Below, piece by piece: positions 1 to 64,000 of a stretch of 64,000 nt of DNA (position 1 is the stretch's first letter; every line of letters begins with the position of its first letter). Source of the stretch: Armatimonadota bacterium (GTDB lineage: Bacteria; Armatimonadota; Fimbriimonadia; Fimbriimonadales; ATM1); NCBI GenBank assembly GCA_003577165.1, contig QEUM01000009.1:1-64000 (forward strand), in the 5' to 3' direction. The translations under genes and the position numbers were made by a program. The notes below the pieces were generated by a model, which saw nothing but the letters and a program-made list of their open reading frames with translations, was not told the DNA's origin and searched no databases.

Positions 1-232
1 CGCGCTGAATGATGCCTGCCTGCTCTAACAACGCCATTGGCCCGTTCATCTTCTGATTGTATGCTCATCAGCCTTGACGATCCCCCGGCCCGTGACCTAA
101 GAGGCATGAACAGCGATAGGCCCCCCAACAACGGCCCGCGCACGCCCCACGGCGACTCCCTCCTCCCCCCGGGCGCGGAGCGCCTGGGGGAGGGGCCCGT
201 ACGCCAGCCGAGAAAGCCTGTGGAAAACCCGG

Positions 233-299
233 GGGGTGCACGCCCGAAGGTGCACGCTTCCCTACGCGCGGAGGCGTGCACCCGTGCAGGCGTGCACCC
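233..299. repeat. Cluster of four GTGCAC inverted-repeat cores
   Basis: The palindrome GTGCAC occurs at 236, 250, 276 and 292, with a near copy (GTGCAG) at 284. The two left copies are followed by GC and the two right copies are preceded by GC, so the cluster is a nested inverted repeat (GGGTGCACGCC on the left, GGCGTGCACCC on the right). It could fold as a large hairpin or serve as a multi-site operator. Function is unknown. Confidence 0.55.
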
Positions 300-303
300 A
301 GCC

Positions 304-341
304 CCAAAACAACAAAAGCGGCCCAGCGTGAGCCGGGCCGC
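304..341 (-). terminator. Rho-independent terminator-like hairpin, minus strand
   Basis: Read on the minus strand, GCGGCCC and GGGCCGC form a perfect 7-bp stem around a 10-nt loop, followed directly by TTTTGTTGTTTT. This is a textbook intrinsic terminator shape. No minus-strand gene is recognised just upstream (342-573), so either a small RNA ends here or the hairpin is fortuitous. Confidence 0.5.
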
Positions 342-573
342 GCGCGAGATTACATCGATTTGGAACCCACAAACCCTGAAGGCTCCGCCTCTTATCCGTA
401 TTTTCGGCAGGCAGACCCTGAGCCCGTCCGCAGCCCGACGACGACGACCCCTCTAACGAGGGGCGCCCGTTCGCATCGCTTTGCCCATGGACGCGCCCAG
501 CAGTCGGCTCGAGCCTTTTTGCTTTGATGCGCCGGCCCCCCACCCGCCGGACGCACCGCGAGGAAAAACAACG

Positions 574-1848
574 ATGAACACTGTGAAAACAAAATCGATC
601 TGGACCGACATCATCGAAAACGGTGTCCGGGCCGTCGTCGAGCGCCTCACCGATTCTGAAGCCATCGAAATGACGGAAGCCTACGGCACGCACAACTATC
701 ACCCCCTCCCCGTCAACGTCGTGCGAGCCAAGGGAGCCTACGCCTATGACGGCAGCGGCAAACAGTACATCGACTGCATCGGATGCTACAGCGCAGTCGC
801 CCACGGACACCTGAGCGAATTCGTCACCAACACCGTGGACGAGCAGCTCGACAAAGTCACGCTGGTCAGCCGAGCGATGTACACGTCCGAGTTGGCGCTC
901 TTCCTAAAGGGCGTTTGCGAATACACCGACATGGACATGGCCTGCCCGATGAACACGGGCGCAGAGGCCGTCGAAACAGCGATCAAACTCGCGCGCAAAT
1001 GGGCGTACGCCAAGAAAGGCGTGCCGATGAACCAGGCCGAGATCATCGTGGCCGCAGAGAACTTCCACGGACGAACGACCACCATCGTCTCGTTCAGCAC
1101 GGAAAAGCAGTACAACGAGTTCTTCGGTCCATACGGCCCAGGGTTTAAGATCGTGCCGTTCGGCGACCTCGACGCGGTGCGCGCCGCAATCACGCCGAAC
1201 ACCTGCGCGGTCATGATGGAGCCGATTCAGGCGGAGGGGGGGATCATCATCCCGCCCGACGGCTTCATGGCGGAACTTCGCTCGCTTTGCACGGAGAACA
1301 ACGTCCTCCTCATTTGGGACGAAATCCAGACGGGCTTCGCGCGCACCGGCAAGAAGTTCGCCTGGATGCACGAAGACGCCAAGCCCGACATGATGTGCCT
1401 CGGAAAGGCCCTGGGTGGGGGCCTATACCCGGTGGCAGCCGTCGTCGGAGCGAAGCACGTCATGGACGTGTTCGTTCCGGGTGACCACGGAAGCACGTTC
1501 GGCGGCAATCCTGTCGCCTGCGTCGTCGCCCTTGCTGCGATGGCGGAACTCGAGCAGAAGGACCTGTGCGGAGCAAGCGCGAAACTCGGCGCGCTTCTCG
1601 TTGAAAAACTGCGTGCTCTCCCCCACCCGTGCATCGAAGACGTTCGCGGACGGGGCCTGCTCGTCGGACTCGAAGTACGCGAAGGAACCGACACGCACAA
1701 ACTCGCCGAGGCGTTCGTCGAACAGGGCATTCTCACGAAGGAGACCCGCCACCGAACGTTCCGCTTCGCCCCCCCGCTCGTCATTGACGAGAACTTGGTG
1801 AACCAGATCGTCGAGAAGACCTCCAAAGCCCTCGACGCAGTTTCCTAA
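574..1848 (+). CDS. rocD: Ornithine-type class III aminotransferase
   Basis: A fold-type I PLP enzyme of class III, most like ornithine-oxo-acid transaminase, which moves the delta-amino group of ornithine to 2-oxoglutarate. The ATG at 574 follows GAGGA by about nine bases and gives 424 residues, the usual family length; an in-frame ATG at 481 would add a low-complexity leader and is unlikely. Visible motifs include NTGAEAVETAIK (cofactor phosphate region), WDEIQTGFARTG with the cofactor Asp, CLGKALGGG with the Schiff-base lysine at about residue 278, and STFGGNPVA. It stands alone, converging with an acetyltransferase by 4 bp. Acetylornithine or another omega-amino acid could be the real substrate; class III membership is secure. 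Confidence 0.85.
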   Translation: MNTVKTKSIWTDIIENGVRAVVERLTDSEAIEMTEAYGTHNYHPLPVNVVRAKGAYAYDGSGKQYIDCIGCYSAVAHGHLSEFVTNTVDEQLDKVTLVSRAMYTSELALFLKGVCEYTDMDMACPMNTGAEAVETAIKLARKWAYAKKGVPMNQAEIIVAAENFHGRTTTIVSFSTEKQYNEFFGPYGPGFKIVPFGDLDAVRAAITPNTCAVMMEPIQAEGGIIIPPDGFMAELRSLCTENNVLLIWDEIQTGFARTGKKFAWMHEDAKPDMMCLGKALGGGLYPVAAVVGAKHVMDVFVPGDHGSTFGGNPVACVVALAAMAELEQKDLCGASAKLGALLVEKLRALPHPCIEDVRGRGLLVGLEVREGTDTHKLAEAFVEQGILTKETRHRTFRFAPPLVIDENLVNQIVEKTSKALDAVS

Positions 1849-2465
1849 TCGGACCCATCCATCCTCGCACCGCAGGGCCTCCAGAAGTAGTAATTCTGGA
1901 GGTCCAGCACTTTTGTGACAGCGATGAGTTCAAAGCCAAGCGATCTGTACTTCTCGACGTTGCCTTGGTCATGCGTGTCGAGCGCAATGCCCGCTACATC
2001 GAGCGACTTTGCGTACTCGGAAGCCGCGTCGAGCAGTGCGCGCCCGATGCCTCGTCCCTGGTTTCCAGGCATCACGCCGATCGCCGTCACGTAAACATGA
2101 GGCTCCTTCGGTTTCGCCTCCTCCTGCACTCGCTCGTATTCGTCCATGTACGCGCGTCCGGACTGGGACAGCTTGGAATCGAACTCCTCCCACGTCTCTC
2201 CCCAATCCACGTCCGGGCCGACCGATGGCGGCGGCGTCAGGTTCGCCACGCCGACGATCCGGCCCCCCTCCGACGCACCCATCACCGGATACCCAGCGGA
2301 CAGCCGATACCGAACGGCGATGCGAAACAGCAGCAGCGTCATCGCCTCGACCGGCTCCGTCGCTCCTGCGAGCGACCGCTTCAGGAACGGGTAGTCGGCG
2401 AACGAGGTCGCCAGCACTTGCGCCGCATCCTCAGCCTGTCCTTCCGCGACTCGAATGAGCTCCAC
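1845..2465 (-). CDS. GNAT-family N-acetyltransferase
   Basis: A GCN5-related acetyltransferase of about 206 residues that would transfer an acetyl group from acetyl-CoA to an unknown amine. The acetyl-CoA pyrophosphate-binding loop is visible as GNQGRGIGRALL, preceded by the strand YVTAIGV and followed by the conserved helix and LDTHDQGNVEKYRSLGF, where the tyrosine region normally supplies the general acid. The GTG at 2465 gives a natural N-terminus (VELIRVAEGQ); a TTG at 2498 would add eleven residues. It converges with the upstream aminotransferase with a 4-bp overlap. The substrate cannot be read from the sequence. Confidence 0.8.
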   Translation of the reverse strand: MELIRVAEGQAEDAAQVLATSFADYPFLKRSLAGATEPVEAMTLLLFRIAVRYRLSAGYPVMGASEGGRIVGVANLTPPPSVGPDVDWGETWEEFDSKLSQSGRAYMDEYERVQEEAKPKEPHVYVTAIGVMPGNQGRGIGRALLDAASEYAKSLDVAGIALDTHDQGNVEKYRSLGFELIAVTKVLDLQNYYFWRPCGARMDGSD

Positions 2466-2552
2466 GCGCGAATCTTGCCACGGCCGAGGTCCATTCAATG
2501 GGAAACCATTTCTCTGCCCACGGCGTTATAGCGACCGGAGGCCCGTTCTCGA

Positions 2553-3233
2553 ATGCAAATCACGTCCACGCTCCTCTGTCTTTCCGCTCTCGTTTCCGGC
2601 TGCGCCCTCTCGTCGTACAAAATGCGCGAAATGTCCCAAGGCCCCGTCCCGCCGGTTCCCAAGGATGCGAAGTCCATCATCGTCGCCGGTGGATGCTTCT
2701 GGTGCATCGAGGCGCTGTTTGAAGATCTGAAGGGCGTCTACTACGTCGAGAGCGCGTATGTCGGCGGTTCGAAGCCGAACGTGACTTACGCGGAGGTCTG
2801 CTCCGGCCTCACCGGCCATGCCGAAGCCGTCAAGATCGTCTTCGACCCGAAGGCGGTTTCGTCCGAGGACCTGCTCCGCCTCTTCTTCGTCGCCCACGAC
2901 CCGACGACTCTCAATCGCCAAGGCCCGGACGTCGGCACTCAGTACCGCTCCGCGATCTTCTACGCGAACGATGAGGAGAAGCGCACTGCCGAGAAGATCA
3001 AAGACGAAATCGAAAAAGCAGGCATCTGGCCTCGCCCGATCGTCACCACGATCGAGCCGGTGAAGAACTACACCGTCGCTGAGGACTATCACCAGGATTA
3101 CTTCAGGAAATTCGAGAACGCGTCGGAATCCGAGAGAGCGCAAATGAACGCCGGCTACTGCCGCGCCATCATCGAGCCGAAGGTTCGCGAGTTTCGCAAG
3201 AAGTTCGCCGACAAACTGAAGAAGGGAGGATAG
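2553..3233 (+). CDS. msrA: Peptide methionine-S-sulfoxide reductase, lipoprotein form
   Basis: MsrA reduces the S-epimer of methionine sulfoxide in oxidised proteins. The active-site motif GGCFWC is present with the catalytic cysteine at residue 48, followed by conserved TYAEVCSG, GHAEAVKIVFDP and YHQDYF; a later cysteine in NAGYCRAI may act as resolver. The first 17 residues form a signal peptide ending in the lipobox VSGC, so the enzyme is probably anchored in an envelope membrane rather than cytoplasmic. The length (226 residues) fits MsrA plus a signal sequence. No msrB lies beside it. folB starts 16 bp downstream. Confidence 0.93.
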   Translation: MQITSTLLCLSALVSGCALSSYKMREMSQGPVPPVPKDAKSIIVAGGCFWCIEALFEDLKGVYYVESAYVGGSKPNVTYAEVCSGLTGHAEAVKIVFDPKAVSSEDLLRLFFVAHDPTTLNRQGPDVGTQYRSAIFYANDEEKRTAEKIKDEIEKAGIWPRPIVTTIEPVKNYTVAEDYHQDYFRKFENASESERAQMNAGYCRAIIEPKVREFRKKFADKLKKGG

Positions 3234-3249
3234 TCGGTAGACTGTCGGC

Positions 3250-3609
3250 GTGGACTGCGTCTTCGTCGAAGGCCTTGAGATTTACGCCGCCCACGGCGTC
3301 GCGCCTGCGGAGCAGGAGGTGGGCCGCCCGTTTCGCGTGGACCTGCGGCTCGGCCTCGAACTCTCGGACGCAGCCGACGCGGACGACATCCGCCAGACGG
3401 TGAACTACGCCGCGGCTGCGAAGATTGCAGCCGACGTCATGCGCGAGCGCCCGGTTCGGCTTCTCGAATCGCTCGCGAAACGAATGGCGACTGCGATTCT
3501 CGAGCAGTTTCCGCGAGTGCAGGAAGTCGAGGTGCGAATCACCAAGCCGCTCCCCCCCCTCGGCGAGATCGCCGACGCTGCGGGAGTCGAGATGCTGATC
3601 CGGCGGTGA
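3250..3609 (+). CDS. folB: Dihydroneopterin aldolase
   Basis: FolB cleaves 7,8-dihydroneopterin to 6-hydroxymethyl-dihydropterin and glycolaldehyde in folate synthesis. The 119-residue protein has the usual length and fold markers: an opening beta strand into EIYAAHGVAPAEQEVGRPF, TVNYAAAAKIAADVM, the helix LLESLAKRMATAIL, and a closing strand with VRITKPLPP. Start is GTG at 3250, 16 bp after msrA, so co-transcription is likely. folK and folP, often neighbours, are absent. serC converges with it, ending 3 bp beyond the stop. Confidence 0.93.
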   Translation: MDCVFVEGLEIYAAHGVAPAEQEVGRPFRVDLRLGLELSDAADADDIRQTVNYAAAAKIAADVMRERPVRLLESLAKRMATAILEQFPRVQEVEVRITKPLPPLGEIADAAGVEMLIRR

Positions 3610-3612
3610 CGG

Positions 3613-4740
3613 CTAACCGTTTCGCTTCGCGAAATCAACCATAAACGAAGCGAGAAGTTCGGAGCCGCTCTCCGGGAAGGCGTTGTACATCGAGGCTCGG
3701 ACGCCGCCGACGCTCCTGTGGCCCTTCAAGGTGCTCATCTTCAACGGTTTCGCTTCGGCGAGGAACTTGTCCGTAAGTTCTTCGTTCGGCAGTTGGAAGG
3801 AGATGTTCATCCGACTCCGGTTCTTCTCCTTCATGTGCGGCTTGTAGAAGCCTTCGCTGGCGTCGATGACGTCGTAGACGCGCTTCGCTTTGCGCTCATT
3901 GATCGGATAGATCCAATCCACGCCGCCGTTCTTGAGGAGCCATTTGTAATACAGACCGCACATGTAGATCGCCCAGCAGGGGCACGTGTTGTGAATCGAG
4001 TTCTCCTTGTGCGCCTTGGTCCAACTGAACATCAGCGGCAGGTCCTGCTTGGCGGCGATCTCAAGGGCTCGCGGGCTGACGATGACGGTCGCGACACCTG
4101 CGATTCCCTGGTTCTTCTGCGCTCCTGCGAAGATCACGTCATAGCGGGAGAGGTCCATCGGCCTGCTCAGGATGTTGCTGCTTGCGTCGCAGACGACGAG
4201 CGCGTCGGTATTGAACTTGGCGTCTCTCAGGTAATCCACGCCGCCGATCGTCTCATTGCTCGTGTAATACACATAAGCAGGCGAATCTGTGAACTGCGGC
4301 TCATCGTCGTCTGGCACGCTATCGAAGTTCGTCGGCTCGCTGGTCCACGCGATGTGCACGGGGCCGAGTTTCTTCGCGTCGCCGATGCTTTTGTTGCCCC
4401 AGTATCCTGTGTCGATGTAGTTCGGAATCTTCCCTTCCTGCTTCAGGTTCATCGGCACCAGCGCGTTCTGAAGGCTCGCCCCCCCTTGCAGGAATAGGAC
4501 CGCCCAATCGTCGGGCACGTTCATCAACTTCCGGAGGTTGTCCACCGTTTCGTTGTGGATGGCTTCGTAGTCCTTGCCGCGATGGCTCATCTCCATCACG
4601 CTCATGCCCGTGCCGCGGAAATTCAGGAGTTCGTCGCGGGCTTCTTCCAGGACCTCCGTGGGAAGCATGACAGGGCCTGCGGAGAAGTTGTAGACGCGGT
4701 CGTACGGGAGCGCTGCCTGGGCGGATTCGGTCTGCATCAT
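3613..4740 (-). CDS. serC: Phosphoserine aminotransferase
   Basis: SerC converts 3-phosphohydroxypyruvate and glutamate to phosphoserine (serine biosynthesis) and can act in PLP synthesis. The 375-residue protein shows the N-terminal NFSAGPVMLP motif, MSVMEMSHRG, LFLQGGASLQ, and GAQKNQG carrying the PLP lysine at about residue 209, with RASMYNAFPE near the end. An alternative ATG one codon downstream is possible. It stands alone on the minus strand between folB and the DinB-like gene. serA is not in the window. Confidence 0.95.
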   Translation of the reverse strand: MMQTESAQAALPYDRVYNFSAGPVMLPTEVLEEARDELLNFRGTGMSVMEMSHRGKDYEAIHNETVDNLRKLMNVPDDWAVLFLQGGASLQNALVPMNLKQEGKIPNYIDTGYWGNKSIGDAKKLGPVHIAWTSEPTNFDSVPDDDEPQFTDSPAYVYYTSNETIGGVDYLRDAKFNTDALVVCDASSNILSRPMDLSRYDVIFAGAQKNQGIAGVATVIVSPRALEIAAKQDLPLMFSWTKAHKENSIHNTCPCWAIYMCGLYYKWLLKNGGVDWIYPINERKAKRVYDVIDASEGFYKPHMKEKNRSRMNISFQLPNEELTDKFLAEAKPLKMSTLKGHRSVGGVRASMYNAFPESGSELLASFMVDFAKRNG

Positions 4741-4764
4741 ACGGATCGTAGGATACCGCCGAGG

Positions 4765-5250
4765 TCACTTTCCAGGTCGAGATTTGCCCGCCTTCTCTGC
4801 CCTCAGCATGCGCTTCAGCAAGTTGATCTGCCCGAGGTGGTAGGCGTCGTGGATGAGGGTCTGAATCAGCCGGGCTCGGGCGGAATCCGCCTTCGCCTTG
4901 TCGGTCTTGTCGAAGCCTTCGGCCGCAAGTCGCCGGGCCGCCTCGAACCGCTCCAGGAATCCCTTGCGCACCTCCTCCCACTCGGACGGCTCATGCTGCT
5001 TCCAGTCCTCCAAGTAACTCGGGGCGCGGGTCCCCAGCATCGGCGCGAGGAAGATGCGCTGCCAGAGGTCCGCGTGGGCCAAGTTGTCGAGGATCGAATA
5101 CGGCACGCCGGGGAGTTTTCTGGCCGCGTCGGCCGCGGTGATCCGCGACAGCAGGCGCTTGGGGTGCAGGATGTCCCTTCCCTCCGACACCTGTTCGAAC
5201 GCTTCCGCGATGTCCGACTTCAGAACGGGCCGTTTGCGCTTCGGTGGCAT
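4765..5250 (-). CDS. DinB-like four-helix-bundle protein
   Basis: A 161-residue helical protein of the DinB/DUF664 type. These proteins hold a metal with three histidines, and some act as thiol-dependent transferases. The expected pattern is visible: one histidine in the second helix (ILDNLAHADLW) and an HxxxH pair in HDAYHLGQI near residue 140. The tail is basic (RMLRAEKAGKSRPGK). ATG at 5250 was chosen from the open frame. It lies upstream of serC with 24 bp between them and may share a transcript. No function beyond the fold can be assigned. Confidence 0.7.
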   Translation of the reverse strand: MPPKRKRPVLKSDIAEAFEQVSEGRDILHPKRLLSRITAADAARKLPGVPYSILDNLAHADLWQRIFLAPMLGTRAPSYLEDWKQHEPSEWEEVRKGFLERFEAARRLAAEGFDKTDKAKADSARARLIQTLIHDAYHLGQINLLKRMLRAEKAGKSRPGK

Positions 5251-5297
5251 GTCGCGAGTTTACGCGTGCAGCTGTTCGCAGGGAATATCATGGGCGC

Positions 5298-5729
5298 ATG
5301 ATGGGTCCTAAGTTCCACCTCTTGGCCCTCGTCGGATTGACGGCATTGGCGGTCGCCTCGCCGCATCAGTCCGCGGAGCCCAAGCCGCGAGCAGCCAACG
5401 TGCTGTCGCTCGTCGACGCGGCGAGCGCAGAACCTCCGCCGTCGGTCCGACTCTTCAACGAGGGCAAGTACTCGACGGTGAATCTCGTGACTCCCACCAG
5501 CGAGATCAAAGCGCATTATCATGCCAAGCACGACGAGACCGTGTACATCGTTCGCGGCTCGGGAACGATGCGCATCGGCGAGGCCACGAGGGACGTGTCG
5601 GCCGGCGACCTGATTCACCTTCCAAGCGGAGTCGTTCACTCGTTCGCGCCGAAGAGCAAGGACTGCGTCGCGGTTTCCGTGTTCGGTCCGAAGTTCGACG
5701 GCACGGATCGGATCTTCGTGGGCGAGTAG
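5298..5729 (+). CDS. Exported cupin-domain protein
   Basis: A small single-domain cupin (about 143 residues) with an N-terminal signal peptide (MMGPKFHLLALVGLTALAV, cleavage near SPHQS). The metal-binding cupin motif 1 is clear in HYHAKHDETVYIVRGSG (two His and one Glu), and motif 2 in AGDLIHLPSGVVHSF supplies the third His. It is therefore probably a periplasmic metal-cupin; substrate unknown. Two adjacent ATG codons (5298 and 5301) compete as start. It is divergent from the DinB-like gene. Confidence 0.75.
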   Translation: MMGPKFHLLALVGLTALAVASPHQSAEPKPRAANVLSLVDAASAEPPPSVRLFNEGKYSTVNLVTPTSEIKAHYHAKHDETVYIVRGSGTMRIGEATRDVSAGDLIHLPSGVVHSFAPKSKDCVAVSVFGPKFDGTDRIFVGE

Positions 5730-5827
5730 CGCTTCTCGCGCATTGATGGATGTTCCTTCCCCCAGAGTCGTCGCGCTTCACTTGAAGACGCTCGATCGCT
5801 CCGGTGTCAAGCGTTCAGATTCTGGCG

Positions 5828-6790
5828 CTAAGGGTTGCGCACGAACCAGGGTCTCGTGGTCACGTCCGTCTTGAAGAAATGGAGCAGCAGGGAGGCGACC
5901 TTTTCCCTTCCCGATTGGGAGGGGTGTGTTCCGTCGTTCGCAAAGTCCTCGCGGAGCCACACGAGCGAGTCGATCGCTCTTCCCTTCACGCCGTCCGCCC
6001 ACAGATACGGCCCCCACAGCAAGAGCGGCGATCTCACGGCTCCAGCGTTCGGATTCCAATTCAGAGCGGGATCTCCGGCGATCTGATCGAGGATCAGCCA
6101 TCGCATCGCGAAAGCGGATTCATACGCATAGGGTTCCGGGTTTAGCGGAGTCGTAGCGTAGCCAGCGTAGATTCGACTCGAAAAGTAAACGATGCGAAGG
6201 TTGGGACAGTGTTGTTTAAGTTGATTCAGCACCAGCACTGTGTCGTCGCGAAGCGACCGAGCGTGCAGCGGGAACTCACCAAGTGATGCAGGGTTCCGCT
6301 GCGCGAGTTTCACCCATGCGGCCTGTACCTGCAAAGGTGTGACTCCGGCTGTTTCCAACCTCTGCAGCATGACCTTCCACGGATTCGTCGAACGAGGACG
6401 GACGCTGTCAGTTCGCCCCCAATCTGCGGCCGTCATCCCCCCCTGAGCACAGTCTACGATGATCACCTTCTCCGACTTCTCAGGGTCGGCGTTCGCACGC
6501 TGTCGGAAAACCGAGAACTCCTGCGTCGTGTTCGACATTCCGATGGAGATGAGAACGATCCGGCCCGTCGAATTGGGCTGGCCGTCCGCTCCTCGCGGGA
6601 CGATTCGCGACGACTCGGAGAGGGAGGCCGACCTGTGGGCGGAAGGCGGTACGTTGCTGTACTTCCCGTATAGGCCGCCGTTTTCCCCTTTGTAGGTTTG
6701 GCCCGGCTTGAAATCCGTCAGAGGGGTAAGGCCGGTGCTGCTCCCTTGAAGAAGCAGCCATGCAAGTCCACCCGTCGCGATCGCAAACAT
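5828..6790 (-). CDS. Putative SGNH/GDSL-like hydrolase, exported
   Basis: A 320-residue protein starting with a hydrophobic segment (MFAIATGGLAWLLLQ) that is a signal peptide or membrane anchor. Two SGNH-type markers are visible: a strand ending ISIGMSNT, where the serine after Gly-Met could be the nucleophile, and DGTHPSQSGREKVA near the C-terminus, the typical Asp-x-x-His block. Between them are DCAQGGMTAADW (block II-like glycine) and a YFSSRIYAGY segment. A lipase or esterase-like role in the envelope is inferred. Substrate is unknown, and the low similarity of block I keeps confidence moderate. Confidence 0.55.
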   Translation of the reverse strand: MFAIATGGLAWLLLQGSSTGLTPLTDFKPGQTYKGENGGLYGKYSNVPPSAHRSASLSESSRIVPRGADGQPNSTGRIVLISIGMSNTTQEFSVFRQRANADPEKSEKVIIVDCAQGGMTAADWGRTDSVRPRSTNPWKVMLQRLETAGVTPLQVQAAWVKLAQRNPASLGEFPLHARSLRDDTVLVLNQLKQHCPNLRIVYFSSRIYAGYATTPLNPEPYAYESAFAMRWLILDQIAGDPALNWNPNAGAVRSPLLLWGPYLWADGVKGRAIDSLVWLREDFANDGTHPSQSGREKVASLLLHFFKTDVTTRPWFVRNP

Positions 6791-6867
6791 GATCTATCCC
6801 TCCCGAAGCGCAGGTTCAATGGGAGTGACGCTCCGGCCGATGCGAAGTTCAGTCGCCTCGCCTGTCG

Positions 6868-7161
6868 CTAAAGGGCTGAGCCGCGATCCGATCCGAGCCA
6901 CTCGGCGGCATCTTCGATGCCGAATTCACGTGCCTTCGCCGCGAAGAAGCCGTCTTCGGCTGCCACCGTCCGGTTGTAGGCGTCCTCGTCATCATAGAAG
7001 TGGACGGCGACGACCTCTGGGCTCCCCTCGTCCGGACGGAACGCCTCGACGAACTGGACACCAGGCTGCTGCCTCAGAAGGCCCCGCATCGTCTTGCCGA
7101 TTTCTTCGAATCTCTGCTCGTTGCCCGGCTTTGGGCGCCATCTCGATACCACGATGTACAT
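6868..7161 (-). CDS. ABM-domain (antibiotic biosynthesis monooxygenase-like) protein
   Basis: A 97-residue protein matching the dimeric ferredoxin-like ABM fold: MYIVVSRWRPKPGNEQRFEE, then MRGLLRQQPGVQFVEAFR, then VVAVHFYDDEDAY. Proteins of this fold include small monooxygenases and stress proteins. The start was placed at the ATG ending at 7161, where the typical opening strand begins. An ATG at 7218 would add 19 poorly structured residues. The open frame further upstream is the antisense of the PEP-CTERM gene and is ignored. Function is otherwise unknown. Confidence 0.65.
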   Translation of the reverse strand: MYIVVSRWRPKPGNEQRFEEIGKTMRGLLRQQPGVQFVEAFRPDEGSPEVVAVHFYDDEDAYNRTVAAEDGFFAAKAREFGIEDAAEWLGSDRGSAL

Positions 7162-7267
7162 GGGGCCAGATTTCGAGGCGGTGCCGGCAAATCCTTTGCT
7201 CGGATAAGGGGACCCCATCAAATTTGCCAGATTTTGACTGAACCCCGCTTTTGCCCCCGCAATACTA

Positions 7268-7297
7268 TATAATGACGTTGAGAGGGACTCTCTCTCA
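7268..7297 (+). promoter_or_regulatory. -10 box and leader hairpin of the first PEP-CTERM gene
   Basis: TATAAT at 7268-7273 matches the sigma-70 -10 consensus in an AT-rich patch. No good -35 is found at 17 bp; TTGACT at 7234 is too far away. Just downstream, TGAGAG and CTCTCA can pair to form a small hairpin (about 7280-7297). The gene start at 7340 is preceded by the strong ribosome site AAGGAGGAG. Confidence 0.5.
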
Positions 7298-7339
7298 CGT
7301 TTTCGTTTGTTTGCGTTTGCAAACCAAAGGAGGAGAACC

Positions 7340-8098
7340 ATGAGGCGCACTCTGGTCTTGAGCAGCCTTGCGGTCTTATTGACCGGCGGCTTCGCCGCGC
7401 CACTTACCCCGACCATCACGGGACACGACTTCAACTTCGGCGCCTTCAACGTCGAGGGCCCGCCTGAGTGGTCCACAAACGGCCTCGCCCCGGACACCCT
7501 GGTCTTCACGCCGGGCACCGTCCACCAGGAGGTTACGGCGTATTGGCCGGCTTGGCCCGCGCCACCACCCCATCCGGTGTTCAACGGCGCCGGCCTCTTC
7601 GGAGGTGATTTCTTGCTCCAGGTGCAGTTCACCGGGCAGGATGCGCCCTACGTAGGGCCCGGCGGCGTGATCGACGTCAGCCTTACCGGAACAGGAATGG
7701 AAGGCCCGGACCTGATGATCTTCGGAGCGATACCGAGCCTCGGCATCGGCTTCGGTCTTCTGTGGGCAATCGACCTTCGTGTCGTTTCGTTGTACGGCTA
7801 CTCGGACTTCGACGCGTACGTGCTCGAGGGCGAAGGCATCATCGTGGGAGGCGAGATCGCGGTTCGGCACCAATTGGTCGGCCAACGTGGAGTCATGAGG
7901 GGCAACCTCGACTTCATCGATGCGCCAGCAGGTTGGATACCGCCCCTGTATCACCCTCTCCAGGATGAGCGCCAGGGACAGTTCCGCGCGGCTTACTCCG
8001 GTGAGACCGGCGTCGGCTACGCGGTTCCCGAGCCAACTACGATCGCAGCGATCGGACTTGGTCTGGCGGCCCTTGCAGCCAGGCGAAGAAAAGTCTAA
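7340..8098 (+). CDS. PEP-CTERM sorting-domain exported protein
   Basis: A 252-residue secreted protein. It has a cleavable signal peptide (MRRTLVLSSLAVLLTGGFA) and a C-terminal PEP-CTERM tripartite signal: VPEPTT, a hydrophobic helix AAIGLGLAALAA and the basic end RRRKV. This signal is recognised by an exosortase, which is not in the window. The middle has no recognised domain; it is rich in beta-type glycine/aspartate segments. AAGGAGGAG five bases before ATG 7340 makes the start secure. A terminator follows at 8119. Confidence 0.85.
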   Translation: MRRTLVLSSLAVLLTGGFAAPLTPTITGHDFNFGAFNVEGPPEWSTNGLAPDTLVFTPGTVHQEVTAYWPAWPAPPPHPVFNGAGLFGGDFLLQVQFTGQDAPYVGPGGVIDVSLTGTGMEGPDLMIFGAIPSLGIGFGLLWAIDLRVVSLYGYSDFDAYVLEGEGIIVGGEIAVRHQLVGQRGVMRGNLDFIDAPAGWIPPLYHPLQDERQGQFRAAYSGETGVGYAVPEPTTIAAIGLGLAALAARRRKV

Positions 8099-8118
8099 GA
8101 GAACTTCTCGAACACACA

Positions 8119-8160
8119 GGCGCTTTGCAGACTCTCTGCAGAGCGCCGTGCTGTTTTTTT
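8119..8160 (+). terminator. Rho-independent terminator after PEP-CTERM gene
   Basis: GGCGCTTTGCAGA and TCTGCAGAGCGCC form a 13-bp stem with one T-G wobble and a 3-nt CTC loop, followed by GTGCTGTTTTTTT. It sits 20 bp after the stop codon at 8098 and is a strong intrinsic terminator for the plus-strand transcript. Confidence 0.9.
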
Positions 8161-8189
8161 GAGGACATCCGCCTCGCCCGATTTCAAAG

Positions 8190-8810
8190 TTAACCGATCT
8201 GAGTCGTCGTCCTGAACAGCTCGCCCTTGAGGCTCTCGAACGTTCGCGCCTGATCGCTGGTCATTACGGCGGCGAGTTTCGCATCGTATCGCACGCGCAA
8301 TTTCTGGATCGGTTCTAACTGCAGCCTTCCGTTGCGCGTTTCGCGGATGAGCGCGAGCAATTCGACTTCCCACTCCCTCAGAATCGCCTCGATGCTCGTG
8401 CGCTGCGCATCCGAGAGTCCCACCTTGTCGGCAAGTTCTTTGTTGCTGAGCGTTGCTGCGCCGTAGACCCACATCCAGATTTCGTCGAGCCGCTTTCTTT
8501 GGCGAACGTTCAGCGTGAGGATGAGATCGCGTTCGACGGCTGCGAGATCGTCAGAGGGGCCAACCGTAATGAGCACCGAGCCGTTCGACTCGCGGGCATA
8601 CGGTTTGAGTTTCTCTCGGATACGCCGGTACTGCTCGCCCGTCAGTTTCAGCGCGTCTCTCACGTCCGGTCTGGCGAGCAGGACCATCTTGCGCGGAACG
8701 ATGATGGTCTCGCGAACGAATTGGCCGTCGATCAACTGAGTGTGGGCGCTTGCCGCTTGGAATGCGGCCAGAAGGACAAGAACCCATCGCCAACTCCTCC
8801 ATCGGCCCAT
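8190..8810 (-). CDS. Exported protein of unknown function, Spy/CpxP-like helical pattern
   Basis: About 206 residues with a clear signal peptide after the ATG at 8810 (MGRWRSWRWVLVLLAAFQAASA). The mature part is helical and repeats the pattern LTxxQxxxIRxxL: KLTGEQYRRIREKLKPYA, LTLNVRQRKRLDEIW, GLSDAQRTSIEAILREWE and MTSDQARTFESLKGEL. This resembles LTxxQ-type periplasmic proteins (Spy/CpxP-like), but membership is inference. The open frame continues about 90 residues upstream, but that part looks noncoding. No operon partner is apparent. Confidence 0.6.
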   Translation of the reverse strand: MGRWRSWRWVLVLLAAFQAASAHTQLIDGQFVRETIIVPRKMVLLARPDVRDALKLTGEQYRRIREKLKPYARESNGSVLITVGPSDDLAAVERDLILTLNVRQRKRLDEIWMWVYGAATLSNKELADKVGLSDAQRTSIEAILREWEVELLALIRETRNGRLQLEPIQKLRVRYDAKLAAVMTSDQARTFESLKGELFRTTTQIG

Positions 8811-9225
8811 GTGATGCAAGGACGGTACCCCAGGCCCGCCTGGTTCGGGAGAGTCAAGGCTGAGATCGTCGACTGGTGTGCCCATGGCCGGCCCTTCCAG
8901 GGGGTAGGGCTTCGCATGCTTGCCGTGACGGCCGAGTATCGGTTCGCATCGAGATTGCAGCGGCTCCGCGTTGTGCGTCTTGGGAACGAGCTTTGCATCC
9001 TGCTCCGAATGGCACAGAGGGAGGACAAAGCGGCGGATGCTAGGGCACTTGTCTACTGAACGGGCTTGCCGCACCTCGGAAGATGCGTCAACTTGTGGTT
9101 GTCAGAAAGCCCACTTTCAAGAGCGATCGAGTGGCAGACGGTCTACCGCCGGGACCGAGGGGCTACGACGGCGGGCGCGTCTGAGCGATGGCAGAAAGAT
9201 CTCGGAATCTTATCGTGGGAAAGGT

Positions 9226-9253
9226 TTGGCGTTTTCGGAAAAGTGTGTTATCT
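9226..9253 (+). promoter_or_regulatory. Candidate sigma-70 promoter of second PEP-CTERM gene
   Basis: TTGGCG (9226-9231) and TTATCT (9248-9253) are separated by 16 bp and lie about 90 bp before the ATG at 9345. Both boxes are imperfect. Confidence 0.4.
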
Positions 9254-9269
9254 TGTAAGCATGCACGAA

Positions 9270-9304
9270 GCCCCGCGGGGCACGTGGCGGGTCGGCGCCG
9301 ACCC
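9270..9304 (+). repeat. Two adjacent perfect palindromes in the leader
   Basis: GCCCCGCGGGGC (9270-9281) and GGGTCGGCGCCGACCC (9289-9304) are both perfect palindromes, seven bases apart, downstream of the likely transcription start and upstream of the PEP-CTERM coding sequence. They could be operators, a structured leader, or a transcriptional roadblock. Confidence 0.6.
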
Positions 9305-9344
9305 GGACGGCACGGCCTCGGCGGGGAAAGGGAGAACGAGAGTC

Positions 9345-10301
9345 ATGACTCGACGCAAATGGGCCACAGTAAGTAGGGCGGGAATCGTTTTGGCTGCGGT
9401 CTTCGCCTGCCAGGCGGCGGCCTCGCTCGGATGGAATGTGGATTTCGACAGCCGGAGTTTGCCTCCCGTGCTGGGGGGTGGCCTGCCTTCGGATTCGTTC
9501 GGCGCAGCGTCAGGGCAGATAGGCCGTTGGAACTACGTACCCGTGACTGGAGGCGAAAGTTGGCCGCTTGTGGACGTATTCGGGAACGCGACCGGGGTGC
9601 AGTACCACGGCGACGGAATGTCGGGCGGAGGGGGCGGCTACAACGACCCGTACAACGTCGGCGACTATAGGCTCCTGATGAACGACTACAATCTGACGGA
9701 GCCGCGAGGGTGGTTCTACCTCACCGGCGTGCCGAACGGCAGGTACCGAGTCTACACGTATGCGGCCCATCCTTTCAGCGCGTACAGGCCCCTGCAAATC
9801 TCACTTTCAGGCGCGGAGACTGGCCAGAATCCGCAGATTGTCACGGGTCCCCTCGTTCCAAATCAGTTTCAACATCTCATCACACATAGCATCCATTACA
9901 TTACGGTGAGCGATGGAACGATCCGCTGGGATCTCGTTAACGAGCCCTGGATGCCGGGGGTACCCATTAATGGATTCCAAGTCGTGCATATACCTGAACC
10001 CGCGAGTCTAATCGCGATGGGAGGAGCGCTGGCAGCGCTCCTGATTAGAAAGGGACGATTTCGTCCGAGAAGGACGAAAGAACAAATTTTGCGCAGGCGC
10101 CTTCGCGCAACCGGGAACGCCCTGGGAGCGCAGGTGGCATCCAACGGCCAGCGGCCCCGACGAGGGCATGGCGGTCTGCAGCGACAAGTTCGGAAATTTC
10201 TACGTCGTGGGAACGACGAGCAATACTTCGTCTACAGAAGATGTCGTCGTGTTGTCCTACGACATCGCCGGCAATTTCCGCTGGCAGCAACACTACGATA
10301 A
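9345..10301 (+). CDS. PEP-CTERM exported protein with an aberrant C-terminal extension
   Basis: A 318-residue protein with signal peptide (KWATVSRAGIVLAAVFACQAAAS) and a secreted beta-type domain. A PEP-CTERM signal starts at about residue 216 (IPEPAS, hydrophobic GALAALLI, basic RKGRFRPRR). Normally the protein would stop there, but it runs on for about 80 Arg/Gln-rich residues. That tail is the out-of-frame reading of a beta-propeller relic (see 10102-10347), so the original stop was probably lost in a deletion or fusion. Whether the tail blocks sorting is unknown. ATG 9345 is preceded by a weak GGGAGAACGAG. Confidence 0.7.
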   Translation: MTRRKWATVSRAGIVLAAVFACQAAASLGWNVDFDSRSLPPVLGGGLPSDSFGAASGQIGRWNYVPVTGGESWPLVDVFGNATGVQYHGDGMSGGGGGYNDPYNVGDYRLLMNDYNLTEPRGWFYLTGVPNGRYRVYTYAAHPFSAYRPLQISLSGAETGQNPQIVTGPLVPNQFQHLITHSIHYITVSDGTIRWDLVNEPWMPGVPINGFQVVHIPEPASLIAMGGALAALLIRKGRFRPRRTKEQILRRRLRATGNALGAQVASNGQRPRRGHGGLQRQVRKFLRRGNDEQYFVYRRCRRVVLRHRRQFPLAATLR

Positions 10302-10347
10302 CCCCGGATTCGCCGCGACAGGAGGGTGGGAATCCTCGTCCTACTAA
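10102..10347 (+). pseudogene. Relic of an SBBP-type beta-propeller repeat protein
   Basis: In the frame of 10147, which differs from that of the gene over it, the DNA reads FAQPGTPWERRW, then SGPDEGMAVCSDKFGNFYVVG, then DVVVLSYDIAGNFRWQQHYD and stops at TAA 10345. The pattern D-x-G-N-x-Y-V-x-G followed by YD-x-x-G-N-x-x-W is characteristic of SBBP/beta-propeller repeats in secreted bacterial proteins. It has no start codon, no signal peptide start and only about one repeat, so it is a broken remnant joined to the 3' end of the PEP-CTERM gene. AFAQ at its front resembles a signal-peptide cleavage end. Confidence 0.6.
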
Positions 10348-10370
10348 TGGAGGCGAGGGCTCCTGCCCTC
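10321..10370 (+). repeat. Two GGAGG...TCCT elements, REP-like
   Basis: Two similar units lie side by side: GGAGGGTGGGAATCCTCGTC (from 10321) and GGAGGCGAGGGCTCCTGCCC (from 10349). The second contains the perfect hairpin GAGGGC-TCCT-GCCCTC (10355-10370). They sit between the relic and the next gene and may be a repetitive extragenic palindromic family or a weak terminator. Confidence 0.35.
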
Positions 10371-10381
10371 TCATACCGAGC

Positions 10382-10894
10382 ATGATCAAAATCCTCACCC
10401 TGGCCCTGTCAATCATCCTGCCGCCCCCGGCCGCAGGACCCGAAATGGAGAAACTCTCGTTCTTCATCGGCGAATGGCGGTCCAACGAGCGAATGACGGC
10501 TCCCGGCCGCGCGCCGATCGAATTCACGCTCGATGGGAAGTACCAGTGGGCGCTCAATTCGACCGCGATCACGATGGACGAGACGCTTCATCTGCCGGAC
10601 GGTGTCGTGTCCCACAACTACATCATTCTCTGGTGGGACGGTCAGGCGAAGAATTACCGAATGATGTGGTTTTCGGAAGGCATGGCCAGACCGCGTGAAT
10701 TCGTTGGCGCGTATGAGGGAGAGAAGCTCGTATTCGTTCACACTCCGGAGGGGGGGAGCGGCTCGGCTCTTCGCATCGTGTACATCCAGAAGTCGCCGAC
10801 CGAATTCGACGCGACGCTCGACATTCAGGTCGAGGGCAAGTGGCAGACGCGAACGGTGGCGAAATACACAAAAAAGGCGACGACGCAACCGTAG
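10382..10894 (+). CDS. DUF1579-like exported protein
   Basis: About 170 residues from ATG 10382, with a signal-peptide-like start (MIKILTLALSIILPPPAAG). The mature part opens with MEKLSFFIGEWRSNERM and continues as a predicted beta barrel: YQWALNSTAITMDE, HNYIILWWDGQAKNYRMMWF and EKLVFVHTPE. This layout (short L..FIGEW.. opening, then antiparallel strands) is that of DUF1579 and lipocalin-like small barrels. Ligand or function is unknown. A frame extending upstream to 10241 is open but is noncoding-like (it overlaps the relic). Confidence 0.6.
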   Translation: MIKILTLALSIILPPPAAGPEMEKLSFFIGEWRSNERMTAPGRAPIEFTLDGKYQWALNSTAITMDETLHLPDGVVSHNYIILWWDGQAKNYRMMWFSEGMARPREFVGAYEGEKLVFVHTPEGGSGSALRIVYIQKSPTEFDATLDIQVEGKWQTRTVAKYTKKATTQP

Positions 10895-10918
10895 TCGCGC
10901 CGTCGCGTGAACGGAGCG

Positions 10919-11563
10919 TTAGGAGCCCACTTTTTCGGGCTGCTTCGTAATCCTCAGGTAAGGCTTCTTCTCGACCCAGCCTTCGGGGAAAAGGTTTTTC
11001 GCCTCCTCATTCGAAACGGAAGGCAGAATAATCACGTCCTCCCCATGTTTCCAGTTGACCGGAGTTGCAACCTTGTTCTTGTCCGTCAGTTGGAGAGCGT
11101 CCACCACTCGCAGAATCTCGTCGAAGTTCCTGCCGGTTGGAGCGGGATACGTGATCGTCAGTCGAAGCTTCTTCTGTGGATCGACGATGAAGACGCTTCG
11201 CACCGTGAAGACGTTGTCTTCGTTGGGGTGGATCATGTTGTATAGGTTTGCGACTTTTCGATCATGATCCGCGATCAGGGGGAAGTTGAGCTTCACGCCC
11301 TGCGTCTCCTCGATGTCGCCGACCCAACCCATGTGGCTTTCGAGCGAATCCACGCTCAGCCCGATGACTTTCACGTTGCGCTTGTCGAACTCGTGCTTCA
11401 ACTTCGCGACGGCTCCGAGTTCCGTCGTGCACACCGGAGTGAAGTCCTTCGGGTGAGAGAACAGTATCACCCAACTGTCGCCTGCGTATTCGTAGAAGTC
11501 GATCGGCCCTGCGGTCGACTCTTGGACGAAGTTCGGTACGGTATCCCCTAATTGAAGTGCCAT
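10919..11563 (-). CDS. 1-Cys peroxiredoxin (Prx6 type)
   Basis: A thiol peroxidase of 214 residues that reduces hydrogen peroxide and alkyl hydroperoxides. The peroxidatic cysteine is in DFTPVCTTELG, within HPKDFTPVC, the Prx6-class signature, and the longer C-terminal domain (RNFDEILRVVDALQLTDKNK, then WKHGEDVIILPS) is typical of this class. No resolving cysteine is seen, in keeping with a 1-Cys mechanism. A strong AAGGAGGG precedes ATG 11563, and TATAAACT (minus strand, 11617-11624) may be its -10. It is convergent with the DUF1579-like gene. Confidence 0.92.
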   Translation of the reverse strand: MALQLGDTVPNFVQESTAGPIDFYEYAGDSWVILFSHPKDFTPVCTTELGAVAKLKHEFDKRNVKVIGLSVDSLESHMGWVGDIEETQGVKLNFPLIADHDRKVANLYNMIHPNEDNVFTVRSVFIVDPQKKLRLTITYPAPTGRNFDEILRVVDALQLTDKNKVATPVNWKHGEDVIILPSVSNEEAKNLFPEGWVEKKPYLRITKQPEKVGS

Positions 11564-11739
11564 AGTTCATACCCTCCTTGCGATCTGCGCCCGGATGGAG
11601 GCGCTTCGCTTGACTAAGTTTATACCTGTCGGTTGCCGGGAGTCGAACGGACGAGGGCGACGCGATGTCGGTCCTGCTCTCCTCAAAGGTCGTCAGGTAC
11701 AGCATCGGCGCTGCCCCTCCGGGCGTCCTTAGGTGAGGA

Positions 11740-12714
11740 ATGGACCTGCGGGAGGTTCGCGAACAACTGGAGGAGGCGTTTGCTCAGAGCAACGTCGGCC
11801 CCGGCGGCGAGCCTCCGCGGCAGCGACCATTTCGAGCCTCCCAGGAGCAAACGATGATCGTTAACTATCTCTCTCTCATCGTGTTCGTCGGCCTGATGGT
11901 CCTCGGCTGGATCGTGTGGGGCGAGGACATGCGACAGGACCCGCCGCACCTTGGAATACCAACGCTTTGGTTCTTAGGCAGCCTATTCGTGTCTCGCGCC
12001 ATCAAGCTCGCGGCCCAATGGGAGCGATCGCTGGTGTTCCGGCTCGGCAAGTTCAGCCGCACTCGTGGGCCCGGCGTGTACCTGGTGATTCCTCTCATCG
12101 AGCAGGTACGGCATGTGGACACGCGCGTGATCGCGGTTGACATCCCTCGACAGGAAGCCATTACGAAAGACAACGTGCCTCTCATGCTCGACGGAGTCGT
12201 TTTCCTGCGCGTGATTAGGCCGGACGAGGCCGTCATCAACGTTCAGGATTACATGATGGCGATGGTGCAGTACGCCCGGTCAGCCTTGCGCGACGTGATC
12301 GGTGGCAGAACGCTCGACGAGGCTCTATCGGACCGCGAGGGGATCGGCCATCAGATCATGGGGATGCTGCGACAAGAGACCGAGCACTGGGGTCTCGAAG
12401 TCGAAGGAATTCGAATTCAAGACATCATCCTGCCCGAGGACCTGAAGAAGGTGATGAGCCGTCAGGCGAGCGCAGAGAGGGAGAAGCGAGCGAACATCAC
12501 GAAATCCGAAGGCGACCGCTTGGCGGCCGAAAACCTCGCGTCGGCGGCTCGCACGATGAAAGCGAGTCCGGGGGCAATGCAACTCAGAACGCTTCAGACG
12601 ATCGACGGACTCGGCCCGACGGCGTCAAACACCGTCGTTCTCGCCGTTCCCGTCGAGATCATGGAACTGGTCGACGCGTTCTCGAAGGCCCGCCAGGGGC
12701 AACTCGAAAGTTAG
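11740..12714 (+). CDS. SPFH/stomatin-family membrane protein (slipin-like)
   Basis: A band-7 protein of 324 residues. After a short N-terminal helix it has one or two hydrophobic segments (residues about 40-85: NYLSLIVFVGLMVLGWIVW, then LWFLGSLFVSRAIKLA). The SPFH domain follows, opening with WERSLVFRLGKFSRTRGPG and IDIPRQ-type strands, and ends in a coiled-coil stretch rich in Glu/Lys (SRQASAEREKRANITKSEGD). Slipins oligomerise at the membrane and often pair with NfeD, which is not adjacent. GGTGAGG just before ATG 11740 supports this start; ATG 11854 is an alternative. Confidence 0.85.
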   Translation: MDLREVREQLEEAFAQSNVGPGGEPPRQRPFRASQEQTMIVNYLSLIVFVGLMVLGWIVWGEDMRQDPPHLGIPTLWFLGSLFVSRAIKLAAQWERSLVFRLGKFSRTRGPGVYLVIPLIEQVRHVDTRVIAVDIPRQEAITKDNVPLMLDGVVFLRVIRPDEAVINVQDYMMAMVQYARSALRDVIGGRTLDEALSDREGIGHQIMGMLRQETEHWGLEVEGIRIQDIILPEDLKKVMSRQASAEREKRANITKSEGDRLAAENLASAARTMKASPGAMQLRTLQTIDGLGPTASNTVVLAVPVEIMELVDAFSKARQGQLES

Positions 12715-13175
12715 TTCGACTTCTCGTCCGGCAACTGTTGCGAACAGACGAACTTCCAACCGGAGGGGCTCTTGCGGAGCGTCTCCGCGAACTTCCCGGT
12801 GAAGGTCATGCGTTCCCACTTGCCGCCCTGCTTGACGAGGAAACTCGCTTCCATCGTCACCCATGCGACGGCTTCCTGCTCGTCCCAGTAGACGTGGTCG
12901 ACGCGGATCTTCGACCGAGGCTCGCGAACGTCCTTAAACGCCTGGAACTCCTTTACGACTTCGGCTCTGTTGTGAACGTTGCCTTCCACGTCAATGCTCA
13001 CGAAGTCTTCCGCAAGCAGAGCGAGCATGCCCTCGATGTCCGCCTTTGCCACCAAGCGATCCCACTTGGTGTACACCGCCTGAACCTCTTTTCGAATCTG
13101 TGGATTCTCGGGTTGGGCGCTTGCAAGGGTCGCGATCAAAGCAGCGAAAAGGCAAAAGAATCTCAGTACCTTCAT
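12711..13175 (-). CDS. Exported SnoaL/DUF4440-like protein
   Basis: A 154-residue protein with a signal peptide (MKVLRFFCLFAALIATLASA) and an NTF2-like domain: helices IRKEVQAVYTKWDRLVAKAD and IEGMLALLAEDFVSID, then strands ending VAWVTMEASFLVKQGG, WERMTFTGKFAETL and GWKFVCSQQLP. Proteins of this fold are small-molecule binding or isomerase-like; function here is unknown. AAAGGAGGA nine bases before ATG 13175 makes the start firm. It overlaps the stomatin-like gene end by 4 bp (convergent). Confidence 0.75.
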   Translation of the reverse strand: MKVLRFFCLFAALIATLASAQPENPQIRKEVQAVYTKWDRLVAKADIEGMLALLAEDFVSIDVEGNVHNRAEVVKEFQAFKDVREPRSKIRVDHVYWDEQEAVAWVTMEASFLVKQGGKWERMTFTGKFAETLRKSPSGWKFVCSQQLPDEKSN

Positions 13176-13224
13176 GAGTTTGGTCCTCCTTTGTGCTCGG
13201 AGCGGCTACGATACCTTTTCGACG

Positions 13225-15072
13225 CTAAGGAGTGATGATGAAGTTCGCCTGGTCGGCTCGCGCCTCCCAAACTCCCCCTGAAATCGGGCCGGCCGGCCTC
13301 CAACTGACCCTTGCGCGGATGAGGCGCGTTCCGGGCTGTACGAAGTTGGAGACGTTCGATGTGATTTCGACCTCGGTCAGTGAATCCGTGCCCGAAGACG
13401 CACGGGCGTCCACAGTTTCATAAAGTCCTGTCGAGAAGTTAAAGAGTTCCAACTTCTGCTGAATGTTCGCTGCCGGAACCGCGGAGACGTGCGATTCCAC
13501 CCTAACGGTTAGCTTGCTTGGCGTCGCGATTTGCGAAACCATCTCGTACCGGAATCGAATCGGCTGATCCTGTGCGCCGACCATGGGTCCGGGCCTCAGC
13601 ACGAGTCTCGCATCGTCGCTGAATCGCAGAGCAGCCAGGTTGCCGCTTTGCTGGAATCCGCGCTCCACGACGAAGTTCGTCGCTAGCCCAAGCGGGATGA
13701 GGCGAACGTGGTAGACGTCCTGTTCGCCGTTGTAAGTGGCGGCGTATGCTGCGTCTGCGCCCGCGTCGTCGGACTCCATGTCGATGTAATCGCCCATCTT
13801 GTTTTGGTTCGGATAGCCGAGGCGGTGGTCGAAATCGGGGCCTACCTGCATGTTCGGCGCCCAAGTGAGTCCGCCGTCGAGAGAGTAAGAGTAGAAGAGC
13901 GCAGAGCGTGTGTTTGACGGGCTCATTCGCGTGTCGTTCCAGATCGCGTCGATGCGACCATTCGGAGCGACTGAGACCGTGCCGAACCAGTGATAGGAGC
14001 CCTGGTTCGCCGGGTTGTCGTTGATGCGGCGAACGTCGCCAAATGTAACGCCGCCGTTCGTGCTGCGCGCGATCATGACGTTCGCCGGGTTTTGGCCGCC
14101 GTCCACTGACGCGAGAACATAGATGTTGCCCGCTGTCGGGCGGTTCGATCGGTCTGCCGCGACCCACACCTGGCCTGCGAGGCCGGCCGGATTCACCGGC
14201 GCGCCAAATAGAACGCAGCCACCGAGGTCGACTTGCGCAGTGACGTCGAATACAGGCGTTTGACCGGCGAACTTCGCGTTCAATGAGCGGTTCACGATGA
14301 AGCATCCGAGCGTGTCTCCGACGCCGACGTGAAACAGATCGCCACCGGAATTGACGTCGAACGTCCCGTAGTAGGGCCTGTCGGGAGTTTCGATTGGATT
14401 CATCCAGGTCGCGCCCGCATCGGTGGATCGGGAGAAGTTGCGCGGATCGTAGTTGCCATAGACGTAAGTCCAGTGCTGGTACATGTGTCCGTTGCCGATC
14501 CCGCCGGTTTTGTCAATCAAGAACCACTGCTTGTCGCCGCCGACGGCGAGGCCGACTTGGTTCCAAGTCGCGCCTCCATCGAGCGAACGCCAGAGATCGC
14601 AGTAGAAACCGTTGTTGTTTCTAAGGCTGAGATAGTAAAAGACGCCGTTGGAGTCGGACTCGAGGACTGGATCGCTTCGGAAGATGCCGTTCTGAAGAAC
14701 GCCTGGAAACCTCCAACTCGCCCCCCCGTTCGTCGTGTAGCCCCACCCGGCCTCTCGGAAGTTCGACGATATGCTGTCGAACTGTCGCCAGCCGACGGCC
14801 ATGCGCAGCCGATTCGTGGGGTCGACGCAGATCGAGGGCTCGTTTGCGGCGTCGCCGACGATGTTGTTCCCGCTGGCGTCCACGTTTACCTGGGTGCTCC
14901 GGAATCCATTGAAGGTGACGCTTCCGCTGGGCGCCGTGAGGGTCGCCGGCGGGGCCGGCGGGTCGGTCCCCTCTTCCCTCAGTTGGGGCAAGAGCCCGGA
15001 CTCCCTTAGCGAATGTCGGCCCGGCGCCTGCAAGAACACGACGGCTGCAGCTGCGAATGCGATGAAAGTCAC
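13225..15072 (-). CDS. Secreted sialidase-like BNR-repeat protein (paralogue A)
   Basis: A 615-residue exported protein starting at GTG 15072, preceded by GGGAGAG, with signal-like AFAAAAVVFLQAPG. The body is a sialidase-fold propeller with several Asp-box-like repeats: TNGGASWRF, LDGGATWNQV, TDAGATWMN, TNGGVTFGD and LDGGLTWAP. ANEPSICVDPTNRLRMAVGW is a frequent opening of such domains. A C-terminal beta sandwich (about residues 480-615) ends WEARADQANFIITP. No arginine triad could be confirmed, so enzymatic activity is uncertain. It is most similar to the neighbouring gene 15233-17086, with nearly colinear sequence. Confidence 0.75.
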   Translation of the reverse strand: MTFIAFAAAAVVFLQAPGRHSLRESGLLPQLREEGTDPPAPPATLTAPSGSVTFNGFRSTQVNVDASGNNIVGDAANEPSICVDPTNRLRMAVGWRQFDSISSNFREAGWGYTTNGGASWRFPGVLQNGIFRSDPVLESDSNGVFYYLSLRNNNGFYCDLWRSLDGGATWNQVGLAVGGDKQWFLIDKTGGIGNGHMYQHWTYVYGNYDPRNFSRSTDAGATWMNPIETPDRPYYGTFDVNSGGDLFHVGVGDTLGCFIVNRSLNAKFAGQTPVFDVTAQVDLGGCVLFGAPVNPAGLAGQVWVAADRSNRPTAGNIYVLASVDGGQNPANVMIARSTNGGVTFGDVRRINDNPANQGSYHWFGTVSVAPNGRIDAIWNDTRMSPSNTRSALFYSYSLDGGLTWAPNMQVGPDFDHRLGYPNQNKMGDYIDMESDDAGADAAYAATYNGEQDVYHVRLIPLGLATNFVVERGFQQSGNLAALRFSDDARLVLRPGPMVGAQDQPIRFRYEMVSQIATPSKLTVRVESHVSAVPAANIQQKLELFNFSTGLYETVDARASSGTDSLTEVEITSNVSNFVQPGTRLIRARVSWRPAGPISGGVWEARADQANFIITP

Positions 15073-15145
15073 CCAAACACTCTCCCGTTGGGGGACGGAT
15101 TCGCCGCGGTGGGACGTTCACCTTCCCGGCAGAATTGCCTGCGCG

Positions 15146-15213
15146 GTCGGGCTGCCTCCGGGAACCCAGCCGTGAGGAGGCAGGAGGAGGCCCGCCGATT
15201 GCGGCAGCCCGAC
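15146..15213. repeat. Inverted repeat between the sialidase-like paralogues
   Basis: GTCGGGCTGCC (15146-15156) and GGCAGCCCGAC (15203-15213) are perfect 11-bp inverted repeats separated by 46 bp in the 160-bp gap between the two paralogues. No T-run follows on either strand. It may be a structured end or leader of the minus-strand transcripts. Confidence 0.45.
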
Positions 15214-15232
15214 GATCCCTTGCGGTTCTGCC

Positions 15233-17086
15233 CTATGGAGTGATGATGAAGTTCGCCTGGTCGACTCGCGCCTCCCAGGTGCCCCCCCCGCTCCCGTCGA
15301 CTGGCCTCCAACTAACCCTTGCTCGGACGAGTCGAGTCCCAGCCTGCACATACTGGGCGGCATTGGAGGCGATCTCAACTTCAGTGAGGCCGTCCGAGGC
15401 CGTGGACTCCCGGGTGTCCAAGGTCTCATATCCGCCGGTCGCAAAGTTGAAGAGTTCCAGTTTCTGAACGACCTTTGCGGTGGGCTGAGCAGTCACATGC
15501 GACTCGATCCTCACGGTCAATTTGGTCGGAGTCGCGATCTGCGAGATCATCTCATAGCGAAACCGAATCGGCTGGTCTTGGATACCGATCATGGGGCCGG
15601 GCCCGAGCACGAGGCGCACCTCGTCGTCGAATCTCAGGGCGGGCACATTCCCGCTCAGTTGCGCGCCGCGCTCGACGACCAGGTCGTTCGCCAATGCGAG
15701 TGGAATTAGGCGAACGTGATAGACATCCTGCCCGCCGTTGTACGTGGCCGTGTACGCGGCATCTGCCCCCGCTTCATCCGACTCCATATCGATGTAATCG
15801 CCCATCTTGCTGTTCTGATGAGGGTATCCGAGGCGATGGTCGAAGTCCGGGCCGACCTGCAAATTCGGCGCCCAAGTTAGGCCACCGTCGAGGGAGTAGG
15901 AGTAGAAGAGCGCCGAGCGAGCGTGCGTCGGGCTCATTCGCGTGTCGTTCCAAATCACGTCGATTCGTCCATTCGGAGCGACCGATATGGTTCCAAACCA
16001 GTGATACGAACCCTGATTGGGAGGGTTGTCATTGACACGCCGAAGATCTCCATACGTAATTCCACCGTTCGTACTGCGCGCGATCAGCACATCCGTGCGG
16101 TTCATGCCGCCCGCAACGGTGCAGAGCACGTAGACGTTCCCTGCCGTTGGACGACTCGATCTGTCAATCGCGACCCATACTTGACCTGGAATCCCTTCCG
16201 GGTTCACGTGCGTCGTGCCTGGCAAATACCCGCCGAGGCTAACCTGAGCCGTTAGGTCGAAGATAGGAATCTGACCTGCAAACTGGGCGTTGAGTGATCT
16301 GGTGACGACGAAGTGCCCGAGAGTCTCGCCAATACCTGCGTGGAACAAGTGGCCCAACTCATTGACGTCCAGCGTTCCGCAGTACGGACGCTCGGGCGTT
16401 TTGATCGGATCGAGCCAAGTTGCACCTGCGTCGGTGGATCTCGTGAAATTGCGTGGACGGAAGAAGCCAGAAGGGTATGTCCAGTGTTCATACATGTTTC
16501 CATTTCCAACGCCCCCAGTCTTGTCGATGACAAACCACTCCTTGTCGCCTCCTGCAGCGCGACCGACCTGAATCCAGGTTGCGCCGCCGTCATGGGAACG
16601 CCACAGATCGCAGTATTGGTCGCCAGCCCTCGTCAGGCTCAAGAAGTAGAACACGCCATTTGAATCGGACTCAAGGACTGGATCGCTTCGGAATTCTCCG
16701 TCTCGAAGTACCCCCGGAAATCTCCAAGACGCGCCCCCGTTCGACGAGTAACCCCAGCCAGCCTCTCGGAAGTTCGACGATATGCTGTCGAACTGTCGCC
16801 AGCCCACGGCCATGCGCTGCCTATTTGTGGGATCGACGCAGATCGATGGCTCGTTCGCAGCGTCGCCAACGATGTTGTTCCCGTTCGCGTCCACGTTGAT
16901 CTGGGTGCTTCGGAACCCATTGAACGTTACGCTGCCGCTGGGCGACGTCAGTGTCGCGGGCGGGGCCGGAGAATCGGACACTTCCTCCCTCAGGTCGGGC
17001 AAACGCCCGAACGCTTGAAACGAACGCGGACCCGGTCCTTGTAACAGAACGGCAGCCGCGGCTGAGGACGCGATTATGGTCACCAT
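15233..17086 (-). CDS. Secreted sialidase-like BNR-repeat protein (paralogue B)
   Basis: A 617-residue paralogue of the preceding gene, with the same order of parts: short signal segment (MVTIIASSAAAAVLLQ), Pro-rich linker, SVTFNGFRSTQINVDANG, Asp-box repeats (SNGGASWRF, HDGGATWIQ, TDAGATWLD, TNGGITYGD, LDGGLTWAP) and C-terminal sandwich ending WEARVDQANFIITP. ATG 17086 has GGAGGG upstream; the longer frame to 17230 is spurious. Most positions match paralogue A, including whole blocks such as SSNFREAGWGY. The pair is a recent tandem duplication. Role in glycan or surface binding is inference. Confidence 0.75.
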   Translation of the reverse strand: MVTIIASSAAAAVLLQGPGPRSFQAFGRLPDLREEVSDSPAPPATLTSPSGSVTFNGFRSTQINVDANGNNIVGDAANEPSICVDPTNRQRMAVGWRQFDSISSNFREAGWGYSSNGGASWRFPGVLRDGEFRSDPVLESDSNGVFYFLSLTRAGDQYCDLWRSHDGGATWIQVGRAAGGDKEWFVIDKTGGVGNGNMYEHWTYPSGFFRPRNFTRSTDAGATWLDPIKTPERPYCGTLDVNELGHLFHAGIGETLGHFVVTRSLNAQFAGQIPIFDLTAQVSLGGYLPGTTHVNPEGIPGQVWVAIDRSSRPTAGNVYVLCTVAGGMNRTDVLIARSTNGGITYGDLRRVNDNPPNQGSYHWFGTISVAPNGRIDVIWNDTRMSPTHARSALFYSYSLDGGLTWAPNLQVGPDFDHRLGYPHQNSKMGDYIDMESDEAGADAAYTATYNGGQDVYHVRLIPLALANDLVVERGAQLSGNVPALRFDDEVRLVLGPGPMIGIQDQPIRFRYEMISQIATPTKLTVRIESHVTAQPTAKVVQKLELFNFATGGYETLDTRESTASDGLTEVEIASNAAQYVQAGTRLVRARVSWRPVDGSGGGTWEARVDQANFIITP

Positions 17087-17223
17087 GCCACCCTCCAGAT
17101 GTGTGATGATTCCAACCGTCAGACTCCCTCTTTCTCCACAATGTTCCCCTGGGGCCGCGCGCCGAGCGCAGGTTGGAGAGGAGAGGGCGGGCGGTCTGTC
17201 GAATGCCCTCGCCGGAGGCTTTG

Positions 17224-19221
17224 ATGGCAATACGAGTGTGGTTCTTCGTTTTGGCTCTGGGCGGCGCGGCGAGCGGGATCGCTCAGTCCGCCCTGACCCG
17301 CGACACGTTCTTCGAGATGGAGTCCGTCGGTGGCGTCCAGATCTCGCCCGACGGGCAGTTGCTCGTGTTCACACGAACATGGGTGGACAAATTGAAGGAC
17401 GTTTCCGTGAGCAACGTCTGGATGTCGGATGTCGAGGGCAAGAAGGTGCGACAACTCACAGAGGGCAACTGGAGAGATTCATCGCCCGCGTTCTCGCCGG
17501 ATGGGAAGCGGCTCGCTTTCCTCAGCGATCGTGACGGGACGACTCAGTTGTACGTCATGTGGCTCGACACGCGGGAGGTTGCGAAACTCACGAACTTGGA
17601 GCGCTCTCCGGGCGCACCGGTGTGGTCGCCCGACGGAACGAAGATCGCCTACTCCACGTTCGTCTCCGCGTCAGAGTCGCCTCTTGCGATTCGTATGCCG
17701 GAGCGGCCGCCGGGAGCGCAGTGGGCGCGAGGCGCGACCATCGAGAACCGACTTTCGTGGGCCGCTGACGGCTCCGGATACCGGCCGATCGGATGGACGC
17801 AAGTGTTCGTGGTCGACGCTCGACTTGGCGGGACGCCTCGCCAGGTCACGGACGGCGACTACAACCATTCCAATCCGCAGTGGTCGGCTGATGGCAGGAC
17901 GATTTTTGTGAGTGGAATTCGTAAGCCAGATGCGGAGTATCTCCGCGGCGATTCGGAGATCTACGCTTTCGATCTCGAGTCGAAGTCGCCGGAGCAGCTC
18001 ACCGATCGCAAAGGACCGGACGGCGGCCAACGAGTTTCACCCGATGGCAAGTGGATCGCCTACGTCGGATTCGATGAAAAGAACTACACGAGCCACCTTT
18101 CGAGCCTCTATCTGATGGACGTCAAAGGCGGGTCGAAGCGGATGCTCGCCGGCAACCTCGCGAGTTCCCCGTCGGATGTGACCTGGGCGTGGGACAGTTC
18201 GGGAGTTTTCTACACCGTCGGCGAGAAGGGAGTGACTGTGCTCTACTTCTCCGACATCCAGGGCAAGACGACGACCGTCCTGTCCGGGCAACACGACCTG
18301 TCCGGATTCAGCTTGGCCCGCAACGGAACGGCCGCGACTTCCCTCTCTTCATGGAATCAGCCGGGATCGGTGTTCACCTTCGATTCGAGGCGCGCTTCGA
18401 ACTCGCTGCGCAAAGTCGTGGACGTCAACGAGGACGTGATGGCGGGCAAGCAACTTTCCGAGATCGAAGAACTTTGGTTCACTTCTGCCGATGGTTTGAA
18501 AGTGCAAGGTTGGCTCGTCAAGCCGGTCGGATTCGACGCAAGCAAGAAGTATCCCCTCGTGCTCTGGATTCACGGTGGGCCGTGGTCCATGTACGACGTC
18601 GGCTGGAGTTGGGCCTTTCAGAACTGGGCGGCTGAAGGCTACGCCGTACTATTCACCAATCCGCGCGGCAGCACCGGATACGGCCAGGAATTTGTCAACG
18701 GGATTCAGTTCTCCTATCCCGGAAGGGACTACGATGACCTCATGGCAGGTGTCGACGCGGCTCTCGCGAAGGGCTGGATCGACGAAAAGAACCTCTTTGT
18801 ATGTGGCGGAAGCGGCGGGGGGGTGCTGACTGCGTGGATCGTGGGCCACACGAATCGCTTCGCCGCTGCGTGCGCCATGAGGCCGGTGATTAACTGGCAT
18901 TCATTCGTCGGCACGACAGACGGCGCATCTTGGTACTACCAATTTGAGAAGTTCCCGTGGCAGGACCCCGTCGAGTACGCAAAGCGCTCGCCGCTATCGT
19001 ACGTCGAGAACGTTCAAACACCGATCCTGATCATGACCGGCGAAGAAGACCTTCGCACGCCCATCAGCCAGAGTGAAGAGTACTACCGGGCGCTGAAGAT
19101 GCTGAAGAAGGAGACGCTTCTCATCCGCATGCCGGAGGAGTATCACGGCTGGCGCCGCCCCTCTCATCAGTTGACACAGCAACTCTACTTGATGGCGTGG
19201 TTCAGCCAACACAAACGCTAA
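17224..19221 (+). CDS. Exported S9 prolyl-oligopeptidase-family serine peptidase
   Basis: A 665-residue peptidase of family S9 (acylaminoacyl-peptidase/DPP-like), which cleaves short peptides. ATG 17224 follows GGAGG and begins a signal peptide (WFFVLALGGAASGIAQS). Residues about 30-390 form a TolB/PD40-type propeller with repeats such as SPDGQLLVFTR, SPDGKRLAFLSDRDG and SPDGTKIAYS. The C-terminal alpha/beta hydrolase has the nucleophile Ser530 in CGGSGGG, Asp609 in TGEEDLRTP and His641 in EEYHGW, a complete triad. It is divergent from paralogue B and probably degrades peptides in the periplasm. Confidence 0.92.
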   Translation: MAIRVWFFVLALGGAASGIAQSALTRDTFFEMESVGGVQISPDGQLLVFTRTWVDKLKDVSVSNVWMSDVEGKKVRQLTEGNWRDSSPAFSPDGKRLAFLSDRDGTTQLYVMWLDTREVAKLTNLERSPGAPVWSPDGTKIAYSTFVSASESPLAIRMPERPPGAQWARGATIENRLSWAADGSGYRPIGWTQVFVVDARLGGTPRQVTDGDYNHSNPQWSADGRTIFVSGIRKPDAEYLRGDSEIYAFDLESKSPEQLTDRKGPDGGQRVSPDGKWIAYVGFDEKNYTSHLSSLYLMDVKGGSKRMLAGNLASSPSDVTWAWDSSGVFYTVGEKGVTVLYFSDIQGKTTTVLSGQHDLSGFSLARNGTAATSLSSWNQPGSVFTFDSRRASNSLRKVVDVNEDVMAGKQLSEIEELWFTSADGLKVQGWLVKPVGFDASKKYPLVLWIHGGPWSMYDVGWSWAFQNWAAEGYAVLFTNPRGSTGYGQEFVNGIQFSYPGRDYDDLMAGVDAALAKGWIDEKNLFVCGGSGGGVLTAWIVGHTNRFAAACAMRPVINWHSFVGTTDGASWYYQFEKFPWQDPVEYAKRSPLSYVENVQTPILIMTGEEDLRTPISQSEEYYRALKMLKKETLLIRMPEEYHGWRRPSHQLTQQLYLMAWFSQHKR

Positions 19222-19715
19222 GCGCATCGGGAGCGCTTGCCGCGTTCGCTTTACGGAATAGGAGTGGGCTTCGCGAGCCGCAAGAGTAGGAAAGGTTCCC
19301 TTCTCTTGCACCTGGTGGCGTACGTGGGGTCGCGGACCCCGACTCTGCCGCTGTCGCGACGACAGCGCACGCACGAAGCCCGGAGAATCGGCTCGACCAC
19401 ATTGTATGCGGCACCGGTCTCAATCTGTTATCCTTCTTTAGTTTGGCTATCGAAATTTCCACTGTGCTCATGCGCATCCGAGAGTGTTTGCGTGTGTGTT
19501 TGGTTTCATCCCGCAGGATGCTGAAGGAGGATGGCTGGCAAAAGTGATAGGCGAAAACTAGAAGGGCAATCGCAGCATCGGGACTGCGATCCCGCACCGG
19601 CAGAGCGTTAATCTGAGGCGGCAAAGTGTATCATCGTTGCGAGCGGCTGTCTCATATGGAGGAGATGGTGAAATTCGATTCGCCAACCCGTGCGCGAAGG
19701 CGCCGGCCGGGCAGG
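19222..19715. other. Intergenic region before the YCF48-like gene
   Basis: About 490 bases without a convincing gene. Right after the S9 stop, AAGCGC and GCGCTT can pair (about 19220-19238) but no T-run follows. ATCGCAG/CTGCGAT (19569-19590) forms a small hairpin. TATCAT at 19629 is a possible -10 for the next gene. A purine-rich AAGGAGG at 19524 touches an ATG with no spacer and is not a believable start. Confidence 0.45.
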
Positions 19716-21626
19716 ATGAACTGCCGAAGCCTTGCGATTGCAGTGATGTTGTGTGGGGTTTCTCCCGCGGCATCTCAGAATTTTCAGTTGATCGCTCCTT
19801 TGCCGACCACGAGCAACTTGTGGGACGCAGCGTACCAATCGGACACAGCAGGCTGGATCGTCGGTGACAGTCACGCGTGTTACAAAACATCCGACGGCGG
19901 TGCGACGTGGACTAGGGTCAACATCCCTGGATACGCGGGCGACCCACTGTACAACATCACTTTCGTTACACCATCACTCGGCTTCATCAGCGGTAACTCG
20001 GCTCAGGGCTCATTGGATGTGTATCGAACCGTGGACGGTGGGGCGACGTGGTCCCGCGTCAACCCTTTCCCGCTTGGAGGATCCTGGTACCACCATTCGT
20101 TCCTCTCGAGCAGCGTCGGATACATGGGATGCAACGGCGCGCTCGTCAAGACGACGGATGGCGGAGCCACCTGGCAAGTTAGGTCGGGATACCCCGACTG
20201 TCCCGTCATCTACGGAATGGACTTCGTGTCCGAAACGACCGGTCTCGTCGCGGGCAATCAGGTTTCGACGAATCTGTACGGAGTGTTCAAGACGACCGAC
20301 AGCGGGCTCACGTGGCAACGAAAGTACAGCGGCGCATCCAACGACGTCGTCTATCTAACAAGTCAAGTTGCCATCGCGGACTCCGGGACTTCGATCGTGC
20401 GATCGAACAACGGAGGGGACACGTGGTCCGATACCGGCGCCGTCATTGCGACCGGACTCGTGGATATCGAGCCTTTAGGAGAGTTCACGGCCGTTGGCGT
20501 CTCTGCAAACGGAACGATCTGGAAGACTGTGAATGGGGGATACGACTGGTTCCAAGTTTGGGTGGGGGAGGGCGACCTGCCTGCGAACTGGTCGGTCGAG
20601 TTCAGAACCTCGCTTCACGGCCATGTGGCGGGCCAGTCGGGCCTGCTGTATGAAACGTTCGACGGCGGAACGACTTGGCGCAGGATCAGCCGCGGCGTTG
20701 CGAAAGATTGGAGAGGTCTCGCTGCGACGTGGAACGACACGATCGTTGCGGTCGGCCATCACGGATACGTTCAAATGAGCCGCGACGGCGGTTCGGCTTG
20801 GAGTATCTACCTGCTCGATCCTCCCTATTGGCTGCACGATTCGACTTTCAATGGAGTGGACGTCGTAGGCCTTTCGCGCGTTTACGTAGTGGGAGCATTT
20901 GGAGGACTCTTCAGGTCTGACGATGCCGGCGACACTTGGCAGAATCTCTCCTACGCGCTGAACCCGGACTACTACGCGAATGCAGTAGAGTTCGTCGACG
21001 AGAATAACGGGTGGATCGTCGGCTGGGATTATGCCGTCGGCCCAAAACGTTACGTCCGTAGAACTACGGACGGCGGCTGGTCGTGGAATGTCGTCGAGTC
21101 CGCGAACGTCCCGTCCATCGACGTCGAGTTTAAAGGCTCGCGAGGTTGGATTCTCACGACTGGAGAGCCCCTGTGGCGAACCGTCGACGGGGGGACCAAC
21201 TGGAGCATGGTCAACCTTCCCTCCAACTCTGGCGCCTCCGTTTCGTGCTCCGACATGTCCTGGGGCAACCCGAACGTCGGATACGTGTGCGGCTGGGAGG
21301 GGTACCTCGTGAAGTCGGTCAACGGCGGGGCGGCTTGGACGCAGGTCGGGGCGATTCAGCCACAGGTCGTATTCCTGGGCGTCGCAGCGCGTGGAGAGAG
21401 AGAGGTTTGGATTTGCGGTGCGAGGCAAGGTGGGGGCAATGCGTTCGTCAAGCGGTCACTCGATGGAGGGGCGACGTGGAGATCGTGGTCGCTGCCCGGA
21501 CAGTACACCTCTCCAGTTCAGATCGCCTTGACGCAGCGCTACGTTTACGTCGCCGGATACGCAGGCGAGATCTGGCGGCTGGATTCGCGCAACTTGGCAG
21601 GTCCCGTCGCGTGGCTTGGAGGCTAA
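19716..21626 (+). CDS. Exported YCF48/BNR-repeat propeller protein
   Basis: A 636-residue secreted beta-propeller. From ATG 19716 the signal peptide is MNCRSLAIAVMLCGVSPAAS. The mature chain repeats the YCF48-type unit of about 45-50 residues ending in an Asp-box: TSDGGATWTRV, TVDGGATWSRV, TTDGGATWQV, TTDSGLTWQ, VNGGYDWFQ, FDGGTTWRRI, SDDAGDTWQN, TTDGGWSWNV, TVDGGTNWSMV and SLDGGATWRS, at least ten in all. In cyanobacteria Ycf48 is a photosystem assembly factor, but heterotrophs carry many such secreted proteins of unknown function. ATGs at 19656 and 19665 beside GGAGGAG are alternative starts that would give a long arginine-rich leader. Confidence 0.75.
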   Translation: MNCRSLAIAVMLCGVSPAASQNFQLIAPLPTTSNLWDAAYQSDTAGWIVGDSHACYKTSDGGATWTRVNIPGYAGDPLYNITFVTPSLGFISGNSAQGSLDVYRTVDGGATWSRVNPFPLGGSWYHHSFLSSSVGYMGCNGALVKTTDGGATWQVRSGYPDCPVIYGMDFVSETTGLVAGNQVSTNLYGVFKTTDSGLTWQRKYSGASNDVVYLTSQVAIADSGTSIVRSNNGGDTWSDTGAVIATGLVDIEPLGEFTAVGVSANGTIWKTVNGGYDWFQVWVGEGDLPANWSVEFRTSLHGHVAGQSGLLYETFDGGTTWRRISRGVAKDWRGLAATWNDTIVAVGHHGYVQMSRDGGSAWSIYLLDPPYWLHDSTFNGVDVVGLSRVYVVGAFGGLFRSDDAGDTWQNLSYALNPDYYANAVEFVDENNGWIVGWDYAVGPKRYVRRTTDGGWSWNVVESANVPSIDVEFKGSRGWILTTGEPLWRTVDGGTNWSMVNLPSNSGASVSCSDMSWGNPNVGYVCGWEGYLVKSVNGGAAWTQVGAIQPQVVFLGVAARGEREVWICGARQGGGNAFVKRSLDGGATWRSWSLPGQYTSPVQIALTQRYVYVAGYAGEIWRLDSRNLAGPVAWLGG

Positions 21627-21627
21627 A

Positions 21628-22470
21628 TTAGCCGCCACTTTGCTCTGTCTTTTGCGGCGCCTGTCCGTCCTTCTTCCGCGAGTTCAGGTAGTCATCCACA
21701 ATCTTTCGAAGAAGGCTCTCAACGCTGACTCCTTGCTTCTCGGCAGCATCCTGCAGTTTCGCCCATTGATCCTGAGAGAGGATCACGCTCTCACGCGATC
21801 CGGCTGCGGCGGGTGTTCCCTGAGATGTCGCTCCCGCAGTGACCGCCGGACGCTTCTGCTCATACTCCTCAACCTTTTTCGCGTCGACCTTCGACTCGGG
21901 GATCTTTGGCGCGGGCGGCTTGCCGCCGACAACGAGTGCGGTAAGCGCGGACTCGTAGTCTGGCCTGAAAATCGTCGCCAGCTCGTACGGACCATCGTAT
22001 CGGATTAGAACAATCACGCCTTCCGACACAAAGAACGCGTTCCATACTGTGAATGGCGACGCAGGGTCACCGTGAACCCCGCCCTCGGACGGAATTCCTC
22101 CCGTGAGCGCGATTGCCGGGCGACCGCCGATGCTCCGCGTTCCCTCGGTGAACACCGTGTACCCACGCCGCGCCATCATGTCTTTGAGTGCGCCTGCAAC
22201 GGCCGCCAGGTCGATGCGAACTCCTCTCTCTTCTGCCGACACCCGGAGTTTCATCGCCGCCACCGTGACGGCGTCTGCGCCGACAACTTTGCTCCAACCG
22301 AACAAGTAGTCGTTCTCTGGCCAGCCCTCGGGTATCTGGTCGAAGATCGTCCAACCAGCGGGCATGGCCATGCCCACGCTCACGCGCTCATCGTAGGCGA
22401 ACTGATCGCTCTGCGCGGCACGAACGGTCGAACTGAAGATGAGAACGGCTGCGAAGCAACACCAGCGCAT
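21628..22470 (-). CDS. Exported protein with a C-terminal ribbon-helix-helix-like segment
   Basis: A 280-residue protein; AAGGAGG precedes ATG 22470. A signal peptide (MRWCCFAAVLIFSSTVRAA) is followed by a domain of about 160 residues without known family (VSVGMAMPAGWTIFDQIPEG, then YTVFTEGTRSIGGRPAIALTGG and VWNAFFVSEGVIVLIRY). A Lys/Pro/Ala-rich linker (about 185-225) leads to residues 228-267, SVILSQDQWAKLQDAAEK and VESLLRKIVDDYLNSR, which look like a CopG-type ribbon-helix-helix. Such a DNA-binding fold after a signal peptide is odd; it may be a dimerisation module. Function unknown. Confidence 0.6.
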   Translation of the reverse strand: MRWCCFAAVLIFSSTVRAAQSDQFAYDERVSVGMAMPAGWTIFDQIPEGWPENDYLFGWSKVVGADAVTVAAMKLRVSAEERGVRIDLAAVAGALKDMMARRGYTVFTEGTRSIGGRPAIALTGGIPSEGGVHGDPASPFTVWNAFFVSEGVIVLIRYDGPYELATIFRPDYESALTALVVGGKPPAPKIPESKVDAKKVEEYEQKRPAVTAGATSQGTPAAAGSRESVILSQDQWAKLQDAAEKQGVSVESLLRKIVDDYLNSRKKDGQAPQKTEQSGG

Positions 22471-22503
22471 CGTCGGCCTCCTTGATTTGAAAAACCATGA
22501 ACT

Positions 22504-22527
22504 GGAGGGGGGCCTTGCCCCCCCTCC
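22504..22527 (-). terminator. GC-rich terminator hairpin, minus strand
   Basis: GGAGGGGGGC and the complementary run of C plus TCC form a stem of about ten base pairs. On the minus strand it lies just after the stop of the 22537-22965 gene and is followed within ten bases by GGTTTTTC, fitting an intrinsic terminator. Confidence 0.6.
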
Positions 22528-22536
22528 GAGCAGTAT

Positions 22537-22965
22537 TTAGTGCTTGTGGCTGTGGCGTTTGCTAACGCCCACCTTCGAACTCGCGACCAGCCTCTTCTCC
22601 GTGGCCTTCGAACTCGAGATCACCTGACCACCAACGGTTTGAGTCACCCGTGTCGTCACGGTCTTCTCCTCAACCGGATGAGGCAGCAGAGTGTAGGCGG
22701 ACTCGCAATAGCACACGTTGTATTTGTCCAGCCTGTGCTCCGACGGATGGACGAAGACAGGTCGCTCACGCACCTTTGTAACGGACTTCGTGAATGTCAC
22801 GATCACGACTTCCATTGCTTCGAACCGATCCTGCGGAAACTCCTTGAGATCGTCAGCGTCGATCATCGGCGGCGGCGCAACCGGTTTGGCATTTGCGGCC
22901 CCAACAACAACGCTCGACACGGCGATCGCAGCTGCGACCGCGCAACATTTGAGATGAACGTTCAT
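22537..22965 (-). CDS. Small exported protein of unknown function
   Basis: A 142-residue protein with a clear signal peptide (CCAVAAAIAVSSVVVGAANA) and strong GAGGAGG before ATG 22965. The mature part starts with a proline-rich segment (KPVAPPPMIDADDL), has strands such as FEAMEVVIVTFTKSVTKV and two cysteines in NVCYCESAY. It ends in a Ser/Lys/His-rich tail (SSKVGVSKRHSHKH) that might bind metal. No family was recognised. A hairpin terminator follows, so it is a single-gene transcript. Confidence 0.6.
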   Translation of the reverse strand: MNVHLKCCAVAAAIAVSSVVVGAANAKPVAPPPMIDADDLKEFPQDRFEAMEVVIVTFTKSVTKVRERPVFVHPSEHRLDKYNVCYCESAYTLLPHPVEEKTVTTRVTQTVGGQVISSSKATEKRLVASSKVGVSKRHSHKH

Positions 22966-23140
22966 TTGGATCCTCCTCTTTCGATGTTCACGATGCCCCG
23001 CACGCGGTTACGGGCGCGGTGTGCGCCCGGCCCCCTCCCCGATCGATGCAGTGCATAACGTACTAACTGGACTTCGGCAAGTCTGGGGCAAACATCCCCC
23101 CTACAAAACTGGAGTTTTCCGATTCCAGGATTTAGGTAGC

Positions 23141-23524
23141 TCACTTGATGAGCCCCCGACGAAGCGCAGCGACGACCGTCGCCAAGGTGGACTTGGTTCT
23201 AAGCCTTGTCCTGATGACTTGGAGGTGCTTGTAGATCGTGGACTCCTCGACGCACAGAAGTTTTGCCGCGTCTGCAATGCCACCCGCGTCTGCCAGGCCC
23301 TGAAGGACTTCCAATTCGCGATTCGTCAGTCGTTGGCCCAATTCGACAGTCGCGATCGACTCATCGGAGTCGCCCGGCGTGCAGTTTGGACTCGAGACTT
23401 GAAGGCCCCTGCTTTCAAGAGCCTCGCGAATCTCCTCGAGGGTCTCAGAACACGGGCAGACCAGCCGGACTGACGTTATGTGTCCGTCCTGGGAGCCATG
23501 CCCCTGAACCTGCGCTCTGCCCAC
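23141..23524 (-). CDS. Small LuxR-type DNA-binding protein
   Basis: A 127-residue protein whose last 62 residues are a LuxR/FixJ C-terminal helix-turn-helix: QRLTNRELEVLQGLADAGG, then IADAAKLLCVEESTIYKHLQ and LRTKSTLATVVAALRRGLI. The recognition helix is STIYKHLQVIRTRL. The N-terminal 60 residues (SVRLVCPCSETLEEIREALE) are too short for a full receiver domain and lack its phospho-acceptor pattern, so this is a stand-alone or truncated response regulator. Start is GTG 23524, the only plausible one in this frame. Targets unknown; pdxS lies 87 bp upstream on the same strand. Confidence 0.75.
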   Translation of the reverse strand: MGRAQVQGHGSQDGHITSVRLVCPCSETLEEIREALESRGLQVSSPNCTPGDSDESIATVELGQRLTNRELEVLQGLADAGGIADAAKLLCVEESTIYKHLQVIRTRLRTKSTLATVVAALRRGLIK

Positions 23525-23611
23525 ACCCCAGTAGACCCACAGTAGGCCCGCTTCAGTTGCAGCTTCCGCGAGTTCTCTACAGGGCGCCGGACAGGGTCGT
23601 AGTCTGGGCGA

Positions 23612-24538
23612 CTACCAGCCGCGGACCGCCAACTGGTCCTCTTCTGCCAGGGACGAGACGTTGATTCCCACCATCGGCTCTCCGAGGCCACCCGACACTC
23701 GCGCGAGCACCGTGGCATCTTCGAAGTGCGCGGTCGCCTCCACGATGGCCTCCGCCCGCCGCTCTGGATCGCCGCTCTTGAAGATGCCGCTGCCGACAAA
23801 CACGGCCTCGGCGCCGAGCTTCATCATGAGAGCGGCATCCGCCGGCGTTGCGATTCCACCTGCGGAGAAGTTCGGGACGGGCAGCCTTCCAGTCTTGTGA
23901 ACCTCGCATACGAGGTCGTACGGCGCGGCGAACTCCTTCGCCAGAGCCATCAGTTCGTCTTCCCTTGCCGACTGGACGCGCTTCATTTCGGAGACGATGG
24001 ACCTCATGTGGCGAACTGCTTCGATGACGTCCCCCGTTCCGGCTTCGCCCTTCGTGCGGATCATCGCCGCACCCTCACCGATCCTGCGAAGCGCTTCGCC
24101 CAAATTGCGCGCGCCGCAGACGAACGGAACCTTGAAGGCGTGCTTGTTGACGTGATGCCACGGATCGGCGGGAGTGAGCACCTCGCTCTCGTCGATGTAG
24201 TCGACCTCGAGGGCTTCGAGGATCTCGGCTTCCACAAAGTGCCCGATTCGGCACTTCGCCATGACGGGAATCGTGACCGCGTCCTGGATCGCTTTGATTA
24301 GGTTCGGGTCGCTCATTCTCGCCACGCCGCCCTGGGTTCGGATGTCGGCCGGGACTCGCTCCAGCGCCATGACGGCCACTGCGCCGGCTCGCTCGGCGAT
24401 CTTCGCGTGCTCGGGGGTGACGACGTCCATGATCACCCCGCCCTTGAGCATCTCCGCCAGACCGACTTTGAGCCGCCAGGCGGCCTTCTGTGTCTCTACC
24501 GGCTGCGCGCCATTTGTGGGATGACCATTCGTGCTCAT
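23612..24538 (-). CDS. pdxS: Pyridoxal 5'-phosphate synthase, PdxS subunit
   Basis: PdxS builds PLP from ribose 5-phosphate, glyceraldehyde 3-phosphate and ammonia in the DXP-independent route; it forms a dodecamer that receives ammonia from PdxT. The 308-residue chain has the family landmarks [45 protein letters not shown] (Schiff-base lysine near residue 95), [10 protein letters not shown] and [20 protein letters not shown] 24538 is preceded by TTGGAG; a TTG four codons upstream is less likely. PdxT is not beside it, which is unusual. It is divergent from an Lrp-type regulator. Confidence 0.96.
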
Positions 24539-24645
24539 GCTCGACTCCAATTATGATTCGCCTCGGGGCTCGCCTGCGAGTTCCCGGGCATGCGGCGATA
24601 GTACCAGCAAACACAAAAATCTATCTTCAAAGCGACGGAATACGG

Positions 24646-24660
24646 TATTATATTTTGCAT
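24646..24660 (+). promoter_or_regulatory. -10 box very close to the Lrp start (possible leaderless mRNA)
   Basis: TATTAT (24646-24651) in an AT-rich stretch lies only nine bases before ATG 24661, and no ribosome-binding site exists between them. Transcription would start at or within a few bases of the ATG. The weak -35 would be TCTTCA at 24624 with 16-bp spacing. The region also separates this gene from divergent pdxS and may hold shared operators. Confidence 0.4.
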
Positions 24661-25143
24661 ATGCACCTGGACACAGTGGATTTGAGCATCCTCGCGACCC
24701 TCCAGTCGGAAGGCAGGGTGACCAATTCCGACCTGGCGGTGCGAGTCGGGCTCACGCCCGCTCCGACGCTTCAGCGGGTTCGGAAACTTGAGGACGCCGG
24801 GATCATCCGCCGCTACGCGGCCATCCTTGACCCGGAGAGCCTCGGGCTCCAGGTCACGGTCTTCGTGAGCGTCGTCATGGTGTCTCATGGTCGAGAGGCG
24901 ACCGACCGGTTCGTGGCTGCCGTGTCGGACCTCCCGGAGGTGCTTGAGTGCCATCACCTTGCCGGCGATGAGGACTTCCTCCTTAAGATCGTGGCGCGAA
25001 GCCCCGCCGACTACGAGCGCTTCTTGCTCGAGAAACTGTGCGCCATCGAGGGCGTTCAAAGGGTCAACACCAAGTTCGTTCTTTCGTCACCGAAATCGAC
25101 CACTGAACTGCCCATCGGCACTCGGGAGCCGGCACGTCTGTGA
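24661..25143 (+). CDS. Lrp/AsnC-family transcriptional regulator
   Basis: A 160-residue regulator with an N-terminal helix-turn-helix (TVDLSILATLQSEGRVTNSD, then VGLTPAPTLQRVRKLEDAGI) and a C-terminal ligand-sensing RAM domain (LGLQVTVFVSVVM, then VLECHHLAGDEDFLLKIVA). These proteins bind amino acids and control amino-acid or related transport and metabolism. ATG 24661 opens the conserved N-terminus. marC starts at a GTG overlapping the stop (GTGA), indicating translational coupling. It is divergent from pdxS and may control both. Confidence 0.92.
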   Translation: MHLDTVDLSILATLQSEGRVTNSDLAVRVGLTPAPTLQRVRKLEDAGIIRRYAAILDPESLGLQVTVFVSVVMVSHGREATDRFVAAVSDLPEVLECHHLAGDEDFLLKIVARSPADYERFLLEKLCAIEGVQRVNTKFVLSSPKSTTELPIGTREPARL

Positions 25144-25769
25144 CATCGGGAGCCCTCGACTTCGGCGTGCTCGCCTTCACTTCCCTGTTCGCCGTTATTA
25201 ACCCAGTCTCTGCTGCGCCCGTGTTCGTCGGCCTCACGCGCGACAAGTCGCTGCGAGAGCGACGGAGGGTGGCCTTGCGGGCGGCACTGACGGCGGCGAT
25301 TGTGCTCGCCGTGTTCGCAGCCGCGGGTGGGGCGATTCTCGCGTTCTTCGGGATCACCGTTCACGCATTCCGAATCGCCGGCGGCCTTCTCTTCACTTTG
25401 ATGGCACTGCGCGAACTCCTCGGGATGCGTGACGTGGATGCGGACGCTGGGCCGTCAGACTCGGACCCCAGCATCGTGCCCATCGGCATCCCGTTGATCG
25501 CCGGCGCAGGCGCGATTTCCACCGTCATGGTGCTGACCGGGCAGGCGACGGCGGGGCCGTATCAGTTTGCCCTTGTCCTTGCGATTCTCGGCAACGTGGT
25601 CGCCACGTTCGTCGTTCTCGCGCTTTCGCCTCACATCGTCTCCCGATTGGGGCCGCAGGGCCAACAGGTCGTCTCACGGCTCATGGGCCTTCTGAACGCC
25701 GTAATCGGCGTGCAGTTCATCTTGAACGGAGTCTCGGGAGCGGTCTTGGAGATTCTCCAACAGAAGTGA
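25140..25769 (+). CDS. marC: MarC-family integral membrane protein
   Basis: A 209-residue protein with six hydrophobic segments, from FGVLAFTSLFAVINPVSAAP, through ALTAAIVLAVFAAAGGAIL and IAGGLLFTLMALREL, to a last segment near VVATFVVLAL. FAVINPVSAAPVF and IPLIAGAGAIST are hallmarks of the MarC/UPF0056 family, whose function is unresolved; early links to multiple antibiotic resistance were not confirmed. It starts at GTG 25140, overlapping the Lrp stop by 4 bp. Pairing with an Lrp regulator makes amino-acid or small-solute export a fair guess. Confidence 0.88.
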   Translation: MTSGALDFGVLAFTSLFAVINPVSAAPVFVGLTRDKSLRERRRVALRAALTAAIVLAVFAAAGGAILAFFGITVHAFRIAGGLLFTLMALRELLGMRDVDADAGPSDSDPSIVPIGIPLIAGAGAISTVMVLTGQATAGPYQFALVLAILGNVVATFVVLALSPHIVSRLGPQGQQVVSRLMGLLNAVIGVQFILNGVSGAVLEILQQK

Positions 25770-25796
25770 GTACGGCCCTCTCGGTATGCTGAATCT

Positions 25797-26828
25797 GTGA
25801 AGGGCATTATCATCGCCGGCGGGCTCGGGACGCGCTTGCGGCCCCTCACACTCTTACGTCCGAAACCCCTCGTGCCGATCGTCAATGCTCCCCTTCTCGA
25901 ATACCAACTGATGTATCTCCGATCGGCCGGTATCACCACGGTCTGCTTTGCGACCAATTACATGGCGGATGTCATCCAAGAGCAGTTGGGAGACGGAAGC
26001 GCATATGGGATGGAGTTGATTTACGCCACCGAGTCGGAACCGCTCGACACAGGGGGGGCGATTCGTAACGCCTACGACGCCCTGAAACCAGACGACTGCG
26101 TCGTTTTTAACGGCGACACGATTCATGGCTTCGACATCGGGGCAATCGTAAACCGTCACCGGGGGCGAGGGGGCGACGTCACCCTTACGCTGATCGAGGC
26201 TCAACGCCCACACGCCTATGGCGTGGTTCCGATTTCTGAAGACGATCGCGTGCTCGCGTTCTTGGAGCCAACCGAGGAGCAAAAGCGCAGGCTCGCGTCG
26301 GATGAAGGCGGGTCGGACTTCATCAACGCCGGGCTCTACGTTCTGTCTCGAGCGGTGCTCGACCGGTTTCCGGTGGGCCGGAGCAACGTCGAGAGGGACG
26401 TGTTTCCTCGACTGATCGGGGAAGGGGCCCGCGTCCTCGGCGACGTGCAATCCGAGTTTTGGATCGACATCGGGCGCCCTTCCCAGTACCTGGATGCCGT
26501 CCGCGCCGTTATCGAGGGCGTCATCCCGTCCGCACGCGAACTGCCCAAGACCGACGGATCGGCAATCCACCCGACCGCGGAAATCCACAAAACCGCCAAG
26601 ATCGGCGGCGCATCTTCGATTGGGCCGTCCGTCAAAATAGGTGAAGGCGCCGTCGTATTAGGATCGGCGGTGCTCGATGGAGCCCAAATCGAGTCCGGCG
26701 CAACGGTCGAGAACAGCGTGGTCTGCGAGAACGCTTTGATTCGTGAATTCGCCGTCGTTTCGAACTCTGCTCTGGGACCGGGGTCGGTGGTTACGGCCTA
26801 CTCCAGAGTCGGAGGGATGTCGTCGTAA
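25797..26828 (+). CDS. NDP-sugar pyrophosphorylase with left-handed beta-helix tail
   Basis: A nucleotidyltransferase of 343 residues that would make an NDP-sugar from NTP and a sugar 1-phosphate. The Rossmann-like domain opens with the signature IIAGGLGTRLRPLTLLRPKPLVP, followed by YATESEPLDTGGAIRNA, VFNGDTI and WIDIGRPSQYL. From about residue 255 the hexapeptide repeats (IHPTAEIHKTAKIGGASSIG and onward) form a beta-helix. Mannose-1-phosphate guanylyltransferase or glucose-1-phosphate thymidylyltransferase are the likeliest activities. Start is GTG 25797. The DegT aminotransferase begins 10 bp after it. Confidence 0.88.
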   Translation: MKGIIIAGGLGTRLRPLTLLRPKPLVPIVNAPLLEYQLMYLRSAGITTVCFATNYMADVIQEQLGDGSAYGMELIYATESEPLDTGGAIRNAYDALKPDDCVVFNGDTIHGFDIGAIVNRHRGRGGDVTLTLIEAQRPHAYGVVPISEDDRVLAFLEPTEEQKRRLASDEGGSDFINAGLYVLSRAVLDRFPVGRSNVERDVFPRLIGEGARVLGDVQSEFWIDIGRPSQYLDAVRAVIEGVIPSARELPKTDGSAIHPTAEIHKTAKIGGASSIGPSVKIGEGAVVLGSAVLDGAQIESGATVENSVVCENALIREFAVVSNSALGPGSVVTAYSRVGGMSS

Positions 26829-26838
26829 GGAGTCTGAG

Positions 26839-27960
26839 ATGAAAGTACCGCTTGTCGATTTAAGATCGCAATACGAAGAGTTGAAGGAAGACCTGGACGC
26901 GGCCGTTCTGTCCGTGCTGTCAAGCGGCAACTACGCGTCGGGGGAAAACGTTAGGCTCCTGGAGGAAGAGATCGCCGCATCGTGCAACTGCCGTTACGGA
27001 ATCGCCTGCAACAGCGGCACCGACGCCCTCAAGATTGGGCTTCAAGCGATGGGCATCAGCGAGGGCGACGAGGTCATCACGACGCCATTTACGTTCGTCG
27101 CGACGATCGAGGCCATCATTCAGAACGGTGGGAAGCCGGTCTTCGTCGACATCACCTCGGACTCCTATAACATCGACGTCTCCCAGATCGAGCGCGCCAT
27201 CTCGCCAAGAACGAAGGCCATTCTGCCCATCCACCTGTTCGGGCAGATCGCGGACATGGAGTCCATCATGGAGATCGCCGAGGCGAAGAACCTCCTCGTC
27301 TTAGAGGACGCGGCGCAGTCCATCGGGAGCACGAGAAATGGGAAGCCGAATGGAAACTGGGGTATCGCGGCCGCACTCAGTTTCTTCCCAACCAAGAATC
27401 TCGGCGCTGCGGGTGACGCAGGGATGATTCTGACAAACGACCAGGATATCGCCGACAGAAGCCGCAACCTTCGCGTCCACGGGATGGCGAAACAACAGTA
27501 TCTTTACGATGACATTGGACACACGAGCCGGATGGACGAGATTCAGGCTGCTGTGCTTCGGGTGAAGTTTACGAAACTCGCGCAGTGGAACGAAGCGAGG
27601 AACATCCACGCTCGTATCTATGATCGTGCGCTCGCCGAGACGGACATCACCCCCCCCGCGATTGTGAGCGGCACCACGTATCACACCTATCACCAATACA
27701 CGGTCCGCTGCTCGCGCCGGGATGAGTTCAAGGCTTACCTCGGCGAACATGGTGTCGCGAGCGCGATCTACTACCCTATCCCGCTGCACCTGCAGCCCGC
27801 CTATGCGTACCTCGGGTATCGCGAAGGCGACTTCCCCGTTTCGGAGCGAGCATGCAGAGAAGTTCTTTCTCTGCCGGTCCAGCCGCACCTGACGACGGAA
27901 CAGGTGGAATATGCTGCAGACGTGGCACGGCATTTTGCGGTGGCGAAAGCCGGTGTCTAA
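26839..27960 (+). CDS. DegT/DnrJ/EryC1-family sugar aminotransferase
   Basis: A 373-residue PLP-dependent aminotransferase that typically aminates a keto-sugar nucleotide for surface glycans. Seen are VPLVDLRSQYEELKEDLDAA at the start, CNSGTDALKIGLQAMGI, EVITTPFTFVATIEAI, LEDAAQSIGST (PLP-binding Asp), and SFFPTKNLGAAGDAGMI carrying the catalytic lysine. AAGGAG lies six bases before ATG 26839, fixing the start. It is sandwiched between the NDP-sugar pyrophosphorylase and a HAD hydrolase that overlaps its stop. Together they suggest synthesis of an amino-sugar for the cell envelope. Confidence 0.92.
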   Translation: MKVPLVDLRSQYEELKEDLDAAVLSVLSSGNYASGENVRLLEEEIAASCNCRYGIACNSGTDALKIGLQAMGISEGDEVITTPFTFVATIEAIIQNGGKPVFVDITSDSYNIDVSQIERAISPRTKAILPIHLFGQIADMESIMEIAEAKNLLVLEDAAQSIGSTRNGKPNGNWGIAAALSFFPTKNLGAAGDAGMILTNDQDIADRSRNLRVHGMAKQQYLYDDIGHTSRMDEIQAAVLRVKFTKLAQWNEARNIHARIYDRALAETDITPPAIVSGTTYHTYHQYTVRCSRRDEFKAYLGEHGVASAIYYPIPLHLQPAYAYLGYREGDFPVSERACREVLSLPVQPHLTTEQVEYAADVARHFAVAKAGV

Positions 27961-28777
27961 ACCGATTCGGCTTCTCGCGGTAGACCTCGACTTCACACTC
28001 CTCGATTCGAACCGGGAAATCCCGGAGGCGAATCGCCGCGCAGTCCGCAGAGCCTGGGAAGCGGGCATCACGGTCGTTCTCGCCAGCGGCCGAATCGCGT
28101 CCGGGATGGCACGCTTCGCCGATCACCTCAAACTGTCCACTCCCTTGGTGGCCTGCAACGGTGCGCTCGTCATCGACGGCAACGGCCAGACGGTTGTCGA
28201 GCGGACGTGCCATCCGGAGGTCTCGCGCCGAATCCTCGACTACTGCCGAGCCCACGACCACCACGTCCACGTGTACGCGGAGGGGGCGATCTGGTTCGCG
28301 GAGCCGGACGCTTACGCGGGAACCTATCTCTCCCGCGCCCGACAGCCGGACCACCGGTTCGTGGGCTGGGAGGCTCTTTACTCCTTCGAGCCGATCAAGC
28401 TGGTCGTCATGGGTGAACCCGAGGAGGTCGCGAGGGCCCGAAGTGGCCTGTCGGAAACCGTAGGCCCGGATCGGTCGTCTGTCACGGTGTCGGAGGCGGA
28501 GTACCTGGAGTTCCTCCCCGCAGAATGCTCGAAGGCAACCGGGCTCGGCGCCCTGGCGGAGCGGCTTGGGATCGCTCGCGACGAGGTCGCCGCCATCGGC
28601 GACTACGAGAACGACCTCGAGATGGTCCGGTGGGCCGGGTTCGGAGCGGCGGTCGGCAACGCCCTACCGGAGGTTCAGGCGGCAGCCGACGTTGTAGTAG
28701 GTACGAATGACGAGGGCGGTGTCGCCCAGTTCATTGACCTTCTACTTGAAAATCGTGGACAATCTCAGGTGGTGTGA
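27953..28777 (+). CDS. HAD-superfamily phosphatase, Cof type
   Basis: About 274 residues of a Cof-type HAD phosphatase, most likely acting on sugar phosphates. Motif I is AVDLDFTLLDS (nucleophile and acid Asp, with Phe where Gly is usual), motif II is VVLASGRI, a lysine lies in FEPIKLVVMG, and motif III/IV is AIGDYENDLEMV. The C2 cap domain occupies the middle. The GTG at 27953 overlaps the aminotransferase stop by eight bases, so the two are coupled. Substrate unknown; the context suggests a sugar phosphate in the same pathway. Confidence 0.88.
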   Translation: MSKPIRLLAVDLDFTLLDSNREIPEANRRAVRRAWEAGITVVLASGRIASGMARFADHLKLSTPLVACNGALVIDGNGQTVVERTCHPEVSRRILDYCRAHDHHVHVYAEGAIWFAEPDAYAGTYLSRARQPDHRFVGWEALYSFEPIKLVVMGEPEEVARARSGLSETVGPDRSSVTVSEAEYLEFLPAECSKATGLGALAERLGIARDEVAAIGDYENDLEMVRWAGFGAAVGNALPEVQAAADVVVGTNDEGGVAQFIDLLLENRGQSQVV

Positions 28778-28856
28778 GTCCGTCTATGAGTCTGGACACT
28801 CTCGGGCACCGGCCGCCCGGGCTCGTTCGCGCCCTCGAAGAGGTAGGTAAAGAATC

Positions 28857-29861
28857 ATGAAAACACTGTTATGGAAGACCGTCGCGCTGGCAGGCGCCGT
28901 GCTCAGCGCGCAGGCCGCCTTAAGTCAGGGCGTGCTCATCGTGACCAGCCCGGCCGACGGAGCGTTCGTCGGGTCGACGACCACGATCAGTTTCAGGATT
29001 GACAACGGCGTGCGAGAAGTCACGGTTCGGGCCGAGATCACGGCCCAAGTGGGTGGAGGCGCGACGGCCATTGAAACACGAGTCACGCCCGACTCCAATG
29101 GAGACGCCAGCGGCTCCCTCACCTGGAATCCGAGCGACGCATTCGATGAGGGGCTCTACGACATCCACGTCACGGCAACGGAACAGGGGAACGTATACAA
29201 CGACGTTGACTTGACCGTAACTCTTGACCGGAAGAAGCCCGAACTGACAGATCACACGCCGCAGAACAACAGTTTCGTGAACGGCATCGTCACGATCACC
29301 GCGGAAATCGAAGAACTCAATCTCGACTCGTGGCGAGTGACAGTGAACAACCAAGACATTCCGTTCAACACGGGCAACACGCCCACCATCTCCGTCACCT
29401 GGGACACCTCCAACATCGAGGACGATGGGGAGCAGGAAATCAAATTCATCATCAAGGACCTGGCGCAAAATCAACAGGAGATCACCGTCTCGGTGTTTCT
29501 TGATCGGCAGTCACCGACTGTGACCGTGCTGACGCCGAGGACCGATCAGCAGATTCCGCCGCTTTCGACGCTTGGCGTCGCGTTCGACGTTGCTGACGCG
29601 GCGCACAACTCCGTTTCAATCTCTGGAATCTTAGTTGAGATTCGATTGCTCGATGGCACGTTGGTGAAGCGCGTTTCGAGGCTTCGATATGGCCAAGTCA
29701 ACGACACCACTTCGAGATGGATGGGTAGAGTCCGGTTGCGGCTCCCAGAGGGCGTGTCCAACTTCAAACTCGTCATCACAGTAGTCGACAAGGCCGGAAA
29801 CCCGACGGTCATCCAGGAAGTGCCGCTGCAGTACTCGCGGGGGCGGGGTCGAGGCAGGTAG
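28857..29861 (+). CDS. Exported protein with Ig-like domains
   Basis: A 334-residue exported protein; signal peptide KTVALAGAVLSAQAALSQG. The mature chain looks like three tandem Ig-like beta-sandwich domains of about 95 residues. Each opens with a similar phrase: VLIVTSPADGAFVGSTTTIS, then PELTDHTPQNNSFVNGIVTI and PTVTVLTPRTDQQIPPLST. Domains one and two end before DRKKP and DRQSP. The C-terminus is basic (SRGRGRGR). It heads a plus-strand group with the barrel protein 48 bp downstream. Binding or structural function in the envelope is inferred. Confidence 0.7.
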   Translation: MKTLLWKTVALAGAVLSAQAALSQGVLIVTSPADGAFVGSTTTISFRIDNGVREVTVRAEITAQVGGGATAIETRVTPDSNGDASGSLTWNPSDAFDEGLYDIHVTATEQGNVYNDVDLTVTLDRKKPELTDHTPQNNSFVNGIVTITAEIEELNLDSWRVTVNNQDIPFNTGNTPTISVTWDTSNIEDDGEQEIKFIIKDLAQNQQEITVSVFLDRQSPTVTVLTPRTDQQIPPLSTLGVAFDVADAAHNSVSISGILVEIRLLDGTLVKRVSRLRYGQVNDTTSRWMGRVRLRLPEGVSNFKLVITVVDKAGNPTVIQEVPLQYSRGRGRGR

Positions 29862-29909
29862 TCTGGCAAGAGAAGAGTTCTACATTCCGTAGGAGGAAGG
29901 GAAAACAGG

Positions 29910-31064
29910 ATGAAATACGACGCATGGACGCGGAGCGCAGCGGGAGTTGCGCTCATTCTGCTGGGCACGATTTCGAACGCTCAGGTGCCTGATCTGCTGA
30001 ACGCGTTCGAGATGGGCGGCCGAGCGATGGGTATGGGTGGGGGCACCTACTCGAACTCTTCAGACCCGAGCGCGAGTTACTGGAATCCGGCGGGCCTGGC
30101 TCACATCAGCAGCACGACGGTTCAAATGGACTTCCGAAACCGACCTGGATCGGATACCAGTGTGTCGGGGTCCTTCGTTGACCCGGACAGGAGCGCGGAC
30201 GGCCAGTACGGGTCGAATGCGATCACGTTTGCCGGAGTCGCTACGCCGTTCGGCAAGGGAGTTCTCGGTCTAAGTTATGCTGTCGGCGGCTGGATTCGCG
30301 ACGACGCCAGAAATGACAGCGATCTGCACAGCGGAGACCCTGGGGATCCGACGGTCGTTACCACGTTCATCGACTTCCTGAAGGTCTACACCGAGTTCGT
30401 CACACTCGCATATGGGACGGGGAGCGGAAGAGGGACCACGTTCGGCGTCGGCATCGTGTTCGCACGACAGAACCTGAATAACGACGTGTTTGTTCGCACT
30501 GAGGACGGCTCGGGCGGCCTGATCAGCGAGACGCTTACGGAAGTGTCCTCGAATGGATTCGGGCTCGGCGGCATCGTCGGAGTCCAATTCGTCCCTCCGT
30601 CCAACCCGAACGTCTCCTTCGGGCTCAGCTACCGATCTGAAATCCAACTTAACGACGTCGAAGATGGCGAGCCGTACGGCGACACGATTCCCGCCAGGCT
30701 TCAGGCAGGCCTCGTGTTCCGGCGAGATGGACTGCGCGGAGGCCGAGACTATCTCGTAGGCGGCATAGACGCTTCGTACTTCTTCCCGGCCAACGACGGT
30801 CGAATTCTGGAGAGGGACTCGCAACTCGCATTTGGCGGCGGAGTCGAATACAACTGGTCCCAGGCGTTCGGCTACATCCCGTTCCGCGTCGGCTTCCGAT
30901 CCGTGCAAGAAGCCGGGGAGGGATTCGCAAACCGCGACGTCTTTACATTCGGCGTAGGGTACAGGCCGACTAGCGGCGACTGGACGATCGACTTGTCGAT
31001 TGCCACGGCTTCCGGACAAAGCCGACCCGACCTTGCGATCTCCATGACGTTCTTTAATCGCTAA
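29910..31064 (+). CDS. PorV/FadL-like outer-membrane beta-barrel protein
   Basis: A 384-residue protein with signal peptide (AAGVALILLGTISNA). The mature N-terminus, NAFEMGGRAMGMGGGTYSNS followed by DPSASYWNPAGLA, is the hallmark of the OMPP1/FadL and PorV group. The rest alternates amphipathic strands (GLSYAVGGW, TLAYGTGSGRGTTFGVG, VSFGLSYRS, FTFGVGYRPTSGDWTIDLSI) and ends in FFNR, fitting a barrel C-terminus. AGGAGGAAGG before ATG 29910 is strong. PorV in type IX secretion works with the caspase-fold PorU, and here a caspase-like gene follows 13 bp later; whether that is meaningful is unknown. Confidence 0.78.
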   Translation: MKYDAWTRSAAGVALILLGTISNAQVPDLLNAFEMGGRAMGMGGGTYSNSSDPSASYWNPAGLAHISSTTVQMDFRNRPGSDTSVSGSFVDPDRSADGQYGSNAITFAGVATPFGKGVLGLSYAVGGWIRDDARNDSDLHSGDPGDPTVVTTFIDFLKVYTEFVTLAYGTGSGRGTTFGVGIVFARQNLNNDVFVRTEDGSGGLISETLTEVSSNGFGLGGIVGVQFVPPSNPNVSFGLSYRSEIQLNDVEDGEPYGDTIPARLQAGLVFRRDGLRGGRDYLVGGIDASYFFPANDGRILERDSQLAFGGGVEYNWSQAFGYIPFRVGFRSVQEAGEGFANRDVFTFGVGYRPTSGDWTIDLSIATASGQSRPDLAISMTFFNR

Positions 31065-31077
31065 CCGAGGAATTCGT

Positions 31078-32367
31078 ATGAAGGTACAGAAGGCGCTCGT
31101 TCTCTCTCTCTGCGCACTCGCCAGTGTCTCTGCCACTGCGCAAAAGTGGGCGCATGCCTATCAAGAGGGCCTCGAAGCTGCGAAGAGGAGTGACTGGGCA
31201 AAAGCGCGCGAGCGGTTCTTGGACGCGATCGCGGATCGTCCCCAAGATAGCGCGTCGCCGAGCACGGTGGGCAGCAGCGTCCTCGACCGGCAACCGTGGC
31301 GCAACGGTTCCCCCTACTCTCCCAACTTTGCGGCGGCGTACTGCTCCTTCAAACTCGCGGCCACCAGCCCGGATGGGCCCGTCCGAAAGCAGCACTTGGA
31401 AACCGCGATTTCAGGCTTCAACACGCTCATCAACGGTGGTCAAGAGAGCATCGAGTCGCTCCTATTCTTGGCTGCGGCGTACGCGGCGGCGAACGACACC
31501 AGCACGAGTTCGAAAGTGCAGGAACGCCTGAACAAGGTGGACCCCGCGAAGTCATTCAAGGTGGATCGCGAGGTCCTCGAGTTCGCTGACTTGCGAGTGC
31601 TCCAAGGCACGGCAGCCCCGGGCGAGGAGGGGACCGGGATCGGACGCATCAACGACATCCTCAATCCCGCGCCTGGAGACATGGTCGGCGTCGTTCCAGT
31701 TCTCGATTACAAGTTTGCGCTCATCGTCGGCAACAACTCGGCTTCCGGAGGCTCATTCGGTGCCGCAGACGCGAACCTCATCCGTTCCGCGCTAATGCGG
31801 CACGGTGGCTACGCGGAAAGCAACATCGTCGTCTTGACCGGCGCGACGTCGGACCAGATCGCGGCGGCGGCGGACCAATTGAGCAGTAGGATGCCGGAGA
31901 ACGGCACGATCCTCATTTTCTACAGTGGCAACGTGCACACGGATGAGAACGGCAGAGACTATCTCGTGGGAACGGAAGGCGGCAAGGGCATCTTGAAGAC
32001 GGAGTTGTTCCAACGATTCGTTTCGAAGGCCGCGTCAGTCTTCTCGTTCTTCCAAGTGGACAGACCTGTCGGCAATAGCGGTGTGTACTTTGGGCGCGAC
32101 GTGCCGGCTGTTGGGAAGATCGCACAGTGCATCGGCACTGCGCCGGGAGAACGCACCCAATCCGCGGCGATCGGCGGCGAGACCCACGGGGTCTACGCGG
32201 CGGCGTTTGCAGAAGTCTTAGGCGAGGTCCGAAACAACCGGATTCCGATTCTCGACTTCGCTTGGGAGCTCTTCTACAAGGTCCGTTCCGGCGCGTCGCA
32301 GGCGGGGGGTCTTCAGACACCTACCCTCCCGGTGCTCGTCAGTCTTGACGGCGCCGCGAGATTTTAG
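31078..32367 (+). CDS. Exported TPR protein with a catalytically degenerate caspase-like domain
   Basis: A 429-residue protein; signal peptide (ALVLSLCALASVSATAQ), TPR-like helices at about 25-160, then a metacaspase/C14-like domain at about 210-425. The fold markers are present: YKFALIVGNN, a helix of the DANLIRSALM type, NIVVLTGATSDQI, TILIFYSGN, HGVYAAAFAEVLGEV and a final QTPTLPVL. The usual SGHG histidine is replaced (SGN, residues 283-285), and the DxCxSG cysteine region reads QVDRPVGNSG with no cysteine. It is therefore a pseudo-protease, probably a periplasmic binding or scaffold protein. GAGGAA precedes ATG 31078, 13 bp after the barrel gene. Confidence 0.72.
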   Translation: MKVQKALVLSLCALASVSATAQKWAHAYQEGLEAAKRSDWAKARERFLDAIADRPQDSASPSTVGSSVLDRQPWRNGSPYSPNFAAAYCSFKLAATSPDGPVRKQHLETAISGFNTLINGGQESIESLLFLAAAYAAANDTSTSSKVQERLNKVDPAKSFKVDREVLEFADLRVLQGTAAPGEEGTGIGRINDILNPAPGDMVGVVPVLDYKFALIVGNNSASGGSFGAADANLIRSALMRHGGYAESNIVVLTGATSDQIAAAADQLSSRMPENGTILIFYSGNVHTDENGRDYLVGTEGGKGILKTELFQRFVSKAASVFSFFQVDRPVGNSGVYFGRDVPAVGKIAQCIGTAPGERTQSAAIGGETHGVYAAAFAEVLGEVRNNRIPILDFAWELFYKVRSGASQAGGLQTPTLPVLVSLDGAARF

Positions 32368-32390
32368 GCCTGCCCAATCGTCTTGAAGAT

Positions 32391-33260
32391 GTGCCTCGAC
32401 TCACTTCGGACGAGGTTGCACGAGCCTTAGGGCTGTTGGCCGGAATCCTCGCGGCCGGCTACGCAAAAGAACGCCTGCTTCCAGCTGCGAACGCTTCGAT
32501 TGGTGCGGAATTCACCAACCTGCATGAACTCCGTGAGGGCCTAAGCAATGCAGAGTCCTCCTTCCGGCTCCTGATCGGTTACTACGCCGCCCTTCGCCGA
32601 GGGGGGGACCCGGAGTTCCTCAGCGAGGCATTCCTTGAGGCCTTCGACCGCACTCTCGAGGACAGTGAGTTCGAGGATTTCCTGGATTCGGGCGACACCG
32701 AGGCTTTGTGGCTGAGTTTTTGTGAGGTCTGCGGCGAGCGGCAGCGGCGAGTCGATGAGGCCCAAACCCGACCCGTCTTGACGGGATTGGCGGCGCTCGC
32801 AATGGAGACGTTTGCCGCCCGCGGGCACGGGAACCTCCACGCGTGGATCGAGGACACAGTCCGCGCAACTCGACAGGTTGAGCCCATCTTTGAACGCTTC
32901 AAGGAAACCAAAACCGTCGGACCGAAGACGGCGAGCCACATACTGAGGGATGCAGCAATCGTCTTCAGATTCGAAGTGTCTGTGGCTCCTGCGGACCGAC
33001 TCTATCTTCACCCAGTCGGGGTCACGCTTCGCAGACTGGCTTTGTGGCTTCTCCCCGACTCCGAAGAAAGGAAACTGCCGGATTGGGTGCTCGCAGGAAA
33101 GTTCTCGAAAGTCTGCAGACTTCATCGCGTATCCGGTGTTCACGCGAATGCAGGAGCCACCCACTTCGGTTTCAGAATCGCACCGCTCTATCCGAACTTT
33201 GAGGAGGCCGTGCGGGAAGTACTGCTACGCGATTCCCAGCCTGTGCGCGGCAATCACTAA
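32391..33260 (+). CDS. Protein of unknown function with a helix-hairpin-helix-like segment
   Basis: A 289-residue protein without signal peptide, starting at GTG 32391, 23 bp after the pseudo-caspase gene. The first 170 residues are helical and acidic (FLSEAFLEAFDRTLEDSEFE). Residues about 175-215 read ETKTVGPKTASHILRDAAIV, then APADRLYLHPVGVTLRR. VGPKTASHILRD resembles the hairpin of HhH DNA glycosylases, and the following Asp could match their catalytic position. The C-terminus (SGVHANAGATHFGFRI) has no recognised family. A nucleic-acid role is speculative. It overlaps the convergent coaX end by 36 bp. Confidence 0.5.
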   Translation: MPRLTSDEVARALGLLAGILAAGYAKERLLPAANASIGAEFTNLHELREGLSNAESSFRLLIGYYAALRRGGDPEFLSEAFLEAFDRTLEDSEFEDFLDSGDTEALWLSFCEVCGERQRRVDEAQTRPVLTGLAALAMETFAARGHGNLHAWIEDTVRATRQVEPIFERFKETKTVGPKTASHILRDAAIVFRFEVSVAPADRLYLHPVGVTLRRLALWLLPDSEERKLPDWVLAGKFSKVCRLHRVSGVHANAGATHFGFRIAPLYPNFEEAVREVLLRDSQPVRGNH

Positions 33261-33992
33261 TCCGTCGAGCGTCAGCGTCGGATCGATGATTTCGATCGCA
33301 TCGGAAAGCTCACCGAACATCGTCGCGAGCCCGCCCGTTCCGACGATGGTCGGCCTTGTCCCAAGTTCATCGCTGATGCGTTCCAATATCTCGTGGATCG
33401 CCCCCACGTAGCCGAACACGTGTCCCGATTGCAGGCTCTCTCGCGTCGTTTTCCCGATTGCGACTTTGGGCGTCTTCAGTGAGAACTGCGGAAGTTTTGC
33501 TGCCCTCGACGAAAGGGCCTCCATCGAGACCTCTACGCCAGGAAAGATCGCGCCCCCCAGGTACACGCCGTCACCCGAAATCACGTCAAACGTCGTCGCA
33601 GTGCCGAAGTCCACGATCACGGCCGGCAACGTGTACTTTTCAATCGCGCCAAGCGCATTCGCGATTCGATCTGCGCCCACGCTCTCCGGTGGATAATACT
33701 GTATGGGCAGTCCAACGGATTCGCCCGATTCCAAGAACCGGATCGGGCATTGGAACCACTTCTTTGCAAGCAGTTCGGTCGCTTGCGTGGCCGCCGGCAC
33801 CACACTTGCGCAAATGCACGCACGAGGCAATCCTTCCACCGACCTCTCTCGTGACAATTGAAGAAACCACGCTGCCAGTTCGTCTTCGGTCTCCAGTTGG
33901 TTCGTGTGCTTGCGCCAAATCTCCACCCACTTCCCTTCGCGGTGAAGACCGAACACCGTGTGCGTGTTGCCGATGTCAATCGCCAAGAGCAT
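33225..33992 (-). CDS. coaX: Type III pantothenate kinase
   Basis: CoaX phosphorylates pantothenate in the first step of CoA synthesis. The 255-residue ASKHA-fold protein shows the phosphate loop LLAIDIGNTHTVFGL, YYPPESVGADRIANALGAI (pantothenate site with the catalytic Asp), VIVDFGTATTFDVI, LGGAIFPGVEVSMEAL and TIVGTGGLA. The start overlaps the end of glmM by 17 bp on the same strand, so they form an operon grpE-glmM-coaX. Its 3' end overlaps the unknown plus-strand gene. Confidence 0.96.
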   Translation of the reverse strand: MLLAIDIGNTHTVFGLHREGKWVEIWRKHTNQLETEDELAAWFLQLSRERSVEGLPRACICASVVPAATQATELLAKKWFQCPIRFLESGESVGLPIQYYPPESVGADRIANALGAIEKYTLPAVIVDFGTATTFDVISGDGVYLGGAIFPGVEVSMEALSSRAAKLPQFSLKTPKVAIGKTTRESLQSGHVFGYVGAIHEILERISDELGTRPTIVGTGGLATMFGELSDAIEIIDPTLTLDGLVIAAHRLGIA

Positions 33993-35343
33993 TCGTCAAC
34001 TCCACCTCTCCCACGACGGTCCCGCCACACTCCCTCACGAGGGCCTGCACGACGTCTGCGGCGACTTCATCCCGCCTCTGTGCGCTTGACGACTCCACCA
34101 TGACCCTCACCACAGGCTGCGTTCCACTCGCCCGAACGAGAATCCTTCCGTCGCCGTCGATTCTCGCCTGAGCCTCCTGCAAAGTCGCATTCACCACAGG
34201 ATTGGCCTTCCAATCCGAGTTTCGATCGATCCTGACGTTTACGAGCACTTGCGGCCAATTCTCAAACTGCGGTTCGAGTTGCGAGGCGCGCTGCCCAGAC
34301 TCGCAGAGAACGCGAATCATCTCAACCGCCGTCAGAAGCCCGTCGCCGGTTGGGGCGTGCTCCGGAAAGATGATGTGGCCGCTCTGCTCGCCGCCGATGC
34401 GTGCGCGATGCTCGCACAGAGCGTTCGCAACATGCCGGTCCCCGACCCGCGTGCGGACAAGTTCGACCCCGCGCTCGTTCAACGCTCGTTCGAAGCCGAG
34501 GTTGCTCATCACTGTGCCCACAACGATGGGCGGGTCGAGTCTTCCGTTTTGGTGTTCGAAGTTCGCCCAGGCGGCCATGAAACGGTCGCCGTTGATCAAA
34601 GTCCCCGTTTCATCACAAAAGATGCATCGGTCCGCGTCGCCATCGAACGCGATCCCTAAGTCGGCGCGTGCATCGAGGACTGCCTTTTGTAGCGTGGAAG
34701 GCCGAGTGGCGCCAACACCATCGTTGATGTTGTCTCCGTCCGGCGACATGGCAATCGCGTGGACCTCGGCTCCCCCCTCGCTCAATAACCTGGGAGCAAA
34801 GTCTGATGCCGCGCCGTTCGCGCAGTCCACCACGATCTTCAGGAAGCGCAAGTCCTTTGGCAAGCGCTCGGCGAGCCAGGCCTTGTAGTTCTGGAGGGGG
34901 GAATTGTCGGCGGTGATACGCCCAACTGCGGTCGTTCGATTCTCCAATCCGCGACCGAGGAGGGATGCGATTTCTTCCTCGATCTCTTCCGGCAACTTCC
35001 CTCCATCCTCGCCCAGGAGTTTTATCCCGTTGTCCGCCGCTGGGTTGTGGCTGGCGGAAATGACGGCTCCCATTCCCTTGTCCGAGGAGCGAACCGCAAA
35101 CGAGACCGCTGGTGTTGGCGCAACTCCAAGCGTGAGCACGTCAATGCCGGCCGAGCAAAAGCCGGATGCAAGGGCTGCACCAAGCATTGAACCGCTGCGC
35201 CGAGTGTCCCTTCCAATCACGACGGGGGGGGAACCTCGGCCTGCAAGCCACGTTCCGGCGGCGTAGCCGAGCGAAAGCGCAATCTCAGGCGTCAATTCGG
35301 TGTTCGCAACTCCGCGGACACCATCGGTGCCGAACCGGATCAC
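33976..35343 (-). CDS. glmM: Phosphoglucosamine mutase
   Basis: GlmM interconverts glucosamine 6-phosphate and 1-phosphate for UDP-GlcNAc synthesis, feeding peptidoglycan and LPS. The 455-residue chain has FGTDGVRGVANTELTPE, the phosphoserine loop VISASHNPAADNG (Ser98), the metal loop AFDGDADRCIF, sugar-binding GEQSGHI and the phosphate-binding VRASGTQPVVRVMVE. Start is GTG 35343, overlapping grpE's stop by 4 bp (GTGA), and coaX begins within its end. Confidence 0.96.
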   Translation of the reverse strand: MIRFGTDGVRGVANTELTPEIALSLGYAAGTWLAGRGSPPVVIGRDTRRSGSMLGAALASGFCSAGIDVLTLGVAPTPAVSFAVRSSDKGMGAVISASHNPAADNGIKLLGEDGGKLPEEIEEEIASLLGRGLENRTTAVGRITADNSPLQNYKAWLAERLPKDLRFLKIVVDCANGAASDFAPRLLSEGGAEVHAIAMSPDGDNINDGVGATRPSTLQKAVLDARADLGIAFDGDADRCIFCDETGTLINGDRFMAAWANFEHQNGRLDPPIVVGTVMSNLGFERALNERGVELVRTRVGDRHVANALCEHRARIGGEQSGHIIFPEHAPTGDGLLTAVEMIRVLCESGQRASQLEPQFENWPQVLVNVRIDRNSDWKANPVVNATLQEAQARIDGDGRILVRASGTQPVVRVMVESSSAQRRDEVAADVVQALVRECGGTVVGEVELTNALGD

Positions 35344-35909
35344 TTCGCCTTACCCTTGCTTACCTTGGCTTTCGTTGGCCTGAGAACCTTCGGTCCGATC
35401 GTGTATCCGCGCTCGACTTCTTCGATGACCGTTCCTTCCGTCGCTCCGCTCTCCACCGCTGCGACCGCTTCGTGCAGCGTGGGATCAAACGCTTCGCCGA
35501 CGGCGAGGATCGGACGGACGTTGAACTCGGCGAGCGCCTCCCGCAGCATCTTGTCGGTCAACTTCACGCCCTCGAGGAGCGAGGACAGGCTGGCTCCGCT
35601 CTCCGCGGCCAGGATGGCCCTCTCGAGGCCGTCCAGAACAGGCAAGAGCCTCACCGCGAGCGCCTCCGCTGCCGTTTGCCGAATGGTGGCGATGTCTTGA
35701 AGGTGCCGCTTGCGTGCGTTCTGAGCGTCGGCCATCGCTCTGAGAAGTTGGTCCCTGGTGGCCGCAAGTTCGGCTTCGAGTTCTGCGATGCGGGTCTGTT
35801 CCGGGTTCGGTTCAGCCTCAGCCTCGGGCGATTCCGCCTCCGCCTCGGCCTCGACCGGTGGGTCGGCGGGCCGCGGATCGGGTCCCGCCGTCTGGCCGTT
35901 CTCCTTCAT
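35340..35909 (-). CDS. grpE: Nucleotide exchange factor GrpE
   Basis: GrpE releases ADP from DnaK. The 189-residue protein has an acidic, low-complexity N-terminus (PVEAEAEAESPEAEAEPNPE), a long coiled coil (QTRIAELEAELAATRDQL, then MADAQNARKRHLQDI) and the conserved C-terminal beta domain (GEAFDPTLHEAVAAVE, then TVIEEVERGYTIGPKVLRP, matching the GY family signature). ATG 35909 is the start. dnaK and dnaJ are not adjacent; instead the gene precedes glmM and coaX, an uncommon neighbourhood. Confidence 0.94.
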   Translation of the reverse strand: MKENGQTAGPDPRPADPPVEAEAEAESPEAEAEPNPEQTRIAELEAELAATRDQLLRAMADAQNARKRHLQDIATIRQTAAEALAVRLLPVLDGLERAILAAESGASLSSLLEGVKLTDKMLREALAEFNVRPILAVGEAFDPTLHEAVAAVESGATEGTVIEEVERGYTIGPKVLRPTKAKVSKGKAK

Positions 35910-35975
35910 AGGATGTGGAATTTTACCTTGGCCCCTCCTTGACCCGAACGGTCATTGGAACGCAAACTCGTGCAG

Positions 35976-36959
35976 ATGACGGAGTCCGCCGCGAAACTGC
36001 TTGCCGCCCTCGATGATTTTTTGGAGCGCGAGCGCCAGAGGAACAATGGGAAATCTCCGGCTCTCAACCCTGGGCAACGCAAGCAGTTCCTGTGGCCGCG
36101 GCAGTCGATTAGTCGCCAGTACAACGTCAAGCCCACGGACTTCACGCGTAGTTTCCGCTTCGAGACTCATGGCGAAGCGTTCGACGTATTGCTCGCAGAG
36201 ACTCCGTTCGGAATCTTTGGCAAGTGTGAGGATCTCAAAGCCGAGGCGAAAGGAACTACGCTCGAACAGATGCTCGCCAACCTCGAAAGAGAGGTCGAGC
36301 CTCTGTTCTCTCGGCAGTTCGCCATCGCGAGGACCCTGGGTCTGCGCAGGCGATTCGAAGGAAACATCTCAGAGTTGGAACCCGCCGACCACCTGAAACT
36401 CCTCTATTGCGAGGATAGGGACGTTGCGCACGCTGCGATGTTCGAAATCGAGGCCCACAGCGGCAGCGGCGACTTCGGCCCTGCGCTCGTGCGAATTCTC
36501 GAGGATGATTCCCATCCCTACCGCCGCACGGCTCAGTGGTGCACGCTTGACATCCTGGAAGACCTGCCGAACGTCATCAGGGACGAAGAGTGGCAGACGA
36601 AGTGCTTCGCGGCGATTCGATCTCTCCTCGACTCCGCCGAAGATGACTACGCAAGGACAATCTACAAAGCGGGTGACGTTCTTGGCGACCACGTTGCGAA
36701 TGAGCACGCCCAGGAGTTGCTGGTCGACGTCGCCCGCAATGGACGGTCACCGATCGGACGACGGTCCGCCATACACGGCCTTTTCCACCTTTGCGAGTGG
36801 AGGCCGGACTCTGTTCCGGAAGTGCTCGATGCTTTGCAGGCGATCGGCCGGACTGATCCTGAACCCACTCTGCGCGCGTATGCCAGTTCGCTCGCAGACT
36901 GCATCGCGCACGGGATGCCCCACGGCCCCGATCCGGTTCTGCCGCAGGATGCCGCTTGA
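35976..36959 (+). CDS. HEAT-repeat-like protein of unknown function
   Basis: About 327 residues from ATG 35976 (a TTG at 35955 would add seven), divergent from grpE. There is no signal peptide. The first half (QFLWPRQSISRQYNVKPTDF, then HGEAFDVLLAETPFGIFGKC) has no recognised family. The second half is helical with HEAT-like repeats: DVAHAAMFEIEAHSGSGDFG, PALVRILEDDSHPYRRTAQW and RRSAIHGLFHLCEWRPDSV. Such solenoids mediate protein contacts. No Shine-Dalgarno is visible. Function unknown. Confidence 0.6.
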   Translation: MTESAAKLLAALDDFLERERQRNNGKSPALNPGQRKQFLWPRQSISRQYNVKPTDFTRSFRFETHGEAFDVLLAETPFGIFGKCEDLKAEAKGTTLEQMLANLEREVEPLFSRQFAIARTLGLRRRFEGNISELEPADHLKLLYCEDRDVAHAAMFEIEAHSGSGDFGPALVRILEDDSHPYRRTAQWCTLDILEDLPNVIRDEEWQTKCFAAIRSLLDSAEDDYARTIYKAGDVLGDHVANEHAQELLVDVARNGRSPIGRRSAIHGLFHLCEWRPDSVPEVLDALQAIGRTDPEPTLRAYASSLADCIAHGMPHGPDPVLPQDAA

Positions 36960-36971
36960 CGCGCTCAGTTC

Positions 36972-37478
36972 TCAGCGGACCTTGATCCGTAAGAAGCCCA
37001 GCGCTGTCGTGTCGTGCTCGATGGGTCGGGTCACCACAAAAGACTCACCGTCGGCCGTCACTGCGCGACGCTCCTTGACTAACTCCGGCAAGAACTGGTC
37101 CGCGAAGTTCGCATCGCTCGTTGCGAGAACTCGACCCATTGGGTCGGTCACGATGAACTGCTCGATTCTGTTGTTCCTGACGATCGCGCTGGCAATTGCG
37201 TTGAGCGCAGTGCGATCGTCCGAGGCGCTGGCATAGATCAGCGGATCGAGAGTGACGGCAAGAGCCTCGGCGACCAAGACCGCGTCGTCCTGCGCCTTTT
37301 GTTTCAGCGCAGCGGCATGGCTCTCCGCCTGCCTTCCCAGGTCTCCTCGGAGCGAACGGATCGCAAACACCTGATACACGAGGAGTATTACGCCGGCAGC
37401 GATGGCGACCAGCAGTGCGATCGCGCGAAGGTCCCATTTCGTTCCAACGGGCTGTGATTCATTCGAAGGCTGGCTCAT
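36972..37478 (-). CDS. Membrane-anchored sensor-like protein
   Basis: A 168-residue protein with one transmembrane helix (AIALLVAIAAGVILLVYQVF, about residues 22-41), then a helix (LGRQAESHAAALKQKAQDDA) and a small extracytoplasmic domain containing RIEQFIVTDPMGRVLATSD, a phrase typical of dCache/PAS-like sensor folds. No signalling output domain follows, so it is a sensor fragment or stand-alone input protein. AGGAGAA nine bases before ATG 37478 fixes the start and makes it overlap tsaD by 20 bp; the upstream frame is discarded. Confidence 0.55.
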   Translation of the reverse strand: MSQPSNESQPVGTKWDLRAIALLVAIAAGVILLVYQVFAIRSLRGDLGRQAESHAAALKQKAQDDAVLVAEALAVTLDPLIYASASDDRTALNAIASAIVRNNRIEQFIVTDPMGRVLATSDANFADQFLPELVKERRAVTADGESFVVTRPIEHDTTALGFLRIKVR

Positions 37479-38490
37479 ACGATACTTCTCCTGGAAGTGG
37501 TGAGTCGGCGACGCAATCGAGATCGAGTTCGCTTCGCTCGCCTCTCGCAAGGCGGATGCTTCCAACGAACGCGATCATCGCCGCATTGTCTGTACACAGT
37601 TCAATTGGCGGTATCGACAGCATCAGTTGCTTCTTTTCTGCGCCACTCTTGATCTTACTTCTTAGGGATATGTTCGCTGCCACGCCCCCCGCGACCGAGA
37701 CTGCGTTCGATCCCACCACGTCGCACGCCAGCAGGGTTCTTTCGGCGAGGACAGAGCAAATCGTCTCCTGGAACGACGCGGCCAAATCGTTCACATCGGC
37801 ATCGCTCTCCACCGAGGCGGCAGTTCTCGCGACCGCCGTTTTGAGGCCGGAGAAGCTGAAGTCGAGGGTGGGCTCGGAGAGGCCCCTCGGCAAAGAGTAG
37901 CGCGCTGCATTGCCGCTCTCGGCCGCGGCCTGAATAGCCGGTCCACCGGGGCTGCCGAGTCCCAGCGAGCGGGCAGCCTTGTCAAAGGCCTCCCCGGCGG
38001 CATCATCGAGAGTGCGGCCGAGCACCGAATATTCGCCGACTCCACGAACATACAGGAGCTCGGTGTGTCCCCCGGACGCTAACAGGCACACGTAGGGTGG
38101 CCCAATTTCACCTCCCATCATTGGACTCAACGCGTGCGCTTCCAGATGGTGGATGCCGATGAGAGGCAATCCGTTTGCCCATGCAATGCCCTTCGCGCAC
38201 GTGAGACCGACACTCAGCGCGCCAACAAGTCCCGGACGATTTGTAACCGCAACTGCGGCGACCTCGGCCAGGCTCAGATTGGCGCGCATTAGCGCCTCCT
38301 CGATCACCGGCAACATGTTCTCGATGTGCTTTCGCGCGGCGGCCTCCGGAACAATCCCCCCCCATTTCATGTGCAAGTCGGTTTGGCTGTTGACGACGTT
38401 GGAGGCGACCCTACCATCGATGAGGACCGCGGCAGATGTCTCATCGCAACTCGTTTCGATGCCGAGTACAGGTCCATGAAAGTGGAGCAC
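37459..38490 (-). CDS. tsaD: tRNA N6-adenosine threonylcarbamoyltransferase
   Basis: TsaD transfers the threonylcarbamoyl group to A37 of ANN-decoding tRNAs (t6A). The 343-residue ASKHA-fold protein opens with VLGIETSCDETSAAV, has the metal-binding GIHHLEAH motif, LASGGHTELL, LDDAAGEAFDKAARSLGLG and VAGGVAANISLR. The GTG at 38490 is preceded by AAGGA and lies eight bases after rimI's stop; GTG 38529 would instead overlap rimI. tsaE and tsaB are not seen here, but rimI next to tsaD is a classical arrangement. Confidence 0.95.
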   Translation of the reverse strand: MLHFHGPVLGIETSCDETSAAVLIDGRVASNVVNSQTDLHMKWGGIVPEAAARKHIENMLPVIEEALMRANLSLAEVAAVAVTNRPGLVGALSVGLTCAKGIAWANGLPLIGIHHLEAHALSPMMGGEIGPPYVCLLASGGHTELLYVRGVGEYSVLGRTLDDAAGEAFDKAARSLGLGSPGGPAIQAAAESGNAARYSLPRGLSEPTLDFSFSGLKTAVARTAASVESDADVNDLAASFQETICSVLAERTLLACDVVGSNAVSVAGGVAANISLRSKIKSGAEKKQLMLSIPPIELCTDNAAMIAFVGSIRLARGERSELDLDCVADSPLPGEVSYEPAFE

Positions 38491-38498
38491 GGATTCCT

Positions 38499-38963
38499 TC
38501 AATCCGAAGCCTCGATGTCGTAGAGCCACATGACGACCGCGTCGCTTCGATCAGCCGGATAGTAGCGCTTCCTGACTCCACACGCGACGAATCCCATCGA
38601 TTCATAGAGTGAAATCGCAGCGATATTCCCCGCCCGGACTTCGAGGGTGGCGCAGCGGATGCCTCTCTTGGCAGCGTCCTTGAGCAGGTACTGAACTAAC
38701 GTCCGCCCCATGCCCTTGCGGCGGTGTTCGGGCGATACCGCCACATTCGTGATGTGGGCCTCGTCAATTACCGACCAGTAGCCGGCATAGCCCACAACGG
38801 TTCCGTCCTGAAGCGCGACAAAGTAGTGCGCCTGGGGATTTGTCAACTCGCTTCGGAATCCAGATTCCGACCAGGCCGATGGATTGCTCTCCTTCTCGAT
38901 CGCGAGGATTTGCGAGAGGTGCCTTTCCTCCATCGGCAGGATATCGGTCCGGCGCAATCTCAC
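38499..38963 (-). CDS. rimI: Ribosomal-protein-alanine N-acetyltransferase-like protein
   Basis: A 154-residue GNAT of the RimI type, which acetylates the N-terminus of ribosomal protein bS18 in enterobacteria. The acetyl-CoA loop SPEHRRKGMGRTLVQYLL is present, as are LEVRAGNIAAISLYESMGF and CGVRKRYYPADRSDAVVMW, all typical of RimI. Start is GTG 38963, overlapping livF's stop by 4 bp. Its position before tsaD supports RimI rather than another GNAT; some RimI relatives have broader substrates. Confidence 0.9.
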   Translation of the reverse strand: MRLRRTDILPMEERHLSQILAIEKESNPSAWSESGFRSELTNPQAHYFVALQDGTVVGYAGYWSVIDEAHITNVAVSPEHRRKGMGRTLVQYLLKDAAKRGIRCATLEVRAGNIAAISLYESMGFVACGVRKRYYPADRSDAVVMWLYDIEASD

Positions 38964-39661
38964 GCTCCTAAGTAGGCTTCACGCACCTTGGGGTTCTCAA
39001 GAAGCGCCTTCCCCGAATCGGTGAGAACGATCTCTCCCGTTTCGAGGACGTAGGCTCGGTTGGCAAGTTCGAGAGCGCGATGCGCGTTCTGCTCCACCAA
39101 CAGAACTGTAACCCCCTCGCCGTTGATCGTTCGGATGATGCGAAAGATCTCGGTGACCAGGTTGGGGGCAAGCCCAAGCGACGGTTCGTCGAGCAGGAGA
39201 AGCCTGGGTCGAGCCATCAGTGCCCGGCCGATGGCGAGCATCTGCTGCTCACCGCCGCTCAGCGTGCCCGCGTTTTGTCGGAACCGCTCCCTCAGACGCG
39301 GGAACAGATTCAGAATATGCTCGATGTCGGCGCCGATGTCGCCGTCCTTGCGGAGGAATGCGCCGAGTTTCAGATTCTCCCCGACGGTCATGTTTGTGAA
39401 GATTCTCCGGCCCTCGGGGCTCTGGACGATCCCTTTTCCCACGACCTCGTGCGGAGGCAAGCCGCCGATCTCAGAGCCCTCGAAAAGAACGCTGCCCTTC
39501 TTCGGCCTTAGCAGTCCTGACAACGTGCGCAGCATCGTGCTCTTTCCTGCACCGTTCGAGCCGATGATGGAGACGATTTCGCCCGCATCGACATCTACGT
39601 TTAACCCTTTCAGAGCGTGGATGGCGCCGTAGTAGACGTGCAGATCTCGGATCTGCAGCAT
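38960..39661 (-). CDS. livF: LivF-type ABC transporter ATPase
   Basis: An ATP-binding subunit of the branched-chain amino-acid (LIV) type. It has Walker A SIIGSNGAGKST, the Q-loop with IVQSPEGRRIFTNMTVGENL (the LivF signature), the ABC signature LSGGEQQML, Walker B LLLLDEPSLGLAPN and the switch His region VLLVEQNAH. The 233-residue length is normal. ATG 39661 overlaps the FKBP stop by one base. LivG, permeases LivH/LivM and a binding protein are not in the window, so this gene is separated from its usual partners. Confidence 0.92.
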   Translation of the reverse strand: MLQIRDLHVYYGAIHALKGLNVDVDAGEIVSIIGSNGAGKSTMLRTLSGLLRPKKGSVLFEGSEIGGLPPHEVVGKGIVQSPEGRRIFTNMTVGENLKLGAFLRKDGDIGADIEHILNLFPRLRERFRQNAGTLSGGEQQMLAIGRALMARPRLLLLDEPSLGLAPNLVTEIFRIIRTINGEGVTVLLVEQNAHRALELANRAYVLETGEIVLTDSGKALLENPKVREAYLGA

Positions 39662-40212
39662 CACGGACGGTCTCCCACGAAGAGGAGTTCAACGATGAAG
39701 ATGAGGGCGGTGTTCGGTCGAATGCCGCTCTTGAGAGCATTGTCAGGCGGGTTCGCTCCATAGGCCAATTCGGAGGGAATCTCAAGTTGCCGCTTCCCAC
39801 CAACCTTCATTCCGAGAATTCCTTGCTCCCATCCCTTGATGACGCTGCCCTCGCCCAACCTAAACCGGATCGGTTTGCCACCCGACTTCGTCGTCTGGTC
39901 GAAAATGTAGCCGTCCGGCAGCATGCCTCGGTAATGAAGCGTAACGTACTTTCCTTCGCGGGCCACCGGACCTGTGCCGATCTCGATGTCTGTGACCTTC
40001 AGTGTTTTGATCTTCGCAGACGCCTTGGCGATGAGATCGTAGTTCGGCGATCTGGGGCCTGGATCGAGCGGTGGGGGGCCCGGGATGTTGAGATCGATCC
40101 GCTTGACCCGGTTCTCCAACTCCCCTTTGACCATCTCGCCGGTCTTAAGATAATCCAGCCGCTTCGAGCAAGCGGCGACGAGGACGACCGCTCCGATGAG
40201 GAGCCACTTCAT
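39661..40212 (-). CDS. FKBP-type peptidyl-prolyl isomerase lipoprotein
   Basis: A 183-residue lipoprotein: from ATG 40212 it has MKWLLIGAVVLVAAC, with lipobox VAAC at cysteine 15. The C-terminal 110 residues are an FKBP domain that speeds proline isomerisation in folding proteins: KYVTLHYRGMLPDGYIFDQT, VIKGWEQGILGMKVGGKRQL, IPSELAYGA and FIVELLFV. About 60 linker residues separate anchor and domain. It probably works in the envelope. It is the first gene of the run FKBP-livF-rimI-tsaD on the minus strand and is divergent from smpB. Confidence 0.9.
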   Translation of the reverse strand: MKWLLIGAVVLVAACSKRLDYLKTGEMVKGELENRVKRIDLNIPGPPPLDPGPRSPNYDLIAKASAKIKTLKVTDIEIGTGPVAREGKYVTLHYRGMLPDGYIFDQTTKSGGKPIRFRLGEGSVIKGWEQGILGMKVGGKRQLEIPSELAYGANPPDNALKSGIRPNTALIFIVELLFVGDRP

Positions 40213-40252
40213 GGGGCTAAGGGTACCCCCGCAGGTAACCTGATTCTCTCCC

Positions 40253-40717
40253 ATGGTCAAGAAGGGCAAGCCACGGCCCTCCGGGCCCCCCACGATTCTT
40301 AACCGGCGCGCGAGATTCGACTACGAGATCCTGGAGACGTATGAGGCCGGGATCGTCCTCGTCGGCGCCGAGGTCAAGAGCGTGCTCGCCGGCAAGGTGA
40401 ACCTGTCCGGCGCCCATGCCCGCATCCGAGACGGGGAGCTGTGGCTCGACGAGATGGACGTGGCCCCATACGAGAAGGCGACGAGTTACGTCCCGGACCG
40501 GCAGAGGTCGCGGAAGCTGCTGCTCCACAGGCGGGAGATCTCCGTGCTCCGGAGGCGGAGCGAGGAGCGGGGCCTGGCCCTCATCCCCACGAAGGTGTAC
40601 TTTCGTAACGGGCGGGTCAAGGTCGAGATCGCCGTCGCCAGGGGGAAGAGGCAGTACGACAAGCGGCGCACTTTAGCCGAAAAAGACACCCGCCGGGAAC
40701 TCGAAAGGAAGCAGTAG
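40253..40717 (+). CDS. smpB: SsrA-binding protein SmpB
   Basis: SmpB binds tmRNA and carries it to stalled ribosomes. The 154-residue protein has RRARFDYEILETYEAGIVLV, GAEVKSVLAGKVNLSGAHAR (the core motif) and a basic C-terminal tail (KRQYDKRRTLAEKDTRRELE) that folds in the mRNA channel. ATG 40253 gives the expected N-terminus. The tmRNA gene itself, often nearby, was not found in the window. Confidence 0.97.
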   Translation: MVKKGKPRPSGPPTILNRRARFDYEILETYEAGIVLVGAEVKSVLAGKVNLSGAHARIRDGELWLDEMDVAPYEKATSYVPDRQRSRKLLLHRREISVLRRRSEERGLALIPTKVYFRNGRVKVEIAVARGKRQYDKRRTLAEKDTRRELERKQ

Positions 40718-40721
40718 AGGT

Positions 40722-40751
40722 TTGACTTTGGGCGCCCGGGTGGGCCATACT
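40722..40751 (+). promoter_or_regulatory. Promoter of the rpmE-rpmG-rpmF group
   Basis: TTGACT (40722-40727) and CATACT (40746-40751) are separated by 18 bp, a good sigma-70 match, just after smpB. A GC-rich stem (CGCGCG pairs around TCTGGG, about 40759-40776) follows in the short leader before rpmE, possibly a control hairpin. Confidence 0.6.
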
Positions 40752-40785
40752 TCCCTACCGCGCGTCTGGGCGCGCGAGGTACCGA

Positions 40786-41007
40786 ATGAAGAGCGGTATT
40801 CACCCAAACTACGTCGCGTGCAAGGTGTATTGCGCCTGCACTCCTGGGCGTCCGGTCACGGAGGTTCTCTCCACCGTGCCCGAATTGCGGGTGGACATCT
40901 GTTCCAATTGTCACCCCTTCTACACCGGTAAGCAGAAACTGGTCGACTCGGCTGGCCGCGTCGAGAAGTTCCTGCGCCGCTACGGCAAAGGTGGGGAGAA
41001 GAAGTAG
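40786..41007 (+). CDS. rpmE: Ribosomal protein bL31 (zinc-binding form)
   Basis: bL31 of the large subunit, 73 residues, which bridges the two ribosomal subunits. [16 protein letters not shown] opens it, and the zinc cysteines are in [10 protein letters not shown] and [18 protein letters not shown], so this is the C+ zinc-dependent form. The C-terminus [12 protein letters not shown] is typical. It has its own promoter after smpB and ends one base into rpmG. Confidence 0.96.
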
Positions 41008-41174
41008 TGGCGAAGAAGGCAGAGCACCGCGAGATCATTCGCCTCGTGTGCACCGAGGACGGACGCAGTGTGTATACGACGACGAAGAATAAGCAGAAAA
41101 CGAAGGACCGGCTCGAGTTGATGAAGTACAGCCCGTTCCTGAGAAAGCACACGCTGCACCGGGAGAAGAAATAG
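41007..41174 (+). CDS. rpmG: Ribosomal protein bL33 (C-minus form)
   Basis: A 55-residue bL33. GTG 41007 overlaps the rpmE stop by one base. The protein reads [18 protein letters not shown], then [20 protein letters not shown] and [13 protein letters not shown], a full match to the family. Zinc-type bL33 has two Cys pairs (CxxC and CPFC); here only the first cysteine of the first pair remains (CTED) and the second pair is SPFL, so zinc binding is lost. It lies one base before rpmF. Confidence 0.95.
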
Positions 41175-41175
41175 G

Positions 41176-41367
41176 ATGCCGAATCCCAAGAGAAAGCATT
41201 CGCACGCGCGGAGCGCTAAGCGTCGAGGCACTTGGCGGACCGAAATGCCCGAACTTGTGCCCAATAAGCAGCAGGGAGGCTCTCCCTTCGTTCTGCCCCA
41301 CACGGCAACGCCGGACGGCTACTACAAGGGCCGCAGGCTGCCTGGCTATAAGGACCGGACTCGCTGA
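41176..41367 (+). CDS. rpmF: Ribosomal protein bL32 (C-minus form)
   Basis: bL32, 63 residues, beginning with the conserved MPNPKRKHSHARSAKRR. The usual zinc ribbon (two CxxC pairs before GYYKGR) is absent: the matching positions read LVPNKQQGG and HTATPDGYYKGRRL without any cysteine. ATG 41176 follows the rpmG stop by one base, and GGATG overlaps. rpmE, rpmG and rpmF thus form a tight three-gene ribosomal unit. Confidence 0.95.
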   Translation: MPNPKRKHSHARSAKRRGTWRTEMPELVPNKQQGGSPFVLPHTATPDGYYKGRRLPGYKDRTR

Positions 41368-41435
41368 GGCGCGACGGTTTCAACGAGGCTTGGCAATTAG
41401 GTCAGGCTGAATCGCTACGACTTGGAGGAGGGTAA

Positions 41436-42068
41436 ATGCTTGCTGCTGTAATCGCGACGGTTATCATCGCGCCTACCGCCACCTTGACCGGCAACGTCGC
41501 GCCGACGAGCCCGGGTGGGCCGACCTACGTCTCGGTGCTGAAGACGTCCGCTGTTCCCTACCAGGTCGTGTATGAGTTCGACCGGACTCTGTCTCCGGGT
41601 CGCATGAAGAAGATTCGCGACGGCCGGGACGGCACGAAGCTGTCCATGATCCAGGAAGTGCGCGTCGGAGGCAAGATCGTCAAGACCCAGGTTCTCTGGG
41701 AGACGACAGAGCCGCCGGTAAGCGCCGTCATCTCGATCGGAAGGCCGTCCGTGGCCACGACGAGGGGCTCGTTCGTTCGGCAGAAAGTCGTGACGATGAA
41801 GGCGTCAGCCTATTGCCCGGGATCGTGCTGTGGATCGGGAGACCCGACTCGCACGGCCATCGGCATGCGGGCAGGACACGGCATCGCAGCCGTGGATCCG
41901 CGGGTCATCAAGATGCGGACGATGCTGTTCATCGAAGGGTACGGATTCGCAATCGCCGGAGACACCGGCGGCGCCATCAAGGGCAACCGGATAGACCTGT
42001 GCTTCCAAACCCATACGGAGGCGCTCAAGTTTGGACGCCGAAACGTTCGGGTCCACATCCTCGGATAG
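41436..42068 (+). CDS. Exported G5/3D-domain protein (cell-wall-active, RpfB/YabE-like)
   Basis: A 210-residue protein with a hydrophobic start (MLAAVIATVIIAPTATL), a G5-like region (VSVLKTSAVPYQVVYEFDRT, then GTKLSMIQEVRVGGKIVKTQ) and a C-terminal 3D domain named for three conserved aspartates: MKASAYCPGSCCGSGDPTRT, AAVDPRVIKMRTMLFIEGYG and AIAGDTGGAIKGNRIDLCF. 3D domains adopt the lytic transglycosylase/endolytic double-psi barrel fold and act on peptidoglycan. In Bacillus the G5-3D protein YabE precedes ksgA, as here. GGAGGG lies upstream of ATG 41436. Confidence 0.85.
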   Translation: MLAAVIATVIIAPTATLTGNVAPTSPGGPTYVSVLKTSAVPYQVVYEFDRTLSPGRMKKIRDGRDGTKLSMIQEVRVGGKIVKTQVLWETTEPPVSAVISIGRPSVATTRGSFVRQKVVTMKASAYCPGSCCGSGDPTRTAIGMRAGHGIAAVDPRVIKMRTMLFIEGYGFAIAGDTGGAIKGNRIDLCFQTHTEALKFGRRNVRVHILG

Positions 42069-42885
42069 GCTCGACCCGGCCGAACCGGAATCGCTCCGGA
42101 GGCTCCTCCGAGAGTACGGCATCGAAGCGAAGCAGGGCAGGGGCCAGCACTGGCTCTGTAACCCGGCATTAGCCGACGACATCGTCGCGTCCGCGCTTCC
42201 AGCCCGTTCGTTCCTTGAGATCGGCCCTGGCTTGGGCCCCATCTCGTCGCGCCTCGTGGGACTCGGGCCCGTCGTCGCGGTGGAGGTGGACCCAGAACTG
42301 GCGCAGGTCGTCCGCCGTACAGCGCCCGGCGCTGAGGTCGTCGTTGGAGACGCCCTGGAGGTGGACCTTCGGACGCTTCTGGCTCCCCTTCCTCTCCCGC
42401 GAGCCGTCGTCTCCAACCTCCCCTATAACCTGACCACGAGGCTCTTGGAGCGGTTCTGCGCGGTAAGCGATGCCTTCGATTTCGCCGTGGTCATGATGCA
42501 GCGGGAGGCCGGCAGCCGGCTGTTCGCTAAGCCGGGGCAGAGCGCACGCGGCTATCTCGCCGCCCTGTTGGACATCACCTTTACGGTTCGAGGCACCACG
42601 CGCGTGGGACGGAGCAACTTCGTGCCGCAGCCAACGGTGGACTCGGTGGTCTATGCCCTCGCCGTCGAACTTCCGCCCACTCCTGACATCCAGACCTTGC
42701 TCAAAGCGGCCTTCCTGCACCCTCGGAGGACGCTTCTTTCCAATCTCGTCACCGGGGGAGTACCCAGGGCCGACGCGCTCGATGCGGTGAATGAGACCGG
42801 ACTAAGCCCTACTGCGCGGGCTCACCAGGTGAGTCGCTCCGATTGGCTTCAGCTGGCAGGTCGACTCCACACCCGAATGAGTTGA
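42031..42885 (+). CDS. rsmA: 16S rRNA dimethyltransferase
   Basis: KsgA/RsmA dimethylates two adjacent adenines near the 3' end of 16S rRNA, a late 30S checkpoint. The 284-residue protein has KQGRGQHWLCNPALADDI (family reads QNFL), SAM motif I FLEIGPGLGPIS, motif II VAVEVDPEL, catalytic SNLPYNLTT and FVPQPTVDSVVYAL. The only plausible start is TTG 42031, 38 bp inside the preceding gene, implying coupling. HWLC replaces the usual NFL phrase. Its 3' end overlaps a convergent membrane gene by 77 bp. Confidence 0.94.
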   Translation: MDAETFGSTSSDRLDPAEPESLRRLLREYGIEAKQGRGQHWLCNPALADDIVASALPARSFLEIGPGLGPISSRLVGLGPVVAVEVDPELAQVVRRTAPGAEVVVGDALEVDLRTLLAPLPLPRAVVSNLPYNLTTRLLERFCAVSDAFDFAVVMMQREAGSRLFAKPGQSARGYLAALLDITFTVRGTTRVGRSNFVPQPTVDSVVYALAVELPPTPDIQTLLKAAFLHPRRTLLSNLVTGGVPRADALDAVNETGLSPTARAHQVSRSDWLQLAGRLHTRMS

Positions 42886-43225
42886 AGGTGAACTCGCCGA
42901 GGTAGGCGCCGATCAGGTTGCCGGCACCAACGATCAGTGGGGCCTGCCACCATCCCACCACTCCGAACAGGATCGTCCCCAGGGTCACGGGGAACAGGAT
43001 GATGAAGCAGCATCCGGCGATCACGGTCGCGTGATTGGCCCGGTCCCGCAATCGGGTGGGGGCGACCAATCGAAGAAGCCTGCGCCGGGAGAAAGGGGGA
43101 ACCTTGATCGCGGATTCGATTACCGTCTGCTTGTACTTCGGGTTCCGCCTGTGGACGCCGTTGATCAGGCTCCAGCCCAGGCTGAGCATTCCGGCTAACG
43201 TGAAGAGGATCCAGTGTGCGGACAA
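42809..43225 (-). CDS. Small membrane protein of unknown function
   Basis: A 138-residue protein with about three membrane segments: HWILFTLAGMLSLGWSLING, HATVIAGCCFIILFPVTLGT and LFGVVGWWQAPLIVGAGNLI, the first and second separated by a basic stretch (RRRLLRLVAPTRLRDRAN). No family recognised. It lies antisense to the end of ksgA for 77 bp and is divergent from obg. The composition of its hydrophobic segments suggests a real gene, but the overlap lowers certainty. Confidence 0.5.
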   Translation of the reverse strand: MSAHWILFTLAGMLSLGWSLINGVHRRNPKYKQTVIESAIKVPPFSRRRLLRLVAPTRLRDRANHATVIAGCCFIILFPVTLGTILFGVVGWWQAPLIVGAGNLIGAYLGEFTFNSFGCGVDLPAEANRSDSPGEPAQ

Positions 43226-43302
43226 GCGTTCCTACTCTATCAGTCGGTATGTTGGCACGGGCACGTTATCCCCTTGGTTCGAACGGTATTCTCGAACCGA
43301 GC

Positions 43303-44589
43303 GTGAGCCAGGACTACGTCGACGAGGCTGTGATCGAGGTCCACTCCGGCCGGGGCGGGGACGGCGCCGCCACGTTCCGGCGAGAAAAGCACGTGCCTAG
43401 GGGCGGACCCGATGGTGGAGACGGGGGCAGGGGTGGTGACATCGTGCTAGTCGCGAGTTCCGCAAAGTCCACGCTGCTCGACTTCCATTATCAGAAGCGA
43501 TTTAGAGCCGGCAACGGCCAGCCCGGCCGGAGTTCGGAGCGGACAGGCAAGGACGGAAGTTCCATCGAACTCAACGTTCCAATAGGCACCGTCGTTCGCG
43601 ACGCCGATTCCGGCGACCTGTTGGCCGATCTCGTCGAGGACGGGCAGAGGCAGATCGTCTGCAAGGGGGGGCGGGGCGGAAAGGGCAACGTGAGGTTCAC
43701 GTCCAGCGTGCGGCAGGCGCCTACCTTCGCCGAGAAGGGTGAGCCCGGCGAAGATAAGAAACTCCGGCTCGAGTTGAAACTCCTTGCGGACATCGGCCTC
43801 GTGGGTTTGCCAAACGCCGGCAAGTCGACTCTGATCAGGGCCGTGAGTGCAGCCAGACCCAAGACGGGCGCCTATCCGTTCACAACGACGCGCCCGCACC
43901 TCGGCATCGTCCGTGTTGACGACGATTCCTTCGTCATGGCGGATCTGCCTGGACTGATCGAGGGCGCGAGCGAGGGACGGGGGCTGGGCCACTCCTTCCT
44001 GAAGCACGTCGAAAGGACGAGCGGCATTCTCCACGTCGTGGAGTGCGCGCCCGTGGACGGCTCGGACCCCCTCGAGAACCTGCGCCTCATCCGGCGGGAA
44101 CTCACGACCTTTTCGCCCGACCTGGATCGAAAGCCTGCGATGGCCGCCTTGAGCAAGGTTGATCTGATTGGCGATGGGGAGGCCGAAGCCATCCGACAGA
44201 ACCTCGAAGTCGAGGGCCTCGAGGTCTTCCCGATCAGCGCTGCGACGAACCGAGGTCTGGAGCCGCTTCTCTATCGGCTGCTGCAACTCGTCCGCGAGGC
44301 GAGATCGAAGGAGGGGTCTCAGCGCGTTCCGATCGTTGTGCCGAAGCCAGTCGTCACGGACGTGCCGGAGTGGACCGTGGTCGCAGAGGGACCCGTTTTC
44401 CGCGTCGTCGGAGACCAGATCGTGCGGATGGCGGCCATGACGAACTTGGACAACCCGGAGGCCCTTCTGTACCTTCACAAGCGGCTCAAGCGGCTGGGCA
44501 TTCTCGACTCCCTGAAGAGCCAGGGCGCGACCGAGGGATGCACGGTCGTGATCGGTGACATCGAGTTCACTTTCACAGAGGAGCGATGA
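43303..44589 (+). CDS. obgE: GTPase Obg/CgtA
   Basis: Obg is an essential GTPase of 50S assembly and stress control. About 428 residues: glycine-rich Obg fold (VHSGRGGDGAATFRREK, then GGPDGGDGGRGGDIVL), G domain with GLPNAGKST (G1), DLPGLIEG (G3) and SKVDLIGDG (G4), and a C-terminal OCT domain (VFRVVGDQIVRMAAMTNLD, then TVVIGDIEFTF). GTG 43303 gives the family's usual N-terminus (QDYVDEAVIEVHSG); ATG 43249 and 43216 would add unrelated residues. The next gene overlaps its stop by 4 bp. Confidence 0.96.
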   Translation: MSQDYVDEAVIEVHSGRGGDGAATFRREKHVPRGGPDGGDGGRGGDIVLVASSAKSTLLDFHYQKRFRAGNGQPGRSSERTGKDGSSIELNVPIGTVVRDADSGDLLADLVEDGQRQIVCKGGRGGKGNVRFTSSVRQAPTFAEKGEPGEDKKLRLELKLLADIGLVGLPNAGKSTLIRAVSAARPKTGAYPFTTTRPHLGIVRVDDDSFVMADLPGLIEGASEGRGLGHSFLKHVERTSGILHVVECAPVDGSDPLENLRLIRRELTTFSPDLDRKPAMAALSKVDLIGDGEAEAIRQNLEVEGLEVFPISAATNRGLEPLLYRLLQLVREARSKEGSQRVPIVVPKPVVTDVPEWTVVAEGPVFRVVGDQIVRMAAMTNLDNPEALLYLHKRLKRLGILDSLKSQGATEGCTVVIGDIEFTFTEER

Positions 44590-45167
44590 AGCGCGGGATT
44601 CTTGGGGGCAGTTTCGATCCGATTCACATCGGACACTTGCGGCTTGCCATCGAGGCGCAGGAGCAACTGGGTCTGGATGAAGTGATCCTCGAGGTTGCGC
44701 GTGTGTCGCCGCTGAAAACTGGCGAATCTTCCGCCCCGGCCAACCTGCGGCTTGAGATGGTCCGCGCCGCAACGGCGGACCTCGTTGGCGTCCGCGCGGG
44801 AGACACCGACCTGCGCCGTGAGCCGCCCAGTTACACGGTCGACCTCCTCGAAGCGCACGCGGCCCCCGGCGTCGAATTGACGCTGATCGTCGGCTGCGAC
44901 TCCTTACTTGAGTTCCACCTTTGGAAAGACCCGGAGCGGATCGCCGGATTGGCCTCAATTGCGGCCGCAAAGCGGCCCGGCTACGATGCGCGGAGCTTCC
45001 CTCACCTCTCGGACCGAATCCGCGATGTGGTGACCTGGTTATCCGGTCCCGCGATCGACATCTCTTCGACCGTTCTCCGTGAAAAAATACGCACCGGCAA
45101 GTCGGTGGCGCACCTAATTCCGCCGGAGGTCGTCAGTACGATAGTGAAGCACCGTCTGTATGAGTGA
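44586..45167 (+). CDS. nadD: Nicotinate-nucleotide adenylyltransferase
   Basis: NadD adenylates nicotinate mononucleotide in NAD synthesis. The 193-residue chain has the nucleotidyl-transferase motif GILGGSFDPIHIGHL, PPSYTVDLLEA, GCDSLLEFHLW and ISSTVLREKI near the end, matching ISST.R. ATG 44586 overlaps obg's stop (ATGA), and rsfS starts inside its last eight bases. The order obg-nadD-rsfS is widespread. Confidence 0.96.
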   Translation: MKRGILGGSFDPIHIGHLRLAIEAQEQLGLDEVILEVARVSPLKTGESSAPANLRLEMVRAATADLVGVRAGDTDLRREPPSYTVDLLEAHAAPGVELTLIVGCDSLLEFHLWKDPERIAGLASIAAAKRPGYDARSFPHLSDRIRDVVTWLSGPAIDISSTVLREKIRTGKSVAHLIPPEVVSTIVKHRLYE

Positions 45168-45525
45168 GGCCACGAAGTCACAGGGTTCCGAGGCGATCGT
45201 GACAGCCATCTGTGACATAGCCGACGAGGCAAAGGCCGAGCGAATCGAAACCGTGGACGTTCGGGGCAAAACCTCCATCGCCGATTACTTCATCGTCTGC
45301 AGCGGCAATTCCGACACCCACGTCCGAGCCATCGCGGGGCGAATCGAAGACAAGATGCGCCAGGCGAAGCGACGACCGCTTCGCGTCGAAGGAGCCGAAA
45401 CGGGATGGGTGCTCCTGGATTTCGGCGACGTCATCTGCCACGTTATGCTCGAGTCGCAAAGACAGTTCTATGACCTCGAGTCCCTCTGGGAGTCCATGCC
45501 CAAACGACCGGAATACGAGGCATAG
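45160..45525 (+). CDS. rsfS: Ribosomal silencing factor RsfS
   Basis: RsfS (DUF143/Iojap family) binds uL14 and blocks subunit joining when nutrients are low. The 121-residue protein shows TVDVRGKTSIADYFIVCSGN, HVRAIAGRIEDKMRQA, GAETGWVLLDFGDVICHVML and FYDLESLW, all typical. The start overlaps nadD by eight bases, so it is translationally coupled. Confidence 0.95.
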   Translation: MSEATKSQGSEAIVTAICDIADEAKAERIETVDVRGKTSIADYFIVCSGNSDTHVRAIAGRIEDKMRQAKRRPLRVEGAETGWVLLDFGDVICHVMLESQRQFYDLESLWESMPKRPEYEA

Positions 45526-45527
45526 CG

Positions 45528-46190
45528 ATGCTCGAGTTCGACCCCGCAGTTGAGAAGATCGCTTCGGCGGTGGGTCGAATAACGGCGCTTCGCAAGGCAG
45601 GCCGAGACGAAGAGGCGAAGTCAGAGTTGGCCACGCTCCTGGAGGAGTTCCCATCTCACCCGAACGCGCTCGAAGCGCAGGCCGACGACCTCGCGGCTCA
45701 GGGCCAATTCAAAGAGGCGATCGGCCTCTATAAGAAGATCATCGACGAGAACCCCGGGCGGGTCGGCACGGAGAAGAAACACGCGGACTTAGTCTTTCGG
45801 ACCACGGCTGTGGACATCGAGGCCCAGCGCCTGTTGAGTGAGGGGGCGCTTCTCTCCGGGGGGGACGTAGAGGCGAACAAGCGGCGCTTCGGGGCTGCGA
45901 TGGTTCTCAGCATGCTCCTGCCCGGAACGGGTCAATTGGCCAAGGGCGAGTTCGCGAAGGGGTTTGCGTTTCTGCTGCTCGAGGCCGTACTGTTGGCTCT
46001 CACCTTTGCATTCGGCATGGACCGGCGCCCGAAGCTGCCGGAACTGACGACGGCAGGCTGGGCCACCATCGGCGGGATGTTCCTGCTTCACGTCGTTGCG
46101 ATGCTCGACGCGGCTACGGCCCAGGTCGCCTCGGCAGTTCCACTCTCGAAAGTCCGGCCGAAGCCCCCGGTAGACAAGCCGTTTGAGTAG
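45528..46190 (+). CDS. TPR-containing membrane protein of unknown function
   Basis: A 220-residue protein. Residues 1-85 are helices with a TPR-like pattern (LRKAGRDEEAKSELATLLEE, then HPNALEAQADDLAAQGQFK and EAIGLYKKIIDENPG). Two or three hydrophobic segments follow from about residue 125 (AMVLSMLLPGTGQLAKG, GFAFLLLEAVLLALTFAFGM, GWATIGGMFLLHVVAMLDAA). SMLLPGTGQLAKGE resembles the short motif of TM2-type/DUF5683 membrane proteins. It begins 2 bp after rsfS and is likely co-transcribed. Function unknown. Confidence 0.65.
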   Translation: MLEFDPAVEKIASAVGRITALRKAGRDEEAKSELATLLEEFPSHPNALEAQADDLAAQGQFKEAIGLYKKIIDENPGRVGTEKKHADLVFRTTAVDIEAQRLLSEGALLSGGDVEANKRRFGAAMVLSMLLPGTGQLAKGEFAKGFAFLLLEAVLLALTFAFGMDRRPKLPELTTAGWATIGGMFLLHVVAMLDAATAQVASAVPLSKVRPKPPVDKPFE

Positions 46191-46223
46191 AATTTTCCCG
46201 GCCCGTCTTCAAAGGAAGAGCAC

Positions 46224-46955
46224 ATGTCAACCCCGCAGAAGAGATCCGACGTCGTAGAGGTTCACTGGGAGCACGCCATTACTTGGGGGGTGATCGGAGT
46301 TCTGTGCGTCCTTGTCGGCCTCGCGATCCTTCGGTACGGCGGGATCTTCGAGAGTTTCAGCTGGCCCTTCCTCGCAGCGGCGCCCCTGCTCGGCGCGTAT
46401 GCCGTCTACCGGGCTCTCGCCTCGCGAAAAGAGAAGAGTTACACGGTTGCGTGCCCGTACTGTTCGCATGAGATCGTGTTCACCGATCCGCCGACGGAAG
46501 ACTTCGTCTGCGATTCCTGCGAGAGGCGCGTCGCCGTTTACGACGGCCGCATCCTGGACGTTACAGGAGTTACTTGCGGCTTTTGCCAGGCGCTCAACTA
46601 CCTGACCGAGAAGACCGAAGTCCTCATCTGCGAGGGGTGCGGCCGGGAGATCCCGTTGTTGGACCCGCGAACCGGGGAGATGAAGCACGCTCCGAAGGGC
46701 TTCGCCAGGGTCGACGACGACAGCCTCTACGAACTGTTGCTCCTCGATCTGGGGCGAGACCGCGAGGCGGTGATCAACTCTCTGCAGCACATGCTCGCCC
46801 TGAATCGGAACCAGATCAAGCCGATGCTCGACGAACTTCCGGCAAGCCTCCTCACCGGCATCAACCGCCGGAAGGCGGAGATGTTGAAGGCTCAATTGGA
46901 GGCCAGCGGCGCCACCGCTGAGTTCCGGCCGCTGGGCACGTCCGCAGGGGCTTAG
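46224..46955 (+). CDS. Membrane protein with zinc ribbons and a C-terminal L7/L12-like domain
   Basis: A 243-residue protein with two transmembrane helices (about 19-37 and 46-63), then four CxxC pairs: Cys77/80, 96/99, 118/121 and 136/139, forming two zinc ribbons. Residues 168-235 align without gaps over 68 positions to the C-terminal domain of ribosomal protein bL12: EAVINSLQHM sits on the bL12 phrase AVIKAVRGAT, LPASLLTGI on APAALKEGV and AEMLKAQLEASGA on AEALKKALEEAGA. bL12 CTDs recruit translation GTPases; here the module is membrane-tethered. Function unknown. The pyrophosphatase gene follows 94 bp downstream. Confidence 0.7.
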   Translation: MSTPQKRSDVVEVHWEHAITWGVIGVLCVLVGLAILRYGGIFESFSWPFLAAAPLLGAYAVYRALASRKEKSYTVACPYCSHEIVFTDPPTEDFVCDSCERRVAVYDGRILDVTGVTCGFCQALNYLTEKTEVLICEGCGREIPLLDPRTGEMKHAPKGFARVDDDSLYELLLLDLGRDREAVINSLQHMLALNRNQIKPMLDELPASLLTGINRRKAEMLKAQLEASGATAEFRPLGTSAGA

Positions 46956-46982
46956 ACCCCCCCTTCGGGTATAGTCAGCCGT

Positions 46983-47008
46983 CGCCGCAGAAGCGAACTT
47001 CTGCGGCG
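46983..47008 (+). promoter_or_regulatory. Perfect 11-bp hairpin upstream of the pyrophosphatase
   Basis: CGCCGCAGAAG and CTTCTGCGGCG pair perfectly around a CGAA tetraloop, between the zinc-ribbon gene and hppA. It lacks a T-run, so it is either a weak terminator, an mRNA-stabilising stem or part of the hppA leader. CTGCTGCCGCAG just after repeats part of the stem sequence. Confidence 0.5.
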
Positions 47009-47049
47009 ATAATTCTGCTGCCGCAGTTGTCAGGGGGCCTTATCCTACT

Positions 47050-50000
47050 ATGGTCTTGGCTTATCGATTCCGAAAGATTGCGGGCGCGTTCAAGCCGCAA
47101 AGAAACTTGCTTCTTGGCGCGCTCCTGCTCGCTCCGACCGCGCTCCTCGCCGTAGGCGGAGAGGGTGTGTCTCTGCAGTTCACTGCGAACGACAAACTGT
47201 TCCTTTGGATTTCGCTCGCGCTAGCCGTTCTCGCGATCGTGACCGGCTTCTTGATCATGTCCTGGGTGCAGAAGCAGCCCGGAGGCAGCGAGAAGATGCA
47301 GGAGGTCAGCGCAGCCATCAAACAAGGAGCGCTGGCCTATTTACGTCGGCAATTCAAGACGATGGGCATTTTCGTCGTCGTCCTCGCTGTCGGCCTGTAC
47401 TTGCTATACCGACAGGACTACGAGGGAATCAAAGTCCTCGGGATCGACGCGTCTATTTGGCTCGCCATCTGTTTTGTATTGGGCGTTCTTGCCTCTTATA
47501 TCGCCGGCTATGTCGGAATGATGATGGCAGTGAGCGCAAACGCGCGCGTAGCGAACGCGGCTCTCTCCAGTTATAAGAGCGCGCTCGAAATCGCGTTCCG
47601 AAGCGGCGCTGTTGCCGGCCTCATTACTGTCGGCATGGGCCTGTTGGGCGCAACGCTCATCTTCCTCGTTGCCGGCGGTGAGGCGATGCGGCTGCTGATC
47701 GGATTCGGCTTCGGCGGATCGCTCGCGGCGCTCTTCATGCGTGTCGGCGGCGGCATCTACACGAAGGCGGCCGATGTGGGCGCCGACCTCGTCGGAAAAG
47801 TCGAAGCCGGGATTCCCGAAGACGATCCTCGCAACGCGGCGACGATCGCGGACAACGTCGGCGACAACGTCGGCGACTGCGCGGGGATGGCCGCAGACGT
47901 TTTCGAATCCTACGAAGTGACTCTGGTCGCTGCAATCGTGTTGGGCGCAGCGACAGCGGCCGTTTTCGACCAGTCCACGTGGATGAAACTCGTGCTGTTC
48001 GCCCTGATGGCCCGCGGCGTCGGAATCGTCGCCTCGATCCTCGGCGTGTTCATGGTGCGAGGCAAAGACGATGAGAACCTCGATCCTTTGAAGCCGATTC
48101 GCTCGGGCTTCCGCTCCAGCGCGATCATCGCTTCCGTCGGCACCCTGGGTCTTGCGTTCCTCATGATGCAGGACATCAACACGACGTATTACGTCGACGC
48201 CGACAACAAGACGCACGGCGGTATTCGTGTCATTCCGTTCGAAGAGATCAAGGCGCTCGGAGCGATGGCGGACGTCCGCGATCAGTTGGAGGCCGCCGCC
48301 ACCGACAAAGACAGGGACGAATTCGCAGCGTTATCGCACAAGGATCTGACGGATAAGGTCAACGAGCACATCGACACGATCTACAAGCAGGACCTCCAAA
48401 CCTACGAAGCGAACAAGCAGTTCCTTCCGCCGAACACGCCTGCTCCCAAGAAGCCGACCCCGGTGGACGAGGAACTGGTCAAGAAACTGAGGACCAGCCC
48501 GCTTCTCAACTACACCTTCGTGATGGGGACGTCGGCTGCAGGCAACGTCATGCAGGCGTTCTCGCGAGGCCTCGCAGAAGGCATCTTCCTAACCCAGACC
48601 GAAATGGAGGCGCCACCGGATACGACCGGGCAGACTCCGCAGCCCCCCAAGAAGCAGATCCAGTGGCAGGTCTATTCCAAGATGCAACTCGACCAGTTGG
48701 AGAGCGGCGGCCAATTGAAGGTTCTGGGAAGGCATGAGATCCAACTCGGCGCGGACACTCGCGGTGAGATGTTCTGGCTCGTCGGTACGAGCGACGTAAA
48801 GGTCACCACTGTCTCGAACAAGGACGCGGCGACGAAGGCGCTCGCCGAGGGACTCGGCATCGACACAGCGAAGGCGTCTTCAATGCTGGCCAAGTTGCCC
48901 GCCACGGTGTTCTCCGGCGCGACGGCGCACACCGCCGCGAACCTGCGAGACAAGCTCTCCGCGGCCGGTGCGACCGTTGCCATCGAACGCACGAATCTCG
49001 GCGAAGGCTTCAAAGAGAAAGGGCTCGTCTCGATGGGCAGCATCGAGTACACCAAGTCGCGCGTGAAGATGCCGGAGCCGGGCGGCGAACAGCCCGTGGT
49101 TCGACCAGACGGCAAGTGGCTGACGGTCGCGGGCGAGACCAACGTCGTCGAGTGGTGGCGATTCTTCATCGCCATCTTCTTCGGAATCATCATGGCTTTC
49201 GGAATCGAGGGACTCACCGACTACTTTGTGAGCTTCGAGAAGAAGCCCGTTCGAGAGGTGGCAGCTGCATCCTCGGCCGGTCCCGCACCCATGATCATCC
49301 AAGGCATGGCGTACGGAATGGAGAGCAGCGTGTGGTCGGTCATCGCGATCGTCGTGTCATTGCTGGCCCCGCTATTCATCTTTCCAAGCGGTGAGTACGG
49401 TGGCTACCTGCTGAGTTTCTACGGCATCGCGCTTGTCGGTCTTGGATTGCTAACGACCACCGGCTACATTCTCGCGATGGACACCTTTGGACCGATCTCG
49501 GATAACGCGCAAGGCGTGTACGAGATGTCGAAGGCTGGGCATGGTGAGCAGAAGGAAGCTGGCAAGATGTCGGGCACGAGGGCGGTCCAACTTCTGGACG
49601 CCGCAGGCAACACGACGAAGGCGCTCACGAAAGGCTTCGCGATCGCGACGGCCGTCGTGGCCGCCGTTGCTCTGTTCCACTCATTCATCGAATCAGCCAA
49701 GCTGACCGACGTTGGATTGCGCCTCGAACTGCCGCAAATCTTCATCGGCATGATGGTCGGGGGGGCGGCTCCCTTCCTGTTCTCAGCGTTCTCAATCAAC
49801 GCTGTTGGTCGCGCGAGTTTCAAGTTGATCGGTGAAGTGCGCAGGCAGTTCGCCGCAGATCCGGGGATCATGGCGGGAACGAGCAAGCCCGACTACGCCC
49901 GGTGCGTTGCAATCGTGACGCAGGCGGCGCAGCAGGAACTGCTTGGACCGGGAATCCTGGCCATCGCCTTCCCCGCACTCGTCGCGTTCGGCTTGTCGAT

Positions 50001-50448
50001 CGGGCAAGAACCGACTGTTATCGGCGGTGTCAGTTACAACCTGGTGGGCGCGCAAGCGCTCGGCGGATTCCTTGCAGGAGCGATCCTGAGCGGCCAACTC
50101 CTCGCGGTGACGCTCGCCAATGCCGGCGGCCTTTGGGACAATGCGAAAAAGAGAATCGAGGATGGACACCACGGAGGCAAAGGATCGGATGCGCACAAGG
50201 CGGGCGTGGTCTGTGACACGGTCGGCGACCCGTTCAAGGACACTGCCGGCCCGGCTCTCAACCCCCTCATCAAGGTGATGAACCTCGTTGCCGTCCTTCT
50301 CGTTCCGATCGTGATTCGCGATCTCGGCGATGGAGTGCTGATCACCATTTCGGTCGTGTGCATCGTCGCCCTTGCGATCGCGGCCTACTGGTCGAAGCGC
50401 GGCTCTCTCGGTACGGAACTGCAGAAGTCTGCGGGCGCCGCAGACTAA
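47050..50448 (+). CDS. hppA: Membrane-bound H+-pumping pyrophosphatase with a ~320-residue inserted loop
   Basis: An ion-pumping pyrophosphatase that couples PPi hydrolysis to proton export. Catalytic loops are intact: DVGADLVGKVE (242-252), DNVGDNVGD (268-276), DTFGPISDNA (811-820) and GKGSDAHKAG with DTVGDPFKDT (1043-1065). GNTTKALTKG (853-862) has lysine where K+-dependent enzymes have alanine, so K+-independent H+ pumping is expected. At 1132 residues it is far longer than the usual 650-800 because of an insert at about 374-697, between the eighth and ninth membrane helices, a loop facing outward in known structures. Residues 581-646 of the insert resemble a bL12 C-terminal domain. ATG 47050; no clear Shine-Dalgarno. 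Confidence 0.93.
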   Translation: MVLAYRFRKIAGAFKPQRNLLLGALLLAPTALLAVGGEGVSLQFTANDKLFLWISLALAVLAIVTGFLIMSWVQKQPGGSEKMQEVSAAIKQGALAYLRRQFKTMGIFVVVLAVGLYLLYRQDYEGIKVLGIDASIWLAICFVLGVLASYIAGYVGMMMAVSANARVANAALSSYKSALEIAFRSGAVAGLITVGMGLLGATLIFLVAGGEAMRLLIGFGFGGSLAALFMRVGGGIYTKAADVGADLVGKVEAGIPEDDPRNAATIADNVGDNVGDCAGMAADVFESYEVTLVAAIVLGAATAAVFDQSTWMKLVLFALMARGVGIVASILGVFMVRGKDDENLDPLKPIRSGFRSSAIIASVGTLGLAFLMMQDINTTYYVDADNKTHGGIRVIPFEEIKALGAMADVRDQLEAAATDKDRDEFAALSHKDLTDKVNEHIDTIYKQDLQTYEANKQFLPPNTPAPKKPTPVDEELVKKLRTSPLLNYTFVMGTSAAGNVMQAFSRGLAEGIFLTQTEMEAPPDTTGQTPQPPKKQIQWQVYSKMQLDQLESGGQLKVLGRHEIQLGADTRGEMFWLVGTSDVKVTTVSNKDAATKALAEGLGIDTAKASSMLAKLPATVFSGATAHTAANLRDKLSAAGATVAIERTNLGEGFKEKGLVSMGSIEYTKSRVKMPEPGGEQPVVRPDGKWLTVAGETNVVEWWRFFIAIFFGIIMAFGIEGLTDYFVSFEKKPVREVAAASSAGPAPMIIQGMAYGMESSVWSVIAIVVSLLAPLFIFPSGEYGGYLLSFYGIALVGLGLLTTTGYILAMDTFGPISDNAQGVYEMSKAGHGEQKEAGKMSGTRAVQLLDAAGNTTKALTKGFAIATAVVAAVALFHSFIESAKLTDVGLRLELPQIFIGMMVGGAAPFLFSAFSINAVGRASFKLIGEVRRQFAADPGIMAGTSKPDYARCVAIVTQAAQQELLGPGILAIAFPALVAFGLSIGQEPTVIGGVSYNLVGAQALGGFLAGAILSGQLLAVTLANAGGLWDNAKKRIEDGHHGGKGSDAHKAGVVCDTVGDPFKDTAGPALNPLIKVMNLVAVLLVPIVIRDLGDGVLITISVVCIVALAIAAYWSKRGSLGTELQKSAGAAD

Positions 50449-50455
50449 CTGCGAT

Positions 50456-50491
50456 CCCCCTCCCCATCGCAGAAATGCGTTGGGGAGGGGG
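50456..50491 (+). terminator. Hairpin between hppA and sucD
   Basis: CCCCCTCCCC (50456-50465) and GGGGAGGGGG (50482-50491) pair perfectly over ten bases, with TCGCA/TGCG extending the stem inward. It begins eight bases after the hppA stop. No T-run follows, so termination may be weak or the hairpin may protect the 3' end. Confidence 0.5.
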
Positions 50492-50502
50492 CCCTTCAGC
50501 AA

Positions 50503-51381
50503 ATGTCAATCCTCGTTGATAAGAACACTCGCCTCATCGTTCAGGGGATCACTGGACGCGAGGGGGGATTTCATACCGAGCAGATGCTCGAGTACGGAAC
50601 GAACGTCGTCGCGGGCGTAACGCCCGGCAAAGGCGGCACAGAATTCGCAGGCGTGCCTGTCTTCGATTCCGTCGAGGACGCGAAGCGAGCGACGAACGCG
50701 AACGCGAGCGTCATCTTCGTCCCCGGCCCGTTCGCGGCGGACGCGATCTTAGAAGCGGAGGCCGCGGACATCCCATTCGTGTGTGCGATTACAGAAGGCA
50801 TCCCGCAGAAGGACATGGTACGCGCCGTCAACCGGGTGCGAGAAAACGGCAAGACGAGACTCCTTGGTCCGAACTGCGCAGGGATCATCTCGCCGGAACT
50901 CTGCAAGATCGGCATCATGCCCGGCCACATCTTTCGCAAGGGGCCGGTCGGCCTCGTGAGCCGAAGCGGGACCCTGACCTACGAAATCGTGAATGAACTC
51001 ACTTTGGCGGGATTGGGCCAAAGCACCTGCGTCGGCATCGGCGGCGACCCCTTGCTGGGAACTCGATTTGTCGACGTGCTCCCCCTCTTCGAGAGCGATG
51101 AGGAGACGCAGGCGGTCGTCCTGATTGGCGAAATCGGCGGCAACGACGAGGAGGCAGCCTCAGAGATGATCCGCACCATGTCGAAGCCTGTGGTCGCCTT
51201 CATCAGCGGCCGCACCGCGCCTCCCGGCAAGCGGATGGGACACGCCGGGGCGATCATCAGCGGCGGCGTTGGAGGCCCCGAGAGCAAGGTGTCCGCCCTC
51301 GAGGGCGCAGGCGCAAAGGTTGCCGATTCGACGACGGAGATACCGGTTCTGGTCCGAGAAGCGCTCGCAGCCCGCGCATAG
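50503..51381 (+). CDS. sucD: Succinyl-CoA ligase alpha subunit
   Basis: SucD binds CoA and carries the phosphohistidine intermediate of succinyl-CoA synthetase (TCA cycle). The 292-residue chain has [19 protein letters not shown] (CoA-binding fold), [42 protein letters not shown] and [14 protein letters not shown] with the phosphorylated His247. It starts at ATG 50503. The beta subunit sucC, normally next door, is not in the window. Confidence 0.95.
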
Positions 51382-51408
51382 GCTCATTACCTGTGATAAA
51401 CTGATTTC

Positions 51409-51948
51409 ATGGTGGCCCATGGGGTCGGTCGCGCCGAACTGCTCGGAGACCTTTTTGTAAGGCTCTTCCGGATCGGGTTGGGGGAGAAACTGATGGGCGG
51501 CAATGGTCCGACTTCCCTGACACTGGCCCAATACGAAGCATTGCGCTTCATCGCGCGTCACCCTCACTCGACCGTCGGAGAAATGGCGGAAGGCATGAGG
51601 ACGGCATACCCGAGCGCGACGAACATGGTGACCCGCCTCCACAAGAAAGGACTCATCAAGAAGGTGGGAGTACGTTCGGACAGGCGACTCGTAAAGGTCG
51701 TCCTCTCTGACACAGGAAAGCAAGTCCTCGACGATCTCAACTCAACGCGAACCAACTTGCTCGGCGAGGCATTGGCAGAGATGTCCGACGAAGAGCAGCT
51801 CGGTTTTCTGCAATCGCTCGATCGGTTCATCCGCGCTGCGAGCGACGCAGGTCTCGTCGAGGGCGGCGAAGTGTGTGTGCGGTGTGGCTCCGACGGCCAA
51901 TGCGATTGTCCACTTCTTAGAGTCGGAGCCCTTGAGGAATGCAAGTAG
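51409..51948 (+). CDS. MarR-type regulator with a C-terminal cysteine cluster
   Basis: A 179-residue winged-helix regulator: helices SLTLAQYEALRFIARHP, TVGEMAEGMRTAYPSATNMV, the recognition helix TNMVTRLHKKGLIKK and the wing RSDRRLVKVVLSDTGKQ. Unusually, the C-terminus carries Cys156, 159, 165, 167 and 178 (CVRCGSDGQCDC, then EEC), a pattern suited to binding an iron-sulfur cluster or other metal. It overlaps the start of a cysteine desulfurase gene by ten bases, so it may sense Fe-S status and control that gene. GATAAA lies only about nine bases before ATG 51409 with no ribosome site, hinting at a leaderless mRNA. Confidence 0.82.
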   Translation: MVAHGVGRAELLGDLFVRLFRIGLGEKLMGGNGPTSLTLAQYEALRFIARHPHSTVGEMAEGMRTAYPSATNMVTRLHKKGLIKKVGVRSDRRLVKVVLSDTGKQVLDDLNSTRTNLLGEALAEMSDEEQLGFLQSLDRFIRAASDAGLVEGGEVCVRCGSDGQCDCPLLRVGALEECK

Positions 51949-53066
51949 CGTACTTCGACAACGCAGCCAGCACAAAAGTGGATCCAGAAGTTCTGGACGC
52001 CATGATGCCGTTTTTAACCGAATGTTACGCAAATCCGAGCGCTCTGCACTCGATGGCCTTTCGCGCAAAAGCAGCAATTGAAGAGGCACGGCGCACGCTT
52101 GCCGAACTCATCGGCGCAGACGACCCTGCCGAGATTATCTTCACCTCCGGAGCGACGGAGGCGAACGACACCGTCCTCAACACGTTCGGGGGGCGTATGC
52201 TCGTCTCCGACATCGAACACCCGTCCGTTCGCAACCCAGCCCTCGAGTCGGGGCGGGCCGACTTGATCCCGGTCGACCAGCAGGGCACTCTCGACTTCGA
52301 AGCCTACGAGAGGCTGCTCGAATCGCCGACCGAATTGGTCAGCGTCATGTCGGTGAACAATGAGATCGGCGCGGTGCAGGACATCGACAAGATCGGCGAG
52401 ATGGCGCACCGGGCAGGCGCGCTCTTTCATAGCGACATCACACAAGGCGTTGGGAAACACAAACTCGAGGTTCAGAACAGGCCGACCGACTACGCAACCC
52501 TCTCCGGACACAAGTTTCATGCTCCGAAGGGCATCGGCATGCTGTGGGTCCGGAACGGATGCCCTCTCAAGCGGTTCATGGTCGGCGGACTGCAGGAGGG
52601 GGGGCGTCGGTCTGGGACGCTCAACGTCGCCGGCATCGTCGGCCTCGGCGCCGCCGCGAAGATCGCCATGCGCCAGGGCGCGGTGGAAATCGAGAAGATG
52701 GCGCGCCAGAGGCAAAGAATCATCGACGCCATCGTGGCCACCGTGCCGGACGTGCGGGTCAACGGCCAGCCGGACGGGGCGCCGCACATCATCAATCTCT
52801 CCCTGTATCGGACGGAAGGCGAGGCGGTCATCATCAACCTCGACTCCCACGGCATCTGCTGTACCGCAGGAGCGGCCTGCGCGAGCGGCTCCGGCCTCGG
52901 TAGCCACGTGCTCAACGCCATTGGCCTGCCCCAGGAGTGGCTGAAGGGCAGCGTCCGAATCAGCCTGAGCAGGCTCACGACGGACGCGGAGGTGGACTAC
53001 CTAATCCAGGAGTTCCCCCGGGCCGTATCCGAGGTCAGGGGCCTGGCCGGCTACGCAGCGGGCTGA
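51939..53066 (+). CDS. Cysteine desulfurase (NifS/IscS family)
   Basis: A 375-residue PLP enzyme that removes sulfur from cysteine for Fe-S clusters and thiolated RNA. It opens with VAYFDNAASTKVDPEVLDAM, shows FTSGATEANDTVLN, the PLP lysine in LSGHKFHAPKGIG (Lys192), GTLNVAGIVGLG and the sulfur-carrying loop CTAGAACASGSGLGSHVL with catalytic Cys314. FHSDITQG is unusual for the common FHVDAVQ. Group I (IscS/NifS) is supported by the Cys-loop length. The gene overlaps the MarR gene by ten bases; no iscU neighbour is seen. Confidence 0.93.
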   Translation: MQVAYFDNAASTKVDPEVLDAMMPFLTECYANPSALHSMAFRAKAAIEEARRTLAELIGADDPAEIIFTSGATEANDTVLNTFGGRMLVSDIEHPSVRNPALESGRADLIPVDQQGTLDFEAYERLLESPTELVSVMSVNNEIGAVQDIDKIGEMAHRAGALFHSDITQGVGKHKLEVQNRPTDYATLSGHKFHAPKGIGMLWVRNGCPLKRFMVGGLQEGGRRSGTLNVAGIVGLGAAAKIAMRQGAVEIEKMARQRQRIIDAIVATVPDVRVNGQPDGAPHIINLSLYRTEGEAVIINLDSHGICCTAGAACASGSGLGSHVLNAIGLPQEWLKGSVRISLSRLTTDAEVDYLIQEFPRAVSEVRGLAGYAAG

Positions 53067-53165
53067 AACCGGTACCGGGATTCCCGGGCGCCGAACCGAC
53101 TGGCGGGTAAACTGCGTCTAACTGGGCGGCCGCGCAAAATTCTGCCTCTTCGGGAAAAAAAACCC

Positions 53166-53194
53166 TTGCCTAAGGCCCGAAGATGTGTTAGTTT
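53166..53194 (+). promoter_or_regulatory. Candidate promoter of rpoD
   Basis: TTGCCT (53166-53171) and TAGTTT (53189-53194) are spaced by 17 bp, preceded by an A-rich tract (GGGAAAAAAAACCC). It lies about 150 bp before the rpoD start, in a 276-bp gap with no other gene. Confidence 0.45.
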
Positions 53195-53342
53195 GTATTC
53201 GGACGCGGCGAACGATGCCCGCAAATCCACGAGGCTCCGGCCTGCAGGCAAACCTGGCGCGACTTTTCGCGCCGCCCACGCGTAGACATGGGTGACAAGC
53301 CGTAAGGGACGGGCGTCTGTATTGAGCACGCGAAAAGACGAT

Positions 53343-54299
53343 ATGACTGCAAACACTGTGCTGACTCCTCAGACCGAGGAGCCGCTCGAAGAAGAGCTGC
53401 TCGAAGAGGAGGAGGCTGAAGAAGAAGAGGAGGCCGAGGCCGAGCCGGAAGAAGTTCCGGACGAGACCGAGGACCTCGAAATGTGGATGCGCCAGACCCG
53501 GCGCGCCCAATTGCTCACGCCCGAACAGGAGGTCTCCCTGGCCCGCCGAGTTCAGATCGGTGACGACCAGGCCAAGCGAATCCTGATCGAGTCGAACCTC
53601 CGGCTTGTCGTGAGCATCGCGAAGAAGTACAACGCTCGGGGAATCCCGCTGGCCGACCTGATTCAGGAGGGCAATCTGGGCCTCATCCGGGCGGTCGAGA
53701 AGTTCGACTGGAGAAAGGGCTTCCGCTTCAGCACGTACGCCACCTGGTGGATTCGAAGGGCGATCGCCCGAGCGATCATCAACCAGGGCCGAACGATCCG
53801 GATCCCCGTCTACGTGGCCGAGCTGATCAACAAGGTCGTCAAGACCCAGAACCGGCTGCAGCAGGAGTTCCAGCGAGAGCCGACCGAAGAGGAGATCGCC
53901 GCCGAGGTGGGTCTCTCCATCGACCGCGTCCGCGAGATGCTTCGCGTGTCGGCCGAGCCGCTCAGCCTTGAAACGCCGGTCGGCGAGAAGGACAACAGTT
54001 CCCTCGGAGACTTCGTGCCGAACAAGGCGATGCCGGAACCGGCGGAAGTGACGAAGGAGATGATCAAGCAGCAGGAGATCGACTCGATCCTCGGCCGCCT
54101 GACCTCCAGAGAGCGCGACGTCGTGCGCCTGCGGTTCGGTCTGGACGACAATCGGCCCCGCACCCTCGAAGAGGTTGGAACCGCTCTCAATGTAACCCGC
54201 GAGCGCGTCCGGCAGATCGAACTTCGGGCAATGAAGAAGTTGCGGCACATCGGCGAAAAACTCCGGGAGTTGGGCGTCCAACTCCAGTCGTCGGCCTAA
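53343..54299 (+). CDS. rpoD: RNA polymerase sigma-70 factor, RpoD/SigA type
   Basis: A 318-residue sigma factor. Regions seen: 1.2 ([20 protein letters not shown]), 2.1-2.4 ([54 protein letters not shown]), 3 ([20 protein letters not shown]), 4.1 and 4.2 ([15 protein letters not shown], then [20 protein letters not shown]). Region 1.1 is replaced by a very acidic stretch (about residues 13-46, mostly Glu). It is the likely housekeeping sigma. ATG 53343 gives this acidic start; upstream codons are not conserved-looking. The stop overlaps the convergent lipoyl-transferase gene by 4 bp. Confidence 0.94.
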
Positions 54300-55018
54300 C
54301 GCGGCCGCAGACCGTCATCACGTTGCAGAGGATTATCGTTCTCTGCAACGTTTTCATTTGTGCCCAGGAACGAGGCCAGTTCCCGGCGGAGAGAGGCGAC
54401 CAGGCTTTCCTTGCCGACTTCCAGTGGCTGCGGGACGTGCGGGGACCGAAAGACCTCTGCCGGGTCGACGAGCGGCATCCCCACGGGCGCGCTGCATTGG
54501 GCCAGTACAGCCTCCCGCGTGACCCGCAAGGCGCATCCAACCAACTTACGGCCCGTTGTCGCATCGACGACGTCAATCGGCGAGATGTGGCTGAAGCAAT
54601 CCGACGTGCGGCCCTTCGTACGACCGAACGGCGTATCGGCAGCGAGGCGGGCCGAGATTCCCGCCCCGTTTAACCCCGCAATGATCGGCGCGATGATGCG
54701 CCGGTAGACGTCGGTCACCTTACGCGAATCAGGACAAAGCGACGAAAGCGGGCAGGCGATCGAAACGGTGACGTCGTGGCCGTGGAGAACCGCCTTCCCC
54801 CCCGTGGGCCTTCGTACCCATCGGATGGCAGCAGGATCAATCAGGTCTCTGTCCGGCGACTGAGAAGTGCCCAAGGACACCCACGGACCGTCCCACTCGT
54901 AAATGCGCGCGCCACCGCGGCCCTCCGACGCAGCGTGGAGCAGTTCCGCGTCGACTCGCATGTTGTAGTCGCCCGCGCGCGCGTGCTCGACTTGGAGGAA
55001 ATCCCTATCCGACTTCAA
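54296..55018 (-). CDS. Lipoate-protein ligase/octanoyltransferase-family protein
   Basis: A 240-residue BPL/LplA-fold protein that attaches lipoyl or octanoyl groups to carrier lysines. The signature [19 protein letters not shown] is present, as are [18 protein letters not shown] and [20 protein letters not shown] followed by LVGCALRVT. The cysteine in DCFSH matches the catalytic cysteine of LipM-type octanoyltransferases better than the ATP-dependent ligases. It overlaps the end of gcvPB by 14 bp, so its natural target is probably GcvH three genes upstream. Confidence 0.8.
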
Positions 55019-56486
55019 CTGGGCTGCCTGGATTCCGGTTCCACTTCACGTCCAGCGTCTTCGCAGCATACGCCTCGTCGAGACGACCGACCGTGGCGTT
55101 GTGCGGCGCCGAGTGGAGCACCTCCGGATTCTCCTTCGCTTCTTGCGCAATGCGTAGCATCACATCACAGAAGGCGTCCAGCGTCTCCTTGGTTTCAGTT
55201 TCCGTCGGCTCGATCATCAGCGCCTCTGGAACAATGAGCGGGAAGTAGTTCGTCGGTGGATGGAAGCCGTAGTCTATGAGGCGTTTGCTGACATCGAGTG
55301 CGCGCACGCCGAATTCGCGGAGCGGCTTTGCCGTCAGCACGCACTCGTGCATGCAGTGTCGATCGAATGCAGGCGGAAACTCCGATCGAATTCTAGCCTG
55401 CACGTAATTCGCGTTCAGAACGGCATGGCGCGCGATTTCCGGAAGACCTTCCCGGCCGTAGGCCCTCACGTACGCCCAGGCACGCACGTTCATCAGGAAG
55501 TTACCGAAGAACGCGTGCACCCTGCCGACGGAACTCTCCCTATCCCACTCGAGTTTGTATGCGTCTCCTTCTTTCGCGACGACGGGAGTCGGGAGGAACG
55601 GTTCCAGATGCGCCTTCACGGCGACACATCCGCAGCCAGGACCGCCACCGCCATGCGGTGTGCTGAACGTCTTGTGGAGGTTTAGGTGCATGCAGTCGAA
55701 GCCGTGGTCGCCAGGTCGTGTCACGCCGACCATTGCGTTCATGTTGGCTCCGTCGCAGAACACTTGTGCGCCGCACGAGTGAAGCAATTCGCAGACCTCC
55801 ACGATGTTCTCCTCAAAAAGGCCCAGCGTGCTCGGGTTTGTGAGCATCATCGCCGCGACGTTTTCGCTCAGATGCGCTTTGAGGTCTTCGATGTCGGTGA
55901 GTCCCTTCGCATCGGTCTTAATCGACTCGACGCGGTACCCAGCCCGTGCCGCGCTTGCGGGGTTCGTTCCGTGCGCGCTGTCGGGCACGAGCACGACCCG
56001 ACGCTGTTCTGCCTCTCCTCGAGATTCGTGGTAAGCGCGGATCATGAGAAGGCAGAGCAGTTCCCCGCTCGCGCCTGCCGGTGGCTGCATCGTCGCCGTC
56101 GAAAAGCCCGTGATCTCCGCCATCCATGATTGAAGGTCATGGACCACGCGAAGACAGCCCTGAACGGTTTCAACCGGCTGCATCGGATGGACTCCCGTGA
56201 AAGAGGGGTTCGCCGCGGCGGCTTCATTCACCCGAGGGTTGTATTTCATCGTGCATGAGCCGAGAGGATAGAAACCCGTGTCGATGCCGTAGTTTCGATG
56301 GCTCAGGTTCGTGAAGTGCCTTACCACTTCGAGTTCACCGAGTTCAGGCAGTGCGGCAGGTTCACGAATCAGGTCGCGTGGCAATAGGTCGGTCAAAGGC
56401 TGGCCGGGAACATCGCAGACCGGAGGGGGGGCGCCCAACCGACCGGGCTTCGACTTCTCAAAGATCAGTGGAAAGTCGGCCATCAA
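55005..56486 (-). CDS. gcvPB: Glycine decarboxylase P protein, subunit 2
   Basis: The C-terminal half of the split glycine dehydrogenase (decarboxylating). It binds PLP and with subunit 1 decarboxylates glycine, passing aminomethyl to GcvH. The 493-residue chain has HFTNLSHRNYGIDTGFYPLG, GSCTMKYNPRVNE, PAGASGELL, DSAHGTNPASAARAGY, and LNLHKTFSTPHGGGGPG with the PLP lysine near residue 272. Its start overlaps gcvPA's stop by 4 bp and its end overlaps the lipoyl-transferase gene. Confidence 0.96.
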   Translation of the reverse strand: MMADFPLIFEKSKPGRLGAPPPVCDVPGQPLTDLLPRDLIREPAALPELGELEVVRHFTNLSHRNYGIDTGFYPLGSCTMKYNPRVNEAAAANPSFTGVHPMQPVETVQGCLRVVHDLQSWMAEITGFSTATMQPPAGASGELLCLLMIRAYHESRGEAEQRRVVLVPDSAHGTNPASAARAGYRVESIKTDAKGLTDIEDLKAHLSENVAAMMLTNPSTLGLFEENIVEVCELLHSCGAQVFCDGANMNAMVGVTRPGDHGFDCMHLNLHKTFSTPHGGGGPGCGCVAVKAHLEPFLPTPVVAKEGDAYKLEWDRESSVGRVHAFFGNFLMNVRAWAYVRAYGREGLPEIARHAVLNANYVQARIRSEFPPAFDRHCMHECVLTAKPLREFGVRALDVSKRLIDYGFHPPTNYFPLIVPEALMIEPTETETKETLDAFCDVMLRIAQEAKENPEVLHSAPHNATVGRLDEAYAAKTLDVKWNRNPGSPVEVG

Positions 56487-57808
56487 CTCACCACCTTCGC
56501 GAACTCGGTCACGAACCTATCAATTTCATCACGAGTCCTCACTTCCGTCACCGCGACGAGCAAGCAGGACTGCAGATCGGGGAACCACTTTCCGAGAGGC
56601 GCGCCGGCAAGGAAGCCTTCCGGCATCAACTTGTCGCGCACCTGCGTGGCGTTCATGCCGCAGTCAATAACGAACTCAAAGACGAACGGACTCTCAGGAA
56701 ACCTCAGCCGGATTCCCGGTATGCGGCAGAGCTGCGAGGCTGCGTAATGGGCGTTTTGCGCGCAAGTCTCTGCTACCTTGCGGAAGCCACTCTTTCCGAG
56801 CGCCGACATCCACACTGTCGCGCAGAGCGCCATCAGGGCCTGGTTCGTGCAGATGTTGCTCGTGGCCTTTTCGCGGCGAATGTCCTGTTCTCGTGTCCTG
56901 AGGGTCATGACGAAACCCCGCCGGCCCTGGGAGTCGTGCGTTGCTCCCACAATCCTCCCTGGGATCGCCCGAACCAGTTCGCGCTTCACGGCAAAGTAGC
57001 CCGCGTGGGGGCCACCAAATCCCATTGGTATTCCGAGGCTTTGGCAGTCGCCGACAACGACATCCGCGCCGAAGGAGCCCGGCGGTTCGAGCACGCCGAG
57101 GGCGACCGGATCGGAAATCGCGATCGCTAACGCTCCACTGCGATGCGCGGCGTCGATGAGCGAACGCGGGTTGAAGGCTCGACCAAAGAAATCCGGATAT
57201 TGGAACGCAACGCAGGCCGTAGTGTCGTCCAGCGTGTCCACGAGTTTGTCGGTGTCAACGATTTCGACCTGACACTCGACTGAGCGTGCGAACGTCTGCA
57301 CGCATTGGACGTAATGTGGGTGAACTTCGCGGGCCACGAGGATCCTCGAGCGGTGCTTAAGTCCGCTCGCCATGATGACGGCTTCAGACAGCGCCGTCGC
57401 GCCATCGTACATTGAGGCGTTCGCCACCTCCATCCCCGTAATCTCGCAGATCATCGTTTGGAACTCGTAGATGGTCTGCAAGTAGCCTTGGCTCACTTCG
57501 GGTTGATAGGGCGTGTATGCCGAAAGGAACTCACCTCGGCTGATGAGTTCCATGACGATTGATGGGACGTAATGCTCGTAGACTCCTGCGCCCAGGAAGG
57601 AGATGAGGTCACTCGTGCTTCGATTCGCGGACCCGATCTTTCGCAGCTCAACGAGGAGCGCGTGCTCATCCAGTGACTCCGGGATGTTTAGAGGTCCACT
57701 AACGCGCAGATTGCCGGGAATCTGCTCGAACAGTTCGTCGATCGTGGAAACGCCGATCGTTTGGAGCATTTCCTTGCGATCGGCGTCGGTGTGGGGAATG
57801 TAGCGCAT
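56483..57808 (-). CDS. gcvPA: Glycine decarboxylase P protein, subunit 1
   Basis: The N-terminal half of the split P protein, 441 residues, pairing with GcvPB. Conserved phrases: RYIPHTDADRKEMLQTIGV, FLGAGVYEHYVPSIVMELIS, FLSAYTPYQPEVSQGYLQTI, YEFQTMICEITGMEVANASM, DGATALSEAVIMA and VGDCQSLGIPMGFGGPHAGY. ATG 57808 lies 16 bp after the gcvH stop. The split P protein is common in Firmicutes, Thermotogae and Armatimonadota-like lineages. Confidence 0.96.
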   Translation of the reverse strand: MRYIPHTDADRKEMLQTIGVSTIDELFEQIPGNLRVSGPLNIPESLDEHALLVELRKIGSANRSTSDLISFLGAGVYEHYVPSIVMELISRGEFLSAYTPYQPEVSQGYLQTIYEFQTMICEITGMEVANASMYDGATALSEAVIMASGLKHRSRILVAREVHPHYVQCVQTFARSVECQVEIVDTDKLVDTLDDTTACVAFQYPDFFGRAFNPRSLIDAAHRSGALAIAISDPVALGVLEPPGSFGADVVVGDCQSLGIPMGFGGPHAGYFAVKRELVRAIPGRIVGATHDSQGRRGFVMTLRTREQDIRREKATSNICTNQALMALCATVWMSALGKSGFRKVAETCAQNAHYAASQLCRIPGIRLRFPESPFVFEFVIDCGMNATQVRDKLMPEGFLAGAPLGKWFPDLQSCLLVAVTEVRTRDEIDRFVTEFAKVVS

Positions 57809-57824
57809 CCGATAATCCTAACCG

Positions 57825-58199
57825 TTACCCTTTCAAAGACTCCTTGTACGCTTCCGCGTCCATCAGTTCACTGGGCGTTCCCTCGAAGCGGATTTTCACA
57901 AGCCACCCTCGACCGTAAGGATCTGTGTTCATCAGTTCGCTGCTTGCCTCGAGTTCGCCGTTCACCTCGGCGACTTCTCCACTCACGGGCGCGTACACAT
58001 CCGAAACCGTTTTGACTGACTCCACGGTGCCGAAACTGTCTCCTTGATTGAGAACCCTCCCGGGCTCGGGAAGGTCGACGTAAACGATGTCCCCCAGTTC
58101 GCTTTGAGCATAGTCGGTGATACCGATCGTAGCGACGTCTCCATCAAACTTCACCCATTCGTGCGTTTTCGTGTATTTCAAATCAGCGGGAACGTTCAC
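57825..58199 (-). CDS. gcvH: Glycine cleavage system H protein
   Basis: GcvH is the lipoylated shuttle of the glycine cleavage complex. The 124-residue protein has [32 protein letters not shown] and the lipoyl-lysine loop [20 protein letters not shown] with Lys63. Start is GTG 58199, eight bases after a perfect AGGAGG. It leads the operon gcvH-gcvPA-gcvPB-lipoyl transferase. No glycine riboswitch was recognised in the 141-bp leader; TAGAAT (about 58233-58238, minus strand) is a possible -10. gcvT is absent. Confidence 0.96.
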
Positions 58200-58340
58200 C
58201 CAATGTCCTCCTAAGGAAAGGCGCCCGTATTCTACTCTTGCCCGGCTCGCTGTTGCGCCGTTTGCGGACAGCTTCTTTCGGGCCGGGGTGGGCAGGCCGA
58301 TGCCCGCTCGGCCGGCAGGTCAGTCGGCGACCGATGGGAC

Positions 58341-59243
58341 TTAGGTCAGCCCGAGGTTTCTGAGTTGTCTTGGGTCGTCTCGCCAGTGCTCCTCGACCTT
58401 CACCCGAAGGTCGAGGAAGACCTTCGTGCCGATAAGTTTCTCGATCTCGACTCGCGCGAGAGAGCCGATGGCCTTTATCAGCGACCCCTTTCGCCCGATC
58501 AGGATCGGTTTGTGGGACGTCTTCTCCACGACGATGGCGGCTTCGATTCGGGTGATGGGGGACGCGTCCGTCGGGGTCGGATCCTGCCAACTCTCGACCT
58601 GAACAGCCACCCCGTGCGGGACCTCCTCGCGGAGGTTTTGGATCGCCTTTTCGCGAATGATCTCCGCCGCCATGTCCCGGATGTGCTGCGTCGTAAACAT
58701 GGACTCGTCGGCAAACTCACGGCCACGAGCGGGGAGAACACCGATCAACATCTCCATCAGTTTGTCGCCGTTCTCGCCAGTGAGGCCGTTGGTGTACATG
58801 AGCTGTGACGGAGCGGTCAGTTGTTCATACGCGTGGTAATTCATCTCCACGTGCTCCGGTCGCAGCCGGTCCATCTTGTTGAGCGCGACGACCACCGGCT
58901 TGGCCGGCTCCGTGCGAATCATGCGCGCAATCCGTTCGTCATCCTCTTCGGGCGGCCGGGAGCAGTCGACGACAAAGAGAATCGCGTCGCACTCGGCCAG
59001 AGTTTGGACAGCACGATCCACCATCACCTTCCCTAATTTCGTGCGAGGTTTGTGGATCCCGGGAGTGTCGAGAAAGATGACCTGCGCGCTTGGACGATTC
59101 GCGATGCCGAGGATGGTTGTCCGAGTGGTCTGAGGTTTGTCGGCGGTAATCGCGACCTTCTCGCCGACGAGATAATTCACAAGCGTGCTCTTGCCGACAT
59201 TCGGTTTGCCCACGACGGCAACGCGCCCGCAGCGAAAGCCCAT
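58341..59243 (-). CDS. era: GTPase Era
   Basis: Era binds 16S rRNA and aids 30S maturation. The 300-residue protein has G1 VVGKPNVGKSTLVNYLVGE, G2 KPQTTRTTILGI, G3 FLDTPGIHKPRTKLG, G4 ALNKMDRL and a C-terminal KH domain with ILIGRKGSLIKAIGSLAR. ATG 59243 is six bases after the stop of the upstream hydrolase-like gene, so both are co-transcribed. SGxNG in the G5 region reads TNGLTGENG, longer than usual. Confidence 0.96.
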   Translation of the reverse strand: MGFRCGRVAVVGKPNVGKSTLVNYLVGEKVAITADKPQTTRTTILGIANRPSAQVIFLDTPGIHKPRTKLGKVMVDRAVQTLAECDAILFVVDCSRPPEEDDERIARMIRTEPAKPVVVALNKMDRLRPEHVEMNYHAYEQLTAPSQLMYTNGLTGENGDKLMEMLIGVLPARGREFADESMFTTQHIRDMAAEIIREKAIQNLREEVPHGVAVQVESWQDPTPTDASPITRIEAAIVVEKTSHKPILIGRKGSLIKAIGSLARVEIEKLIGTKVFLDLRVKVEEHWRDDPRQLRNLGLT

Positions 59244-59249
59244 CTCTGA

Positions 59250-62200
59250 CTACTCTTTGTTCCTAAAGACGACGCCAACCTCGGCTTCGCCTTTTGCAGA
59301 GTCTTGCGATGGCTCGGGGCCCTTCTTCCGGCCTTTGGGCCTCTCTCGCCGACTCGGCTTCTTTTGCGCTTTCTGCTGAGGTTCGGGCCTTGTTCGTCTT
59401 CTGGTGGGCTTTGGCTGAGCGACCTCGTCGAGTTCCTCAGAATCTGCCGTCGCGTCCATGACGATGGACATGAGGGCCAGGAACTCGTCGACTTCCTGAG
59501 GCGCAGCCTCGACGGAGAGGTCGAGTCCTTTTGCGGCGTCGTCCTCCTCCACTGCGGGGGGGAGGTCCAGTTCGCGCGCGAGGATTTGGTTCGTATCCAA
59601 GGAGGCAAGTTCCTTGACGTCTTCTTGCTCGCCTACGAGGAACACTTGGGTCGCGCCGTCGGTAGCCTGGCTCTTCAGGTGCGTCGTGTCTTGCGCGACC
59701 ATGTCGCCCTCAATTACGTCGTATGCGTGCCACCGATCGGGAAGGGTCGCCGTTCTATGGCCGGCGCCTCGATAGTGAATCGACAAGAATGGCGGTCGTG
59801 CGTGCACGACATCACCGTGGTAGTTCCAGACTTGTACGCCCGCAAGTTGGCACAGACCTCGGATGATCTTCTCGTTGATCAGAGGCTCGCCGAGGAACGC
59901 GGTCCGCCAGGCGTGTTCCGGAGTCTCGCCGCGAACTTCGCGGACGACGAACGATGGGAGGCCCGTCTGCGTGTATTCACCCAGCACCACGGCGTTCTCC
60001 TCAGGAATTGCGAAGTAACTCGGCTCAAGCTGGTCCACGACGCTCAGCGCTCTCTCTTCAAGAAGCTCCGTGAGAGGGTGCTTGCGACTCAAAATGGTCG
60101 TGCCGGCTCGGCTGTTGAAGGGCTGCGGCCGAATCGCGATGCCGGTGACTTCCCTCACCCGCTCGATCGCGCTTCTTCCGTTCTCGAAGAGGCCGGCAGC
60201 GTACACCCAAAACAGAGTCTTCCCCCCCCGCTGGAGGCGCGACTTGATCGCCTCTCTCACTTCGGGGCGGACGTCCCATGCGTTCAGGAACACGTAAAGT
60301 TTCGCATCAGGAAACCGGCTTCTGTGCGCGAGGTCGGACAGAAGATAAAAGCCCGCGGACACTCCAGCCCTCAGGACGGCTTCGCGCGAGTCCTGAACCA
60401 GTTGCTTGAAGGCCTTTCGATCGCTGAGGTACGCGAGGCTTCGCTCGTCGATGAGCACCGCCACATCTGGGTCGGTGGACGTCGTCGCGGAGGCCCGGAT
60501 CAGAGCATCGCGGACCTTCTCCGCGCGCTTCCAGATCGCCGGGGTGTTGAGCCAGCCGTTGCCCCAGAGGTCCATCCAGGAGAGGCCGTGTCCGTGCGCG
60601 AGGGCGCTCCCCAGGCCTCGCCAGTGGGCAGCTTCCAGCGCCTGAGGCGTCTCCATCACCGGGTTGAAGTCATCCGGTTCGCGGGCTGTGCTGATCGCGG
60701 TCTTGAAATCCTCTTCGCTAATGAACAGTTTGCCGTTGAGGGCAAAACTGTCCACGGGTCCGGGAAAGGCGGCCGCCCCCCCCATCTCGCGATCGCGGTA
60801 ACTGGGTGGCCCACAAATGATGTCGATCTCCCGCGTCCTCAGCAGTTTCCCGAGACTGAGATGGCCGCTTGCAGGATGCGACCACTCAAACGTGTATCCG
60901 TAACTCACCGCAACGAGCAAGTAGCCTTTGCTCGCCTCCTTGACCTTCCAGGCCAACCTCTGAATCCGGCTGACCATGGCGTCGCTCAGGAAGAGATGGT
61001 AATCAACCCAGCGACGCTCTTTGCGATTGGCGCGCAAAAACCCTTCGCGCGAGAGCGGATACTCGTTGAAGTCCGGAACTCGGAGGCGATCGAACGACGC
61101 CCTTCCGTCGAACCAAGCCGACTGCAGCGCCACAACATCCCCGCCATATCGAACTTCGGCCCATTCACGAAACGCGCGTTCGGCGGCAACGCTGCTGTCG
61201 TATCCCCAATCGTCTGCGAAAAACCACTCGCCGCGATCGAGGTGAAGCCCCAGTATGCGTTCCGCATTCTCAAGCGTTCGCAGTCCTCGGACAAAACCGC
61301 CCAGCAGCCTCTCGGCCTCCGACCAGAAGGCGTGGTCGCACACGCTCGGCTCGGCGGGCGTGCCGTCGACGTACCGGAAGAACCCGTCCGGATACTTTTT
61401 CTCCCACTGAGGCGGCCCCGAGAACACGACTCGAAACATCACGAGTGCGTCCGGATCGGCCTCCAATGCCCTCTGCAGGAGGTATGCGGAGATGTCGAGG
61501 GCCGTTTGCGCCCCCTCTTCCGAGACGGTGAACTCGACGTGCAGGCAATGAAGGTGCACGCCGGCTCCTGCGGCCTTTCGAACCTCTCCGAATGTGGTGT
61601 CGGCCTTTGCCTCCGTTTGCGGGTTGCCGAAGAACATCAGCGGAGGAACGAGCCGGTGATTGACGACGAGCTGCGGCTTGCCGGAGAGGAGGACGATCCG
61701 TGGTGCGTCCGCCGGCACATCGACTTTCGTCAGGTCCTCAGCAAAGAGAAAAGCGGGCCTTCGGGGGGGGCGTTGCGGCGGCTGCTGAGTTTTTGCCTTC
61801 GACGCATGACGGCGCGAAGGCGCCCTGGTTTCTGCCCGTGGCGGAGCGGCCTTTTCCCGGACTTTCTCGGCGGGTTGCGCGCTGCTCGAATCGCGCGATG
61901 CTCTTCGTCTCCGCCCGCCCGTCTTCGGCGCCTGCGATGGCGGGGCTTCGCTCTTCCGCGGCGCCTTCTGCGCGCCAGAGGTGTCCCGGAAGCGCACGCC
62001 CACTCCTAAATCGGCTTCTGGCGCGGTCGCTTTGGCGTCAGGTTCCTGCCGCTGCTTCGCGCCCCGCTTCGGTCTCGGCTTTGGAGTGGCCCGAGCGTTA
62101 GAACCTTTCGGTCCCGGCGGCCCCGAATCGGCAGCGCCTGCTTCGGACGGGTCATGTCCGTGCTCTGCGATTTCGGGGGTGCTGCCCTCCAGATTCGGAT

Positions 62201-62252
62201 CTGCTGTTGAATCAGCTTTAAAAAGTTTCGGGATGATTTTCCGCCATCTCAC
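59250..62252 (-). CDS. GH42-like glycoside hydrolase-fold protein with long charged disordered tails
   Basis: A 1000-residue protein from GTG 62252. The centre (about 165-900) resembles a GH42-type beta-galactosidase: barrel phrases FFGNPQTEAKADTTFGEVRK, GLHLDRGEWFFADDWGY (candidate acid Glu), FNPVMETPQALEAAHWRGLG (candidate nucleophile Glu) and a later trimerisation-like domain (KLYVFLNAWDVRPEVREAI). No signal peptide is seen. Residues 1-165 and about 925-1000 are Lys/Arg/Pro/Ala-rich and disordered; each ends in a similar phrase, GVGVRFRD (83-90) and VGVVFRN (992-998). Such tails suggest nucleic-acid or partner binding. era follows six bases later. Confidence 0.62.
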   Translation of the reverse strand: MRWRKIIPKLFKADSTADPNLEGSTPEIAEHGHDPSEAGAADSGPPGPKGSNARATPKPRPKRGAKQRQEPDAKATAPEADLGVGVRFRDTSGAQKAPRKSEAPPSQAPKTGGRRRRASRDSSSAQPAEKVREKAAPPRAETRAPSRRHASKAKTQQPPQRPPRRPAFLFAEDLTKVDVPADAPRIVLLSGKPQLVVNHRLVPPLMFFGNPQTEAKADTTFGEVRKAAGAGVHLHCLHVEFTVSEEGAQTALDISAYLLQRALEADPDALVMFRVVFSGPPQWEKKYPDGFFRYVDGTPAEPSVCDHAFWSEAERLLGGFVRGLRTLENAERILGLHLDRGEWFFADDWGYDSSVAAERAFREWAEVRYGGDVVALQSAWFDGRASFDRLRVPDFNEYPLSREGFLRANRKERRWVDYHLFLSDAMVSRIQRLAWKVKEASKGYLLVAVSYGYTFEWSHPASGHLSLGKLLRTREIDIICGPPSYRDREMGGAAAFPGPVDSFALNGKLFISEEDFKTAISTAREPDDFNPVMETPQALEAAHWRGLGSALAHGHGLSWMDLWGNGWLNTPAIWKRAEKVRDALIRASATTSTDPDVAVLIDERSLAYLSDRKAFKQLVQDSREAVLRAGVSAGFYLLSDLAHRSRFPDAKLYVFLNAWDVRPEVREAIKSRLQRGGKTLFWVYAAGLFENGRSAIERVREVTGIAIRPQPFNSRAGTTILSRKHPLTELLEERALSVVDQLEPSYFAIPEENAVVLGEYTQTGLPSFVVREVRGETPEHAWRTAFLGEPLINEKIIRGLCQLAGVQVWNYHGDVVHARPPFLSIHYRGAGHRTATLPDRWHAYDVIEGDMVAQDTTHLKSQATDGATQVFLVGEQEDVKELASLDTNQILARELDLPPAVEEDDAAKGLDLSVEAAPQEVDEFLALMSIVMDATADSEELDEVAQPKPTRRRTRPEPQQKAQKKPSRRERPKGRKKGPEPSQDSAKGEAEVGVVFRNKE

Positions 62253-62345
62253 TCAGTTGTCCTGGGCTTCGCGCCCCAAAAAATCGTGTGAAAATCCTCT
62301 CGCTTCCGAGCGATGCGATAAGGTGAAAGAGGGTGAATTGTACCT

Positions 62346-64000
62346 TCAGAAGTCTCGCCCGCTCCCAAGTCCGAGCGGCTGTCCGAGTCGCCCCATCCCA
62401 AATCCGGAGTCAGAAGGAAGGGCTTTGATGCGAAGCATGAACACAAATTCGCGGCCGGGCCGAAAGCCCGTGTTGTTCTCGATCATCTGGAACACGGCTT
62501 CGGTGCAGTGGAGGTCGTAGGTGACCGACAGATGGATCGAATCAAACCTCTGGAGGTACCCATTATACAATAATAGGCTGGAAACCTTTACTTTTCCAAG
62601 CTGCAGGCCGTCGATGAGGAAGTTGAGATTCCCCCACACGTCTCTCCGCCCGTCGTACCGAGCCGCGACCCCTATTCGTGTGTCCCCAACTTGAGCGGTC
62701 GCATCGAGCCGGACGTTGCCCCAGTCCCTCGCCTCTGGATTGTAAGTCCCGAGGCCGCGGAAGCGGAAGTTCTGCGATGGCGCGTATTCCACGCGGATCG
62801 AAGGCGTGACCCAGGACGTTCCGGGGAGTTCGTCGTGCAGGAAATCGTAGCCGACTTGCCCTCCGATCTTGAGCCCACCCTTCAGGTTTGCGAGGACGTC
62901 GAAACTCGCGTTGTTGTATCGCCCGGCCCGGTCGAAGAGGAGCGGCGAGAACCCCTCCTGCCGGAGATAGTTGTATCGCAGGTTTGCCGTGACGGTTCCT
63001 CCGTCGCTGTACGCAAGACGAATGTCGGCGCGGGGCGTGTAGGCGGCCGTCCCGTCTGAATAGAAGCCCTGCTTGAACCCAAGGGAGTAGTCGAGGCCCA
63101 AGCCACGACCGCTGAACCCAGACTTCGCCATGTTCAGATCGAAAAAATAGCGGCCGACTCGCGTCTTCGAGAAACCCTCGAAGTAGTCACCCACCTGAAC
63201 GAGTGCCTGGAAGTCCGGCAGCCATGAGCGCTCGCCGAAAAGCCGCCGCCTATCCGTAAACAGGCTCAGTTCCGGCATCCTGTCCAGGCCGGAGGCGATG
63301 TTGACGGTAGACCCGATTGGGATGAGTCGGTTGTACTCGAGTTGTGCGTTGAATTTTGGAAACTCCACCGAGTCGCGAAATCTCACATCAACGTACTTTC
63401 GAGATGCATCAAACGATCCGGCGTGAGATTCGTTCTCCCCGTACGTCACGTTGAGGCTGCTTCTGTGATTCGGGGACCAAGTCCGGTCATCGGACAAGGT
63501 CAGGTTGAGGCTCGACGACCTCGACAGGTCGGAGATCACCTCGTTGCGCGTGAAGCCGATCCGACTTCGTCCTCCACCGCTTTGGTTGAAGAGGAATTGC
63601 ATCCTCGTGTTGTGCGAGATCGTTGACGGCCCGCTCAGAAAGTTGAATTTCGTCGTTTCGTGGTTGGCATCCAGGCTGCCAAATCCGAACTCCTGACGAT
63701 GCTGCGCGCTTGCTGTGAACCCTCCTTCTTCGATGCGATCGACATCCGTGTAAACGCGAAGGAAGCCACGCGATCTCGTGCTCGAGTAGTCGAAGTCGAG
63801 GCCGAAACCTGTTCCCAATTTGCTTCTGAGGTCGGTGCGCGCTACGAGCGAGTCCTGCCCGGACCCAATGGGCAGTTTGAACCTGGCGTAGTAGCCCTCG
63901 TCGGGAGAATTGCCGACCTCCGGGATGTACGCACGGCCGCTCTCGTTCAGCGGGATTTGGAACCTCGGAATCGAGAGAACGGTCTTCCCATTGATCCTCA
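62346..64000 (-). CDS. LptD-like outer-membrane LPS-assembly protein (partial, 5' end outside window)
   Basis: Open to the right edge of the window; about 551 residues of the C-terminal part are seen. At the edge the chain reads RINGKTVLSIPRFQIPLNES, then GRAYIPEVGNSPDEGYYARF, the pattern of LptD just before the barrel, where LPS passes through the outer membrane. The rest alternates beta strands typical of a large barrel (SSSLNLTLSDDRTW, SLNVTYGENE, NFRFRGLGTYNPE). Two cysteines are not obvious in the usual pairing. It implies a diderm envelope with lipopolysaccharide or a related lipid. LptD assignment is inferred from this short region. Confidence 0.65.
   Translation of the reverse strand, partial: RINGKTVLSIPRFQIPLNESGRAYIPEVGNSPDEGYYARFKLPIGSGQDSLVARTDLRSKLGTGFGLDFDYSSTRSRGFLRVYTDVDRIEEGGFTASAQHRQEFGFGSLDANHETTKFNFLSGPSTISHNTRMQFLFNQSGGGRSRIGFTRNEVISDLSRSSSLNLTLSDDRTWSPNHRSSLNVTYGENESHAGSFDASRKYVDVRFRDSVEFPKFNAQLEYNRLIPIGSTVNIASGLDRMPELSLFTDRRRLFGERSWLPDFQALVQVGDYFEGFSKTRVGRYFFDLNMAKSGFSGRGLGLDYSLGFKQGFYSDGTAAYTPRADIRLAYSDGGTVTANLRYNYLRQEGFSPLLFDRAGRYNNASFDVLANLKGGLKIGGQVGYDFLHDELPGTSWVTPSIRVEYAPSQNFRFRGLGTYNPEARDWGNVRLDATAQVGDTRIGVAARYDGRRDVWGNLNFLIDGLQLGKVKVSSLLLYNGYLQRFDSIHLSVTYDLHCTEAVFQMIENNTGFRPGREFVFMLRIKALPSDSGFGMGRLGQPLGLGSGRDF

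Follow-up and report, generated by a model that had tools for sequence, protein, structure and literature searches.

What do an exported Ig-like protein, an outer-membrane beta-barrel and a caspase-like protein do when their genes lie side by side in a genome of the Armatimonadota order Fimbriimonadales? The question is raised by four consecutive genes in the window, by which we mean the whole 64,000-nucleotide stretch of DNA that was analysed, from a genome of 2.75 Mb in 23 contigs. The initial annotation read them as one operon of an undescribed envelope or secretion system, with a possible link to type IX secretion.

Gene layout and conservation

The ORF check of the window places four ORFs on the plus strand, separated by 48, 13 and 23 bp, in agreement with the coordinates first given:

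28857..29861, plus strand: exported protein with about three bacterial Ig-like domains (Pfam Big_7, Big_13, Big_3_2), 334 aa, first gene of the module
29910..31064, plus strand: putative outer-membrane beta-barrel of the PorV/FadL superfamily (weak profile similarity), 384 aa
31078..32367, plus strand: exported TPR and pseudo-caspase protein (Peptidase_C14 and TPR models in orthologues, AF2 fold), 429 aa
32391..33260, plus strand: cytoplasmic helix-hairpin-helix protein, possibly HhH-GPD glycosylase-like, 289 aa, GTG start, outside the module

All four genes are under strong purifying selection (dN/dS), so none of them is a chance ORF. A scan of the window gave one promoter-like site (28734-28763) and four terminator-like sites, no more than in shuffled sequence, and a search for Rfam and tRNA features found none. 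Signal-peptide-like N-termini were called by a simple heuristic, which recovered them in 34 of 37 orthologues of the Ig protein, 37 of 38 of the barrel, 36 of 38 of the caspase-like protein and 2 of 23 of the fourth gene product.

The named relatives are Armatimonadetes, labelled mostly as Fimbriimonadales or Fimbriimonadaceae. Gene order is conserved among them, a point that the initial annotation had proposed to check: the first three genes are present in the same order and on the same strand at 37 of 43 independent named genome loci. Three further loci end at a contig edge beyond the barrel and caspase genes, and three (L077, L083 and L099) hold the caspase gene without Ig and barrel genes. 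Throughout the fetched neighbourhoods the genes run Ig, barrel, caspase on a shared strand, most gaps are shorter than 60 bp, and the module often lies behind a HAD phosphatase gene and faces coaX-glmM-grpE. This synteny spans four families.

Among the 61 relatives' genomes, 39 carry the third gene and 38 the barrel gene, and every barrel-bearing genome also has the caspase gene. The module is single-copy per genome. Across the phylum, 96 of 291 genomes contain matches to the third gene at E<=1e-8. Because the matches outside the order are short generic caspase-domain stretches only (at most about 51 bits), the pseudo-caspase family looks order-specific by sequence, with members in families f1, f3, f4 and f5. 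Where the caspase gene is lacking, in f2, g24, g30, g47 and a g10 subgroup, no barrel and no close Ig homologue were found either. Since f2 and several genera do without it, the module is dispensable.

The fourth gene does not belong to this unit. It occurs in f2, which has no module, in another neighbourhood, and it is missing from many module carriers; the proposed four-gene operon is thus upheld for the Ig, barrel and caspase genes across the order and abandoned for the last gene. The window copy of its product has no Pfam match. Members of its family share a GVGPKTAS-type HhH motif, in which GPK is invariant, and a conserved QPID/QPVD. The best PDB sequence match is the N-glycosylase/DNA lyase 3fhf (E 0.63), and the best sensible folds are MutY (probability 0.85) and OGG1 (0.41), at E 0.47 or worse and TM 0.3-0.4. 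Motif and predicted fold tentatively suggest an HhH-GPD glycosylase-like protein. The family (32391-33260 in the window) is spread over Fimbriimonadales and has no Pfam model of its own; it may be an unrecognised branch of DNA glycosylases.

The caspase gene is kept without Ig and barrel in four genomes of three lineages (G142, G161/G162 and G134; 77-92% complete). At L077, L083 and L099 the missing pair was not found elsewhere in the genome. In the caspase tree these caspase-only loci pair, with strong support, with barrel-bearing members (L077 with L119, L083 with L101, L099 with the L089 group), a pattern best read as three independent losses of Ig and barrel together, with the pseudo-caspase surviving. 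Because presence is nested and the caspase-only loci sit beside barrel-bearing members, Ig and barrel behave as a pair that is dependent on the caspase protein, and not the reverse. The pseudo-caspase is retained in three lineages without the pair, so it must act without them too. One genome, G141, has an Ig gene and a barrel frame that ends short at an assembly break, and no match to the caspase; at 77% completeness it was left out of the nested-presence count, as was G155 (70% complete).

The caspase-like protein

The predicted layout of the third gene product comprises TPR-like helices at about residues 23-160 and a caspase fold at about 205-405. The window copy alone gives no match to Pfam caspase models; Peptidase_C14 (PF00656) is matched by 27 of 34 orthologues (best 8.4e-13) and TPR models by up to 15 of 34. 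Its AlphaFold (AF2) model has a pLDDT of 86.9 and a pTM of 0.64, and a Foldseek comparison with known structures returns metacaspases, caspases including caspase-9, and MALT1 (E ~2e-8, probability 1.0). Both the profile and the fold matches extend across the part that corresponds to p10 in MALT1 and caspases, a part that pseudo-orthocaspases lack. Based on this model, the protein is predicted to have a caspase-superfamily (C14) fold.

Two sites in the window mark the former active site:

31927..31932, plus strand: lost catalytic His site, residues G284-N285 (S-G-H-G in active homologues, S-G-N-V in the window)
32053..32067, plus strand: remnant of the QACRG active-site pentapeptide, Q-V-D-R-P, residues 326-330 (Q/E and R persist, Cys is gone)

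The protease had been described as inactive-looking, and the comparison makes a stronger case than that description. Aligned with active homologues of the order, none of 71 distinct members, drawn from across the order, keeps the catalytic His or Cys. The His column never contains His and is mostly V, A or Q. In the automatic alignment the Cys column is Arg in all 71; when QACRG is slid by one residue over Q-x-[N/D/H/S]-R there is still no Cys in any member. The loss of the dyad is therefore independent of the alignment register. Other residues of the pentapeptide persist, with R329 kept in 34 of 34 orthologues and Q326 in 29, the other 5 having E. As a positive control, both His and Cys are intact in 13 of 13 paralogous genes (14 frames) that were selected by profile alone; some of the active caspases in the control set had been picked by motif, and the evidence is limited to these profile-only frames.

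In close pairs the dN/dS of the caspase gene is ~0.02-0.05, similar to that of neighbouring genes. A decaying protease is ruled out by these values and by the conserved length. Because the dyad is gone order-wide while dN/dS is low, the third gene is best interpreted as a maintained pseudoenzyme. All 37 complete sequences end in Phe (codon 32362-32364 in the window), which closes a conserved QTPTLP...RF tail, and this free C-terminal aromatic suggests a recognised end.

The pseudo-caspase might then be a stand-alone periplasmic regulator, for example a decoy that binds the substrates or C-terminal peptides of another protease, with the Ig and barrel genes merely co-expressed. Such a role would fit its survival alone in three lineages, the invariant Phe with the recognised end that it suggests, and the presence of active caspase homologues in the same genomes. 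We nevertheless consider it quite unlikely, given that the synteny is maintained across four families and that Ig and barrel were not found without the pseudo-caspase in the compared genomes, with the exception of G141, where the assembly ends inside the barrel gene.

Many genomes hold a second caspase homologue, mostly of ~1000 aa, with SGHG and DACR intact (L153-L160, L165, L170 and L174). The source genome has, in addition, four Peptidase_C14 matches within ~16 kb (G000:C22, ~286641-302565), two of which fall in frames longer than 1200 aa; this cluster of caspase homologues is separate from the module and lies outside the window.

The barrel, the Ig protein and type IX secretion

The Ig protein of the window matches Big_7 (1.6e-7), together with Big_13 and Big_3_2, and its orthologues are syntenic in relatives. 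The barrel matches two related models: Toluene_X/FadL (2.9e-5, residues 30-248), under the gathering score, and PorV_fam (1.4e-10), with 41.3 bits against a curated cut-off of 90. All 31 barrel orthologues searched match PorV_fam, each under the cut-off, and 12 of the 31 match Toluene_X. Weak PDB profile matches were obtained to PorV (6h3i) and to 3dwo, a FadL-type outer-membrane protein. The C-terminal residue is Lys in most module barrels. A candidate second Ig-barrel pair in G011 (L161) was rejected, as its second barrel follows a long upstream protein in which there is no Ig match.

PorU and the gingipains combine a caspase fold with an Ig domain. This parallel, the position of the barrel within the PorV/FadL superfamily and marginal TIGR04183 tails in some relatives are what would speak for a type IX secretion system in reduced or divergent form, with a PorV-like shuttle, a PorU-like caspase-fold sortase and Ig-domain cargo. 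SprA/Sov was found in none of the 61 genomes above the 200-bit cut-off; only ~95-residue stretches of 17-48 bits were recovered, and these partial matches occur whether or not a genome has the module. The barrel falls under the PorV-family cut-off in 61 of 61 genomes, and the caspase is nearest to C14, MALT1 and metacaspases, with its catalytic residues gone. A check for a C-terminal sorting domain on the Ig protein, again one that had been proposed, gave no TIGR04183 match at E<=1 (NCBIfam). The best sorting-domain score in the source genome is 21.7 bits, below the cut-off of 23 and not on the Ig protein. Marginal tails elsewhere do not track the module: tails above the cut-off are also present in the module-less f2, and the search gives signal in a Deinobacterium control as well. 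Based on the SprA, PorV cut-off and sorting-domain tests, we reject the suggested type IX link; this reading is largely refuted, and we regard it as very improbable. A separate T9SS-type tail (TIGR04183, 42.5 bits, over the cut-off) is encoded at G005:C34:6111-6362, in a genome without SprA.

The same barrel data leave room for a FadL-like channel that would pass small hydrophobic molecules, and to which the Ig protein and the pseudo-caspase would be accessory binding or stability factors. The Toluene_X/FadL matches in 12 of 31 orthologues and the presence of 3dwo among the PDB matches are consistent with it, but the tight tie of the barrel to the other two proteins and the survival of the pseudo-caspase alone are left unexplained, and we consider such a channel rather unlikely.

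A proposed envelope module and its relation to known systems

The reading that we prefer, and hold with about even confidence, is that the first three genes form one Fimbriimonadales envelope module encoding a complex at the outer membrane, scaffolded by a non-catalytic caspase. The barrel would lie in the outer membrane, as its family suggests. Its partner would be the exported Ig protein, held there much like the Ig-fold sorting domains that PorV-type shuttle barrels bind in Bacteroidota, and the TPR/pseudo-caspase protein would be a periplasmic, non-catalytic scaffold. The TPR part and the dead peptide-binding cleft of the latter may hold a peptide without cutting it, possibly the tail of a partner. 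We infer each of these elements, that is, the outer-membrane location, the physical complex, the peptide binding and the cellular role. Of the envelope or secretion system first suggested, an envelope complex would still be the best reading; the term secretion system is unsupported by the SprA, PorV and sorting-domain tests. Tentatively, and with some doubt, we propose further that the dead caspase may organise a PorV-superfamily barrel and its Ig partner in the periplasm, or serve as their peptide receptor, in an undescribed system that parallels PorU/PorV independently of type IX secretion.

The analogy draws on the type IX attachment machinery. Type A sorting domains have an Ig fold. PorV is a shuttle that recognises them (PMC12618676). 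Like PorV/PorU, the module sets a PorV-superfamily barrel beside a caspase-fold protein and an Ig-fold partner; unlike it, the module has no SprA and no sorting domain, and its caspase is C14-like rather than C25 and catalytically dead. The likeness to FadL/OMPP1/TodX transporters (PF03349) consists of the weak sequence match over residues 30-248 of the barrel, whereas the window barrel scores under the gathering score and the operon partners differ.

Pseudo-orthocaspases are known, mostly from Alphaproteobacteria and Cyanobacteria; their dyad is most often Tyr-Ser, and in some alphaproteobacterial ones there are C-terminal TPRs (PMC6426788). Dyad substitutions had been noted earlier (PMC3501461), and Armatimonadota are mentioned in neither of these two papers. 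The module protein resembles pseudo-orthocaspases in its caspase p20-type domain and its substituted His-Cys dyad, as well as in the TPRs that some of them carry. It differs in being exported, in its N-terminal TPR-like part and in its tie to a barrel operon. Its substitutions also differ from Tyr-Ser: mostly V/A/Q stand in for His, and N/D/H/S, or R depending on the alignment register, for Cys. A dead caspase fold retained for binding, as we infer for the module, has a likeness in the human pseudo-caspase cFLIP(L), although the latter is a cytosolic regulator of eukaryotic apoptosis in an unrelated system (PMC7586951).

A search of open-access papers turned up no description of an exported pseudo-caspase with a fixed place in a barrel/Ig operon. 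Most bacterial pseudo-caspases on record come from phototrophs, and little has been reported on their partners. In this order, synteny and nested presence connect one of them to particular exported partners, which provides a concrete setting for the role of a dead caspase, and a PorV-superfamily barrel is seen outside the gene context of type IX secretion.

Three other features of the window were observed. At 9066-10301 there is a marginal match to the PEP-CTERM motif (19.7 bits, cut-off 20.7). A 1000-codon open frame without a Pfam match lies on the minus strand at 59250-62252, and the other strand there has a frame of 901 codons. An inorganic H+ pyrophosphatase encoded at 47050-50448 has 1132 aa and matches a 645-position model in two stretches, which suggests a large insertion.
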